In this document: positions 1 to 64,000 of the stretch, piece by piece
Layout of the letters: each line of letters begins with the position of its first letter
Position numbering within the stretch: position 1 is the stretch's first letter
Assembly (NCBI RefSeq): GCF_033568475.1
Contig: NC_133123.1
Span: 16,044,622 to 16,108,621 of the forward strand
Direction of reading: 5' to 3'
Origin: Henckelia pumila
Lineage: Eukaryota > Streptophyta > Magnoliopsida > Lamiales > Gesneriaceae
DNA length: 64,000 bases
Position numbers and translations under genes: made by a program
Notes under the pieces: generated by a model
Told to the model about the DNA's origin: nothing
What the model saw: the letters and a program-made list of their open reading frames with translations, nothing else
Database searches by the model: none

Positions 1-662
1 CTTCAAATCTTCATTAAACACGATCACCAAAAAATGTTACAAATCCTTCATTCTTGGTCGTTTTTTACAAATAAGTGAGGACATCAATTACATTCGATCT
101 ACCTACAGGTATTGCTTTTGTAAATTTTTCTTTCATCACCAAATACATGTTAAATCGGGCCGACCCTTGTATTATCCAGTTGTATTAAGCGAATTGGAGC
201 ATGAATATGAATTATTTTAGGTATAATTAAATCCTAGGGTTTCATATTTTGGGGATATATTTTATTTTACATTCCAATGATTAATATTTCAATATGTATT
301 GGTTGCAGTTACTATACAATCACACGTATTGAAGATATTTACAATTTTCATGTATTTTTTTGGACAAACTTTATATTTTTAATTAGTATCCTGTTTAATT
401 TTTATTTTCTATTTTATTCATGTTCATAGCTTTATATATGAACCTATATCTTCATCGCTAAGACCATTTTTGGAACTTATTTATAAATATACAAAAAAAT
501 ATTTAGTCGGATTTTGGTTATATGCAGGCTATCGAATATTGTTGTGCATATTCGAATGGTTAATGTTATCATAATAATAATAAACCGTCCCAATGTGTAA
601 TATTATATGCGCAAATATTTTGGTATTCATATTTGGTTGTAGCATATTGGTGGTATTAGGAC
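1..662. other. AT-rich interior of the CACTA element, no gene recognised
   Basis: No exon or conserved protein motif was found on either strand. The stretch contains TATATA-rich blocks and may hold the promoter or 5' introns of the transposon gene that starts at 663. Confidence 0.5.
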
Positions 663-2513
663 ATGGTAGAATCTTACCACGAAGAAGATAATGAACAAGA
701 TCCACGAGAGTTCATATGGTTGGAATATGATAAGTAAGTTTTACATGTTTATGATAACGGTTGAAGATCATTATTTCGTCTATATAATTGAAATAAACTT
801 ATTCAATTTGATAAATTTATTTTTAAGGTTCGGTCCAGATAATCACAAAGTCTCCTCTTACATAACTTCTTTATTCCACACACAAACATGCGTGGAGGGA
901 TACTCTTGGAAATTTGTGACACGTGCGCAAAGAGAATGGTACTGGGATGAGTTCGTGGTAAGAACATAATATATTACATGACAGTAGAGTATGCCTTATT
1001 AATATATTTAAACAATTAATTGTTACTTTGTTATGATACATTGAACAGAAGAAATACAGATGGGAAGAAGCTATTGACGATGATATCAAGAGGATATGGT
1101 ATATTAACACGAAAGAATTGTACCGACAAACTATCCACAAATGGCGTTCGAAGGAGAGACATCTTGATACGATTACGGAAGAGACATGGGGCAAATGGAA
1201 GGAGGTGTGGTCTACTGAAGCTTGGAAGGAAGCGGCTATGAAATACAAGACGAACAAGCGGTCCGAGCCTGCTGGTCCTGGGACAGGCCAAACCAAACAT
1301 AGGGGTGGATCCAAGTCTTATGCGATGCATGTCGTTGACATGGTAAGTAATTATTGGTCATTACTACACCTTATAATTCAATTTTTACTTCAATACATAA
1401 TATGGCTACTCTAAAACATATGTAAACTAATGGTTCTAAATAATATAAATTATTTAGAAAAAAATCAAAGACAACCTTCATTTAAGTGTATCACGTACGG
1501 CAACATCAAGAACATATCTGGTAATTATTTCACTATCTATTGCATTTAATATGGACTATGTAATTATAAATGTTGTAGTCAATTTTATTTCATTTACAAC
1601 TAATAGGCATATATATATATATGTTTATGTATTTATTACAGCGCAAGAAGAACAAGCAAGAGCCGAACGCGTGGGAGTTATTTCTGCACACGCATAGGAC
1701 AAGTGATGGAAAATTCGTTGACGAGCGTTCTAGACTGCTTCATGTATGCGTCATATACTCATAGTCAAGCAAGATCTATTAATTTTATATATATATATAT
1801 GTAATCAATAGTATACTAACACATCAGAACTATATTTTTTACAGGAAAAAATGGAAGAATATATGTTGGAAGCCATGACTCCGTTGGAGGATGGGACTCT
1901 ACCTTCTGAGCCGAAAAACATTGACATTAATCAACAGTTTCAGATCGTCAACGGTGGAGCGAAAAAGGGTAGGATGTATGGCTTGTCGACCGTGGCAACG
2001 ACGATGTATCCAGCAGCCATGGCTCCACGTCAGCGAGGCTTAGCCAATGCGGGCCAGAATATTGCATCTTTCCATGAAGAGGCACGTGCTGCTACGCAAA
2101 GGGCATCCAAGGCAGACAAGAGGGCACTAATAGCAACGCAAAGGGCAAACGAAGCAGACCAGAGAGCTATCGATGCATCGAGAGAGTGTGAAGGTTTGAG
2201 GCAACATTTGTCGTCATTGGAGGAGTCGTTTCGCCTATATGTTGATCGCGCATCTTCAGGAAGCAGCAATTCCGCTAAGGGTCGAGGACCAATTCAACTT
2301 GGACTCTCAGTACATACCGGTAGGTCGTCACAGGGGAGCAGAGATGGGAGTCGAGGTTCACCAGTAGCCAGCCTCTCAGCAGGGAGAGGAATAGGTACAC
2401 CAACAGGAAGGGGTTCCATACATCGAATTTCATCCCAAAGACTTACTTCATATTTTCAAATTAACGCGCTCCTTGCTTCAGAAGATGATGACGATGATGA
2501 GACTCAGCCATGA
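663..2513 (+). CDS. CACTA transposon protein, plant transposase Ptta/En/Spm domain (PF03004-like)
   Basis: Six exons with GT-AG borders join without a break: 663-733, 828-957, 1049-1342, 1458-1520, 1642-1743 and 1845-2513, giving 442 aa. The middle part (WEEAIDDDIKRIWYI, then HKWRSKERHLDT, then the NAWELFLHTHR segment) matches in character the Transposase_24 / Ptta domain that CACTA elements encode beside the main transposase. The C-terminal third holds a heptad-like alanine-rich repeat (RATQRASKADKR, IATQRANEADQR), a likely coiled coil, then a Gly/Ser/Arg-rich tail and an acidic end (EDDDDDE). Proteins of this class (compare TNPA of En/Spm) are thought to bind subterminal repeats, and such repeats lie directly downstream. 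The start at 663 fits the first exon but a further upstream exon is possible. The intact frame suggests a young copy. Confidence 0.75.
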
Positions 2514-2905
2514 TGCGTAGGTTAGTAACTTCGTCCTATCTATATATGAGACTCAGCCATGATGCGTAGGTTAGTAACCGGTATGTATTACTTGATGAAG
2601 TTTAGACATCTCATTTTGGCATGTATTATATATGTGTTCGTGGTTGTTACTTGATGAAGTTTAGACATCTTATTTTGGCATGTATTATCGTGGTTGTTAC
2701 TTCATGATGAAGTTTAGACATCTTCTTTTGGCATGTATTATATATGTGTTCGTGGTTGTATTTTGACTTGAATATTATAGTTACCACGTTAACTACATTT
2801 GTGTATATATTAAAGTATTGCTCGAGTAGTTGTATGTTTGGAACATTAAAATTTGTGTATATATATTAAAGTATTGATCGAGTAGTTGTATGTTTGGAAC
2901 ATTTC
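2493..2905 (+). repeat. Three small tandem duplications after the transposon stop codon
   Basis: A block of about 30 bp beginning GAGACTCAGCCATGATGCG, which includes the TGA stop, occurs at 2500 and again at 2547. A unit beginning ACTTGATGAAGTTTAGACAT occurs three times between 2589 and 2755 with small differences. A unit ending AGTAGTTGTATGTTTGGAAC occurs twice between 2805 and 2901. These sit between the coding end and the subterminal array and look like replication-slippage duplications. Confidence 0.8.
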
Positions 2906-2944
2906 AAGTATAAATACGTAGAACGCAAATAATAAGCTTAAATT

Positions 2945-3600
2945 AAAACGTGGTTAAATTGGCTACAGTTTTATTATAAAATAATAATAATAAAACCGTA
3001 GCCAATTTAACCACGATTTTAAAAAACCGTATTAATTTTACCACTGTTTTTATGAAGCCGTTGTAAAGTTTAACAACGGTTTTAAAAAAAATGTTGTTAA
3101 ATTTACCACGGTTTTATTAAAAACCGTGGTAAAAATAACCACGGTTTTTAATAAAACCGTGGTAAAATTTATAACGGTTTAATTAAAAACCGTGGTAAAT
3201 ATAATTACGGTTTTTAATAAAACCGTGGTTAAATAACCACGGTTTTATTAAAAACCATAATTATATTTACCACGGTTTTATTAAAAACCGTGGTTAGTTT
3301 TACCACGGTTTAACTAAAAACCGTGGTTAGTTTTACCACGATTTTTAATTAAACCGTTGTTATTTTTACCACTGTTTTTAATAAAACCGTGGTAAATATA
3401 ACCACGGTTTTTAATAAAACCATGGTAAATATAACCACGATTTTATAAAAACCGTGATAATATTTTAGCTACGGTTTAAATCTATTGGTAGCGTTAACAA
3501 CGGCGAGTTTAACCACGGTTTCACAAACCGTGGTTAAAACCGTTGCTAATTCTACTTCACCACGTTTTTAACCACGGTTTTTGCCGTGGTTAAAGCCAAA
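2945..3600. repeat. Subterminal array of inverted ACCACGGTTTT motifs
   Basis: For about 650 bp the sequence alternates between ACCACGGTTTTTA and its reverse complement TAAAACCGTGGT, with some diverged copies (CCGTTGTTA, ACCGTAGCC). Almost every 20-30 bp contains one half site, so neighbouring units form many overlapping hairpins. In CACTA elements such subterminal repeats are binding sites for the element's accessory protein, here the gene ending at 2513. The copy nearest the terminus (3575-3595) runs straight into the terminal repeat. Confidence 0.85.
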
Positions 3601-3614
3601 TTTTTTTTGTAGTG
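3601..3614 (-). repeat. CACTA terminal inverted repeat (right end)
   Basis: Read on the minus strand it starts CACTACAAAAAAAA. The sequence immediately inside, TTTGGCTTTAACCACGG, links the terminus to the subterminal motif. Transposition would cut at 3614/3615. Confidence 0.85.
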
Positions 3615-4056
3615 CGAAGCTGGTTAATTCCGGTTTGTTCCCAAGCCGACGGAATTTTGCTTTCATAATATTTACTCCTGTGGCCAATTTGATAAATTGG
3701 AACGTCCATCATTCTCGTATTGGGAAATTTAGTTATTTATTTTCTGTATTTATATTCTATATTTTGCAATTTTGATACGTACATTAGAATTCGCTTGTAT
3801 AAGATTTTTTCAAAAAGGTTTTTAAAATATTTTTAAAAAATGTTTTAAGTATAGTTTTTAAAGAACAAATCATGTGATGTGTTTTTTGATGTTTTTAAAA
3901 TTGAAAGTAATTATGGAAAACAAAACATTACATTTCAATTGTAAAAACGCTTTTTTTTATATTATTAGTTGTCAATACACATATTCATTCTAAAAACAAT
4001 TTTTAAAATATTTTATAAAAAAATTTTAAAAATATTTTTATAAAAACGTTTTATAA
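3615..4056. other. Intergenic AT-rich spacer
   Basis: Between the CACTA end and the solo LTR I see only AT-rich sequence with repeated TTTTTAAAATATT blocks and no supported gene. Confidence 0.5.
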
Positions 4057-4061
4057 ATATT

Positions 4062-5103
4062 TGTAGTAACCCGTCCCGAATCACTTAATAAACAATTCTT
4101 AATAGCATGAAATTAACTCAATAAAACAAAACTTGTTAAATAGCATTAACTAAAACATACTTAGTACAATTCAATCAAAATAAACCTGTAAATACCAAAT
4201 ATTACACAATCATATCAAAGCAATTACTAAAAACCCAAGAGAAACCACTCTCGTCACTCCTGATAGTGCTGCTCGATTGTGCCATTTCAATAAGCCGCTC
4301 CCGCCGGGTGCATCAAACCTAAGGTATGTCCCGTGGATGGGGTGTCTAAGAAAAAAACTTAGAACATGAGATATGAAAATGTTCAATACAAAAGTATGAG
4401 TATACAAGTGTTATGAGTGAATGCAAGTGTAAAAGGTACCAAAGATCAAGATCAAGAACTCTGCTCAGTCAAGTGGAGTCATGGAATATAGCACTATGTA
4501 CCGTCGCACAAGAAGGTGGCTTCCATACCATAAAATTGACGAATAACGATGACTTGACTCACTACTAACAGGTTCAACCATCCACTCAAAGAAAACAAGG
4601 GGCTGAGCGACCCCACTATGGGATATCTCAAGAAGGTAAGCTCAACACGATATATATGCAGCATATATAGTAATCGTAACTTAAGATATGTACATAAAAA
4701 CATGTCATATAAAATGCAACACATCGAACATACATATTCAACCAAGATATCTCGGATAGTACTTTCGTACCTCTAAAAAGAACCTAGACGCACTAGGTCG
4801 AGAGTCCAAGCCTATAGGCAAATGAATACCATATCACTAATACTTTACTAAAAGTCTTAATTGGACTAATAGCTACTCCCAAAACTAAAAAGAGTCTAGA
4901 ATTATATATGCGTTCATCGTCTGCTATTGTCAAAGGCCCCCAAATCATTGGTACAGTTTTGCTACTACCTTGAAAGCGTCTTGCTATTCTCCGACCCTCG
5001 ATAAAATGGCTAAAACACTATAGAATGCATTAGGAACAAGAGAGAGACGCTATTCTCCGACCCTCGATAAAATGGCTAAAACACTATAGAATGCATTAGG
5101 AAC

Positions 5104-5185
<82 letters not shown>

Positions 5186-5651
5186 TTGTGAAATGAGCTG
5201 TCTTGACTTTGGAAGTTGTCTTGACATGTTTCCGAACGACAGACTTTGGAAGCTCTGATCAGTACTTCGGGCGTTCCGATCACATGCAGTGACGTGTTAT
5301 CTGTGTCTTGACACCTAAGAACAGTTGTCTTCAAAGGCTCCGATCCCACCTTCAGAAGCTCCAATCTTCCACGTGTCACTGCACTTTTGACACCTCATTG
5401 TGTGCATGGCCTAACTCACTTCAGAAGGACCGATCTCAGTTCTGATGTTTCGAACTCACCCTCTGCTTTCGAACTACACACTAATCAGTTCGGTACTTCC
5501 GAACTGTACTTCAGATCTTTCGAACTCTTCGGTTGATTTTGAAGCTTATACTCATATTCTGAACTTGATTAAATACTTGATTTTCTTAAATAGTAACCTC
5601 TTAATCATGTTTAATATTTAATTGACTTAAAATGGTACTCGGGTCACTACA
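4062..5651 (-). mobile_element. Solo LTR of a Ty3/gypsy-type retrotransposon
   Basis: The element begins TGTAGTAACCCG and ends CGGGTCACTACA, so it has TG...CA termini with a 12-bp imperfect inverted repeat. It is flanked on both sides by the 5-bp duplication ATATT (4057-4061 and 5652-5656), as expected for an LTR retrotransposon. There is no internal coding region, so this is a solo LTR left by recombination. The minus orientation is inferred from similarity to the plus-strand copy at 5755-7308 and to the complete gypsy LTR at 60854. It contains a 66-bp-spaced tandem duplication and a long GA microsatellite. Confidence 0.8.
4983..5182. repeat. Exact 55-bp tandem duplication followed by a (GA)n microsatellite
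   Basis: The segment starting GCTATTCTCCGACCCTCG at 4983-5037 is repeated at 5049-5103 with no visible difference. A pure GA tract of about 38 units follows at 5106-5182. The short GAGAGA at the end of the first copy suggests the duplication arose by slippage through the GA tract. Confidence 0.9.
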
Positions 5652-5754
5652 ATATTTGTCCAGACGAAATCTAAATTTCATATCTCAATAAAAAATTTAA
5701 ATTTAAAAATAGTTAATTGTAAATTATAACAATATTTGATAAAAAAATATTAAT

Positions 5755-6647
5755 ATTTTATTAACCCGGACACCATTTTAAATCAATAAAAATTTAAACA
5801 TGAATAAGGGATTGTTGTGTAAGAAAATCGGGTGTTTAATCAAGTTCAGAACTGGGAATATAAGCTTCGGATCCGTCGAGGAGTTCAGAAGGTCCGAAGT
5901 GTTTTTTGGAAGCACCGAACTGAGCAGTAGGAAGTTCGTATGCAGATGACGAGTTTGAAAGATCTGAACATAGATCAGAAGGTCCGATCAATAGTTAAGC
6001 CATGCAAATTGTGAGGTGTCAACATTGCACAAACACATGGAAGATTGGAAGCACTGATCTATGGTTCGGAAGGTCTGAACTTAGCAGTCCACTTAGGTGT
6101 CAAGACTCTTTTGACACATCATTGCATGCATGCGATTGGAACATCCGAAGAGTGAGATAGGAGCTTCCCAAGTCAGCATTTGACATCCATGCAAGGTTTG
6201 GAACATCTGAATTGGGGATCGAAGTTTCGGAACTCCGCTTATAAATAGGTCATTAGAAGCTCACTTTTGAGCTGCACATTTGAGTGTTCCGTCTTCCTTT
6301 TAGTATATATTGAGAGATTTAGCCGTTCTTTCGAGAACCATGCGATAGCGAGATGTTTTCGAGATAGCATGCAGCAGACTCGTGCCCAAGAGTGGGAGCC
6401 TTCGACATCAAAGGGCCTATTGCGGACTCATGTATAGTTAGAGATCCCTATTAGATAATAAAAATATCTATTAGCTTAATTATGACTTTTAGATCATTAA
6501 TAGTAATACAGTAATCACTTGACTATTGGCTTGGATCCTAAATCCTAATAGTACTCGACCTATTGGATAGAGGTACGTTAGTACTAAGATTTCAGTGAGT
6601 ATGCATGCTTATATGTTGTATATTATGTGACATGATACATGTTTTAC

Positions 6648-6713
<66 letters not shown>

Positions 6714-7308
6714 TGCATGTTCATATTCATGTTGAGCCGTATCTCCTTCGAGATATCCTTTTGAATAGGTCGCTTAGCCATACACTTTTGTATATGGTTT
6801 GACATTGGGAACTACCGTGATGACGGAGATCGAGGCTACGATGATCTAGACGAGTGTGTGAGCTACCCTGCGGTCGGATTTCCAGATGGTGCTACGCACT
6901 CATTGGCACCTAGTCTGAGCAAGATCTGATAGTTGATTAGTTATCCAATCACATTATTTTGCATGCATCATATCAATTTATATACTCATACACGTCCTTG
7001 GTTTTATTCTTGGACACTCCATTTGACAGGGCATATCGTAGGTTGGACGAGGCAGAAGGATCGAAACAGGGTTAGGTACAGGGCCAGTGACTACTTGGAG
7101 GTTTTGTTCTGTTTTCTGTTGAGTTCAAATACAGTGAGTTTTTCGATTTGGTTGTATAACTTTTGTTTGTGTTTTAGTGCCGGTTTTATTCTGTCGGTTT
7201 GCGTTGTATACTCGATTTTTGTTTTTGTCGCTTTATTGCTCTGATTAAGTTTTATTAATTTCATGTCTAAGAGATTAAATTAGTAAGTGATTCGGGTAAA
7301 ACCACTAT
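5755..7308 (+). mobile_element. Diverged second copy of the same LTR, inverted
   Basis: Reverse-complementing this stretch recovers the order of landmarks of the 4062-5651 LTR: the AACCCGG..ACCATTTTAAAT start, the many GAAGNTCCGAA-type blocks, the GAGATATCC / GGTCGCTTAGCC block (here near 6746-6778) and the GTGATTCGGGTAAAACCACT end. Divergence is clearly higher than for a recent insertion and no target duplication could be recognised. A (TA)n tract of about 29 units lies at 6653-6711. The copy points in the direction opposite to the first, so the pair forms an imperfect inverted repeat of about 3.2 kb. Confidence 0.65.
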
Positions 7309-8010
7309 AATTTCATTAAAAAAAGTAATCAGGTACCCGTTCTTGTCGGGTAAAAATCGGGTATGATTTTCCCCTGCTCAATATGTCGGATACCTAACAA
7401 AACTATCTTAACCTGACAAAACCCAACCCACTCCCACCAGATTTAAACATGTAGTATAAAATATGAGTTAAGTGGTAGTATAACATACTTAATACATGAG
7501 TTCATCTCATAAATAATAATTAATAGGTAGTGGCCACTGACGTATGACAAAAGCTTGAGTGCCACCGTCCGTCATATTTTTTTTAATCTCACACATAAAC
7601 TTTCAACAAGAATCGATTCCGCCAAAAAAACAAACCCTTCACTATTATATGACGATCAAGCTCGATATCGCTATATTTTTCTGTCTATTTCCCTTTCAGA
7701 CGATTTTTTCGACACCCAATTGCATAATTTTTTTGATCCATCAAAAGTTGTATCTGTCGAAAGGAGTTTCTTTAAGTTGAAATTGCTCGAAACTAATATC
7801 CGATAAATTATGTTAACAAAAAAAAAAAGACTAAATGAATTGACTATATATCGATCAAGAAAAATTTGTTAAAAAAATTGATTATGCAAACCAAAGCAAT
7901 ATTTTCACTTTCAAATATTGAAAAGCACCAAGTGAGTATCCACTGATGCCAAACATGAATGCCATATTTTGTTTAGATAGTCTCCACTATACTAATATTT
8001 ACTTATGACA
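7309..8010. other. Intergenic spacer, no gene
   Basis: The stretch near 7330-7430 has repeated CGGGTA-type words (CAGGTACCCG, GTCGGGTAAAAATCGGG), reminiscent of decayed hAT-type ends, but no terminal repeat pair could be defined. The rest is AT-rich without recognisable coding. Confidence 0.4.
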
Positions 8011-8423
8011 TACTCCCTCCGTCCCATATACATTGTCATCTTTGGATTTTCACACATATTAAGAAAAACTTTGAAAATATCAAATATACACATAAGTTTT
8101 CAGATTTACCCCTATTTAATGATAACAATATAAAATTAAAGTTCTCTATTTTCCACTCTCATTAGTTCCAAAACCATTTGAATTAATTCCAAATTAACTA
8201 ACTTACTCTTTCGGATTCTTAAAAATTTCAATTGCATTAGCCATTAAATTTGATTTCATGCATGAATTTTTAAATCTGCCAAATTTGAATGATCATTCGA
8301 ATTCTTAAAATTTTCAACTTAATTAGATATGCGCCTTATTTTCTCGCCAAAACTGTTTTTGAATTTTTAATGGACAATATAAATTGAAATACTAGTTTGA
8401 TAATCACAAGTTCAACAAAAAAA

Positions 8424-9890
8424 ATGAACATTGAACCACAATTTCCTTCCAATGATTTGAATGCCTCGATAGAAGAGGTTACCTCATCTGAAAATAACCA
8501 TGTTCATTCTTCACAAAATATTCCGATTGATTTGAATCAATTACCAGAAGAAGATGACATTCTTTTCAATGGCAACGTAGAGTCCAACCTTTTGAATCAA
8601 CCTCGAAAAAAGAAGAAAAATTTTAGCAACGCCGAGAAAGTTGCAATTTTTGAAATGCTTCTCATTCAACATCCAAACAATGGGAAGCTACCACGAGGAG
8701 TACTCTCGAAAGTTGCCAATGCCTTCTCTATATCTATTAGATCAGTTTCTAGAATTTGGCGGGAAGGAAAATCTACTATGAACAGAGGTGTGCCACTTTT
8801 CCCTAATAAGCTCTTGAACAGAAGACATCGGAAGAGAATTGAGATTGATTTTGAACAAATGAAGAACATCCCGTTTCGTCGTCGGACAAATATAAGATCC
8901 TTATCAAAAGCTTTGAATTTGTCAAAAACGACCGTGCATAGGAGAATAAAAGACGGAAATATTCGGCCACATTCAAATCCAGTTAAACCATGTTTGTCAG
9001 ATGACAACAGAAGGGCAAGGTTGGAGTTCTGCTTGTCAATGGTTGATCAGGAAAGTACAATTACTAGTAGACCTATTTTTATTAACATGCACGATCACAT
9101 TCATATTGATGAAAAGTGGTTTTATTTGACGAAAACATGTGAAAAGTATTATCTCCACGCAGATGAGATCGAGCCCTTCCGCACATGCAAAAGTAAAAGT
9201 TTTATTACAAATATAATGTTTTTAGCTGATGTTGCTCGTCCTCCATTTGATGAGACTACAGGCGACGAATTCAATGGGAAAATTGGAATATGGCCATTTG
9301 TGTCTCATGAACCTGCCAAGAGGAGAAGTAAAAACTGTGCAGCAGGGATTTTGGAGACGAAGCCGATCGCATCGATAACTAAAGATGTCATTCAATCATA
9401 TATCCTTCATAAGTTGTTGCTTTCAATCAAGGAAAAATGGCCACGCTCAAGTTCTAGGACCATCTTTATTCAACAAGACAATGCAAAGCCACATTTGGAT
9501 GTTAATTATGTCGAGTTTGTAGAGGAGACAAAAAAAGATGGATTCGATATTCGTTTACGTTGTCAACCTCCGAATAGTCCTGATTTGAATGTTTTGGATC
9601 TCGATTTCTTTAGAGCCATTGACTCGCTTCAACATCAAGAAGCTCCGTCAACCGTCGAAGAATTTATTATAGCAGTGGAGAGTGCTTTCAATACATTTCC
9701 TCCCAAAGATTTGAATAATGTATTTTTGTCGTTGCAATCATGTATGGTTGAGGTGATGAAGAATTTGGGTGGTAATCAGTACAAGATTCCACATATGAAC
9801 AAACAGAAACTGATTAGGATGGGAGAACTGCCAAAATGTATTGAGTTTGAATATGAAATCTTAGAAATGGCAAAGACATATCTTAATTGA
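8424..9890 (+). CDS. Mariner-like transposase (DD39D)
   Basis: An uninterrupted frame of 488 codons from the Met at 8424 (an in-frame Met at 8397 would give 497 aa) encodes a plant mariner transposase, which cuts the element at its ends and pastes it at TA. The N-terminal third has a helix-turn-helix-like region (FSNAEKVAIFEMLL, then SISIRSVSRIWREGK) for terminal repeat binding. The catalytic core shows all three acidic residues, numbered from 8397: IHIDEKWF (Asp238), IQQDNAKPH (Asp361) and SPDLNVLDLDFF (Asp401). Asp361 and Asp401 are separated by 39 residues, the DD39D signature of plant mariners. The C-terminus runs to a normal TGA. I see no frameshift or stop, so the protein could be active. 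Confidence 0.93.
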   Translation: MNIEPQFPSNDLNASIEEVTSSENNHVHSSQNIPIDLNQLPEEDDILFNGNVESNLLNQPRKKKKNFSNAEKVAIFEMLLIQHPNNGKLPRGVLSKVANAFSISIRSVSRIWREGKSTMNRGVPLFPNKLLNRRHRKRIEIDFEQMKNIPFRRRTNIRSLSKALNLSKTTVHRRIKDGNIRPHSNPVKPCLSDDNRRARLEFCLSMVDQESTITSRPIFINMHDHIHIDEKWFYLTKTCEKYYLHADEIEPFRTCKSKSFITNIMFLADVARPPFDETTGDEFNGKIGIWPFVSHEPAKRRSKNCAAGILETKPIASITKDVIQSYILHKLLLSIKEKWPRSSSRTIFIQQDNAKPHLDVNYVEFVEETKKDGFDIRLRCQPPNSPDLNVLDLDFFRAIDSLQHQEAPSTVEEFIIAVESAFNTFPPKDLNNVFLSLQSCMVEVMKNLGGNQYKIPHMNKQKLIRMGELPKCIEFEYEILEMAKTYLN

Positions 9891-10075
9891 TTATAAAATC
9901 ATCTGTGACTCAATTTAATATGAATATGTTATTCATTGGAATATTATAAAATACACAAAAAAATAAAAAAAACCATGGCCACAGATCTCGATATTTCCAT
10001 AATCATATGTACATATTGCAATTTTAAATACAAAAATGCTAATACAATCCAAAAACCAATCATCTAAGAATCTGC

Positions 10076-10465
10076 TTACTCCATTTTTTTCCGAGAAGCC
10101 ATTGCAGAACCTTTGCTCTCATGACATTTTGGCAAATAAATATTTAACATCCGAGATATCGTACGTTCATACTCTTGAGAAGTGGAAATATAGCCATCGT
10201 ATCTTGGTGGGACATTCAAATCAAGCAATTGTCTCGCACCTTTTGTTGAGCCAAGATTGTCTATATTACTTGCGCATTCACTTTTTGCAAAACCGATGGA
10301 GTTTGAGTTTTTTCCAAAATCTTCACTCATGGCCGATTGTTCACAAGATGAATTAGGATGTAGGAGATGCGGATGGTTAAATGTATACCAGATTTGTTGA
10401 GCGGAAGATGAATGTCTATTTTTTTTACACATTTTCCAAGATATAAAGAATACAATTAATAACAT
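10076..10465 (-). CDS. Small unassigned ORF inside the mariner element, antisense to the transposase
   Basis: A 129-codon frame lies downstream of the transposase on the opposite strand. It is Ser/Asn-rich and contains LLDLNVPP, which resembles an EAR-type LxLxL/DLNxxP repression motif. I do not recognise the protein. Plant mariners normally encode only a transposase, so it could be a chance ORF or a captured gene fragment. Its initial hydrophobic stretch (MLLIVFFISW) lies upstream of the more polar part, and the true start may be the Met at MCKKNRH. Confidence 0.3.
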   Translation of the reverse strand: MLLIVFFISWKMCKKNRHSSSAQQIWYTFNHPHLLHPNSSCEQSAMSEDFGKNSNSIGFAKSECASNIDNLGSTKGARQLLDLNVPPRYDGYISTSQEYERTISRMLNIYLPKCHESKGSAMASRKKME

Positions 10466-10632
10466 GTTTATGTATTTTCCAAAAACTAGTTAATAGCAAA
10501 AAGCTCAAATTAAATAAGGGTATAATAGTAAAATAGAGTAATAAAAGCTTGCTAAATATAGTATATGCCTATATATTTGGGACATATGATAAAGAAAAAC
10601 AAAATATTATATATGGGACGGAGGAGGGAGTA

Positions 10633-10918
10633 TTATTTTAAGAAAGATATTTTATCTATATTTTATATCTAATAAAAGTCATGTTATTTATAATATCATG
10701 CTCATGGAATGAAACTTTTTATTTTGTAATGTAATGGTTACTGGTTTAGAAAATATGAGGTCCCTCTGGCTCCCACACTGAGACTCAACTGTGTTTTAGT
10801 GCCGGTTTTATGAAAATTTCCATCACATGTATTATATTATATCCTCTTTTGTTCTCTGCTCACATTATATATACACCTCCTTCTTCGTCTTCAATTCTCT
10901 GACTCACAAAAGACGAAA
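10633..10918 (+). promoter_or_regulatory. MMT promoter and 5' leader
   Basis: Only 286 bp separate the mariner from the MMT start codon. A TATA box (ATTATATATAC, about 10864-10874) is followed by a pyrimidine-rich stretch (CCTCCTTCTTCGTCTTC), typical of a plant transcription start, giving a leader of roughly 20-25 nt. Upstream elements of the gene must lie in this short gap or beyond the transposon. A 22-nt segment near 10790-10811 is identical to part of the LTR remnant at about 7170. Confidence 0.6.
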
Positions 10919-13900
10919 ATGGCTGGTGCCGGTGTGTGTGAATCCGTGGAAGAGTTTCTGAAGCAGTGCCAACGGTCCGGTGACTCCGCATACAGTGCAC
11001 TACGATCACTCTTGGACAGACTGGAGGACCCCATCACCCGAACCAATGCTCGGATCTTCCTGTCGGATCTTCAGAAACGGTTCGCATCCGACGGAGCCTC
11101 TCACAGTTGCCTTCAAACTTACCATTTCCAAATTCAAGACATCTACCTCGATCACTATGAAGGTCAACCACCTTTTCCCGCATTTCAATTGCTTATTGGA
11201 TGATTCTGTTTGTTTACGGTGATTCGATGAAAATATTTGTTTCACAGAATTTTGGATGGTTTTACGGTATTTGTTTTTGGGTTTTATGTCTAATAACGAA
11301 GACAGTAGAAAGTGCATACTTTAGGAAAAAAGCGAGCAGAATGTATGATTTTTTTTTTTTTTTTGTAAAATTTCACGACGTTGACCTTTGATTTGTCTTC
11401 TGATTCATAGTTTTATTTTGGATTTTTATTATAAACAGTAGGACAGTGTATAAAACGTCGGTGATCAAGTGATCTTCTGACGAAATGCTTTTCCGCTATT
11501 TGGTTTCGTTTTGGAGTTTCTGGGAAAGACTTTATGATGTTTTTTGCAATATTTTCGTGGAATAAAATGAATGATTGGTGTTTTTTTTGGCTAAGAAATA
11601 AAATTTTTGAGTAAGAAATTATTGGATAATAAAGTTATTGAAAGTTTTAAAATATTATTTTTAGGGATAGAATTTAACTAAACAAAAATTATTTCAGGCA
11701 AAAAATGAAAAGAAAAAAAAAATTATCCCTACAATTACGTTTTGAGCGATCATTTGTTCTTTTTATATTTGTTTGAACAAATGAAAGAAGAGAGTGTTGA
11801 AGCCTTACAAGGAGTACATAAGTTGATTGAGTTCGGCTTAGGCTTACTTCGAGTAATGGATTCAGAGAATGCAGCTACAAGTGGATTTATGGTTTAGTTT
11901 CACTATTAGGTGATTTATCAGTAGCCTTAGTATGTGTATGCGACAATCAATCAACATCTTGGATTGATTCGAACGAGTTCAATTGCCAACTTTTATTGCT
12001 CTGTCCATATGTATCTGACCTTTATAGGTTTCCTTTTATGTTGTCAAAGTTCATTTTATAGCAGATTGATATGTTTTTGTGACAGTTTTTACTATTTGCA
12101 GAACCTCTAGTTGCATTTACATTTGCGTATACTTTATTACAGGTTTTCATAAGAGAAAGAAACTTAAGATGATGGTTATACCAAGCATTTTTGTTCCTGA
12201 GGATTGGTCCTTCACTTTCTACGAGGGACTGAACAGGCATCCGGAATCAACTTTTAAGGACAAGACATTAGCTGAGCTTGGTTGTGGAAATGGATGGATA
12301 TCCATTGCAGTTGCTGAGAAATGGTTGCCTGTAAAGGTCTGGAATTATTTAATCCTTATAGTTTTGTGGTTGTGCATTTCATTTAATTTTGTTAAAGTTT
12401 TCATGCATCCCATCTCCAGAGATGATATACCTTTTATTGTGTTCCACTCATTTTACTGGAGACTTTATAAATGTCTACTGAGGTTTCTTAATGGACTCGA
12501 ATTTCATTTTGCAGGTGTATGGACTTGATATAAATCCAAGAGCAGTTAAAATCTCTTGGATAAATCTGTATTTGAATGCTTTGGATGACAATGGTCTACC
12601 CATTTATGACGCGGAGAAAAAAACTTTGCTTGACCGGGTCGAATTTTATGAATCTGATCTGCTATCTTACTGCAGAGAGAATCACATAGAACTAGAGCGA
12701 ATCATTGGATGCATACCTCAGGTATTCTCATAGATTTATGAATGAAATCCTTCATGCAACTTTTGGGAAATTGATAAGCTTTCCATGTCTGCAAAGTATT
12801 GACAAATTTATGCTTTTTTCGATTTTATTCTGGTGATTGAAGGATTCTTCCAAAATTGTTTACCATGCAGATTCTTAACCCTAATCCTGATGCCATGTCC
12901 AAGATGATTACAGAAAATGCAAGCGAAGAATTCTTACATTCCCTGAGCAACTATTGTGCCCTCCAGGTTGGTGTCCTGTGCAAACTTTTTCATTCTTATT
13001 GCACAGTATACTTGGGTTTGTTTCACTAACTAGAATCTTAATGCTTCGTGATGGAGTATGTTGTTGTATTGCGATTGTGATTGTTTTGTTTATACATGAA
13101 TGTGTCATTAACACAGCTTAAGTAATGTATCTGAAGTTCTGAACTCTGTCAATGTTGAGTACTCATTCAAAAACATGGGATTTTTTCGCCCCTTGAAATA
13201 TGTCGAACTTTTTCTTAATTGCCTTTTGAAAACATTCACAAATCCAATTCTCAACTAGATCAGCTCAGTCAGGTTATTTTATTTGCAGTTTAAAATTATT
13301 TGTGGTCGCTTGACCTACATCTTTGCAATGCTTATCTGTCTTATATTTCAGTTTGCTTTTAATGTTGGAACTACGTGTAGTCTCATATGCCATCATTTCA
13401 TTCTAGATCCGGTTCCTCACATTCGCAGAGCTGTTCATTCCATTCAAAATATGCTCAATCCACTGTGCTCAATGTCAAATACCTCACTGGTTTCTTGAGC
13501 TATTCTTTGTTGTCTTCAGGGCTTTGTGGAGGACCAGTTTGGCTTAGGGCTTATTGCAAGAGCTGTTGAAGAAGGAATATCTGTTATAAAACCTCTTGGG
13601 ATTATGATATTTAATATGGGAGGTCGACCAGGACAAGCTGTATGTAAGCGTTTGTTTGAGCGTCGTGGCCTTTGTGTTAACAAGCCTTGGCAAACTAAAG
13701 TTATTCAGGTGATAAAATAACTTTAATCCAATACCTATATCCATGAAATAAACACATTTTGAAGATCTAGTGTTGCAGGCTGCTGATACAGATATTTCAG
13801 CACTAGTTGAAATTGAAAAGAATAGTCCACACCGATTTGAGTTCTTCATGGGGCTTGGTGGAGACCAACCTATTTGTGCCCGCACTGCATGGGCCTATGC

Positions 13901-16900
13901 CAAAGCTGGGGGTCGTATATCTCATGCTTTATCTGTATATAGTTGTCAACTCCGACAACCTAATCAGGTATGAAAATTTATATGTTTAGATACATCTTGA
14001 AACTCACCACAGTCATATGGTGCACATATGGTGCAATTTGGTAAAGATACTAAGAAAGTGAAGGACAGCCATTCTGTTTCTCTGACAGGTAAAAAAAATT
14101 TTCGAGTTTCTGAGAAATGGATTCAAAGATATCAGCAGCTCTTTGGATTTGTCCTTTGAAGATGATTCTGTTGCAGATGAGAAGATACCATTCCTAGCTC
14201 ATCTTGCTAATGTTCTCAAAGAGATTTCTTTTTTTCCTTATGAATCACCAGCTGGAAGCAGACGATTTCGTAGTCTTATTGCTGGATTCATGAGAACATA
14301 CCATCACGTACCACTTACTGCAGATGTAAGTGACTGTCAATTACAATTGATGTTCTTATTGACTGTGATTGAAATAACCTAAATTCAATCACCATCTTTA
14401 CGGCTATTTACCTATTTTTTCTGTAAGCCTTGTGTGAAAAAAGTTCTTACCAAACTTCCTTTTACTTGTATAGTCAATTCCACATTACCGCTCATTACTT
14501 ATGAACGGAAAATGCGATATTTGTTGTCAAACAGAACAAGCACCTGTACCTTATTTGAAGTGGTCAAAGATCATATCTCTTTGTAAATGGGGGTACTCTA
14601 ATTCATGCCTTTTTGTGTAGTTTCTCAATGTGTCGTATAATCTTCTGTAAAAAATTTAAGCCCTTGGACTGATTACACCAAACATAGCTTTAAATGCTCT
14701 TACCTCAATTTTAGGTTTCTTACACAACTCTTCTGCATATATGGCTTTAAGGTCTTTATGGATAAAAAGTCTTTTGACATTGATATACTATCTTCTGAAT
14801 GGCATTTCTACTTGGATGTTCTTATGAAAATTGAGGTGGTTTATCACAAAACAATATAAATATCTGACGTGGCATTCTTTGCCTGCTTTTTTTTTTGGAC
14901 TAGAATGTTGTTGTATTTCCATCGAGGATTGTGGCAATTGAAAGTGCTCTTCGATTGTTGTCCCCCCGCCTAGCCATTGTTGACGAACAATTATCGCGAC
15001 ATTTACCCAGGCAGTGGTTAGCATCCCTAAATATTGAGGTATGGTTATTCTGAAGTCATTCGTGCAATTATGTTAGTTCTGATTATGGTGTGCAATTAGC
15101 AATAAACACAATATATAAGTCAGCATTGTTTCATTCTGAGAGGGGGGCCATGTATGATTGGTCCTTTGAAGTATGTTAATGCATCAGTTAAGGGAGTTAG
15201 GAAAATAGTACATACTAGCCCTTGAAGAGAAGTGGTTCCTGATTGCTGTCTCATATTCATGAAGAATAAAGGTTTGTGAAGATTTTCTAGGCATGTATTG
15301 CTGATATGCATGACCATGTCTACTGAATGACACACTCATTTGTTTTATTTCCTGTGCAGAATATTTTCTCATTTAAAAATGTTGACCACCTAATTTTGTC
15401 ATCGGCGGCTCTCATATTGTGTTCTTAACAATTTATTTTTGCTGTGTATCTTGTCATTTTATGCTTTAATATTAAATTTCTCCACACATGACTTAGATAT
15501 TTTTAATTTTATTATATGGGCACCTGATCATACTTTCTCATGCTACTCGCCATTCGCCAAGATATAGATGCTACTTCGATATACATTTAGTTATGGTCAG
15601 AGTAGTGCTGTGTCTAAATTTAAGTTCTGAACCAGTTTATTCACCATCTCTCTTTGTTAAAAGGTTGTTTTGATTTCTTGTGGACCACTATTGCATATTT
15701 TGTTTATACTGCTTTGAGACAATTCCAATATGTTGAATTGTGAGACAGAATTTTTCTCTTCTGGTATATATATTTAAATATAGATAGAAAAATACCTGGG
15801 GATGCTTAAACAGACAGCATGATTGGCGATTTCATGAACTCATTCTAGATGTTGTTCAGGATGTTTTAAGCACATATGTGAGCATTTCATGTGTTGCCTA
15901 GTGAAAGAAGGTACTATACTCTGATATTTTATACTTTTTTGTAGAGGACAAAAACTGGAAGAAATGTCGAGGAAGAAATCACAGTCATTGAAGCACCTCG
16001 CCAGTCAGATTTGATGGTAGAGATGATAAAAAAATTGAAGCCAGAGGTGGTCATCACTGGGATAGCTCAATTTGAGTCAGTTACGACTTCTGCATTTGAG
16101 CTTCTTTTAGATATCACCAAAGAAATTGGATGTCGTTTGTTTTTAGATATGTCAGAGCATTTTGAGTTATCTAGTCTTCCCACTTCCAATGGAGTACTGA
16201 AATATCTCGCTGGAACTCCTCTTCCATCACATGCAGCAATTGTCTGCGGCTTACTGAAAAATAAGGTGTGTATTTAATTTTGTAACATCAGATAGTCTAG
16301 TCTAGATGTAAAAGTATTAACTTAGTGTTTTCTTGAAAAGGATAAAAGTAATTCTCTGTTAAAACGTAATAGAATAGCAATTTGTTTATTATCATGAAAA
16401 CATAAGTTGATGCACAGGCCTTTATATCACATTTTGGCTATTGAATTTTAATCGCTTTAAGCATTTTTGTAAAAGTTAAGCCCTTCCAAACAATTTTTTT
16501 TTTTTAAAAAAGGGGCTTCTTTTGTTGTGGGGAGAACAATATTTTTCCATGAAAGCCCTCTCTAGTTATGCATTACACTAAGCTCTTTGGAATGATTTCT
16601 AAATCTCTTTTATTCTAACCCGAATTTTAAGCTCCCTAACATTTTGCTCTTCTTGCTAGGTTTATTCAGATTTGGAGGTGGCCTTTGTGATAACAGAAGA
16701 AGAGACAATGTTTAAAGCACTATGCAAGACTGTGGAACTTTTACAAGGAAGTACAGCCATAGTCAGTCAGTACTACTATGGTTGTCTTTTCCATGAGCTT
16801 CTGTCTTTTCAACTTGCTGATCGACACCCACCTGCTCAGGTTAGGCGGTCAACTTATTCGTCTATTATGCCATCGAGAGGTCATGAGCAGTCTTGTTTAT

Positions 16901-19094
16901 TATCAAACTTATCTGCTATTGTATCTCAAGTGATGATTAAGATCCTTTCAAACCATTTAACGCTCATGAAATTGTCAAACATTACTATTTGAAGCTAAAT
17001 TGAAGACCAAAAATATGATTTTATATTCAATTTCCTCTCTGCATTTTATCTAGATTCTAGATCTGTAATGCTTTACAACTTCAAACAAATATCTTTATGG
17101 TTTTATGGTTCATGCCTTCCTAGAGATCATGACTTCATAATCCAACACTCCCAAGGTTTTCTGTTGTACACCCAGAGAAATTCAACTCTTCTTCGTACTT
17201 CTTTGTTCCCGACTGAGATATTTTTGAGACGTTCAAAAATTTGGGTCCCAATTTCAGTTTCTATGATGTGATCAAGCATTTTAATTGCTGATGAGAAAGT
17301 TATTTCCATAGATATTCAGGTCGAATTCATTATAAAAATCTGCTTTATAACTGTTTGCTTGATTCTTTACTCTGATGCAGCGAAATGCCAACCAGACTAC
17401 AGCTTCTAAGGTCAATGACTTTTCCAGTTCCACTATCTCAGTACTTGATCAGGCCGAGTTGGCAGTAGATGAACTTGAAAATTCTATCCTGGTCCACATG
17501 GATATCGATCAAAGTTTTTTGCCCATAATAACACCTGTAAAGGCTGCCATCTTCGAGAGTTTCGCCAGACAGAACATAACAGAACCCGAAATTGATGTTG
17601 CTCGTGGCTTAAGAGAATTAATTAGCAGTAATTATGGCTTCCCATCCAATAGCAACACAGAATTTATATATGCAGACAGCCCAGTGGCACTTTTCTGTAA
17701 GTGGGTGCTCTGCTGTGTTCATGAGGGCGGTTCACTGTGCTTCCCTGCTGGTACTAATGGAAATTATGTATCTGCGGCTAAATTTTTGAATGCTGAAATT
17801 GTAAATATTCCTACAAATTCAGAAGTAGGTTTCAAAATGACAGAAAAGACTCTTACGGACGTTTTGAAGACTGTAAATAAACCATGGATCTACATTTCTG
17901 GTCCAATAGTCAATCCCACCGGATCGGTTTACAGTAACAAAGAGATAAATATTCTGTTAACCATTTGTGCTAAGTTTGGAGCAAGGGTTATACTAGATAC
18001 TTCATTCTCAGGGGTTGAATTTAACTCCAAGGGTGTAGATGGCTGGAATCTGAGAGTTACTCTGGAGAAACTTTCCTCTACCAATCCAACATTTTGTGTA
18101 TCACTACTTGGAGGATTATTTTTTAAGATGCTTAGTAGTGGGCTTAAGTTTGGATTTCTTCTTATAAATCAGCAATCTGTTGTGGATACATTCCATAGCT
18201 TTGCAGGATTAAGCAAACCTCACGGCACCATCAAATATACAGTGAAGAAATTGTTGGATCTTCAGGAACAGAAGACGGGTGATCTGCTGAATGCCATTGC
18301 AGAGCAGACTGAAATTCTGGGAAGTAGATATAAACAATTGAAGCAGGTATAATATATTGTCGATATCAATACTTATCACTTGGTGTGACTTTTGGAAGAC
18401 ATGATCAAGTAGGGATAATAGTTTTCGAAGTATCTTCATATTTACATATCATACTTGCAGAAAATATATACATTTATACACACACATAACTGATGATAGA
18501 GTTGAGGTCACATATTTGGCATACAGTCGAAGCACAAATGTTTGAGCTATTTTAGGATTTAAAATATTATTTCTATCAGCCATAACTTGATGGTTGGTGT
18601 TTGGTATTATATTATACCCCTAATTCAAAATTGTAATCAAAATTTGGTTTATCTCTGAATATACCGTCTTTTTATCCCATCAAAACACACACATGAATAT
18701 CTTTTCAGCACGAAGCAATTGCACCACGTGTAGTTTCATTCACCTGCATACTCAACACTTTCTTATGCATATTTTGTAATTTGTGGCATGACAGACACTC
18801 GAAAGTTGTGGTTGGGATGTTCTCGAAGCTCAAGGTGGTGTCTCCATTGTAGCAAATCCATCTGCCTATCTTGGCAAGACTATAAAAAATAACAACTCTT
18901 CCAGTACTCAGGAAACCAAGCTCGATGACTCAAATATTAGGGAAGTCATGCTCAAGAGCTGTGGTTTGTGCATCAATAGTGCTTCGTGGACTGGAATCCC
19001 TGGTTACTGTCGCTTCACATTCGGCTTGACAGACAGTGATTTCCAGCGTGCATTAGATTGTATCACTAAATTCAAAAGCTTAGTAAGTAACTGA
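10919..19094 (+). CDS. MMT: Methionine S-methyltransferase (AdoMet:Met S-methyltransferase), complete 12-exon gene
   Basis: The enzyme transfers a methyl group from S-adenosylmethionine to methionine, forming S-methylmethionine, in the cytosol. Exons 10919-11162, 12143-12336, 12515-12721, 12871-12966, 13520-13708, 13779-13967, 14089-14325, 14904-15038, 15945-16265, 16660-16839, 17381-18346 and 18795-19094 all have GT-AG borders and join in frame to 1085 aa, the usual length of plant MMT. Residues 126-132 (ELGCGNG) are the AdoMet-binding motif I, followed by VYGLDINPRAV; GCIPQ ends at residue 215 where class I methyltransferases have their NPPY-type motif. The C-terminal half is an aminotransferase-like fold with NPTG (842-845) and the pyridoxal-nitrogen Asp (870, ILDTSF), but no Lys at the expected spacing in SLLGGLFFKMLSSGLKFG (from 905), so transaminase activity is not expected. 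No stop, frameshift or broken splice site was found. Confidence 0.96.
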
Positions 19095-19525
19095 ACTATT
19101 CTGAAAGTTAAATTCTTACGCACCTCAGAAATCATTTGTGTTTTTTCACAACTTGATTGTTGTGAAAGATGTTGTCATTGATTGTGTATGCACAACAAAA
19201 TGTGTTGAGAAATAAAGTACGCATTTGAGGAGGAGAACTGAATGTTATTTACAGTTTGCCACATTTTGTGATAATTTTTTCACCAACTCTTTTTCCTTTG
19301 TGTATTAATATTTCTGTTTCATGCAAGTAGAAACCGAACCAAATTGTAAAATCGAACTAGACTGTAGTTAAACACGCTCAGCTCTTGATTCAAAATTATC
19401 ATCGTTGCAAGCCCTATTGATAAACACCAAAAACTCTCATTAGATTATTTACGGGTCAATTAAGTGATACTCGGCTCATGAAAGTTTTAATTTTTTATAT
19501 TCGAAGTGTTGTTTATTTTTTACTG
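19095..19525 (+). other. MMT 3' flank with probable 3' UTR
   Basis: An AATAAAG polyadenylation-like signal lies at about 19212, some 115 nt after the stop. The remaining sequence is AT-rich with no coding potential. Confidence 0.45.
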
Positions 19526-19528
19526 TAA

Positions 19529-19915
19529 GACACTATTTGGTTTGAGGTATGATATAAGTAATATATAGATAAGTAATATAATGTAATAAAAAATAAATAA
19601 AAAATGATAGTTAAAATAGTATTGAATTTGATTGATAGATTATAGTTTATTTGATTTGATTGATTAATATTTATATAAAAATGTTAAATGATTATTTTGT
19701 CCTTTTAACAATAAATAAAATAAAAATTATATTATTTATAAGGGGTAATATAGTAATTTGAATTCAATGATTTGATTGATATGAGTTAAATAATTAATGA
19801 TTTGATTGATGTAAAATAAATAGTTAATATATGTATAAATAATATGATGAAAAGAACGTAGGATAGGATGAGATGACTTATACATATATTAGTAATATAG
19901 AATAGTGTAATATAC
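19529..19915 (-). mobile_element. Tourist-like MITE (diverged copy)
   Basis: The stretch matches the reverse complement of the MITE at 20792-21178 over most of its length, for example ATATATAGATAAGTAAT, TGATTTGATTGATTAA and TTATATAAAAATGTTAAATG. The left end ACTATTTGGTTTG corresponds to the terminal GTTCTGTTTGAT of the better copy and is preceded by TAA. The right end is only approximate. Confidence 0.6.
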
Positions 19916-20788
19916 GTTGATTTGATTGAAGAATATTCTATATCTGAAAAGTATTATTTTTTGTGTTTAAAATGTTATTTTTCAAAAATAAAAATATCAT
20001 TTTTTGTTGGTTATGTAAAGAAAAAATATTGTGTAATATATACCGACTTGAGTGAACTATGTCAAAAATATTAATTTTAACTGTAGTCCGTAGGTATAGG
20101 CCGAGTCGCGAATATATATATATATGTAAGACCCTTGTACAAGAGATCTATTCAAGAAAAAATAATATTTTTTTGGGTTAAATTGAATCAGATTCTCATA
20201 AAATTGACCAATGAGACCATCTCATCGAAATTTTAATAAACAAAAGGAATATACAAAAGGTATAATCTATCGACTATCTATTTAGCCATCAAATATATTA
20301 AAGTTGACCATCTTCCTTCACTAACTAATTAACAATCAATTTGGTTAAGTCTTATTTAATTTAATTTTATAAGAGTATGACTACAATTCAGTTTAGTACA
20401 TATCTATTGATAAATTGGCAAATTGATACATGAATTATTAAAAAAAACTTCAATTGGTACATGATCAAATTAAAAAAGTCAAGTTTATCATTAACCTAAA
20501 TTGTTTTTAAGTCCAACTACTATTATTAAAATCAATTAGGTACAAAATTTTATTTTCAATGTTATTTATTGATTAATTTCAAAAATATTATATTTATTTA
20601 AAATTATAATATGATAAATGATTATCAACTCAAATTATAATATATTGAAATTATAATATATTGATGAAAATATGATAAAAATAAATATATATTACTGGAA
20701 CTCGATAACACTGTTTTTAAATTATTGAAACAAACAAAATTGTAAAAACGCGATGCTAATTTCCTAAATGATATAGTAAAGAGTTATT
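19916..20788. other. Spacer between two inverted MITE copies
   Basis: No gene or clear element was recognised. The sequence is AT-rich; a stretch near 20126-20230 (GTAAGACCCTTGTACAAGAG) could be another decayed MITE but its ends are not defined. Confidence 0.4.
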
Positions 20789-20791
20789 TTA

Positions 20792-21178
20792 GGCTCCGTT
20801 TGGTAGGATTATTATTAATCAATGTATAGTTTATCTTATCTAATCATATGTTTCTCTCGCCATATTATTTATCCTTCTATTAATTATTTATTTTACATCA
20901 ATCAAATCATTAATTATTTATCTTACATCAATCAAATCCTCGAATTTAAATTACTATATTACCTCTTATAAATAATATTATTCATCTTTTATTTATTATT
21001 AAAAAGACAAAATGATAATTTTGTATTTTTATATAAAATTCAACCAATCAAATCAAATAAACTACAATCTATCAATCAAATCAATTATTATATTCACTAT
21101 CATTTATTATTTATTTTTTATTACATTACATTACTTATCTATATATTATTTATCCTATCATCCAAATCAAACAGAACC
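20792..21178 (+). mobile_element. Tourist-like (PIF/Harbinger-derived) MITE
   Basis: The 387-bp element starts GGCTCCGTTTGGT and ends ATCAAACAGAACC, inverted repeats of the Tourist type (GG..TGTTTGGT). It is flanked by TTA on both sides (20789-20791, 21179-21181), the target duplication of PIF/Harbinger elements. It has no coding capacity. Confidence 0.8.
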
Positions 21179-21368
21179 TTAAAGTGCTAATTTAAAATTA
21201 TTAATCCAGATTATAACTAAATCATGTGATATTAGTATGGTACGTGTGCTATGTAATTTAACATGAGACAACTGAAATTTGAAAGTAATGATGATTTGAT
21301 CAGATACGTGGATTCTTTATATATAGAAATGTCACCATGGTTGATAATTATAATTATAATATAATAGA

Positions 21369-21735
21369 CAGTTTTGATCGCACGCACTCTAGGGTGCGGG
21401 GATCCACGTATACCTGTGCTCAAAACAACTTCGATTGCCTTGAATTTTTTACGGTAGGATCGTCTCGAAAATACAAATCCAACGATATATCATATGGTAC
21501 AAATTTCAATATCGGTGGTCGGAAATGTGAAGATGGCCGGATATTGCATATTTCATCTAATTTTCGGTCATCTTCATATTTCCGACCACCGATATTGAAA
21601 TTTGTATCATATGATATATCGTTGGATTTGTATTTTCGAGACAACCCTACCATAAAAATTTCAATGCAATCAGAGTTGTTTTGGACACGTGTGCACGTGT
21701 ATCCCCGCACCCTAGGGTGCGTGGAATCAAAACTG
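21369..21735. mobile_element. Foldback Mutator-like MITE
   Basis: The 367-bp element starts CAGTTTTGATCGCACGCACT and ends with the near reverse complement (GGTGCGTGGAATCAAAACTG). Its arms of about 170 bp pair almost throughout, including the GATATATCGTTGGATTTGTA segment near the middle. The perfect 10-bp direct repeat ATATAATAGA flanks it at 21359-21368 and 21736-21745, within the 9-11 bp range of Mutator-like elements. CTAGGGTGCG lies near both ends. Confidence 0.82.
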
Positions 21736-21996
21736 ATATAATAGATATATTTGTATGTGAATATATAGGAAAGGAAACCGCCTAGTTTCCCAAAAAGAAA
21801 AAAAAGAAAAAGAAACCGCCTTAATATATATTAGGATTAGGATATGGAGAGTGTTATTTACATTCCAAAAAGTATTAATAACACTCCAACTTAATTATAA
21901 ATGGTCTTACTTGACAAATTTACCCTTATTTATTTATTACCTTATATTACAAGATTTTGATTTGACCTAAATACACATTATATTTTTGTGTTACCC

Positions 21997-22290
21997 TGAT
22001 ATGAATTCTTAATGTATGGAAGGTAAACACGACTATATTAAAATCGTACCCTCAAACCAATAACAAAAGAAATCAAAAAATTGCCCAATCTTGAAAACAA
22101 GTAAAGGTTTTGGATTATTCACCTCTAGTTTACTTGAAACTAGCAACAAATAATCACGAAGAAAAAACAATTGATCACAACGGGACCTTCAAAAAACCTG
22201 TTTCTGACAACCCACGAGGATAATCAATCGACAAACGCCACAAAGTTGAAAACTTTGATAAGTTTGATTTTTTTGAGCAAGCAAAAAGCT
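21997..22290 (-). mobile_element. Fragment of a gypsy LTR
   Basis: This 294-bp stretch, starting TGATATGAATTCTTAATG, is nearly identical to 38010-38303, the end of the LTR next to the primer binding site of the gypsy remnant there. Identity stops abruptly after AAAAAGCTT. Its left boundary coincides with the LTR terminus, so this is an LTR cut off on one side. Short spacing changes are few, so the copy is young. Confidence 0.85.
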
Positions 22291-25200
22291 TCGCGTGTGC
22301 AACAAAAAAATGTGACAAACACGTTCAGTTGTAACTTAATACATGTTCCCAAAATAAATTTAATGTAGCCAAATAAGATAACTAAAATATTTAAAATATA
22401 TATATACACATCATGTACTTTTTAGAAAGGTGTTGAACTAAAAAAAATTAAAATACAATTCTAATAAATACATTTTCAAATAAGCAATCTATTTAGTTGC
22501 ACTTTCGAGAGATTCCTGCATTTCAATTTCTGAACTTAAACTTCCCTCGACTCCATCTTAGATTTATTATTTTTGCGGACTTGTTGTAATCATAGAGATC
22601 GAAGTGTCGTTGCTGGCTACTGCATAAAATCCAATGTCATGATGTTGAAATTTGTGGGAAAATAATTGATGAAAACGATTAACATACTCATGCACCAGCA
22701 TTAAAATTGCAAGAAAAATGTTCATGAAATATAATTCTCACTAATTAAAAAAAAAAACTTGAAAACATAAAATTTTATGCTACTATGAAGAAGACAATAT
22801 TAAATCACGTAGTCAAAAGTTTTTGAAAACTTGGAATTAAAACACCTACAAAAAGAAAATAGAGAAAAAACATTGAAATGTGTAAATAAAGTAAAATCGT
22901 GGCAAATGACAAAGTAATTATAATTTCATTATGAACTAAATAACATTTAAAGTATTTATCAATTATGAAATCAAGATTCAACTTTGGGTAATCAGTCAAG
23001 AAATTTAAAGATATACATAGTTTTATATATATATATATATATATATCGCTTTGATTGCAAATTTTTTTGTTACTGTTCCTCGTAAATTTCCAAAAGAAAT
23101 ATCCAACTTTAAACAAACTTTTTTTTGACAATATTTCAAAAAATTTAAAGAAAGAACTCTCATAGAAAAAGAAATAAGAAGAATAGAACTAAAGAGTATA
23201 TAAAAAAACATAAAACTGGGTGTGTGGATGAGACAAAAGAAGGTTTGTCTTTAAGAAAAAAAACATACCCAATAAAATGATAAGAAGGAAATTGGAAAAG
23301 CACATAATGGGAGAAAACCAGGTCAACCAAAACATAAAAATAAAAAATGGCTGATAATCATTCTCAATTCCAGCAAGATACTGCACATGAAGCAAAAAAA
23401 AAAATCGTATGTTGATAACAGTATATGAAAATGATCATTTTTTTTATTCTAGACCAGATACAAAGGCATGATACATAAAATTTAGGACAGAGATACTGTA
23501 CTGCGGAGAAAAAAATGTGCAAATTTTCAAAAAAGATATAATCTTTTTACTTGTTTACGCATGTCTCCTGTTCTTGACTGGTGGGATGAGACCAGGACCA
23601 GAAAATCATCTTCCCCCAAAAGAAAAGTTCCTATCAGAAACAAAATATCAAGCATAAAACTACATGAAACTCAGCCTGAAATTTCATTCAAACATAAAAA
23701 CAACTCAACACCCATCATTCGGAGCTATCAAACAGAGAAATAAAAGGGAAATGTATCATAAGATACCTTTGATAACACTATATGAAAATGATCGTACTAC
23801 ATGCTGTCAGTTTCGTTGGTTTGATGCCACATACAGACGCAACAATTTATTTTCTAAGAGGTTCTCACAATTAATAAAATAGAAAGAGATAAAAACAAAT
23901 TCATTCTTATAAGATGTAATTAAGATATAAACATATTAATTTAATATCTTTAAAAGATAAATTTACTTCATTTTGTCTCATGAATTTTATAATATAATAA
24001 ATAAACCAAAGATTTTTAAAATAAAATCATATTATGTGTATTCATGTTCACAAAATATATTACACACACTTTTTAAGAAAAGTTCTCTTGAATCTTTGAG
24101 AAAAGATCTCGGTCCATGTAGTGAAATGAAGGTGATGGTTATACAGTAGCTTATTTTTGGGATGAAGTGGTGAGTCAATACACGACGCCAGTTTCAGAAA
24201 AGCAACAAAGAGCATGATAGAATTTATCTTTGATTGAACCCCAATCCATGCAGAATCAAAGTCAAGTTGATTGGTATATTCACAAAAACCATTCCATGCA
24301 TTGCTTTAGAAAGCTTGAATACGATATGATTTTGTGTACCTTATAAAGTTTGATCCCTGTCTTCAGTTCTCCACGTTTTGAAGGTCTACAACCAAAACAA
24401 AGCTTTAGAAGGAATGCAGATTTTTTCAGCAAAGTGGTTTCATCCCTTCATTTGAAATTTGATTCCTAATATTTTGGTATAAAAGTTCTTGTAAAAAATT
24501 GTATTGAGTTGCATTTGAAAGCACATCGAACGAAATCTGGGGAAAAAAAAACTCATGCAGTTTGATTTGAATTTTCTATATATATATATAAAAACAAACA
24601 AACAAACAAACTGATCATGTAATATTGTGCAGCAAGGAGATTTTGAACAGTAGTCAAGCATAAGCAATTTTGTAATTGGGAAATAAAAAAAAATAACGTG
24701 TACAAACCAAGGGAGTGAAAATTTAAAATTGAAAAAATATGTTTACCGAGTTTGCAATGAAAAATAATTGTGATATGATCACCCACAAAATTCAGAAATA
24801 AAGTTCAAAATGCAACAAATAGTATGTGAAATATGACACTGCGAGTTTACCAGTTTTAATAGACATTGGTCTCCTTAAAGCATCTCCTTCATTTAGGAGA
24901 TTGGTCTCCTTAAAGCCTCTCCTCTTTAAGCCATCCTATATGGAGAAATACGCAGGCATAAATATTTTGATTAAGTTAATTGAAGATGCTCGTTAGCTAG
25001 TAGGTTATATATGGGGTGAAATTGTGAGTTAACGTAGAAATTCAGTTTCAGAAAAGAAAAGAAGTGCAAGAAGGAAGGAAGGAAGGAAGGAATTTATCTT
25101 TGATTGAAACCCAATCCATAGACAGTAGAATCAAAGTCAATGTCGTAAAAATTAAGTATAACCAAACACTACAAATAGTAGATATGCAACTCTTAAAAAA

Positions 25201-26225
25201 ATAGATATTTAACATGTTTCCTCTTATCTTTTAATATTCAAAATTAATTAATCTTCGGCTCGAAATCTAGATAGGGTTGGAGTTTTTTATTCCTATATTA
25301 TGGTATAAAAGTTTTTGCAACAAAATGGACGATAAATTACATTTAGAAGCGCACCGAATGAAATCAGAAAAGAAAACTCACGAACTACTCGGATATAAAT
25401 AGTATTTGTATATAATATCCAAAAGTTAAATAATTCAAAACTCATGAATGTGTACACGCTGCATTGCAACATTATGCTTCCTAAATCTACACCTATTATA
25501 CAGTCAGTGAAGTTGTCAATTTCTTTGTTTTTTGTCAGAGTAATACATTTATATTTGCTGAAGTAGATGGAACTTGAGTGTGCTGCAGAATTCCATGGGG
25601 CATGGATCACGAGAGTAGTTATTATGAGAAACAAAAACTCTATCTGTTAGAGTAAAAAAAAATTCTTCCTCTTTCACACATTTTATCGAACAGTTTGCTG
25701 TTGATCTAATGGTAATAGCAAATTAGCATGGAAAAAAGTACATAGATTTCTCTCAAAGCCCACCCAAAGAACACGAGACATGTAATTAAAATAACTAAAA
25801 TTAATCAAATAAATGGTTTGGGTACCTTAGAATTGACGACTCTGTTATCTACATGTCGATATCTTCAATTCTCGAGTAAAAAATGAATCCCTCGAATCAG
25901 AGGTCTTCGAACTTCCAATTCCTTTGGGGTAAAAATATTGACACGAATGAGGAAACAGTGAGGTCTGCAACTGCAATTAAGATTCGTAGGGCAGGAAACT
26001 GGTTGTGTTGAATGGAGGAAAATTAAGATTCGTAGGGTAGAAAACTGGTTGTGTTTAATGGAGGAAAAAACCAATCGGTGGTAATGGTTGGGTTTATCCA
26101 TGATACCCACGATCTCTGGAAACAACGTGATGGTTATGATTTTTTCCGGTGTATTTTGGTCCTACCAAACTTCCCAACCATACCATACTTACAAAGCCGG
26201 TTTCTATGACTGATTTTTATAAAAT
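22291..26225. other. Intergenic region with an internal duplication, no recognised gene
   Basis: No conserved protein was found. Two diverged direct copies of one sequence lie near 24190-24560 and 25040-25400 (both contain GAATTTATCTTTGATTGAA, then CCAATCCAT and GGTATAAAAGTT). A 46-bp tandem duplication (AATTAAGATTCGTAGGG unit) lies at 25975-26020 and 26021-26066 inside a less AT-rich block that, on the minus strand, could be an untranslated first exon ending at an AAG|GTACCC donor near 25829. A minus-strand non-coding RNA or a dead gene is possible but unproven. Confidence 0.35.
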
Positions 26226-26262
26226 ACTAGCAACCGAGGCACACGCGATGCATGTGCGACGT
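26226..26262 (-). repeat. Helitron A 3' terminal hairpin and CTAG end
   Basis: On the minus strand the order is CGCACATGCATCGCGTGTGC (stem-loop), CTCGGTTG, CTAG, then T. Helitrons need such a hairpin near the CTRR end to stop rolling-circle replication. Confidence 0.8.
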
Positions 26263-27806
26263 TCGTGCATTAATTTTAAGAATAACATGTGATTTAATAA
26301 CATAGTTGTTGCTAATATAGATATCATAGATGAAGCGATTGACTCACAATATAATGATTTTATGTCGTTATAACAGATAGTAAGAGATGTTTCATGTCAA
26401 GCGCTTCTTATAAATTAAGATGACAAACTTTATGCATTATGATATATTCAATCCGAATTATATTGTATCCATGACCGAAACCAGTAACATAGTCTCAAAT
26501 CCAATTCCAAAACATACCAGGTTGTTATTAATAAGAAATTTGAAGAATAAATGGAAAGAAATGAAAATAAATGTCAATAAAGTAACACAAAATTAAAAAA
26601 CCTGAGACATATATAATTGCATGTTATATACACCATTAAAAGGGCCTAAAACCAAATGAAGATGAACAATATACAACACATACATCTTGAGCTAACTTTT
26701 GAGATATCAAGTAAAATTTCAAGAACATGGATTGAGGAAAGAAGTATCAACAATAATTTTTGCATAAAATAAAATGGGATTAGACATAAATTTTGTTAAC
26801 AATAATTTTGTTATCTAAAATGTATAGAATATTACCTACTATATTCCAAGCTTACATTGTTATTTGGTCTTTCTTGACTCGTATTCTCTATAGAACTGAA
26901 AGTATGGTATTTTATATAATCAAAAAAATATTATTTACTGCATCGAATGTATTTAACAAAATGTGTTTTTTTTATTCCATACCACTTCTATATCATCATC
27001 ATTGGCAGCTCTTGTCTTTTTTCTACATGCATGAATAATGATCAGTCAATGAATGTATAACATGACGTAATGAGTTAGATTGTTTTGAACAGTACAATAA
27101 TTAGATATTCCTAGTATATAATAATGTCATACCTAAATAGTGCACTTTCTTCGATCTGTTTTCTCGCTGATATGCCTTTCTACATGATATGCAAAAATAA
27201 ATTTTCAACTAAATCATGATAGATGTAGTGAAATGCAAGTAAAATATCAAATAAAATAATTAGATAATACCTCTATTAGATCCCAACCTTCAATCCAAGC
27301 AATTCTTTTTGCGCTATTAAAAGATAAACATATAACAATTAGCATAAGCTTTTGCTATTGAAGTTGAAAGTTATGTGGCATTATATGAACTTACATATGT
27401 CTCTTTTGTTTTCGAACAAATCTTAGAATCCATCTACCGAAGTCATAAGCACTTATTTGAAGAGTGACTTTCCATCCCAAACAAATTATTTGCATTCTTC
27501 GAGGCTTTAAATTTGATAAGTACATGTTAAATTTAACCAAATTTAAAATTATAAATAAATTATAATTCAATTTATGAATACGAAGTGAAATAGAATGTGT
27601 GAAATTTACTCTTTGTATCGGAGAATTCAAATACAATCCACTTCTGGGATCTTCTAATGTATTGATACTTGTTGCATCAACATTGAAATTTGTGTAATTG
27701 TTGAGGTGTCTACCTGCACATCAAGATAATGTATATGAGCATCGTAGAAATATAAAAACGAAATATTTGTAGAATTAAATAGAAAATAGCAATGCCTCAC
27801 AATTTT
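26231..27806. other. Helitron A 3' non-coding region
   Basis: About 1.6 kb between the helicase stop codon and the hairpin is AT-rich and has no supported gene. Sequence length and position fit the non-coding tail of a Helitron. Confidence 0.5.
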
Positions 27807-30800
27807 TTATTGATTATTTGGTAATAGTACTTCCTTGTAAACAACATTTTTAGTATATACACCACCACGTCGCTCTAATTTCCCATCTTTTATCAATAGT
27901 TTTGTGCGATCTTGCGAAACTCCTCTCGAAAGTGCAACATATAATTGACCATGGCTGAAGACATGATTACGTAGAAAAACACCGACAGTTGGAATTGTTT
28001 GACCCTGAGCTTTGTTTATTGTGAGAGCAAAACTCAATCTTACAGGGAACTGTTTGCGAGTCAGCTCAAACGGTAATCCGGAATTATCTTCACTTTTTAA
28101 AGGCATTCGATGCAAAAAATATCTTGTACCCTTATGAGGTCCTGTTATAGTCTCTGCATCGATGAGGTTTCTCCCTAGATTGCGACATATTAACCTCATC
28201 CCGTTACACAGTCCAAGTTCGGGTGCCACATTTCTCAAAAGCATAATAGGACAACCAACTTTCAGTACTATTTTATGCGGTGGCAAACCACTTGGATTAA
28301 GAGAGTTTAAAAACTCTTCTTGGAAAAGATTGTATTTATCTTCCTCAACATTGTCCCAAGATGTGTATTCTATTTCTTCTCCAGGAAACTTTGAAATGAG
28401 GATCTCATTAATTTTATCCACATCAACATTTTTGGGAGTGATAATGGCTCTATCAACCATATAGTTTGCATCATGCACATGTTGTACCATATTTGGGAAA
28501 ATAGAATCAATCAGCTGATTCATCGATTGTTCACCTTCCCAAGGTATGATCATGGAATCCGGTATTTTTATAAAATCACCGCACACAGAATGTTGCAAGC
28601 CATCACCTATGGGCAACAGTAATTGTGAGAACTCAATATCTTGTGCAGATCTCATATTTTGCTGAAGGTGTATAATATTTACTGCATTCCAAAATGTTGA
28701 TTTTGAAATGCTTGCAGCAATTTGCTCCCGTATTGTGCCTCTCTTGACAACCGGTAACACTTGACGGAAGTCTCCACCAAAAACCATGGGTTTTCCTCCA
28801 AATGGCAATATGTTTTCCATGATATCTTGAAAAGTTTTGTTCACAGATTCAAAAGCATAACAATTGGCCATTGGAGCCTCATCCCATACTATAGCTGATG
28901 AACGTCTTATAAGATCAGCAAGATCTTTCTGCTTCTCAATTGTGCAAAGGTTTTCAGCCGTTGGTCTAAGCGGAATTTTAAGACGTGAATGAGCTGTTCT
29001 TCCACCTGGTAACAACGTTGCAGCTATTCCAGAAGTTGCAACAGCTATTACAATCTTACCATTCTTTCTTAGATGAGCTAATATAGAACGATATAAAAAC
29101 GTTTTCTCAGTTCCTCCTGGACCGTCTATGAAAAAAAGTTTTGAGTGATTGCACATAATACATCCAACAATAGAGTCAAAGGCCATCCTTTGTTCAGAAT
29201 TGAGAAATTGGATAGATCTTAAATCTTCATCTGAGATTTGAATAGAAAGCTCATCTTCAATTATCCTAGGAAGTGGCAAGTCATCGAAAAACTCTACACT
29301 TATTGGTGGCAAGTCAAAATCTTCAAACTTCTTATTGTAGTGATGTAATAATCTGCGTATTTCAAGCAACAATTTATTTGTAATGAAATAATCATTTGAT
29401 GAAGTCGATCGACCATAATCCTGAGACATGTATGGGTGAAATTCATTCCAAAGCTCTCGAACTCGTGTCGGCTGACAGAAGACCAATATGGAGACAAATA
29501 ATCTTCGTAATGATGATGGCATTTTTATAGAACATGCTTCTTGCATACATTGACGAACATAATCATCATGTTGTAGTAGTCCTCTACGTTCAGCTGCCTC
29601 TTTGAATGTTGGACACATGTTTTCATTGATGGTCATTAATTCTTCAAAAGATGTAGGACCTCTGATATGGTTTAAAAGAATACGCAGATAGAACATTTCA
29701 CCTTGAGATGGTGACACGACATATATCCTTCCTACAACCTTATTATTTCCAGTTCGTTCAACCCATTTTCTTTGATTTTGTATCCACCTATAATGTTGTG
29801 GGAATTCATGATACAAATACTTCCCTCTCAGTAATGGAGAACAATTCATTTTGAAGAACTCTGTCAGCATAGTCATTGAGTTACCACCATTTGCAAGTAT
29901 ATCACTTACATGCTCTTGTGAATTGAAACTAATTAGCTGCTGATTTGGTAAATGTATTTGCATTCTGATTACTGATGGATACATCCTACTAAGATCATAG
30001 GAATAAAGTCTCCATAATGCCTCGGGTGCACAAATCCATCTTCCATCTACATATTGTTGTATTTCATCAGAGTTCTGAACCTTACGTAATTCCAGTGCGA
30101 CTCTATCAGGTCCTTTATGAATATATTTATATATATATTTCACACATTTTATCCCACCACATACTTCAACATTGATATGGCAATCGTACTTCATCAAGAG
30201 CCACGGATTATATGGAACAACCCAACCATTATCAATCATTACTTGATCATTAGCGGTTCTCATCACCGGAGGTCCTTCACGTCTCTGATATACAGGGTAT
30301 GAATCATTTCCTCGGGTAGTGTATGGTGCAAATGGTTTGGGAAATTTCTTTTTACAAATACCATCTGACATGCATGGACTATTAGGATTGAATAATCCAC
30401 ATGGTCCATGTATCATGTGGTTGGTAACTGCTTCAAAAAGATGGGGTTCCTCAGTTCTTGATGGTATTTCAGCACGAACAACTGAATCGAATTCATCTGG
30501 AGTACGCAGCTTGTCAAAGTTTTCAAATATAACCAACATGTGAACATGAGGCAATCCTCTCTTTTGAAACTCGATGACATATGAATATGAGATAACCTTT
30601 CCTAAAACCCCTTTCTCGACAATATCTTTTTTTAAATTCCTCAAACTTTGATCTGAAAACCCTTGTTATCAAATCAGGACGGTCTTGAGGTTGTTGTCCA
30701 GGTAGTAATTGCTCTTTTATTTCATTCCAATGTGGATGGCATGTCATTGTCAGCATTAAATCTGGCTTTCCATAAGTTTGGACCAAAGTCATGACATCTT

Positions 30801-33800
30801 GATATCTTTGATACATGTCACGTGGACTTCCGATGAAGGATGAAGGAAGTACAATCCGATGACCAATATTTCCTGCATTATATATGGTCGTTATACATAT
30901 GCAGTGATAATTCATGTTTATGATTGTGCCAAATTTCAAACTATTATAATGTCAAACATGACATTTTCATAATTGATGTCATTTACCTGCATTATTTTCA
31001 CCAACATCTAGACAATCTTGCAGTCCTTGATAAAGCTCAGATCTAATATTATGTTGATTTGTTCGTATCCACCTTAGTCTTTGTGTCTCAATCTTCACAT
31101 AGTTATCAACCACATATTGTTGTAGTAAGCGAACTCCACGAAGCAATAATGATGCAGAATTTGTCCGTATCTGATATAGATGTTTATTTGAACAATGAGA
31201 TTAGTAATATGTTTAAAATATAATTTATGATTGCAATATTCATATAAATTTAGTGTAAGGTTTTTATTTCTAACCTGTAATATGAAGGCATAATAGTCTA
31301 AGCATGTCAATCGAGTTCCATCGACATTGCGACTATTTATATCCCATCCATATGTACCATATGGCAAGAGAAGAGGATATTGTAAAGGATCATAATAGCC
31401 AGCAATGTCTTGAATGTTTGTAAGACATCCATTGACACCTTGAACTACAATATCCCTACCATTCAAATTTTCTAAACCTTCATTATCTGTAATAACGGCT
31501 GCAACTTCAGATGCTGTTAGAAGACAATATTGTCGTTGGTTTGAATTTTGTTGCTTGATGATTAGTCTGCATGAAGGTATGTCATGACGTTGGCCAATTT
31601 GTCGAAATACATGAACAAATGGATTGTACCGATCAAGAATACTTTGTATCTTTACCAACAACTCTCGTCTAAGTTCTTGGTTTTCTAGAAGTCGGTTGTC
31701 TATTTCATGATCTGTGTCGACAATCCACATCTGCAGATATCTTGGCCTGCTATTTACATTAGGCAAAAGACTTCCAATCGAATGATATATTGTACCTTGG
31801 GCTCGAAACACATAAATCCCATTTGAACCACTTGCTAGAGCCTCATCTATGGTAACTCCCATTGATGTGAAGGAGAAAACATGATTGTAGGACCGTATGT
31901 ATTGCCTGAAGTGTCTGCCTTCTTCGTTTTTCAATTCAAACAAATGTTGTAGTTCAATTGGTGATGGTATTAGATCGAGTTTTATACGTCCATTTCTACA
32001 ACAGTGTTGGGATGTTTCACCATGAAATAATAAAACTTGACAGTACAGACAAATAGTTGGATTGGGCAATAGGAATCGATCATGTGTTTGAATCTCTTCA
32101 AAATTCCTAGCTAGATTATGATATCGCCGTGGACGTCGACGCAATGCGTTTTCATTCTTATTTGGAACACGATGACCGCCTATATTTGCATATAGTTATG
32201 TATTGAGGAAGAGAAAAGTTTTTGAGAATAATAAGGTTAAGGATGTGAATTTATTATGTTTTTATATTTATTGAATAAATGCAAATCATATATAGTATAT
32301 AGTTTTCGTGCAGGTAGTGTTTTTATATTTATTGAATAAATGCAAATCATATATGTACGGAATAGGATACTTCATATAGCATTATAGTTGTAGTGAAGAA
32401 TACTAAATATCTAATTTATTATGTCCAGGTGAATTGGATAAAAAAATCCCATCAATATAGAATAAAAATTAAATTAAATAACCTCTGAAAAAAAATTAAA
32501 TTAAATAATAAATATTAAAAGTAATTCCACATTGGATTATACTGTAATATGTTGACATTCATGCATGATTTGGGTATAATATTTATTACATTCGGATATA
32601 TTTTGTTATAAAATTATTTTAAAAAAATTAATTTTACAAAGAATTTACTTTAAAGGAATATATTGTTTCAAATACATGTATTACATGTGCATTATCGCTA
32701 CTATTCTTTGATTGCACTTTTTTTTCTTTTTTTTTTTTTCACAATGTATACTATTGTTTTATGAGAATCAAGGTCATTCATTTTGCCTATCCAAATATTT
32801 TTGTAAAATTTATTTTTTTTCAATGCCTTAATTTTCATCAAACATGGATCTTCAATGCCATGAAAAAACAACTTTCAAATTCATATTTGAGACACTCTTT
32901 CTTTTTCAGTTCAGTTGTATACTATTGTTTTATGAGAATCAAGGTCATTCATTTTTCCTATCCAAATATTTTTGTAAAATTTATTTTTTTTCAATGCCAT
33001 AATTTTCATCAAACATGGATCTTCAATGCCATGAAAAAACAACTTTCAAATTCATATGTGAGACACTCTTTCTTTTTCAGTTCAGTTTTGGATATTGAGC
33101 TCAAAATTTATTTAGTTGCTTAAAATTTAGAAATAATTTTTGAAAAATTAATAATGCTATCTCTTAATGATTTTTATGTTCTTACGATTCTTATGTTCTT
33201 GTATTCGGATATTGAACTAAAGTAATAAATTTTTATTTTTTTAGTTAAATTGTTTATTTATCCGATTTATAGGTAATATATTTTTGTATTAGCATTTCAG
33301 AAAATTAAAAAGCATTATTAATATAAACTAATTTTAGTATTTATCATTAAATGCAATATACTTGATAAAATATTAAAATGTACTATAAAACATATTAATT
33401 ATCGTTCTTAAGCAGATGCGTTGGTTATTATTATTTTTAATCTACTTAAGAAGTAATTTAAATGTTAATGATAACAAATAGAATATTAAATCATTTATTT
33501 GAATTAGAACTAATAGTTTACCAACTAATATGTTACCTGGATGGTCATAATGGGTTTTATCATTAAATGCAATATACTTGATAAAATATTAAAATGTATA
33601 AAACATATTAATTATCGTTCGTAAGCAGATGCGTTAGTTATTATTATTTTTAATCTACTTAAGAAGTAATTTAAATGTTAATGATAACAAATAGAATATT
33701 AAATCATTTATTTGAGTTAGAACTAATAGTTTAGCAACTAATATGTTACCTGGATGGTCATAATGAGTTGCTTGTTGATGGGTACTGGAACTTCCAACCT

Positions 33801-34206
33801 CAAAATTTGATGTAAGAGTGTAATAAGGGATTGGATTAATGCGACTTGTATGTCGCATCGCCACTACAACATTGCCTAAAATTAATAATAAATATATTAA
33901 TTTGGAAGTCTCTAAATTAAATTTCATATGAAAATAATCTACAATCTGAAATCAACCAATTGAACGTTTTAAACGACACTTATGATTTTCGTCATTGTTA
34001 GTGTTTGATTCTATAGTCGGCGTAATTGGTGCAACCGAATTATTGGCGTTCAATGCATGGGAATCTGGAACATTTGAGGTAGGAGAAAGATGTCGTCTTC
34101 TTTGGTAATTCAAACGACGTTGAGCAAGGTAAGATTGTCGTTGTTCTTGTGACATAGAATGTCGTCTCTCGCGTTCCTGTGTAGCATGCATTTGACGTCT
34201 TGTCAT
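27807..34206 (-). CDS. Helitron Rep/Pif1-like helicase (RepHel), one frameshift and a mutated P-loop
   Basis: Minus-strand exons 34206-33957, 33875-33750, 32179-31275, 31170-30987 and 30872-27807 have GT-AG borders and join in frame to about 1509 aa if one extra T near 30627-30636 is ignored. The first exon has the basic N-terminus common in plant RepHel. Helitron-like N domain: SFTSMGVTIDEALASGSNG. The Rep HUH nickase motif is RGLPHVHML (near 30540-30560), with the paired-tyrosine motif CVKYIYKYIHKG (near 30112-30150). The helicase has GPGGTEKT where GPGGTGKT is expected (Glu codon 29106-29108), then FGGDFRQVLPVV, LTINKAQGQTI and ALSRG. The gene is otherwise full length. The frameshift and the G-to-E change in the Walker A loop should abolish function, so this copy is probably dead, though recently so. 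Confidence 0.88.
32746..33087. repeat. 171-bp tandem duplication in a Helitron intron
   Basis: Copies at 32746-32916 and 32917-33087 share nearly every base (GTATACTATTGTTTTATGAG starts both). They create an apparent repeated ORF on the plus strand that is not a gene. Confidence 0.88.
33341..33768. repeat. About 215-bp tandem duplication spanning an exon edge of the Helitron gene
   Basis: The unit starting TTATCATTAAATGCAATATA occurs at 33341-33556 and 33557-33768. The second copy includes the 3' edge of the 33750-33875 exon with its CCAG|GTAACAT donor, so the first copy carries a duplicate splice donor and exon end without the rest of the exon. Confidence 0.8.
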
Positions 34207-34387
34207 GTTGTTTTGATTGTTTCGAGCGTTTGATCAAGGCATTATCACGTCCTACATGTCACAATGATGAATGTAATTAGTACGACACAATAATGAAGAT
34301 AATAAGAACAAAATTTTGTTTGTAAGGCAACTATAAAATATTTTAGAAAGTACATAAAAAAACTGGAAAAGAATAAAATCATTAGTT

Positions 34388-37300
34388 GCAATAAAATAAT
34401 GCTGCCATGTCTCAAGCACACGAACCAAGACATAGAACTCCTTGTCGTAGGTAGGATAATTCAACGCTGCTCCACTTAGCTTTTCACTGAAGTATGCAAT
34501 TGGTCGTCCATCTTGCATCAAGACACCACCAATTCCTACACCTGACGCATCACATTCAATTTCAAAAGTATTAGAAAAATCAGGTAATACAAGTAAAGGA
34601 GCATTAATTAATTTTTGTTTAATAATATCAAAAGACTTCTCTTGCTCCTCGCCCCAATGGAATAGAACGTTCTTCTTGATCACCGCAGTCATAGGAGCCG
34701 CCAAAGTGCTGAAATCTTTTACAAATCTCCTATAGAAACTTGCAAGACCATGAAACTCCGAACTTGACCAATAGAAGTAGGCGTTGGCCAATCTCGAATT
34801 GCACTTACCTTGTTCTCATCAATTTTAACACTTTGAGCACTCACAACAAAATCAAGAAACACAAGTTCTTTTGTACAAAACACACTTTTTCAAATTAGCA
34901 TAAAAATGTTCAGCTTTTAGTGTGATTAGCACAATTTTCAAGTGTTAAACATGCTCATTCAAGTTCTTACTATTCACCAAAATATCATCAAAATACACCA
35001 CAACAAATTTTCCAATATAAGCACGCAAAACATGATTCATCAACCTCATAAAAGTGCTAGGTGCATTAGTTAACCCAAATGACATAATCAACCACTCATA
35101 CAATCCGTACTTAGTTTTAAAAGCAGTTTTTTATTCATCACCTTCTCTCATCCGAATTTGATGGTAACCACTCTTAAGATCAATTTTACTAAAGATGCTA
35201 GAACCATACAATTTATCCAACATATCATCTAGTCTAGGAATAGGATGTCTATACTTGATGGTAATATTGTTAATGGCTCTACAATCAACACACATTCTCC
35301 ATGAACCGTCTTTCTTAGGCACTAACAAAACAGGTACAGCACAAGGAGACATAGACTCACGCACAAATCCCTTGTCAAGAAGTTCACTTACCTGCCGTTG
35401 TAGCTTTTTTGTTTCCTCCGGGTTACTCCTATAAGCTGGACGATTCGGCAATGCACTTCCGGGCACAATATCAATTTGATGCTCAATTCCCCTCAAAGGT
35501 GGTAATCCTTGAGGTAAATCCTCCTGAAATAGTTCTTCAAATTCCTGCAAGAGAGAAACAAGACTGCTCGGAAGATTTCCGGCTATATCACTTGTGTTAA
35601 GGAGAATCTCCTTATAGAAAATCAATACAAGTGGAGTATGCACATGTAAAATCTCTCGCAACTCACTCTTTTGGGCCATATATATTTTTTTATCGGCCTC
35701 TTTCCTCTCATTTTTGTCTTCATCTTTTTTTCTTTCATTTTTTTTTTCTAAGGTCATCTCACTTTTTTGTTCACTCTTTTTTTCGGCCTCTTCTCTCTTT
35801 TTCTTTTTCAAATGATCCTCCAATACTTGTTTTGGAGTCATTGGCAACAACACAACAGACTCTTTTTTCATAGTAAAAGAATAACGATTCTTAAAACCAT
35901 CATGTGTCACCTTCCTATCAAATTGCCACGGTATACCCAACAAGATATGACAGGCTTGCATAGGAACAACATCACACAACACTTCATCCTCATATTTACC
36001 AATTGAGAAAGACACCACAACTCGCCTAGTCACTCTCACTTCAGAACTATCATTAAACCACTGCAATTTATATGGTTGAGGATGCTTTAAAGTAGGCAAA
36101 CTCAATTTTTCAACAAGCTCACTACTCGCGACGTTGGTACAGCTACCCCCATCAATGATGACACTACACACTTTGTTTTTCACAAAGCATCTAGTATGAA
36201 ACAAATTTTTCCTTTGATTTTCGCCCTCCTCCTTTTGTTGCACATTCAACACTCTCCTAGTCACCAACAACTCACCAACAACTGCATTACATCCCTCGTC
36301 ATCGGGATCCTCCAACACAGACATATCATCATAATTCTCCTCCTCACTCTCCGATTCAATCTCACCACCATCATTCACAATCATTATTTTTTTATTAGGA
36401 CACTGACTAGCAATATGAAAAAGACCTTGACATCTAAAGAATTTAATGTCCCTAGAACGATTATTGGGAGTTTCAGATTTACCTTGCACTTCTTGCTTTA
36501 GATGTCAAGGTCAGAACGATTATTGGGAGTTTCAGATTTACCTTGCACTCCTTTGGCGTTTTTTGCTTGGTGTCAACTTTTGGTTTGGACACCGTCTTGA
36601 CATCCTCTCGTTTGCCAACATTTGGACGCCAAGGTATAGTAGTTCCTCCACACGAGGACACTCGACCAATGACTCTCCTTTTAAGCTGTAGCTCCACTTT
36701 CATAGCTAATTGTACCATCTTCTCAAGATCCACACAATGTCGTAGCTTCACTTGGTCTTGAATATCTCTATTCAAACCACACAGAAATCGAGTCATGGTT
36801 GCCTCACTATCCTCCTCAATGTTAGCCCGAATCATAGTAATCTCCAACTCCTTGGAGTAGTCCTCTACACTCCTCGAGCCTTGCTTCAAATTCTGCAATC
36901 GCTTAAACATATCACGATAATAGTAATTAGGAACAAACCTTTTCTTCATTATTTGCTTCATATCTTCCCATGTTTCAACAGGCCTCTCACGATTTCTCCT
37001 CCTAGTTGTAACAAGCTGATCCCACCAAATTAGAGCATAATCCACAAATTCAAAAACCGCTAACTTTATTTTTTTTGAATCGCTGTAGTTGTGGCAATTA
37101 AACACCGACTCCACTCTCATCTCCCACTCCAAAAAAGCCTCTAGATCAGATTTCCCTTGAAACGATGGAATTTTCATCTTAATTTCACTAATATTCCCAT
37201 CTTCTCTACCCCATTCAGTATATCTCCCTCGCATTGCTTATCTTCTATTTCTTCCATCCTCCTGACCTCGCCTATTCCTACGCGAATTCTCACCAAAACT

Positions 37301-37426
37301 CTCATCATCCTCACTAACTTCAAGTTTACTTATTCTTTCATGCATCGTTTCCAACACAGCTCTCATCGCTTCCCTTATCATCGTACTCAAATCTTCCTTT
37401 GAAAAATTTTGACTATTAGAACTCAT
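34388..37426 (-). pseudogene. Ty3/gypsy gag-pol remnant (gag, protease, reverse transcriptase, part of RNase H)
   Basis: Minus-strand reading from the Met at 37426 gives gag (FQGKSDLEAFLEWEMRVE, then WWDQLVTTRRRNRERP), a zinc knuckle (FRCQGLFHIASQCPNKK), aspartic protease (VIIDGGSCTNVAS), and reverse transcriptase (VPKKDGSWRMCVDCRAIN, SKIDLKSGYHQIRM, then [10 protein letters not shown] near 34990). RNase H begins ([15 protein letters not shown]) but stops at LETWQHY near 34388; the rest and integrase are missing. Damage: an in-frame TAA at 37238-37240, a 59-bp templated insertion at 36454-36512 that shifts the frame, a TAA at 35131-35133 in place of the usual Trp in the GDEWKTAF block, and further small shifts before RNase H. 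This is a non-functional remnant. Confidence 0.9.
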
Positions 37427-37997
37427 CGTACCTGCAAGAAAAGTTAGTAATAAAATTCCTCACACAAGTTGTCACAAATCCCTCCAAACGAATTCACTCA
37501 ATCACTCTTTTTTTTTCACTCAAATATATGGAATAGCTTATGCTTTGTGATTTTAAATATCAAACTCACAAGTTCAAAACTTGTAAACACTTGTCAATCG
37601 ACTCACGTAGATTGCACAAAAAACAAGAAATTGACTGTATGAAGATTGAAATAGACTTGACACCCAAGACTCACAAGACACAAGAAATTATGACCACAAG
37701 TTATTTTGCTTCCCTTTTTTTTTTTTGACAATTTCAGTCTCTATTTTTTTTTTGTGACCGATTTCAAACCACTTTTTTTTTTTTTATTTCGAATTTTCGC
37801 TTCCTTTTTTTTTGAAATTATAACTTGTAGCACAAGACACGAGACTTGGATAACAAGTTTGAAAGTAAAGACACATAAATTTGATATAAGATAGATGAAG
37901 AACGAAGAACGAAGGATGACGAATGACGAAAACGAAGAGCACGAAGAACACGAAGAACAGATGAAGATAAGATACTTATTTGATTCAAAACCTTAAC

Positions 37998-38009
37998 TTT
38001 GATACCAAA
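37998..38009 (-). promoter_or_regulatory. Primer binding site of the gypsy remnant
   Basis: On the minus strand the LTR ends ...CATATCA and is followed by TTTGGTATCAAAG. TGGTATCA is the usual match of plant gypsy elements to the 3' end of initiator tRNA-Met. Confidence 0.7.
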
Positions 38010-38822
38010 TGATATGAATTCTTAATGTATGGAAGACAAACACGACTATATTAAAATCGTACCCTCAATCCAATAACAAAAGAAATCAAGAAATTGCCCA
38101 ATCTTGAAAACAAGTAAAGGTTTTGGATTATTCACCTCTAGTTTACTTGAAACTAGCAACAAACAATCACGAAGAGAAAACAATTGATCACAACGGGACC
38201 TTCAGAAAACCTGTTTCTGACAACCCACGAGGATAATCAATCGACAAATGCCACAAAGTTGAAAACTTTGATAAGTTTGATTTTTTTGAGCAAGCAAAAA
38301 GCTTAATAAAAATTCTAGAGAGAATTTTAATTGATCAATATCAAAAATCTGAATTCTATATCAATAATGAATGTTTTTATTGTATTTATAATACAACTAC
38401 AAATAATAAAAAAATATCGTGAAATAACTCAAAAATATATCTAAAGATATGATAATATCTTCCTAAAAGTTTCCTAGTAGGAATAAAAGACTCAAAATAA
38501 GAAAAATAATGCCAAAAATATCAAAAGTCTCGCACACACACAAACAAGCCGAACTATGTGTAAAAACATGAGGCGCGGGTGCGCAAGGATGACGCGCGGG
38601 CGCGCATAGCTCTCTGTCCGTCAGGCGCGGGCGCACGTCAAGAAGGCACGGGCGCACATGGGCTTCTGTCCATCCTCTTCAAAACTCACACAGATGCGCG
38701 CGGGCGAGCGATGGAAGTGGCGCGGGTGCGCATGCCTCTCCGGTCCTGTCACCTATTTTTGTGTTTTCTTTGATATTTTCTCCACTCTCTTGACTTCTTT
38801 GGACTTCAATAAGATTGTAACA
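38010..38822 (-). mobile_element. LTR of the gypsy remnant
   Basis: The end next to the primer binding site (TGATATGAATTC on plus) is firm and shared with 21997. The other end is placed at TGTTACAATC (minus, 38822) but is uncertain. A TATAAATA box on the minus strand near 38384-38391 gives a plausible promoter in the middle of the LTR. The upstream U3 part holds five to seven GC-rich blocks (GGCGCGGGTGCGC type, 38570-38735) that stand out sharply from the AT-rich surroundings. Confidence 0.7.
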
Positions 38823-39032
38823 TTCTCCAAAGTATTCTTCAGACATTCCAATGCTTTCTTGACAATTCATCATCAACGATTGAAGTGCTTCCTTGAACTT
38901 CTTAGCTCGACCTCTCGTAATTGGTCCTCGAGGCATCTCCAACGGATCTTTAACCATGTGATCAACATGCGAGCTATCTGTAATCGCATCATACCCATTA
39001 TATCTTTTTATGGTATAGATTTTTTTTTCCAA
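38823..39032 (-). pseudogene. C-terminal end of a gypsy polyprotein
   Basis: The minus-strand frame contains MPRGPITRGRAKKFKEALQ, the short basic motif found at the very end of many plant gypsy polyproteins, directly before the LTR. Nothing of integrase precedes it; sequence becomes unrelated AT-rich DNA at about 39030. It therefore lies on the 'wrong' side of the LTR relative to the gag at 37426. Confidence 0.65.
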
Positions 39033-39692
39033 ATATTATATATTATTCTTAAATTTTAATAGTTCATATTTTAACTCAAATTTTTTTTGACGGTAACTCA
39101 AAATTTATTACTAGTATAAAATATATGTCAATTAATTAAGGACATATTAAAAAAATGAGATGTACAAACTTTTAATTTACCAATATTTTCTTAATTTTTT
39201 TAGATAAAGTGCAAAATGTTAAAGGATCTTGTTATTTCGTATCATTATTTTTACTGAATTATCTAAAAAATATTAACATAAAAATATTATTTTGAACTAT
39301 AATAATCATGATTTAAACATACACGCACTAAAATTTAAAATTACATGTATATGCTTTGAATTATATTTTGAAACAATTTATATATAAATTAACTACAAAT
39401 TTTACAGACAATATTTTATTTTAAAACAAAAAATTATTAAGATTGATGTTTATTTTATAAGACATGGTTATAAATTATATTAATTAATTTTTTAATCCAC
39501 AACAAAAATATGATGATATGGAATATAACATTAAAATATTAAAGCGTTGAAAATTTTGATTCAAAATTTTTGGAGTAAATTAAAATAAAATCAAAGATTA
39601 GTGATAAGTTGAAAGGAAAGGTTTTTAGTATTTATTTTGTAAATTTTAAAAAATTTAAGGATTAACATATTTAACTCTTACTTTTTGATTAA
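39033..39692. other. AT-rich spacer before Helitron B
   Basis: No coding or repeat structure recognised. It could be host DNA or part of the 5' region of Helitron A. Confidence 0.4.
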
Positions 39693-39796
39693 CTAGTAAT
39701 TCACCCGTGCAATGCACGGATTATATCTTGTGTATAATATAATTAAATTGGATTAAATTTATATTTCGAATATAAAAGTAAAATATAAACAAATTT

Positions 39797-41041
39797 AAAA
39801 AATTAATTATTTGCACTCCCAGTAAAAGAAGAAGGCAAGATAATACGTTTTCTTTGTGTAGATGCATTTGTTTCACCACGCAAAAGCGCATCATGAAGAC
39901 CTTTGTGCATTTCACATCTCAATTGTTTTTTATGCATCCGAACATATGTCAACCTTCCATATTCAACCATTGTGTATGCATCAACAATAAATTGTTGAAA
40001 AAGTTTTCTCGAAGACAAAATACTTGAAAATTCGATGTCCCTATCATGCAGTCGATAGGCAAAAATTCTCTTATACTCACTTTTTTTCTACCTCCAACAC
40101 TTGACTTGGATTCTGAGAATGGAATATCTTCTCGATAACCATCCTCACCATAGGGAGAAAAGTATAGGATACTGGAGAGATATATGCAGGATTCAACTCA
40201 TTGATATGTTTTAGTTGACCAATTTGTATTTCTACTAAAATATCTCTGTCTCCCAAAGCCTCATTAAAATATCCCACGATTAATGCAGCAACCTCGGAAA
40301 TAGAAGGAAGATTATATCGTTTTCCATCCTTATCTATTCTCCCAATCAGCTGTAATTTAATATCGGATTGTACTTCTACCATCATTCTTTCTTTGATCAT
40401 CCGAAAAGACTTGACCAAAACATTATTTTCATCTAACATGATCTTCAAATCAGAGACTATCTCCAGATGCAGATTATTTGTGTCGCTGTTTTTTCTGAAA
40501 AATATGTTTATTCGATATAAATGAATATTTTCTAATAAATTGACAAATACGATAAATAAAAAATAAGACATATTTTAAGGCATTTCTGACAGTAGAAATT
40601 TGATTAGTAATTTCATTTTCTGTGTCGTAAATATATAACTGCGCAAACTTCGGAGATGCACCTTCACATGGAAGTATGCTTCCAATTAAATGATAATTTT
40701 GACCATGAAGTTTAAACACTGAAGCGGAGCCACCTTGATTTAAACTTGAATCTATCTTCCCTCCCATCGACGTGAAATAAAACATACTAATGTACGATAT
40801 GATATTCTCAAGAAAATGTTTGCTTTTATCATTCACTTCATTTAAAAAATCATGCAATACTTCATGATGTTTTTTTTAAGGAGGAAGTTGTATTTTTCCT
40901 TGCATACAACACATGGAGTATTTAGGATTTTGAGATTTTTTAAAGGAGGAAGTTGTATTTTCCCTTGCATAACCTTTCTTCATACCAGAATATCGCACCA
41001 CAAAAATCACATCTGTATATTGGATTTCCTATATCCCAGTA
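39797..41041 (-). pseudogene. Helitron RepHel N-terminal remnant
   Basis: In minus-strand order: YRCDFCGAIFWYEER (zinc-finger-like CxxC, near 41035), MCCMQGKIQLPPL-type segment (near 40900, with a tandem duplication), FTSMGGKIDSSLNQGGSASVF (40857-40640), then after an intron NLPSISEVAALIVG (about 40480-40077), and finally FIVDAYTMVEYGRLTYVR to GKRIILPSSFTGS-like NASTQRKRIILPSSFTGS (40018-39830). These are the ordered N-terminal blocks of plant RepHel. The reading stops exactly where Rep should begin, and the hairpin end follows about 110 bp later. Confidence 0.8.
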
Positions 41042-44000
41042 ATCTATATAAAAAAGGACGTTGTTAACACACACATATTCCAAAAAAAAAAATGAAAAAT
41101 ACGTAACATAAAAAAATTAAATATGTTATAACTGAAAAATAAAAAAAATTCTTTTATAAATTTGAATAAAACATAAACTTGTTTTAAACTAAAACAACAT
41201 AAAACCAATATAATATAATTTTACCAATGGATGATTTTGAGATATTTTTGTCAAGATTGTCATGACTATGTTGAATGTCCAATATGTTAACTTAATTATT
41301 TGAATTGAATCAAATTCAACTGCAAAAAAAAATGTTATTAATTGATGATTATACTTATATCTTAAATATAATATCTTAAAATTAGGAAAAAAAACACGTG
41401 TAGTTATTAAAAAATTATATTGATAAACAAACGACAGTTTGTCGCCAGTATTAACAGCAGAGAGAGAAATCATCATCAATCGTTAGATCAATCATATCTG
41501 ATTTATTTTTAGTTGAGCTGCTAGACATTTAAGAAGAAGAATCTATATCAACTAAGCTCGATGAAGTAGCTGCACGTATACCGATGTTAAAAAAAACAAA
41601 TATAATAATTTGAGTAGACAAATAACAAAAAAATAACGCATGAAAAAAATATCATACCATTTGTGATCTCACTTAATGGATATTTTGATGTTGTCAATAC
41701 CATCTTAATTTATGTTGGCTGAAAACAGTTTTATTATATGTTAATTCTTTATATTGATTATTTGCATCATGTTATGTATGTTACATCTTGATTTATCAAC
41801 ACTTTGAGATGTTGCTTTTAATTATAAACGATTTTAGGTAATTATTTTATAGATGTTCTCTTAGAAGGATTCGATATATGCATATATTGAAAATGATTTA
41901 AAGTGATTGTTAGCTTAGAATCTTAGATTAGTTAATATAATCATCTGCACAAGTATAATATTAATTCAACAATGTTTTGTTTATTTGCAGGTTATCAATT
42001 TAGAAGGACTACTTATATCTTATCAAGAAAGTTAAGTCTATGGTAGATAATGCATTTTTATTAGAAATTTATTGATAAACATCTAGATATCATTTTAAGT
42101 TGATGTTTATCCATATATATATCAATTTCAGATGCATATAAGCAGAAGGAGTTCGATTGAAAAATGATGCGTAAGGATAATTTTTTCAACTTGTATTTCA
42201 AACATTAAATATACGGTATGAATAACTCAAAAATTCAATCCCAAAAAGTAAATTAAAAGTATACTTAATTATCTTTTGCTTGATTGTTAGTTTTCCGTCT
42301 CTTGTTGCCTATCCGTAGATTTTGTCAGTCGCTCCATAGTAATTTTGATTCTTCAAAATTCAGCAGCCTTTCATATGATTGAATGTTCTTCGCTATATCA
42401 TTGTGGGAACCTTATAGCCGATCTTGAATTTTTTTTTTATGATTATGTGATAATTGCTTATGAAAATATGTGAGTTTGAATTTGATCTTGTGTTTTGAAT
42501 TTCTCGAAATTGTGATTCGATGGTAAATGTTTTCAAGAATAATGTGAGAGGAGTGATTTAACTATATATGCTCTATATTTGAGAATCATGACTTATGGGA
42601 TTGACTCAATAACTGATAACCTATGTTTTATTTTTTTAAAAAAATTTATTTTGATTTAAATATATTACAATTTTATTATAAATTTTTAAACTTAAATTTT
42701 TTTAATCTAAATTTGGAATATATCCTAGTTGCTGTTATTTGATTGAAATTAAATCTGGCATTTAGTTAGATTTAAGTTACGAATTATTTTTATTGATTTG
42801 AAAAATATTTAAATGATATACTTTATTAAGAAAGAAAATATTGCTTATTTTTTTATTGATCACAATGTCTTATAATTTTACATTTAATTTCCAAATTTCA
42901 GGTTTTTTTAATATTTTGTGAAATAATTGGTCACAGTTTCTTATAATTTTACATGGAATTTTCCAATTTTAAGTTTTTTTTTAATCTTTTGTGGAATGTG
43001 CCTTATTTGTCCGAAAAATAGAAAATAAAATGTGTATTTGTGTTGAATATATAATAATTAAAATAAGAAATAATTTTGATTGATTTTTTAAAATTTTGAT
43101 TGGTAGTTCTATATTTAGAAAACTAAGACAAATATTATGGTATTGATTGACATAATTGTTTGTTTTTCAACATTATTACTTTGTTTACAACCATAATTAG
43201 TAAATATTATTCCTAAGCTACCGTGTTATAAATATTTACCATTTTTCATAATATTCATTGTTTAGTGTCGAGTGTTTAAATTTTTTTATGCATTATTAAG
43301 TTATTTAAAGTCATAAAATTTATCTGTATGTTTACGGTTAGGGATTGAGTCCTATTTTCCTATTTTAATTGCTAAGTTGATTGGCCGGTAAAAAAATTAT
43401 TACAATATTTGTATCAATTTTTAACTTGCATTTTTAAAATCTAATATGGAATATCTCACACTTTAAATATTTTCTTTGACAATGAATTTTTATTGTTGAA
43501 TTTTAAATTAAATTAAAGAATCATAATGATGAATGTTTTGATTTGTTAGTCGATACTGTGTATAAAAAAAGTAAATATGTTCAAAAATTTTGTTAGGTGA
43601 TAATATTGATCGTATTTTGTTGTAATTATTGCATTGATTTTTTAATATGTTTTTTAATCTATTATGGGAGGTATTATATTTGCATGTATTTGATTGAAAC
43701 TAAAATATGTATTTATGTAGAGATTTAAATTAAATTAAATATTCAGTTTTATTTATAGATTTGAATCGTTTATTTAATTAATAGGTTTTATATTTAAAGT
43801 TAGACATTTTTTATTAATAATTAATGCTCACCGTTTACACTATTTTATCTATTTGTATTTTATTAATTTAATTATTTGAAGGTATTAATTTAACCAAGAC
43901 TTTTTTAAATGTTTAAAATTTAAAATAAATTAAGTGATTATTTAAATATTCAGTTTTATTTATAGATATTTTGAATCGTTTATTTAATTATTAGGTTTTA

Positions 44001-44160
44001 TATTTAAAGTTAGACATTCTTTATTAATAATTAATGCTCACCGTTTACACTATTTTATCTATTTGTATTTTATTAATTTAATTATTTGAAGGCATTAATT
44101 GAACCAAGACTTTTTATAATGTTTAAAATTTAAAATAAATCAAGTGATTATTTTATTTAC
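41042..44160. other. AT-rich 5' region of Helitron B with a tandem duplication
   Basis: Very AT-rich, with no supported gene. A direct duplication of about 215 bp lies at roughly 43735-43945 and 43946-44160; both copies include TTAATGCTCACCGTTTACAC. Confidence 0.55.
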
Positions 44161-44428
44161 GGTACATTTTATATGTAATTATTAAATCTTCTAAATTGGT
44201 TATATTATTAAAGAAATATATTAATAATTTAAAATTTTATATATTAAAGCATTTATTTAATATATACATATTACTAAAATTATTGAATTTGTATAGATTA
44301 ATTGAGCAAATTTTAAAATTATAATTTATTTATTATTATATTTGTATTATTTATTTTTCTACATTTAAAGTGTAAATTTTAGCAAATGAAAACGTTATAA
44401 ACTATGCAATTTGACTTATCTTTATAAA

Positions 44429-44467
<39 letters not shown>

Positions 44468-44588
44468 GTATGAAAATAATTGAACCGTTCGTAGCATTTA
44501 GAACATAAACAGAAATAAGTTGTCTTAGTTTTCCTTTTTTAGCTAATTATTTTTGGCTGGATTTTACTATATTTGGCAAAAACTAAGT

Positions 44589-44631
<43 letters not shown>

Positions 44632-45354
44632 TTACATTTTCAAACTTTTTAAAAGAGCGTCGTCTAGAATATTTGGTGTATTGACTTTCCATAAATCTAT
44701 ATTATGTATCTTAATTAGAACCTTGATATAAATTTACTTAACATATTTTAAAAAATAATTAACATTTTTAATCAAATTTATTAATCGACAAAAATTTTAA
44801 TTTTTTGAAAAATATTTATTTTTAAAAAATTCTGATAGAAAAATAATATATGATTTTTTATAATTTCTTTATATATTCTTTTTATTAGTAAGAGTTATCT
44901 CAACCAAGATAAAGAATTTAATGTAATCACATAAAATTGGTATGCCCATTTAAAGATTATCTCAAATGATATAAGTATTTCTTATAAATATGGTAAATAT
45001 TTTAAAACGAATCAATTTTTTTTTGAAAATAATATTATCTTATGTATTTTTTTAAAGAAAATTTAACCTCCTTAATTCTGTAAACTTTCTAAATTTTAAT
45101 TCTAAAATAGTTAAATTGTATTATTTATGGAACATTTTATATATAATTGAGAAACATTTTAAATTCGTTGTATTATTATTGAAATATAGCATTTATTAAA
45201 ATTTCTCATATATGTGGTACTTTGTTTCAAAATTTGATTTGAAGCAAATTTTCAGACGAATGTTGACCCATATAAATTTTAATTATAAATTACAAAAAAA
45301 AATTTCATTTATTGAAAATTTTATATATAATTGGGAAATCTTCAAAATTTTGTT

Positions 45355-45437
<83 letters not shown>

Positions 45438-45989
45438 GCATTTATTGAAGATTTCACATATATATGATAATTTTTTGAAAAGTTTGTTTGTTGGCGTTGG
45501 GAGCATGTATTCAGACAAATTTAATTCCGTATAAAATTTTTTATGAAGCAAATTCGAAATACTAAATGAAAGAAATTGTTATATAATACATTTGTACATT
45601 ATTATTTATAGTATTGTAAGAGATTTTGAAATATATATGAACTCAAATAATTAATTATATTTGTATAAAGTGATTAAGCAAATTTTAAATTGAAAATTGA
45701 TTTATTATTATATTTATAGTATTAATTAATATCTACCAATTTAATCGTAAGTTTTTGGCAAATTAAATTATTATAAAGTAAGTTAATTTGAATCAATTAT
45801 ATTTGTGCATTATATATATAGATATATATTAAAATGAAAACTATTTCTAAATAAGTAATATTTAAAATGAATTTTGGTGCATTAAACATATAAATAGAAT
45901 TAAATAAAGTTTGTTTCCTGTTTTAGCTAAAAGTTTTTGACGGGATTTTACTATATTTAGCAAAAACTCAGTTATTATATATATATAGA
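44161..45989 (-). repeat. Two related Helitron 5' ends
   Basis: Read on the minus strand, both 44631 and 45989 start A|TCTATATATATA, continue ATAATAACT(T/G)AGTTTTTGC(C/T)AAATATAGTAAAATCC and then share several hundred diverged bases. TC after an A is the Helitron 5' end. Pure microsatellites occur here: (TA)n at about 44438-44465 and 44593-44629 and (TTA)n of about 26 units at 45358-45436. Confidence 0.6.
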
Positions 45990-46610
45990 TTAAAGTTTAA
46001 GATAAATTATTTTAAGATTTTTTTTAAGGATAACTTATTTTATGAATTTGAGGTTACTAATGAATTTAATAAAAAATAAATAACAATTAATTGAAGGACA
46101 ATATTGTCAATAAATGATATAAAAATTGATGATGGAGTTTGAATAACACTTCGTTTAGAATATATAAATATTACAAATAGAAATAGGTGTCATGTGATGA
46201 ATCTCAGTCATTAGCATACCTATCTTTTAAGAAAGAAGAGGTTTTTAGAAGCTTTTTATGATAGATTTAATATCTCATGATTTGTCACGTCAATAATATA
46301 TTATTAATTAAGTTTATGTGTAAAAATACGAACTATTGGATGCATGATTTGGATATTATCCTTAGTGTAGATCTCATCAACCGCTTTTTAGAACCCTATC
46401 TTTTACAAAAGAAGAGTATTATTCACAATTTTTTTTTTGAAATCAGTGTAATTTACAATCTAAAAAATAGTGGTAACACTCCATCTTATTTAATTTATTG
46501 TTAGACATGATTGCTCTCATAATATCTTGTCTTATATGATAAAACATTAAGGGAGAATAGTTTTTTTTTATTGACTTGCACATTTTTTTATTTTAGTCCA
46601 TTAATTTTTC
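45990..46610. other. AT-rich spacer, no gene
   Basis: I see no supported coding region or element between the Helitron 5' end and the foldback element. Confidence 0.45.
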
Positions 46611-46796
46611 AAATTTTATTTTTGATTTGATACACTAACTTTTGATTTTCTGCTATTTTGGTCAATCGAATAACGTGACATCGGAAAATATTAACGTGAC
46701 ATCGGAAAAACTGACATGTCAAACTGTCTCGTCAGCAATTGGACCAAAATAACCGAAAATCAAAAGTTAGTGCATCAAAACCAAACTTTATATTTT
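46611..46796. mobile_element. Foldback MITE-like element
   Basis: The left arm (46611-46666) and right arm (46738-46796) are imperfect reverse complements that share GAAAATCAAAAGTTAGTG and a TTGG(T)CCAAAATA block. The centre holds two copies of AACGTGACATCGGAAAA. No unambiguous target duplication was found, so the class is unknown. Confidence 0.6.
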
Positions 46797-47021
46797 AGTT
46801 TTTTTTTAAAAAAATTGTTAGAGTACTTTATCATATATAAATAAAGAGTAAAATTTAATTTGGTATACGAACTATTGGTTAAAAAAATTTATTTTCATCT
46901 TAAAATATTAACATTTATTCCCAACACATTTCATATGACAAAATTACCCCTTTCCGACTGTCAAATTTACTTCCACAATAAAAAAGACCTAAATCACTCA
47001 TCATCTATTTATGTTATTGTT

Positions 47022-48019
47022 GGGATAATTGCATTTTAACCCCTTATGAAACACCGAAAAAGCGTAACACCCCTTGTGATAATTTAATAGGCTAAATACA
47101 CCCTCTGTTTTTAAAACTTTGGCACAAGTCACCCTTGAAATTAGTGTTGTTAGTACACGCGTTGTAGCTGCAATTTTTTTTTAAATTTGGTACTGTTCAC
47201 ACATTATATGACTTAATTGCCCTTTTATATTTCTCTTTCATTTGTTCTTTGTTTCAAAGGTTTGCAAGCTTTGCCTTAATCTTTTTCATAGTTCTTTTCC
47301 CTTTGTTATTCTCGTTCATTTGCTGTTGGGCATTTGCCGGTTCTTCGTCGACAACCTCCCTCCGTCTGATTGGCATTAGCTTGACGACTGATTGCCGCTC
47401 ACCTTTGCTTCTTCCAAAACCCTATCCCTGCTCCTCTTCAACCCAGATTCATCCTCTTTCCCACCAGCATTATTTCCCTCTAATTTCTCTTCATTGACAA
47501 TACCAGAGATTTTGTCGATAGAAAATGAAAAACATTCAAAACCCTTTCGCAGACAAGGCCATTGATTTGGTGGGTTTTTGGGAAATTGTGCAGAATTGTA
47601 GGTGAAGTACTTGTTATCTGTGTGTTCCTCTCTCGTGTTGATTCTTATGTTGTGTGTTGGATTCACTGGGTTACTTTGCTTTGAAACATGGTGTTTGCAT
47701 TTTATGCCTACCAGTGTTTGTGATTGGACGAAGTGGATGTTGGATTGGGTAATGAAGGAAGTGGTGGAATTTGGTCTCAAGCAATCGGTACCTGCAAGAA
47801 ATGGGTCAAAGAATAATTGAAAATAGTAGTTTATTGGGATTTAATATTTCAAGGGCAAAAAAGTCTTTACCAAATTAAATATAATTATAGAATCTGAAAA
47901 ATCAAGATGGGGCACGTGAGTCACTAATTTAAAAACAGATGGTGTATTTAGCTTATTAAATTATCACAAGGGGTGTAAAGCTTTTTGGATGTTTCACATG
48001 GGTCAAAATGCAATTAGCC
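47022..48019. mobile_element. Pack-MULE-like element carrying a non-repetitive cargo
   Basis: Terminal inverted repeats of about 90 bp start GGGATAATTGCATTTTAACC on the left and, reverse-complemented, GGCTAATTGCATTTTGACCC on the right. A perfect 9-bp direct repeat GTTATTGTT flanks the element (47013-47021, 48020-48028), as for Mutator-like elements. The interior of about 750 bp is much less AT-rich than the surroundings, with CT-rich exon-like sequence (CTCCCTCCGTCTGATTGGC, CCCTGCTCCTCTTCAACCC), and has open frames of 72-134 codons on both strands, none recognised. This resembles captured gene sequence, but the donor gene is unknown. Confidence 0.75.
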
Positions 48020-48028
48020 GTTATTGTT

Positions 48029-48204
48029 TGGTAGATAAACACAATTTTTAATTGACTCCGCTACCTCTCATTTTCCGGAAAGCCACTCCCATTCGGATCC
48101 ACTTTTATTATTCTATTCTATTTCGATCTTCTGAATGCAAAGGTTTCTCCATTGCTCACGGCCTTATGATTGACTCTGATTATTATTTTTTTGTTTTTTT
48201 GCAG
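48029..48204 (+). promoter_or_regulatory. QCR6 promoter, probable non-coding first exon and first intron
   Basis: The sequence right after the Pack-MULE duplication turns pyrimidine-rich (CTACCTCTCATTTTCC). A donor at about 48143 (GCAAAG|GTTTCT) would end a non-coding exon; the acceptor is TTTTTTGCAG at 48204. The Pack-MULE therefore sits in or next to the QCR6 promoter. Confidence 0.45.
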
Positions 48205-48236
48205 GTTTATTTGCTTTAGATTTGCATTTCTCAACT

Positions 48237-50619
48237 ATGTGAGCGTTTATACTTGATCATTTCACTCTTTTTTTTTTTGAGAAAATTTGTTGCTATTTGA
48301 TGGTAATTGGTAAAAAAAAAAAATTATTATTATGATATTTTTCTTGCTATCAATCCAAAGGCCAATCCTTTCCCGTCACTTTAAGCTCCACGATATCTGT
48401 GTTTTATGGTTGCTGTGGTGCGCTAAGGGGAAGCTGAGTTGCTGGGTTTTATAGATTTGTTAAAAATTAATATTCTGTTGGAAATCCGACTCTAGTTTTG
48501 CTTTTACTGATTCACCGAAGCATTTATTGAGCTAGAGCAGAAGAATCTTGGCTACCTTACAAGAGTTGAGATTAGTGGGGTGGGATTCAGATTTTTTTTT
48601 TTTTTTTTTTTTATGTTTTTGTGGTTTAGATGTACCTACTGTTGTGATCCTGTGCTGCTTTCATAAGAAATTATTGAGTGTTGTGATCCTGTGCTGCTTT
48701 TTTTACCTAGAAGGACATTCTTTTAGGTTTGAGCTTTTCTCTCGTTCTTATTTGCTTATCGTTTGGTGCTATCCTTGAGGTTGACATAGTGAAAGAACGA
48801 TCGAGAAAATGGCTACCTTCGGTTAGTGTTGGCAATATGGTTTGTGTTCACATTACAGAGGTATATTTAGGTGCATGTGCTGATGCTGTTGGTTAAGTGA
48901 AAGCTATCTAAAGTGGGCAGTCGTGAACCTTGGCCTCTTAAAGGGTTGATAATATCGAAAAATCATGAATTGACTTATAACTTTTGCGGGGATCCCCTCT
49001 AGAAAGCTAATCAAAAGTTTGGCTCTCATCTCGGACCTCCCTATTATTTGTTGTAGAAGATCCTAAATTGGTTTTCCTTTTTCATCTCTAGTTGTTTGTG
49101 TGATACTTAACTGTCATGAGAGGTGCACTGGCTTTTCAACTTTATGCGCTCAAGATAATCAATTCTCCTTTGTATTCTTGCCAGTATTGAACAATTCTGC
49201 TTTGGGCTATGTAATTAATTTTGCGGAGCCATCGTGTCTCTCTGTTTCAAAAAATAGAGTAGATATCCTATACGTTCTTATCGGTTCTTGCCTTTCGTCG
49301 TTTAGGGCAGATGATGAGCCTGTAGATCCAAAGAGGGTACTTGAAAACCGGTGCATGGCACCTTGTGCTAGGCCACTAAAAGAATATCAGGTGAACTTTA
49401 CTGTTTCCAAGTGACGCCATATTTCTGCTTCTTTATATTTTTCCTTCCATCAGTTATTTCATGCATCTTTTTCCTCCTTTATCGAGTTCCTTCGACATAC
49501 ATATTAGATGTTTGATGGGATACTTTACTTGAAATTTTTCTAGTGGCATGGAATATTTGTCTGAGCTGGCATGTGATTTTTCCCACAGTTGGAAAATTCT
49601 TATTAGGCTATGCATGGTTTCATTTTTCCTGGATTTTCAAAACGGTGGTTCTGGAAAAATTAGGTTTTTTTTTTTGAAGTATTTTGGGAAAATCATGTGA
49701 GAAAATATGTTTTGAGAACTGTATTGGAGAATGTGATATGTCGTATATATTATATGTCATGAAAGAGTTTTTACTGTATACATGTGTTTGGTAGTATTTT
49801 AATGGAATATAACATATTTGAAAGTTTTATAATAAAGTGTATCGAGTTAAAATATGTTATAATAGAATGAAATGATAAAATGTGGGATTGAAAATAATGA
49901 TAACGTTGGGAGATTTGAAATGAGTTTTTAGGAGGGAAAAATGACAATGAGATAGTGTTGTTTTTCTAGGTTTTTAATGACGAGAACTGATTGGAAGAAA
50001 ATGAATACAAGGGAAGCTAAGTCATTGGAATATCAATTTCAACATATGAAATGAACTGTGAATTTATGCGGGGAATCATGGAGCAAAGTTGGGATTGTTT
50101 TGGAAATGCTAGCATCTTTATTGCTACTTTCATTTGTGAAATAAATGCAATTCATTCTCTTTGACTTGAGTTTTGGTAGAGTAAAAAGTTGATACCATAT
50201 ATTCTTTATGTGAATAGATGGAGCGGATAACCAATAATGACGGAGGGGAATAAGCACGAGCCACACTGATTTTAAACACATTTAAAATACGTACTTTCAC
50301 AATCTGGGTGTCAGCTAATGGACTCTTTCTTACAGGCATGTGCTAAAAGAATTCAAGGTGATGAATCAGGGCACAAGCACTGTACTGGACAATACTTTGA
50401 TTATTGGCGCTGTGTCGATAATTGCGTAAGGCCCATCATCCAACCCATTCTCTGTTTAAGCTTTCCTATATTTTTTGGAGAAAATAAATCACTTCATTCT
50501 GATTTGACTTTTGAATTTTTTACGCCGCAACCAAGCTATTTTCGCACCTTAGATAACAGCTCAAGACCTTCATTGGTCATTGGTATGCCGCAACCAAGCT
50601 ATTTTCTCATCTTAAATAA
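48237..50619 (+). CDS. QCR6: Cytochrome b-c1 complex (complex III) subunit 6, hinge protein, with altered 3' end
   Basis: The protein is the small acidic hinge subunit that docks cytochrome c on complex III in the mitochondrial intermembrane space. Coding pieces: AT at 48237-48238 (end of an exon beginning at 48205, donor GTGAGC), then 49306-49390, then 50336-50425. The start codon is split AT|G across the 1067-bp intron, giving MADDEPVDPKRVLENRC. The next exon gives CTGQYFDYWRCVDNC. All six family cysteines are present (residues 17, 21, 31, 45, 55, 59). The last exon should encode about VAPKLFSKLK; its likeness occurs twice, as AATKLFSHLR-stop (50524-50556) and AATKLFSHLK-stop (50587-50619), a 63-bp tandem duplication. 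The first copy lacks a standard AG acceptor (TTTTTTAC|GCC). An AG inside copy one (CTCAAG|ACC, 50565) would splice in frame to copy two. With copy one the protein is 69 aa, the family length. It is either expressed with an unusual C-terminus or a young pseudogene. Confidence 0.8.
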
Positions 50620-50649
50620 CAGAACAAGATATCATTGCTTAGTGCTGTA

Positions 50650-51679
50650 GTAGTACAGATTTTTGTCTGGAAACGAAGAAATTCAGTTGTTTGATGTCTT
50701 CTAGCTGCATGAGATGGAATTTGTCATCATGATTGTCGTGCTAGCCTTCTTAGTCCCAGCTAATTGGAGATGACTAGGTTCAATCAATAAAACCAAAAAA
50801 TCTTGTTGATTTGGATATCACAGCTAATGGCTAATATCTTTCTTATATTACTACTATCCGTATTTCATGTCTGATGATACTGATAGTTTAGGAGATAAAC
50901 CCAGTACAATGTGATCCATTAAATGATGTTTTGCTCTTTCTGGAGACAGTAGCCGTAAGCCAAGGCAGCACGGCAATGGATCTTGTACCTCATAAAATAC
51001 CTCGAATCAGTAATCGACGAACCAATTTTCTTCCATAAACCGAACTGAATTCGCACCAAAATATTTCTGCGTATCAAAGAAAAAGAGTGAGATGACTCCG
51101 CCCGAAGGCGAAGACACTCCGACGCTCAAGTCAGTATAGTATTCAACAAAAAGTATTGAAATTGCGAATGAAATACGTATATGAAAAGTGTACCTTAATA
51201 CGGGTCAGGAGTCTTTTATTTACAAGCATAGACTGCCGAGTATATCTGTCATAAATTTTCCGACATTACAGTACAGTCAAACATCGTTTATTTTAAATCA
51301 ATTCTTGTAGGTTTTGAATAGCATGAGTTTCTTTCCCTCCACATTTCTTCTCTCTAACATCTATGACTCCTTCTAACTATCATCGTTGCCACAACTATTG
51401 TCACTCCATGATGGTGTCGATGGGACGATTATCTCAAATCGCCTGCCTCGATCTTCCTTTACCGTGCACCAAATGTCAAGGATTATCTGGTCTCAAGATA
51501 ACCTGAGCAACATATCATATCCCAGACAGCAGTACTTTTCAAAGGAATTATAGAAGTCAATATAAAATCAATAGTATTAGTCTCTGATTGATTTAAAATA
51601 GGAACTAGTTTTTTTTTTTTTTCTAACACAGAAAAGTTCTTCCATTAACTTGAAACTAAGCAAAACTTTACAGCATTGT
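50650..51679. other. QCR6 3' flank and intergenic DNA
   Basis: Less AT-rich than the transposon blocks but without a supported gene. A candidate AATAAAAC polyadenylation signal lies near 50786. Confidence 0.45.
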
Positions 51680-51883
51680 TCAAAACCAAGGTATGGCATA
51701 TATGCTATCGATATTACGATTGCCTTGTAAACAATGTCGAGCAAGTTGACGCGACATGTTATTTGCATTGCTTCGGCAGTGGTGAATAATGGAAGCCTTG
51801 CACAAAATATAACGAATCACTTGGCATGCTATCAAATATTCAAATTGAAAACATAGCACAAGAAAGGAGAGATGAAGAGGCAT
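51680..51883 (-). pseudogene. Possible remnant of a plant RNase H-like (LINE-type) domain
   Basis: The minus-strand frame contains HHCRSNANNMSRQLARHCLQ followed by a Trp-Phe ending. This resembles the C-terminal helix of plant RNase H-like domains (RVT_3), where a Val/Arg-rich strand precedes N-x-x-A-x-x-LAR. Only about 60 residues are left and the rest is not seen, so the assignment is weak. Confidence 0.3.
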
Positions 51884-51930
51884 CTCACTCTCTTGTTGGT
51901 TCTTGATAACAATGAATGATTAATTTACTA

Positions 51931-52243
51931 GAAGAAATGGCGTTCTGTGCAAGGATTTCAAACACTTACATGAGATGAAGGCGACCCTGATGATGATCTC
52001 TTCTTGGTTCTTGATACTAATTAAATATTCACATGAAGAAATGGCCTTCTGTACAAGGATTTCGAATACTCTGCACGAGCTGAAGGCGAAACTGATGATG
52101 ATTCTGGTGCAAATAATGTTTTCCATAACGAACATCGGATACAAATTGGCTACAAACGACGGCATGAATCTATCTATTCTGGTGGCTTACAGATTCATGC
52201 TCGGTGTCGTTTTCATTACTCCTGTAGCACCCTTTGTTGAAAG
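51931..52243 (+). pseudogene. First exon of a WAT1-related (EamA) transporter, isolated copy
   Basis: From the Met at 52041 the frame encodes LMMILVQIMFSITNIGYKLA, then DGMNLSILVAYRF and VVFITPVAPFVE, the first two membrane helices of WAT1/nodulin-21-type plant transporters, and ends at a good donor (GAAAG|GTTCGT, 52243). No further exon follows before 52590, so only exon 1 is left. A 104-bp tandem duplication places a broken copy of the exon start (GAAGAAATGGCGTTCTG) at 51931, just upstream of the intact one at 52035. Confidence 0.7.
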
Positions 52244-52544
52244 GTTCGTATTATATGTATGTTTCCGATTTTCAGAGTTTTGAAGTGCAGGTAATCAGGA
52301 ACATTTGGAATATATAACACGAACGGAATGAAAGAATAAAGAAGAATAAAATCAAACTCAAGAGAGAGATTAAATCACATAACATTGATGAGACAGGCAT
52401 ATATGTTTCAAGATACAGCCACTCATGAATCATGATATAGTATGCAGAGGCATATATCTTGTTATCTTCAAAATATACGGATTTCTTATGCAGAGGCATC
52501 TTGTTATCTTCAAAAATATATGGATTAATTAAGATGCAAAAGAC

Positions 52545-53069
52545 ACGATTCTCACCACAAACAAATCCATAAAACTCGTCAACTTGGGGATCTTTTTCCT
52601 GTAAAATCAGAACTATATATCGAATCCGGTAAAATCCAATTTTCGTAACGAAACTCTTTACAGATCAAGAGTCAGACAAAATAAAATCACAGTACATAAT
52701 CCAAGTTTAAGCCGAAAAGAAGCATGCATGTATCAAGATTCAAACAAAAACACCGTGATCATAATTGATTAATCTATATCAAAAGTAAAATCGCACAAGT
52801 TCTTGACTACGTGCACGTTCAAAAATCTGAAACTCGGAAACATAAACATATAATCCAAACTTTTCAACAAAAAACGCTACAGGAGTAACAAAACAGCGCC
52901 GAACAAGAAATCTGTAAGCAACCAGAACATTATACAGACTCATGCGGTGGCTTGTTTGTATTAATTTGTATGTAATGTTTATTACGAAAAAGATTATTTG
53001 AACCAGAACCTTCAAAAGATTTATATATATATATCGTGCAAAGTATTCGAAATCCCTGACTCTACACAA
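52545..53069 (-). pseudogene. Inverted copy of the WAT1-type exon 1 plus the start of exon 2
   Basis: On the minus strand the frame from 53069 contains VLVQIIFFVINITYKL, NVLVAYRFLVRRCFVTPVA and FFVEKFG, a diverged copy of the exon at 52041. A TATATA tract replaces the residues before the first helix, and the donor is altered (GAAAAGTTTGG). After an intron, TTTTACAG (52599-52606) precedes RKKIPKLTSFMDLFVV, matching the start of exon 2 of WAT1 genes. Upstream, 53070-53200 looks like a 5' leader. The gene body beyond is lost. Confidence 0.65.
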
Positions 53070-53224
53070 GGCCGTTGATTTCGATCTTCTTCAAGAATCT
53101 TGGAAGGGAGAAACGAGAGTCTTAGAGGCAAAAGGAAGAAGACAGAAGAAAACAAACAACAAAGCTAGGCTTCTCCGTTCTTGTTGTTCAACTGTTCAAG
53201 AAGAAGATATATATATATATATAT

Positions 53225-53381
53225 AGAGTTCTTTTATTGTGCCCAACTCTATATGCCCAACTCCATGCCCACCATGTACAATATGTGATAAGTCAACTCA
53301 TCAATTGTGTTGGTCAACTCACATATTGTACATGGTGGGCATGGAGTTGGGCATATGAGTTGGGCACCATAAAAGAACTCT
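53225..53381. repeat. 157-bp hairpin MITE inside a TA microsatellite
   Basis: Left arm 53225-53288 and right arm 53319-53381 are reverse complements with only a few differences, sharing GGGCATGGAGTTGGGCATA. The loop is 30 nt. (TA)n flanks both ends, so the target was a TA repeat. The element has no coding capacity; a transcript would fold into a 63-bp stem. Confidence 0.88.
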
Positions 53382-53691
53382 ATATATATATATATATAAA
53401 AGTAGGATTCCCTCAAGAAATCACATATATATTTGTTAAATATGATGCGTTAAGAGTAGAGAATTTTTTTAAAAATATCATTGAAACACGGTTAATTATC
53501 CCTAAACTTAATTATCATCCAAACAAATACCGTTAATTAATTAATTTTCTCCACAACATTTTTCTCATTAATTCTCTACTCTTAACGCAAAAGGTAAGCG
53601 CTCCGTCTCTACGCTCTGATTTGTTCTCTTAATTATTTTTCGGTTGATCTTCATTTATTTCGTATGGGAAATTGTTATATATATGTATATA
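53382..53691. other. Spacer between the hairpin element and Helitron C
   Basis: Contains the words TTAAGAGTAGAGAA and its inverse TTCTCTACTCTTAA (about 53450 and 53570), a possible small inverted repeat. No gene. Confidence 0.4.
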
Positions 53692-54767
53692 CTAGAAAAG
53701 TGCACGTGCGCTGCATGTGACAACAATGTTATTTGGTCGAGACCAAAGCTATCAAATTTTGAATGTTTAGCTTTTTTAAAATCAAGTATTATACTTTTTA
53801 CGGGCAAGTCTAGCTAGTATCAAATCCCAAAAAATAAATGAAGGGTTGAATAAATTAGAAGAATACATTCCCAATAGAAGTGAAATGACTTATGATATGA
53901 TTTAAATTGGCTTGAACGAGATATTAGACTAAAAACATAGCTATAACGATAAAATTGAAAATAATTCTACAAAATTAATAATATTTTTAGATTTATTTAA
54001 AAAATTAAGATAACTTTCAATTAATAACTTTTTTGCTTTAGGACATGAATTAAGTATTAGCAATCAATATTCTACCATGAAACTCATTGATGTGTAGGAA
54101 ATAATAAATGAAACTAAGTGTTCATTGAGGTGTGAGAAATTAATTAATAATTAAATTAAACCCAATGCAAATATGGAATTCAAGCTGAAGAAAATTAAGT
54201 ACTGATTGATGTGTGGGAAATAACAAAGAAAATTAAGTACTCATTGAGGTGTGGAAAATAACAAGGGATGAAAAGGTAAAAATACAATTAAACTCATATA
54301 TAAAAACATAGCTATGACGATAAAATTGAAAATAATTCCACAAAATTAATAAACTTTTTAGATTTATTAAAAAAATTAATTAAGATAACTTTCAATTAAT
54401 AACTTTTTTTACTTTAGGACATTTTAGGACATAAATTAAGTATTAACAATCAATATTCTACCATGAAACTCATTGATGTGTGGGAAATAACAAATTAAAG
54501 GAAACTAAGTATTCATTGAGGTGTGGGAAATTAATTAGTAATTAAATTAAACCCAATGTAAATATGGAATTCAAGCTGAAGGAAATTAAGTACTAATTGA
54601 TGTGTGGGAAATAACAAAAGAAATTAAGTACTCATTGAGGTGTGAAAAATAACGAGTGAAAAGATAAAAACACAATTAAACTCATATATTTATTGGTATA
54701 AAAATAAAAATAAAAATAAAAATAAAATAAATAATAGTAATAATAATAATAATAATAATAATATAGA
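53692..54767 (-). mobile_element. Non-autonomous Helitron (Helitron C), 1.08 kb
   Basis: The minus-strand 3' end has a hairpin (CACATGC AGC GCACGTG), then CACTTTT and CTAG (53692-53695) and a host T. The 5' end on the minus strand is A|TCTATATTATTATT at 54767. Between them lies no coding region. A tandem duplication of about 370 bp fills the middle: copies at about 53933-54303 and 54304-54689, both with ACTCATTGAGGTGTGG-type words. Confidence 0.75.
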
Positions 54768-55843
54768 TTTTCACAACAATATATTTCAAGGACACCTTTC
54801 GTCGTGTTGTATTTTTTTCGCCTTCTTGCTTCCCTTTTTCTTCACCTCTCATTTCTTCAAGGTGGAAACAACAGAGATTTTCAAAAATTTTCCGGTTTCG
54901 ACTTTCGATCATAATACTTCACAAGATTGGCGTTCACGACAAAAGACCGACATCGGGGTGAAGAATATTAATAATGATTATGACTAGTTTGCATGTTTCC
55001 ATTACTAAATATTCTTGTGTGTGACAGTAATTGGTGAGGAAGATGGATCGAGGTGGGCGAATCCTGATAGTCGTCCCGCGGACAACATTTTTTTAAAAAA
55101 CACTACCAAAACCAATTTCCATAACTTTTGAGTTGAGTTAAAAGTTCAATCGAATACCCCCTAAATAGTGGTTATTGGTCATCCAATACAAACGTATGTA
55201 TGGGAATTATGAAAACATGATAAAGAAACCATACCAAAAACATGTGAATATTGCTAAATTTCTTTATGACTTCCAATCAAGTCATTCTCCCATCAAATTC
55301 AAGTACCCCTCAAGCAAAGACAAAGCAAAACAAGTAGACAGACCTTCAAAGGGAAGAAAATAATCAAAAGAAGAGGAATGAAGCGAAATAAATATTATAC
55401 TAATGTTGGATGTATATATAATACTTTCTCCGTACATAATTTTCACATTCATTATTATTTTCTCTATTTTATGCAACAATTACGTTTTTAATAGCAAAAT
55501 GATGATCTTATTTTAGAAGTGGTTTCACTTTATTAAAGTCATCTTTGATTGTTGCATGTATGCATGAACCATAAAAAATAGAAAAAAATATAAAATATAC
55601 TCATATATTTACAGATAGATATCAATAAAAAAAAATTACACACCTCAACATCATGAAATATGCATTTCAACGTGGGAACCTCTTGTTTTCATATGAAGAT
55701 AAATCGTAACAACGAATTAATCGTAGTTTTAGTGTCCAGTGCAATGTAAAAGAGTCTAGTTCATCGATAGTTCTAAATAAAGGAGTCATTTATTGAAATT
55801 TTTCTTTATATATAACAATGAAAATTAATTTATTGAAACCAGA
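54768..55843. other. Intergenic spacer, no recognised gene
   Basis: A small non-repetitive block lies at 54790-55330, with no motif that I can assign. The 55420-55490 stretch (CTTTCTCCGTACATAATTTTCAC) loosely resembles a Stowaway end but has no partner. Confidence 0.4.
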
Positions 55844-57072
55844 TGTTGGGGATCGGTAGTGTGTATAGAGGGGGGTGGTGAATACACACACTAATAACTT
55901 TACTCTTTAAAATAATAAGATTAAACAATTGTTAGTTTACTTAACCACTTTTTCTTAACTTCCTAGATGAATAAGAGCTACTAAAGTAGTGTGAAAGATG
56001 ACTCTCACTAAACTAGGTGTCAATAGTGAAAATATAATGTGATGCAGTAATGTAAATATGCACAAAGTTGTTTATGGATGTTCGGAGCTCAATCTCCTAC
56101 GTCACCCCTTCTTTCTCAAGGGAAGGATACACTAGAAAACTTTGGTTATTACAATGTCTTGTAATACACCCGATTAATTTTGGACTTATCACTGCCTAAA
56201 AAGGAACTCTTAGATTTACACTGATAAGATTTTAAGTTCTTATCAAACTTATTCAGTTGATGATGATGAATGGATGTCTAAGATTTGAAAGCTTAGAGTC
56301 TCAAATCCTTGGAGTAATCGATGTTCTTCAAAACAATGGCTTGGATTTGAGTAACCCTTGAATAGATCTCTAGGAAGATCAAATATTCTTCTGTTTGAGC
56401 GAAGGGTTAAATGAGCAATAGTGTATTGAAAACAACTTTGGGTGCTCGAATGCTTTGATAGTTTAATGATCGTCTCTTCTCTACTTCTTTTTTGTTTGGC
56501 TCTAGTATTTATATCAAAGTCTTCAACATATTTATCCCTTTGTGTCAACGGTAAGAAACCTCTTTTTGAACAGATGTATGCCAGATAATATTTCTTTTTT
56601 TGTGGAGTAGGATCTGTCCATCTTCAAAATATCTATACTTGAAGTTCTTTTAATGTTCATTCAATATGCCCTCATAATAAATGCTATTAATGGACTTTCG
56701 ATCTTTGTTAGATGGCTTCTTAAATGCTTTGTCCTTTCGCATTTAAGTTGTCTTGTCAAGAATCCGTTACTAGGTATTCGCAACTTAATGATATCGGTAG
56801 ATATCCTTAAGACATGTATTCCAGTTGACATTTATTCTGATAACTGAATTCGGTTGACGTCTGAGGATCAGCTGATATACATAGTGGAGTCGGCTGATAT
56901 CCATGAGTCCAGCTGATGTCTGTAAGCAGTCGATATCTTTCAGTCGGTCGGCTGATATGATAGAATCGGTTGATATCTTTTGATAGACTTTTTTCCTGTT
57001 ATACATATAAATGACGGCCAAACTATAACAATGATATATTGTTTTGTTATCACCAAAAATTAGGATTCAACA
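55844..57072 (-). mobile_element. LTR of a large retrotransposon derivative (3' LTR of a minus-strand element)
   Basis: The sequence runs TGTTGGGGATCGGTAGTGTG ... GGATTCAACA, with TG...CA ends and a TGTTG/CAACA inverted repeat. The AGAGGGGGGTGGTGAATAC block near the left end is a common plant LTR motif. On the minus strand a polypurine tract sits directly before the LTR start (TGTTGAATCC). The matching 5' LTR was not found before 60853, so the element is incomplete or interrupted. Confidence 0.75.
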
Positions 57073-57093
57073 ATTTTCCCCTTTTTGGTGATG
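57073..57093 (-). promoter_or_regulatory. Polypurine tract
   Basis: Minus-strand sequence CACCAAAAAGGGGAAAAT ends exactly at the LTR start, the expected place for priming plus-strand DNA synthesis. It fixes the orientation of the element. Confidence 0.75.
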
Positions 57094-57246
57094 ACAAAAC
57101 TTATGCCCCAAAAATCATAGTAAGAAATAAGATAATGAATTCATTGCGAAAATGAATTGCATTGACACATATGACTGTTACATGCAATCATTGGGAAAAG
57201 TGCAATAAAATCCTATTACACATACTAGGCTTTGTTATACTAATTG

Positions 57247-59985
57247 TTACCTCTTCTGCTGCCATTTTGTCTGTGAGACTTCACGTTTTTGTTGGTTTGT
57301 ATCACCTGATTTTCTAGGCTCTTCCCCCTTTTTGACATCACCACGGGTGAGATGAGAAATGATTTCTCCAAGTTGAGCACCTACAGTGGCTTGAAAGGAG
57401 TCAATGCGGGAGTCAACATGTGCGGTCAGGTCAACTTGAAGAACTGAAATCTTCGCAGTGGTATGCTCATTTGTGCAACAGACAGTTTGAGTCACTTGAG
57501 TTGCAACAGTCTCCATGGCTCGGAAATTTCGTTCTTTGTAGTTTTTCAATTAAGTGACATACTTAGTGATTTCAGATGAAAATTCGTTCAGTCGAGACAT
57601 GATAGCAGAGCGGGAATCAGCAATGCCAGCATCTTGTCCTTGATTTCGATTGCTGATACTTTTCATAGAAGTACGAAGATTCTCAATGATACTTTCGAGG
57701 TCATAATCAGGAGATTCCATGGAAACTAGAGATGTTGAAGTAGTCTTGGTTGCTATGTCGAAGTGGTGAGTATCGGAAATAGAAATGGTTATCGCTAGAC
57801 CATCAATTTTTGCTTGAACAGTGGTTACATCACCATCAGGTTCTGTTAAGAGTTCCTGGTCTTGTGATGGACGATCAATCATGTTGGTGAGCTGGTCAGT
57901 GGTGAATTGAGGATTGGTAGGACAAGTTTTTTCAAAAATTGTTTCTGGAGATGATTCAGCAGACGTTGTCTTGGTAAAAGTGGATGTGTGTTGAGCCACT
58001 TCAAAATCCAATAACGATTGCAAAACTTCGGAGACAGAAGTGAGTGGAATTTCAGGTAATGGTTCATCAGGGGCACTTGTATCCATATCTGTTGTTCTGA
58101 AATCGGAAGTTACAAGATAACATGCGATTTTCGAATTTTTTGATGTGGTTGCAAATGTAAAGTATGATAGCGGGGATTCATCTTGTGCGGCCATAAACTC
58201 TTGTTATTATTTTGTGAATATGAGTCCATTTTCATCAGTTTCATCATGAGATTCCATGGTGAGTAACATGGCCTTAGTCTTGGCAAGATACATATTAATG
58301 TACTCGTCGGATGGTGGATGAATGTGATGTTTGAATCTATATTCATGTAAGAAGGTGCCCGTGACATCAACCGATTGTTGAAGGCGTAGAATGACTTCAC
58401 AATCATCTTTAGCTGTTTTGCTCATTGGGTCAAAGTTTTGTTCCCTTTGAAAAATAACAGACCAAGCCAGGCTATCACGAAGTTGAACATCAACAAATTT
58501 GAACCTGGTAAGAGCTGTTTCAAGATGAGAAGTAGCTGTAAGAACAAACATTTTGTCCTCCAATCTGGCTAGATGTTCCAAATTGTTCTTTTGAAGGATT
58601 TTAGAGAATGAGATTTGTGTTCGGTAGGTGAACCACTCATTGAACTCTCGTAATCTAAATCGGACTGCTTTGAGAATGCCAGAGAGAACAATAAATGTTT
58701 CCATTTTAGCAATAGAAGATTTAGGGGGTGGAGATATAAAAACTCCTTTGCCTTTGTCCAGAGGATCTATGATAGGTTTGATACCCATACTTTGAGCAAA
58801 TGACTCGATAATTGTAAGTCCTTTGGTTTGACGTGATGAGACGGGTGCAATAGAAACGATAGTGCTGTCTATTGGAATGAGTACCGATCGTAAAGGTGAT
58901 ATGACCTGAGCAACTAACGATATCGATAGATCACTTAACGAAATAGATGCATCAACTGAAGAGGAGATTATCACAGCTGACGGTTCTGAGACTTCTATGG
59001 ATGAAGCTGTGATCTGCGAGGTTGGAGTTTTGACGATGGACAAGAGCTTTAACTTCTTGGGCTTCGATTGAAGTACTTTAGAAGTTTCCTTCTTCTTTGG
59101 AGATTGGGAAGGACTACCAAATACTTGTACCAATAGAGCATTGTCAATAGCATTTTCAACTTCATCAGAATCAATATGAACGATGCGTCTACTGGTTCTG
59201 GATCGTTTCTTGTGAAGAGGTAGTGCACTAGCAGTAGCCATTTGTTGATCAGCTCCAATTTCCTGCTTAATGAGTCGCAATTGATCAGCTGTAACTTTTT
59301 TATTTTTTAAGAACACAGGTATGGTGACTGCATTCAACCATTTTGAGACATGTAGTGGCTCAAACTCTGATGAGTCAACACCAAACACTTCAAGTATGTG
59401 ACATATTTGTAAAGCGAACCCTTCGGATTGGTTTTTGCCCCGAATCATTTCAAATAATGTGGAGTAGAGAATATATGACCAATTAAAATTCAGCTGAGAA
59501 GCAATAGATGCCATGTACTAAAGTTTTTCAAGAGTGATTTTGTCATAAGAAACTGCTTTGGCGAGGAGTGATTTAGCTACTATGTTAGCTAAGAGGTGGT
59601 AAGCTGGTTTGAGACTTTGCTTGAGTCCATTTACTTTGATGGGAGCACCATCCAGGGTGAACTTGGATGCCCAAAAGTCAGCATTGTCGTCAGGCAGATC
59701 CACGCATTTTGTCAAACCCTTGGTAGGCAACTCGAACGTTTCTCCAAAGAATGGCTGATTAAACTCAATGCGTCGGTCCTGGATAGTACAAGTGCTACTC
59801 CCATGATTGAGTTGTGCAGAGTCGAAGAATTTCTTGACCAGAGTGTAGTTAACTGTATAGCAAGATCCAAGAAACTTTCGAAGTCCTGAAGCTTCAAACA
59901 TGCAAAATATTTCAGAAATCTCCCGGTTTTCAATGGAGTAGACTTCTTCGAAGTTAATGCCCAAGCACGTCTTTTGGATTGACAT
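57247..59985 (-). pseudogene. Long lineage-specific retroelement-associated protein, 913 codons with in-frame stops
   Basis: A single minus-strand frame runs from the Met at 59985 to the stop at 57247 without a frameshift, broken only by stops at 59518, 58207/58204 and 57550. No family name can be given. Residues 1-200 form a folded block (FEASGLRKFLGS, FFGETFELPTKGL, NWSYILYSTLFEMI, FALQICHILEVFG). A basic Ser-rich linker follows (KKRSRTSRR), then a second folded block (METFIVLSGILKAVRFRLRE to HHIHPPSDEYINMYLAKTKA). The C-terminal third is Asp/Ser-rich and ends in a coiled-coil-like stretch with LTRGDVKKGEEPRK. It resembles, from memory, a large family of 'hypothetical proteins' in Gesneriaceae drafts. 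Reverse transcriptase or integrase motifs are absent. The position between an LTR and a polypurine tract marks it as retroelement cargo or a gag-like protein. Confidence 0.7.
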
Positions 59986-60277
59986 CCTTCTGTTTGACTG
60001 AAATGAGAAAATACTTTGAGAATAAGATCAATGAGCAATGCTACATGTATAATCAAATTTGTACATCAATTTGTACAACACAAAAAATTCTATACAAAAA
60101 TTTCATTTATCAAAATCTCATGATAAATTGAATGTAAAATATCGCGATATAATAGCAAAATCTCAAGATATTTTTGTTGTAAATATCGTTGTACACGATA
60201 TATGTTGTACCTCTAACATTATTCAAGATCAATAGAGATAACTCGAATAGTAATAAGGATGTTTTAGTGTTTATCAG

Positions 60278-60344
<67 letters not shown>

Positions 60345-60681
60345 CGTGTTAAATACAGGGAATACGCTTAAACTTTTGAATTTGAAATTTGCGCGCATTG
60401 AATATTGAAGATAAGCGGTCGAAATATAATATATATTATGAATATTTTAAATGACGATTGACACTCTTTTCATTGTCTGTTCGAGACTGCTATCAGTGAG
60501 ATAGAGGCGTTTGAGATAAGTCATCAAGTCCCATAATAATGAGTTGCAACTTTTGACCGGTAGATATCGAACGGTTGAGATGCAACTCGGCTGATCCTTT
60601 ATCTTCTTGATTGTCCCTATAAATATATGATCAAACGTAGTTAGAATATTCAAACACTCGTGTATAAGTTTAACAAAATAA
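59986..60681. promoter_or_regulatory. Divergent region between two opposite reading frames
   Basis: This gap separates the minus-strand frame ending at 59985 from the plus-strand ORF at 60682. It holds a (TA)n tract (60279-60342) and, on the plus strand, a TATAAATA box at 60619-60626, about 60 bp before the plus ORF. It could drive both genes but no transcription data are available. Confidence 0.4.
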
Positions 60682-60853
60682 ATGACTAGTTCAGGAGAGG
60701 ATATGCTGAAGGAATTTAATGCTTCAATAACTCAATCTCGAAAGAGAGATTTTGAAGATAGGGTTGCTGCAAAGGTTTTTGCAAAATGGGAAACTGTTGA
60801 ACGGTTGCGTCGACAACTTTCCGATGATGTACCACCAACTACTGCAGTTGAAG
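60682..60853 (+). pseudogene. Small ORF interrupted by a gypsy LTR
   Basis: From ATG at 60682 the frame reads MTSSGEDMLKEFNASITQ, then RDFEDRVAAKVFAKWE and RRQLSDDVPPTT, 57 codons before the LTR starts at 60854. The composition is charged and helical, unlike random sequence. A TATA box lies 60 bp upstream. The frame continues only a few bases into the LTR (TGTAACG), so the rest should lie beyond the retroelement to the right of the window. I do not recognise the protein. Confidence 0.45.
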
Positions 60854-62847
60854 TGTAACGCCCCGTTTTTATCTTAAATGAGTTTATTTGAGTTAATCGG
60901 AGATTGCAGAGTTCACGAGCCGACTTGATTTTGATCAAGGTCTATTTTGAAAATTTTGGAAATTTCAGGGACTAAAACGCAAATATTGAAATTGTTATAT
61001 TATCTACACTTGTAGACTTAGTCCACTCTCACCATCACCTTCCCCAACTCGTTATCCTCCATTATAGCTGCCCCCTTCTCATTCCAAGCTTCCAGATTTC
61101 TGTCCGAGCTCGATTCGGCCGTTGGAATTTATTTCTGAAGGCAGTTTAGCGATCACTGCAACGAGAACTCCGTTATACCGTAAGTATTTCTCCGATCAGA
61201 TACGTTTTGTTTTTCGGATGTTATTAGAATCGATTGAGATTCGAGTATGTTGTTCTTGACAGAGCTCTGATCGTTTATTATCTGTCGGTTTTGAAATAGA
61301 GCAACGTTCGGAATTGTTATGATTTTTGGTAGCTATTTTCGTAAAGAGGTTTTGAGATTTGTTGGAATTGCCTTGTTATTGTTGTATTAGCATTGATTCG
61401 AGTTATTATCGATATTGAACTGTTGTCTGCATTTCCGGTTTGATCATTTATATCTGTTATGCCGCCGGTTTGAGTTTTGAGGATTTTGAACCGTGTTTGA
61501 GTTGTAGAACTTTGGGCATTGGGTTTGTTCGTTGTTGTTGATCATCTTTTGTCTCCGCACAGATTCGTTTGGAGTTGTCGAGACATAAAAGCAGCAGTCG
61601 ATCGTCTAGAGTTCGACGAAGAATCGGTAAAGAGATTACCTTGAGCCGATATTGTTGTTAGGTTGTATAGTTTCTGATATAACCTTTTTATTGTAGCTTA
61701 TCCAGAGTTGGAACTACTTGCATTGAAAGGTAAAAGCAGTCATCGTTAGCGGGATAGCATACTCGGCACAGTTGGTTCTCGAGTTTTCCTTAAAATCACA
61801 TATTGCATCGATACTTGTTCTAGCATGTGGAACTTGTATTTTGCTGATTATTTGATTGTATTTTTATGGCTAAATGCCTTATGTTTTCATATGCATTCAT
61901 ATTGAGCCAGCACTATCATTTCAACGGGCAGAACATCCCTTTTGTTAGACGTTTGGGAGCTATAGTCGAGTGGCCTAGGGCGTAGTCGTTGCGCCTAGTG
62001 CTAGCATACTCATTATAGTTGCTCAAAGTCTAGAGGAGTGGGATACGTGGCACCACCTCGATTGGGAGGGTCGGTGGGTTGTTTACGTGATCTCGTCCTC
62101 GGGATCCCAAAGCAGAGCAACAACCCCTTGTTTATCAGAGTTGATATACCTGTTTTAAAGACATGCATATCTTTTGTTTTGTGTTGATTATGTTGTCTTG
62201 AAAGCATGTGGTTGACTTATTACATGTATTACTTGTTATGTTGTTTTTACTAGGAATATCTTTCTCACCGGAGTTATCCGATTGTTGCTTTGTTTTGTGT
62301 ATGTACTTGGCAACAGGTGGGGCAAGATCAAGTTAGAAGAGGCATGGCTAGCTTCGAGGGCAAGAAGTAGAAGTGAGACTCGTTTTAGAAGTCGAATCAG
62401 CATGCCAATCTAGTTTATGTTTCATAGCATGTTTAGATTCGAACTCGTCGTTTCTGTTGTATCGATCCTGCGAGTATCGTGGACTGAAGGTTGTCATTAC
62501 ATGTATTATGAACCATGTTATGTTTGAATGTCGTTTTGGTCATGTATGCATGTTGAGAATGGATCGGTTTTATATTGGATTGGTTGAGCTAATTGCTGTT
62601 TTCTTTACTCAGTTTTGGTCTCGCTCAAGCGAGCGTTTTTCTGTGTGCGAGACAGAACCCTACTCGCTCGAGCGAGGGTGCTTCCCCGCTCAAGCGAGAG
62701 TTCTCTTGGTAGGCGGGCAGAACATTGCTCGCTCGAGCGGGCGTGTCTTGCCACTCGAGCGAGGATCTTAAAAAAAAATATTCATTACTTTTAAATCTTG
62801 GATCTTGTTTGCTTATTTTATTTGATGTTTAGAACCGAGTTCTCACA
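60854..62847 (+). mobile_element. 5' LTR of the gypsy element
   Basis: Begins TGTAACGCCCCGTTTTTATC and ends GAGTTCTCACA, 1994 bp. Two landmarks recall the LTR copies at 4062-7308: the TCATATTGAGCC block (61900) and the TGTA(A/G)..CCCG start. Between about 62620 and 62765 it carries five copies of the palindromic word GCTCRAGCG (CTCGCTCGAGCGAG type). Confidence 0.85.
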
Positions 62848-62852
62848 TTAAG

Positions 62853-62866
62853 TGGTATCATAGAAT
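62853..62866 (+). promoter_or_regulatory. Primer binding site
   Basis: TGGTATCATAGAAT starts 5 bp after the LTR end. It matches the TGGTATCA core complementary to the initiator tRNA-Met 3' end used by plant gypsy elements. Confidence 0.8.
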
Positions 62867-63159
62867 TAAGATTCTTGGTTGAACTAGAGTGAGCGGGCAT
62901 GGTAGTTCGAGTCCGCATGTATTGGCTCCTCGCATGTGTTTGATATTTTTCTTTAATTGTTTAATTAATACCATGCGATCATGCTTTATTAATTAAGAAT
63001 TAATTTAATTACATGATTGTGTGATTTAAATTATAAAGCATGAACTACTTGAGATATAACTGTTTTTTGTTATCGGCGGGTATCCGGTATTCCAAGCGGT
63101 TGTAAGGGCACCGTATTGTAGCGATTGATGTATCTTGTGTCCTAACCTTTGATTATCAA

Positions 63160-63999
63160 ATGGTTCCTCGTCGAGTGATAAACAGAAACACACCGCCAGT
63201 TATTCCTGCGACTGAGCAAGCTAGCACTGAAGTTGATCAGTTGGATGCTATAGCGACGCCGATGGAAACCTTGCTGAAGAGGTTTCAGTCGTTTAATCCG
63301 CCCTTGTTGTTGGGTACAGAAAATCCAGTTGACTGTGAGAGTTGGTTGGATGAAATTGATCAGTTGTTCGATTCCATTGATTACACAGATGACCGCCAAA
63401 CTAGGTTAGTCATTCATCAGCTCCGTGGTGTTGCCAAAAACTGGTGGATCACGACCAAGAGATCCATGGAGAACAGAGGTACAGTTGTCAATTGGTCTCT
63501 TTTCAAAACTGAGTTTTATAAGCGGTTTCTCCTTGTTTCGTACCGGAAGTACAAGGGAGCAGAGTTTGCCAATCTGAGGCAAGGGAATCTGAACATCGAG
63601 GAGTACGTAGCCAAGTTTGACAGCTTGTTGCGTTTTGCCCCGCACATTGCCGACAGTGAAGAAGCCAAAGCCGATCAGTTTATCAACGACTTGAATCTCG
63701 ACATCTTCACGTTGGTGAACACTGCTAGGCCAGATAACTTTGCGGATGCCATGAATCATGCAAAGGGAGCGAAAGAAGGCTTGTGGAGGCAGAGAGGTAA
63801 TCAGATGGTGTCTCAGCAGCAGAGGCAGTTTCAGAACCAACCATCTCAACATCAGAATCAGCCACCTCAGTTTCAGAACCAACAACAGAGGTATGAAGGT
63901 GTAAACAGTGGGGGAAACATAAGGGATCAGTACAAAGCAAGAGGGAAACAGTTCAAGAGGCAAGGGAACAGTTCTTCTAGTTCCAGTGGTTCCAAGTAG
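63160..63999 (+). CDS. Gypsy gag protein, ended by a stop before the zinc knuckle
   Basis: A 279-aa frame from the ATG at 63160 (MVPRRVINRNTPPVIP) has the plant gypsy gag core: PVDCESWLDEIDQLFDSIDY, then VIHQLRGVAKNWWITTKR and LRQGNLNIEEYVAKFDSLLR, followed by a Gln/Asn-rich linker (FQNQPSQHQNQPPQFQNQ) and a Ser-rich end. In complete elements this is followed by a CCHC zinc knuckle and pol in the same frame. Here TAG at 63997-63999 ends it at SSSSGSK. A single change from a Gln codon (CAG) would explain it; sequence beyond 64000 is needed to confirm. Confidence 0.9.
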   Translation: MVPRRVINRNTPPVIPATEQASTEVDQLDAIATPMETLLKRFQSFNPPLLLGTENPVDCESWLDEIDQLFDSIDYTDDRQTRLVIHQLRGVAKNWWITTKRSMENRGTVVNWSLFKTEFYKRFLLVSYRKYKGAEFANLRQGNLNIEEYVAKFDSLLRFAPHIADSEEAKADQFINDLNLDIFTLVNTARPDNFADAMNHAKGAKEGLWRQRGNQMVSQQQRQFQNQPSQHQNQPPQFQNQQQRYEGVNSGGNIRDQYKARGKQFKRQGNSSSSSSGSK

Positions 64000-64000
64000 T

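Follow-up and report, generated by a model that had tools for sequence, protein, structure and literature searches.

A reading frame of 2.7 kb that is interrupted by four stops and lies next to an LTR raises the question whether this locus of Henckelia pumila holds an undescribed retroelement, with a gene of its own in place of pol, or the remains of an element of known kind. The locus was analysed in its window, the 64,000-nt stretch of DNA C4:16044622-16108621, and in searches of the whole genome (G000, 884.7 Mb). The frame is best read as the 3' sense accessory gene ("env-like", eORF-3'F) of a SIRE-lineage Ty1/copia family with gag-PR-IN-RT-RH, a reading to which we give a probability of roughly 0.85. 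The window contains the 3' end of one old copy, made up of the env-like frame, a polypurine tract (PPT) and the 3' LTR (Table 1).

Table 1. Features at the locus. Positions are those of the window unless a locus number (L013, L018) is given.
Feature	Position	Strand	Details
3' LTR	55844..57072	-	starts TGTTG; ends with poly-C / CCGATCCCCAACA signal
Inverted repeat at PPT/LTR junction	57041..57100	.	arms ~57082-57100 and 57041-57059; compared with PMC2829016
Terminal polypurine tract	57075..57082	-	followed by AT (57073-57074), then TG of the LTR
Upstream polypurine tract copy	57322..57329	-	AGGGGGAR type; inside 3' end of env-like frame
Env-like / eORF-3'F accessory frame of SIRE-type Ty1/copia element	57247..59985	-	912 codons; four internal stops
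Weak PF20167 match (Transposase_32, "Putative plant transposon protein")	59374..59853	-	residues 45-204; E 7e-4, 19.9 bits
Possible 3' splice acceptor	59998..60010	-	T-rich stretch ending CAG, 12 nt upstream of ATG; sequence inspection only
TATAAATA box	60618..60625	+	64 nt 5' of as1 ATG at 60682
Start of as1, antisense to the element	60682..60853	+	cut by Ty3/gypsy insertion; continues at L018 5778-6131
Nested Ty3/gypsy element	60854..64000	+	LTR from 60854; gag 63106-63999 (Retrotrans_gag); runs off the window
Tandem antisense ORFs in a relative	L013 8336-8758, 7410-7838, 6710-7081	-

Integrity, family size and selection of the frame

Read on the minus strand from 59985 to 57247, the region forms a single frame that closes with a terminal stop. 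Its internal stops number exactly four, at 59518-59520, in an adjacent pair at 58204-58209 and at 57550-57552. Random codons of equal base composition would be expected to give 53.5 stops (P(<=4) ~2e-18) and the remaining five frames of the region hold 33-82, indicating that the frame is the remnant of a gene. A plus-strand reading, with 48 stops, was rejected. The long frame with four stops described in the sequence-only reading is thereby borne out, on a strand that the description had not named. The accompanying claim that the frame had no indel holds for frame-breaking changes only, as the relatives are ~75 nt longer, in frame, near codon 385; aligned by blastp, the window frame and an intact relative show 50 gaps over 883 columns.

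The frame had been likened to a family of hypothetical proteins said to be hugely expanded in Gesneriaceae genomes, and a huge expansion is found within its own genome. In a protein search with residues 1-155, all 150 scored of 1,999 candidates matched, at 69-100% identity, with open frames of up to 862 residues among those 150. The corresponding DNA search, in which 40 of 549 candidates were scored, gave at least 72 matches. Starting at the same ATG, one relative stays open over 850 codons. Most of the 885-Mb assembly lies in four contigs of 183-234 Mb, possibly reflecting four chromosome pairs.

The median dN/dS of the env-like frame is 0.36 (105 pairs among 15 copies), and the medians over copies for the other genes of the family are 0.27 and 0.41 for two parts of gag, 0.27 for PR, 0.37 for IN, 0.26 for RT and 0.20 for RH; such medians among copies are raised by decayed copies. 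Between the window-type copies and a second subfamily the ratio is 0.12 for both the middle block (15 copies) and the tail (14 copies) of the env-like protein, 0.06 for RH and 0.04 for RT (7 copies each), while dS at the env-like N-terminus is saturated at this distance and the ratio unusable. Among six intact N-termini, the pairs with dS > 0.5 (9/15) show a dN/dS of 0.06-0.09 and those with dS < 0.1 (6/15) one of 0.35-1.08. These values indicate that the env-like protein was under purifying selection before the copies decayed. They also support the earlier description of a conserved, protein-coding retroelement frame to which no function had been assigned. The window copy itself need not have been selected, since a simulation of neutral decay predicts 3.9 stops (5-95%: 1-7) against the four seen when d is set to 0.043, a value that is half the divergence between the paired LTRs of other copies and not of the window copy; with d = 0.03 it predicts 2.7. 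The K2P divergences of LTR pairs are 0.089 and 0.083 in relatives C and L, and 0.062 over only 655 nt in relative D. The four stops would have accumulated after insertion of the window copy.

Lineage signals and the env-like protein

The frame had been said to lie just before a polypurine tract and an LTR, and both are present, the LTR being ~1,229 bp long. They were compared with the signals of Sireviruses given in the available part of PMC2829016 (a PPT octamer 10 nt before the LTR, AT|TG, an inverted repeat, a poly-C end and the PBS). The family has a Ty1/copia gag-pol with integrase before RT, a PPT octamer with the AT|TG site, and an inverted repeat with a poly-C end. The window LTR recurs 5' of gag in relatives C and L and partly in D, and the PBS TGGTATCAGAG follows the 5' LTR in all three. 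AT precedes the LTR in 13/13 copies and AT|TG is whole in 8/13. The arms of the inverted repeat are visible in the listed junctions of copies, as is the poly-C/CCGATCCC-type end wherever the LTR match extends that far (it does not in F, H and K). An exact AGGGGGAR stands at the terminal place in four of 13 copies (one at -11) and is changed in the rest, and one further copy lies upstream in 6/13 (460 nt scanned). Strict multiple PPTs are therefore weak in this family, which has fewer octamers than described for Sireviruses, where about four linker copies are reported in the part of the source at hand. The upstream tract in the window doubles as codons of the env-like 3' end. Target-site duplications were sought and none was established. 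Directly behind the 3' LTR of relative C lies a reverse-oriented LTR piece of the same family (L014 3573-4217, 86% identity).

The probable assignment to a SIRE-type element is based on the Sirevirus-type junction, LTR end and PBS. As far as the accessible text of the two sources goes, the family shares with SIRE elements carrying eORF-3'F or env-like genes (PMC6317226, PMC2829016) a Ty1/copia gag-pol with an additional sense frame that lies 3' of pol and ahead of the 3' LTR, and with Sireviruses the arrangement of PPT, inverted repeat and attachment site, the poly-C LTR end, the PBS and a high divergence between families; the likeness is one of layout and signals. An eORF-3'F is reported for 74% of SIRE elements, and these frames fall into 19 groups that resemble one another little (Neumann 2019, PMC6317226, in the part available), so a diverged member of the env-like family is to be expected.

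No reverse transcriptase, integrase or protease match was found in the env-like frame with Pfam, in agreement with the sequence-only reading. The one profile that comes close, PF20167, matches weakly, yet over nearly its whole domain, and stays below its cut-off of 45 bits throughout (19.9 in the window, 29.3 and 27.6 in two open relatives). According to the portion of PMC11728184 available, a sunflower Athila element carries the same family in an accessory frame that is likewise in sense and 3'; that element is Ty3, whereas ours is Ty1/copia with a score below the curated cut-off. A literature search joining "Putative plant transposon protein" with retrotransposon returned no paper. The sequence-only reading had suggested two folded blocks, a long linker and a coiled-coil-like tail for the protein. 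Mean identity to the window frame over 13-14 copies is 0.71-0.81 for residues 1-300, 0.50-0.65 for 301-450, 0.73-0.79 for 451-550, 0.32 for 701-750 and 0.72-0.78 for 751-900, a profile compatible with conserved blocks joined by variable linkers. Structure prediction of a 614-residue stretch of an intact relative, aligned with 14 natural pieces, gave no usable fold (mean pLDDT 34.5). The basic clusters of the window protein are missing from the intact relative under the same pattern search, indicating that a nuclear signal is not conserved. Viral contigs searched with the env-like protein and with the antisense protein as2 (below) contained relatives of neither.

The name env-like suggests a true envelope, that is, a membrane glycoprotein for cell-to-cell or horizontal spread. 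In the hydropathy scan no transmembrane segment was reached: averaged over 19 residues, the Kyte-Doolittle value peaks at 1.55 for the window protein and at 1.39 for the intact relative, and the usual transmembrane level is 1.6. Neither the frame nor its open relatives match a Pfam envelope or gag family above cut-off, and a sub-threshold Baculo_PEP_C match (E 0.083) carries no evidential weight for an envelope. This makes a membrane-fusing envelope improbable. Instead, the env-like protein may have an intracellular role, acting on particles or at their nuclear step, which we put forward tentatively, as slightly less likely than its opposite. The protein would be made from a spliced LTR transcript by way of the acceptor-like CAG just before the ATG, for which the odds seem about even; the CAG is kept in 9/14 window-type copies and 6/6 of the second subfamily and is missing in 5/14, one of which has TAG. 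For Ty3 elements, splicing of env-like messages has been described, according to the parts of PMC7264820 and PMC2829016 at hand.

The pol and gag genes of the element

Fourteen relatives (A-N) were fetched as separate upstream and downstream stretches. RT and RNase H of the family lie upstream of the frame, ~2.5-5.3 kb away, in six of them (A, B, D, G, K and L). Relative C has gag, PR and IN with no RT or RH match, and in the stretches read for E, F, H, I, J, M and N no pol of the same family was found, F, H and N holding pol of other elements. Gag and the 5' LTR, whole or partial, are present in 3/14 (C, D and L), and in D and L the order is gag, PR, IN, RT, RH. Pfam matches on the gag-pol of the relatives are Retrotran_gag_2 (PF14223, E 2e-17), Pol_BBD, gag_pre-integrs, rve, SH3_retrovirus and RVT_2; the RNase H piece matched no Pfam RNase H model.

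The window copy has its own PR, IN, RT and RH on the same strand, at C4:16127389-16130940, ~23 kb upstream of the frame. Within the sequence read, neither the gag nor the 5' LTR of this copy was found. The nested Ty3/gypsy element interrupts as1 and contributes to the separation of the env-like frame from this pol; its initial 1,647 nt recur in L018 at 96.2%. Between the two there is also a second copia element, at C4 ~16.1205-16.1232 Mb, which belongs to another lineage (28-33% protein identity to the present family). Such nested insertions would have pushed the pol of the window copy to its present distance.

These positions decide the suggestion that the gene is carried instead of pol, in a new class of large non-autonomous element mobilised in trans. 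Within the window alone there is indeed no pol between the env-like frame and the next element, and 8/14 relatives are without family RT and RH in the fetched stretch. However, PR to RH of the window copy stand in line beyond the nested insertions, six relatives have RT and RNase H upstream of the frame, and the antisense spacer between pol and env-like frame is common to the window copy and its relatives. The claim therefore falls, and for the window copy a pol-less element is refuted; for the family we consider it extremely unlikely. The sequence-only reading had named as evidence against itself intact relatives encoding ordinary gag-pol with this region as an untranslated spacer: the relatives do encode ordinary gag-pol, but the region is a frame of translated type and no untranslated spacer. 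A new type of gag, also proposed, had in its favour a long coiled or helical protein near an LTR, an argument from position, and is very unlikely because the relatives carry a separate copia-type Retrotran_gag_2 gag 5' of pol and no gag family is matched by the env-like frame.

Other elements were seen in the window. A 500-codon open frame at 8388-9890 (plus strand), with HTH_Tnp_Tc3_2 just under cut-off and DUF7769, is a Tc1/mariner-like transposase without stops. A 952-codon open frame at 27807-30665 (minus strand), with PIF1 helicase and a Helitron_like_N end, is a long open Helitron replicase-helicase. Pieces of another retroelement occupy 34252-37237 (minus strand), with RVT_1 in 35134-36504 and more open frames on both sides.

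Tandem antisense ORFs between pol and the env-like gene

The spacer between pol and the env-like gene of the relatives contains two or three tandem ORFs of ~120-150 aa, antisense to gag-pol. With the window copy included, as1 is present in 12/15 copies, as2 in 9/15 and as3 in 8/15, and the three are mutually homologous (hhalign probability 98.1% for as1-as2 and 98.4% for as2-as3). They were treated as separate ORFs, as no donor site for splicing as1 and as2 into one message seemed, by eye, to be kept. In relative D as1 is duplicated in tandem (L015 ~7979-8737). In six tested regions the antisense frame has no stop in five and one in the sixth, while the other frames have 4-14. Divergence at the first, second and third codon positions in DNA alignments is 0.131/0.150/0.207 for as1, 0.109/0.081/0.127 for as2 and 0.095/0.136/0.168 for as3, compared with 0.210/0.212/0.175 and 0.118/0.128/0.121 in the two spacers. 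The third position is the most divergent in 8/12 copies of as1, 7/9 of as2 and 5/7 of as3, and in 5/6 for RNase H as yardstick. Median dN/dS among copies is 0.45, 0.39 and 0.44 for as1, as2 and as3; between subfamilies as3 gives 0.15 (7 copies, with dS near saturation). In the second subfamily as3 is present at 54% identity, and as1 has a homologue that is frame-broken, being split into two overlapping pieces (hmmsearch E 1.9e-13 and 3.3e-10); as2 was not found within the 4 kb of this subfamily.

The association with the env-like gene extends across the genome. Of 150 scored as3 matches (from 685 candidates), 73 have a partner within 15 kb among the 150 scored env-like matches, against ~0.8 expected by chance. 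Without exception these 73 lie upstream of the env-like match in opposite orientation, and for 62 the distance is 1.60-1.83 kb. For as2, in a smaller set, 37/68 lie within 30 kb of an env-like match and 37/37 are on the opposite strand. Both counts are among the matches listed, in which rows without an env-like partner are uninformative.

Each antisense ORF is preceded by a promoter-like box. An exact TATAAATA is found 52-71 nt ahead of the as1 start in 11/12 rows, the twelfth being the second copy of the duplicated as1. TATAAAT lies 53-63 nt upstream of as2 in 8/9 copies; for as3, measured from its first aligned residue, the distance is 67-96 nt in 7/9. Taken together, 26/30 rows have a TATAAAT box 52-96 nt upstream of an antisense ORF. 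The spacing is far from chance, given a background of about one TATAAAT per 4 kb (148 in 598,002 nt, all loci, both strands), with the qualification that related copies are non-independent. The window retains the promoter-like region and the start of as1 at 60618-60853. This region might instead serve the env-like frame, not or not only the antisense ORFs, as a bidirectional internal promoter. Sireviruses are described as having palindromic CGG-CCG repeat boxes in the LTR and upstream of ENV, and repeat boxes in the latter place have been proposed as internal promoters (PMC2829016, in the portion available), and a TCGGCTGA-type repeat of the window LTR recurs in one copy at 60587. We nevertheless regard this as unlikely, as the conserved TATAAATA is oriented toward the antisense ORF with its spacing to that ATG kept, and the env-like ATG is more than 600 nt away on the other side of the region. 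The antisense ORFs offer an alternative reading of the promoter-like region upstream of the Sirevirus ENV. Codon-level constraint, promoter boxes and the genome-wide link to the env-like gene together argue that as1-as3 are very probably real genes under selection.

The as2 protein is predicted to form a four-helix structure (pLDDT 87, pTM 0.77). Searches with this model listed 215 PDB entries at E up to 10, the best at 0.62, and 256 matches in BFVD, the best at 0.46, so that neither database gave a match at E < 0.4; the as2 sequence has none in Pfam or among PDB sequences.

Antisense frames between pol and the 3' LTR have been described in the Ty3 elements Grande (gene23), RIRE2, Retand and PvRetro13 (available parts of PMC7264820 and PMC11963269). 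Compared by layout, as1-as3 have the same position as these aORF-3R genes, and differ in belonging to a Ty1/copia family and in forming a tandem set of two or three small ORFs that are homologous to one another, each with a box. For maize Grande gene23 its own promoter has been shown (PMC7264820, in part), whereas promoters for as1-as3 are proposed from TATA boxes. Antisense ORFs in the pol-env spacer are not mentioned in the parts of PMC6317226 and PMC2829016 at hand; the former counted frames of at least 250 codons only, as stated in its accessible text, and would therefore miss as1-as3. A search of open-licence papers for antisense ORFs in Sirevirus or Copia elements and for accessory genes with their own promoters found none for Ty1/copia. 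The env-like frame by itself belongs to a known kind, and the tandem antisense ORFs with their boxes appear to be the new part for Ty1/copia.

The family may be organised like a small complex retrovirus, with gag, pol, a 3' sense accessory gene and a tandem antisense cluster of two or three paralogous single-exon genes. Each of these would have its own TATA promoter for LTR-independent expression, and their small four-helix proteins, without known relatives, would help against host silencing or in regulation. We consider the chances of this organisation evenly balanced.

What had been a candidate for a new class is resolved as the accessory gene of a known lineage, and the strong selection on this env-like protein suggests that it has some function. 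In the parts of the literature at hand, the layout with antisense genes is described for the Ty3 elements Grande, RIRE2 and Retand; the tandem genes found here would carry it over to Ty1/copia, and the family offers a large natural set for testing the role of antisense retrotransposon genes.
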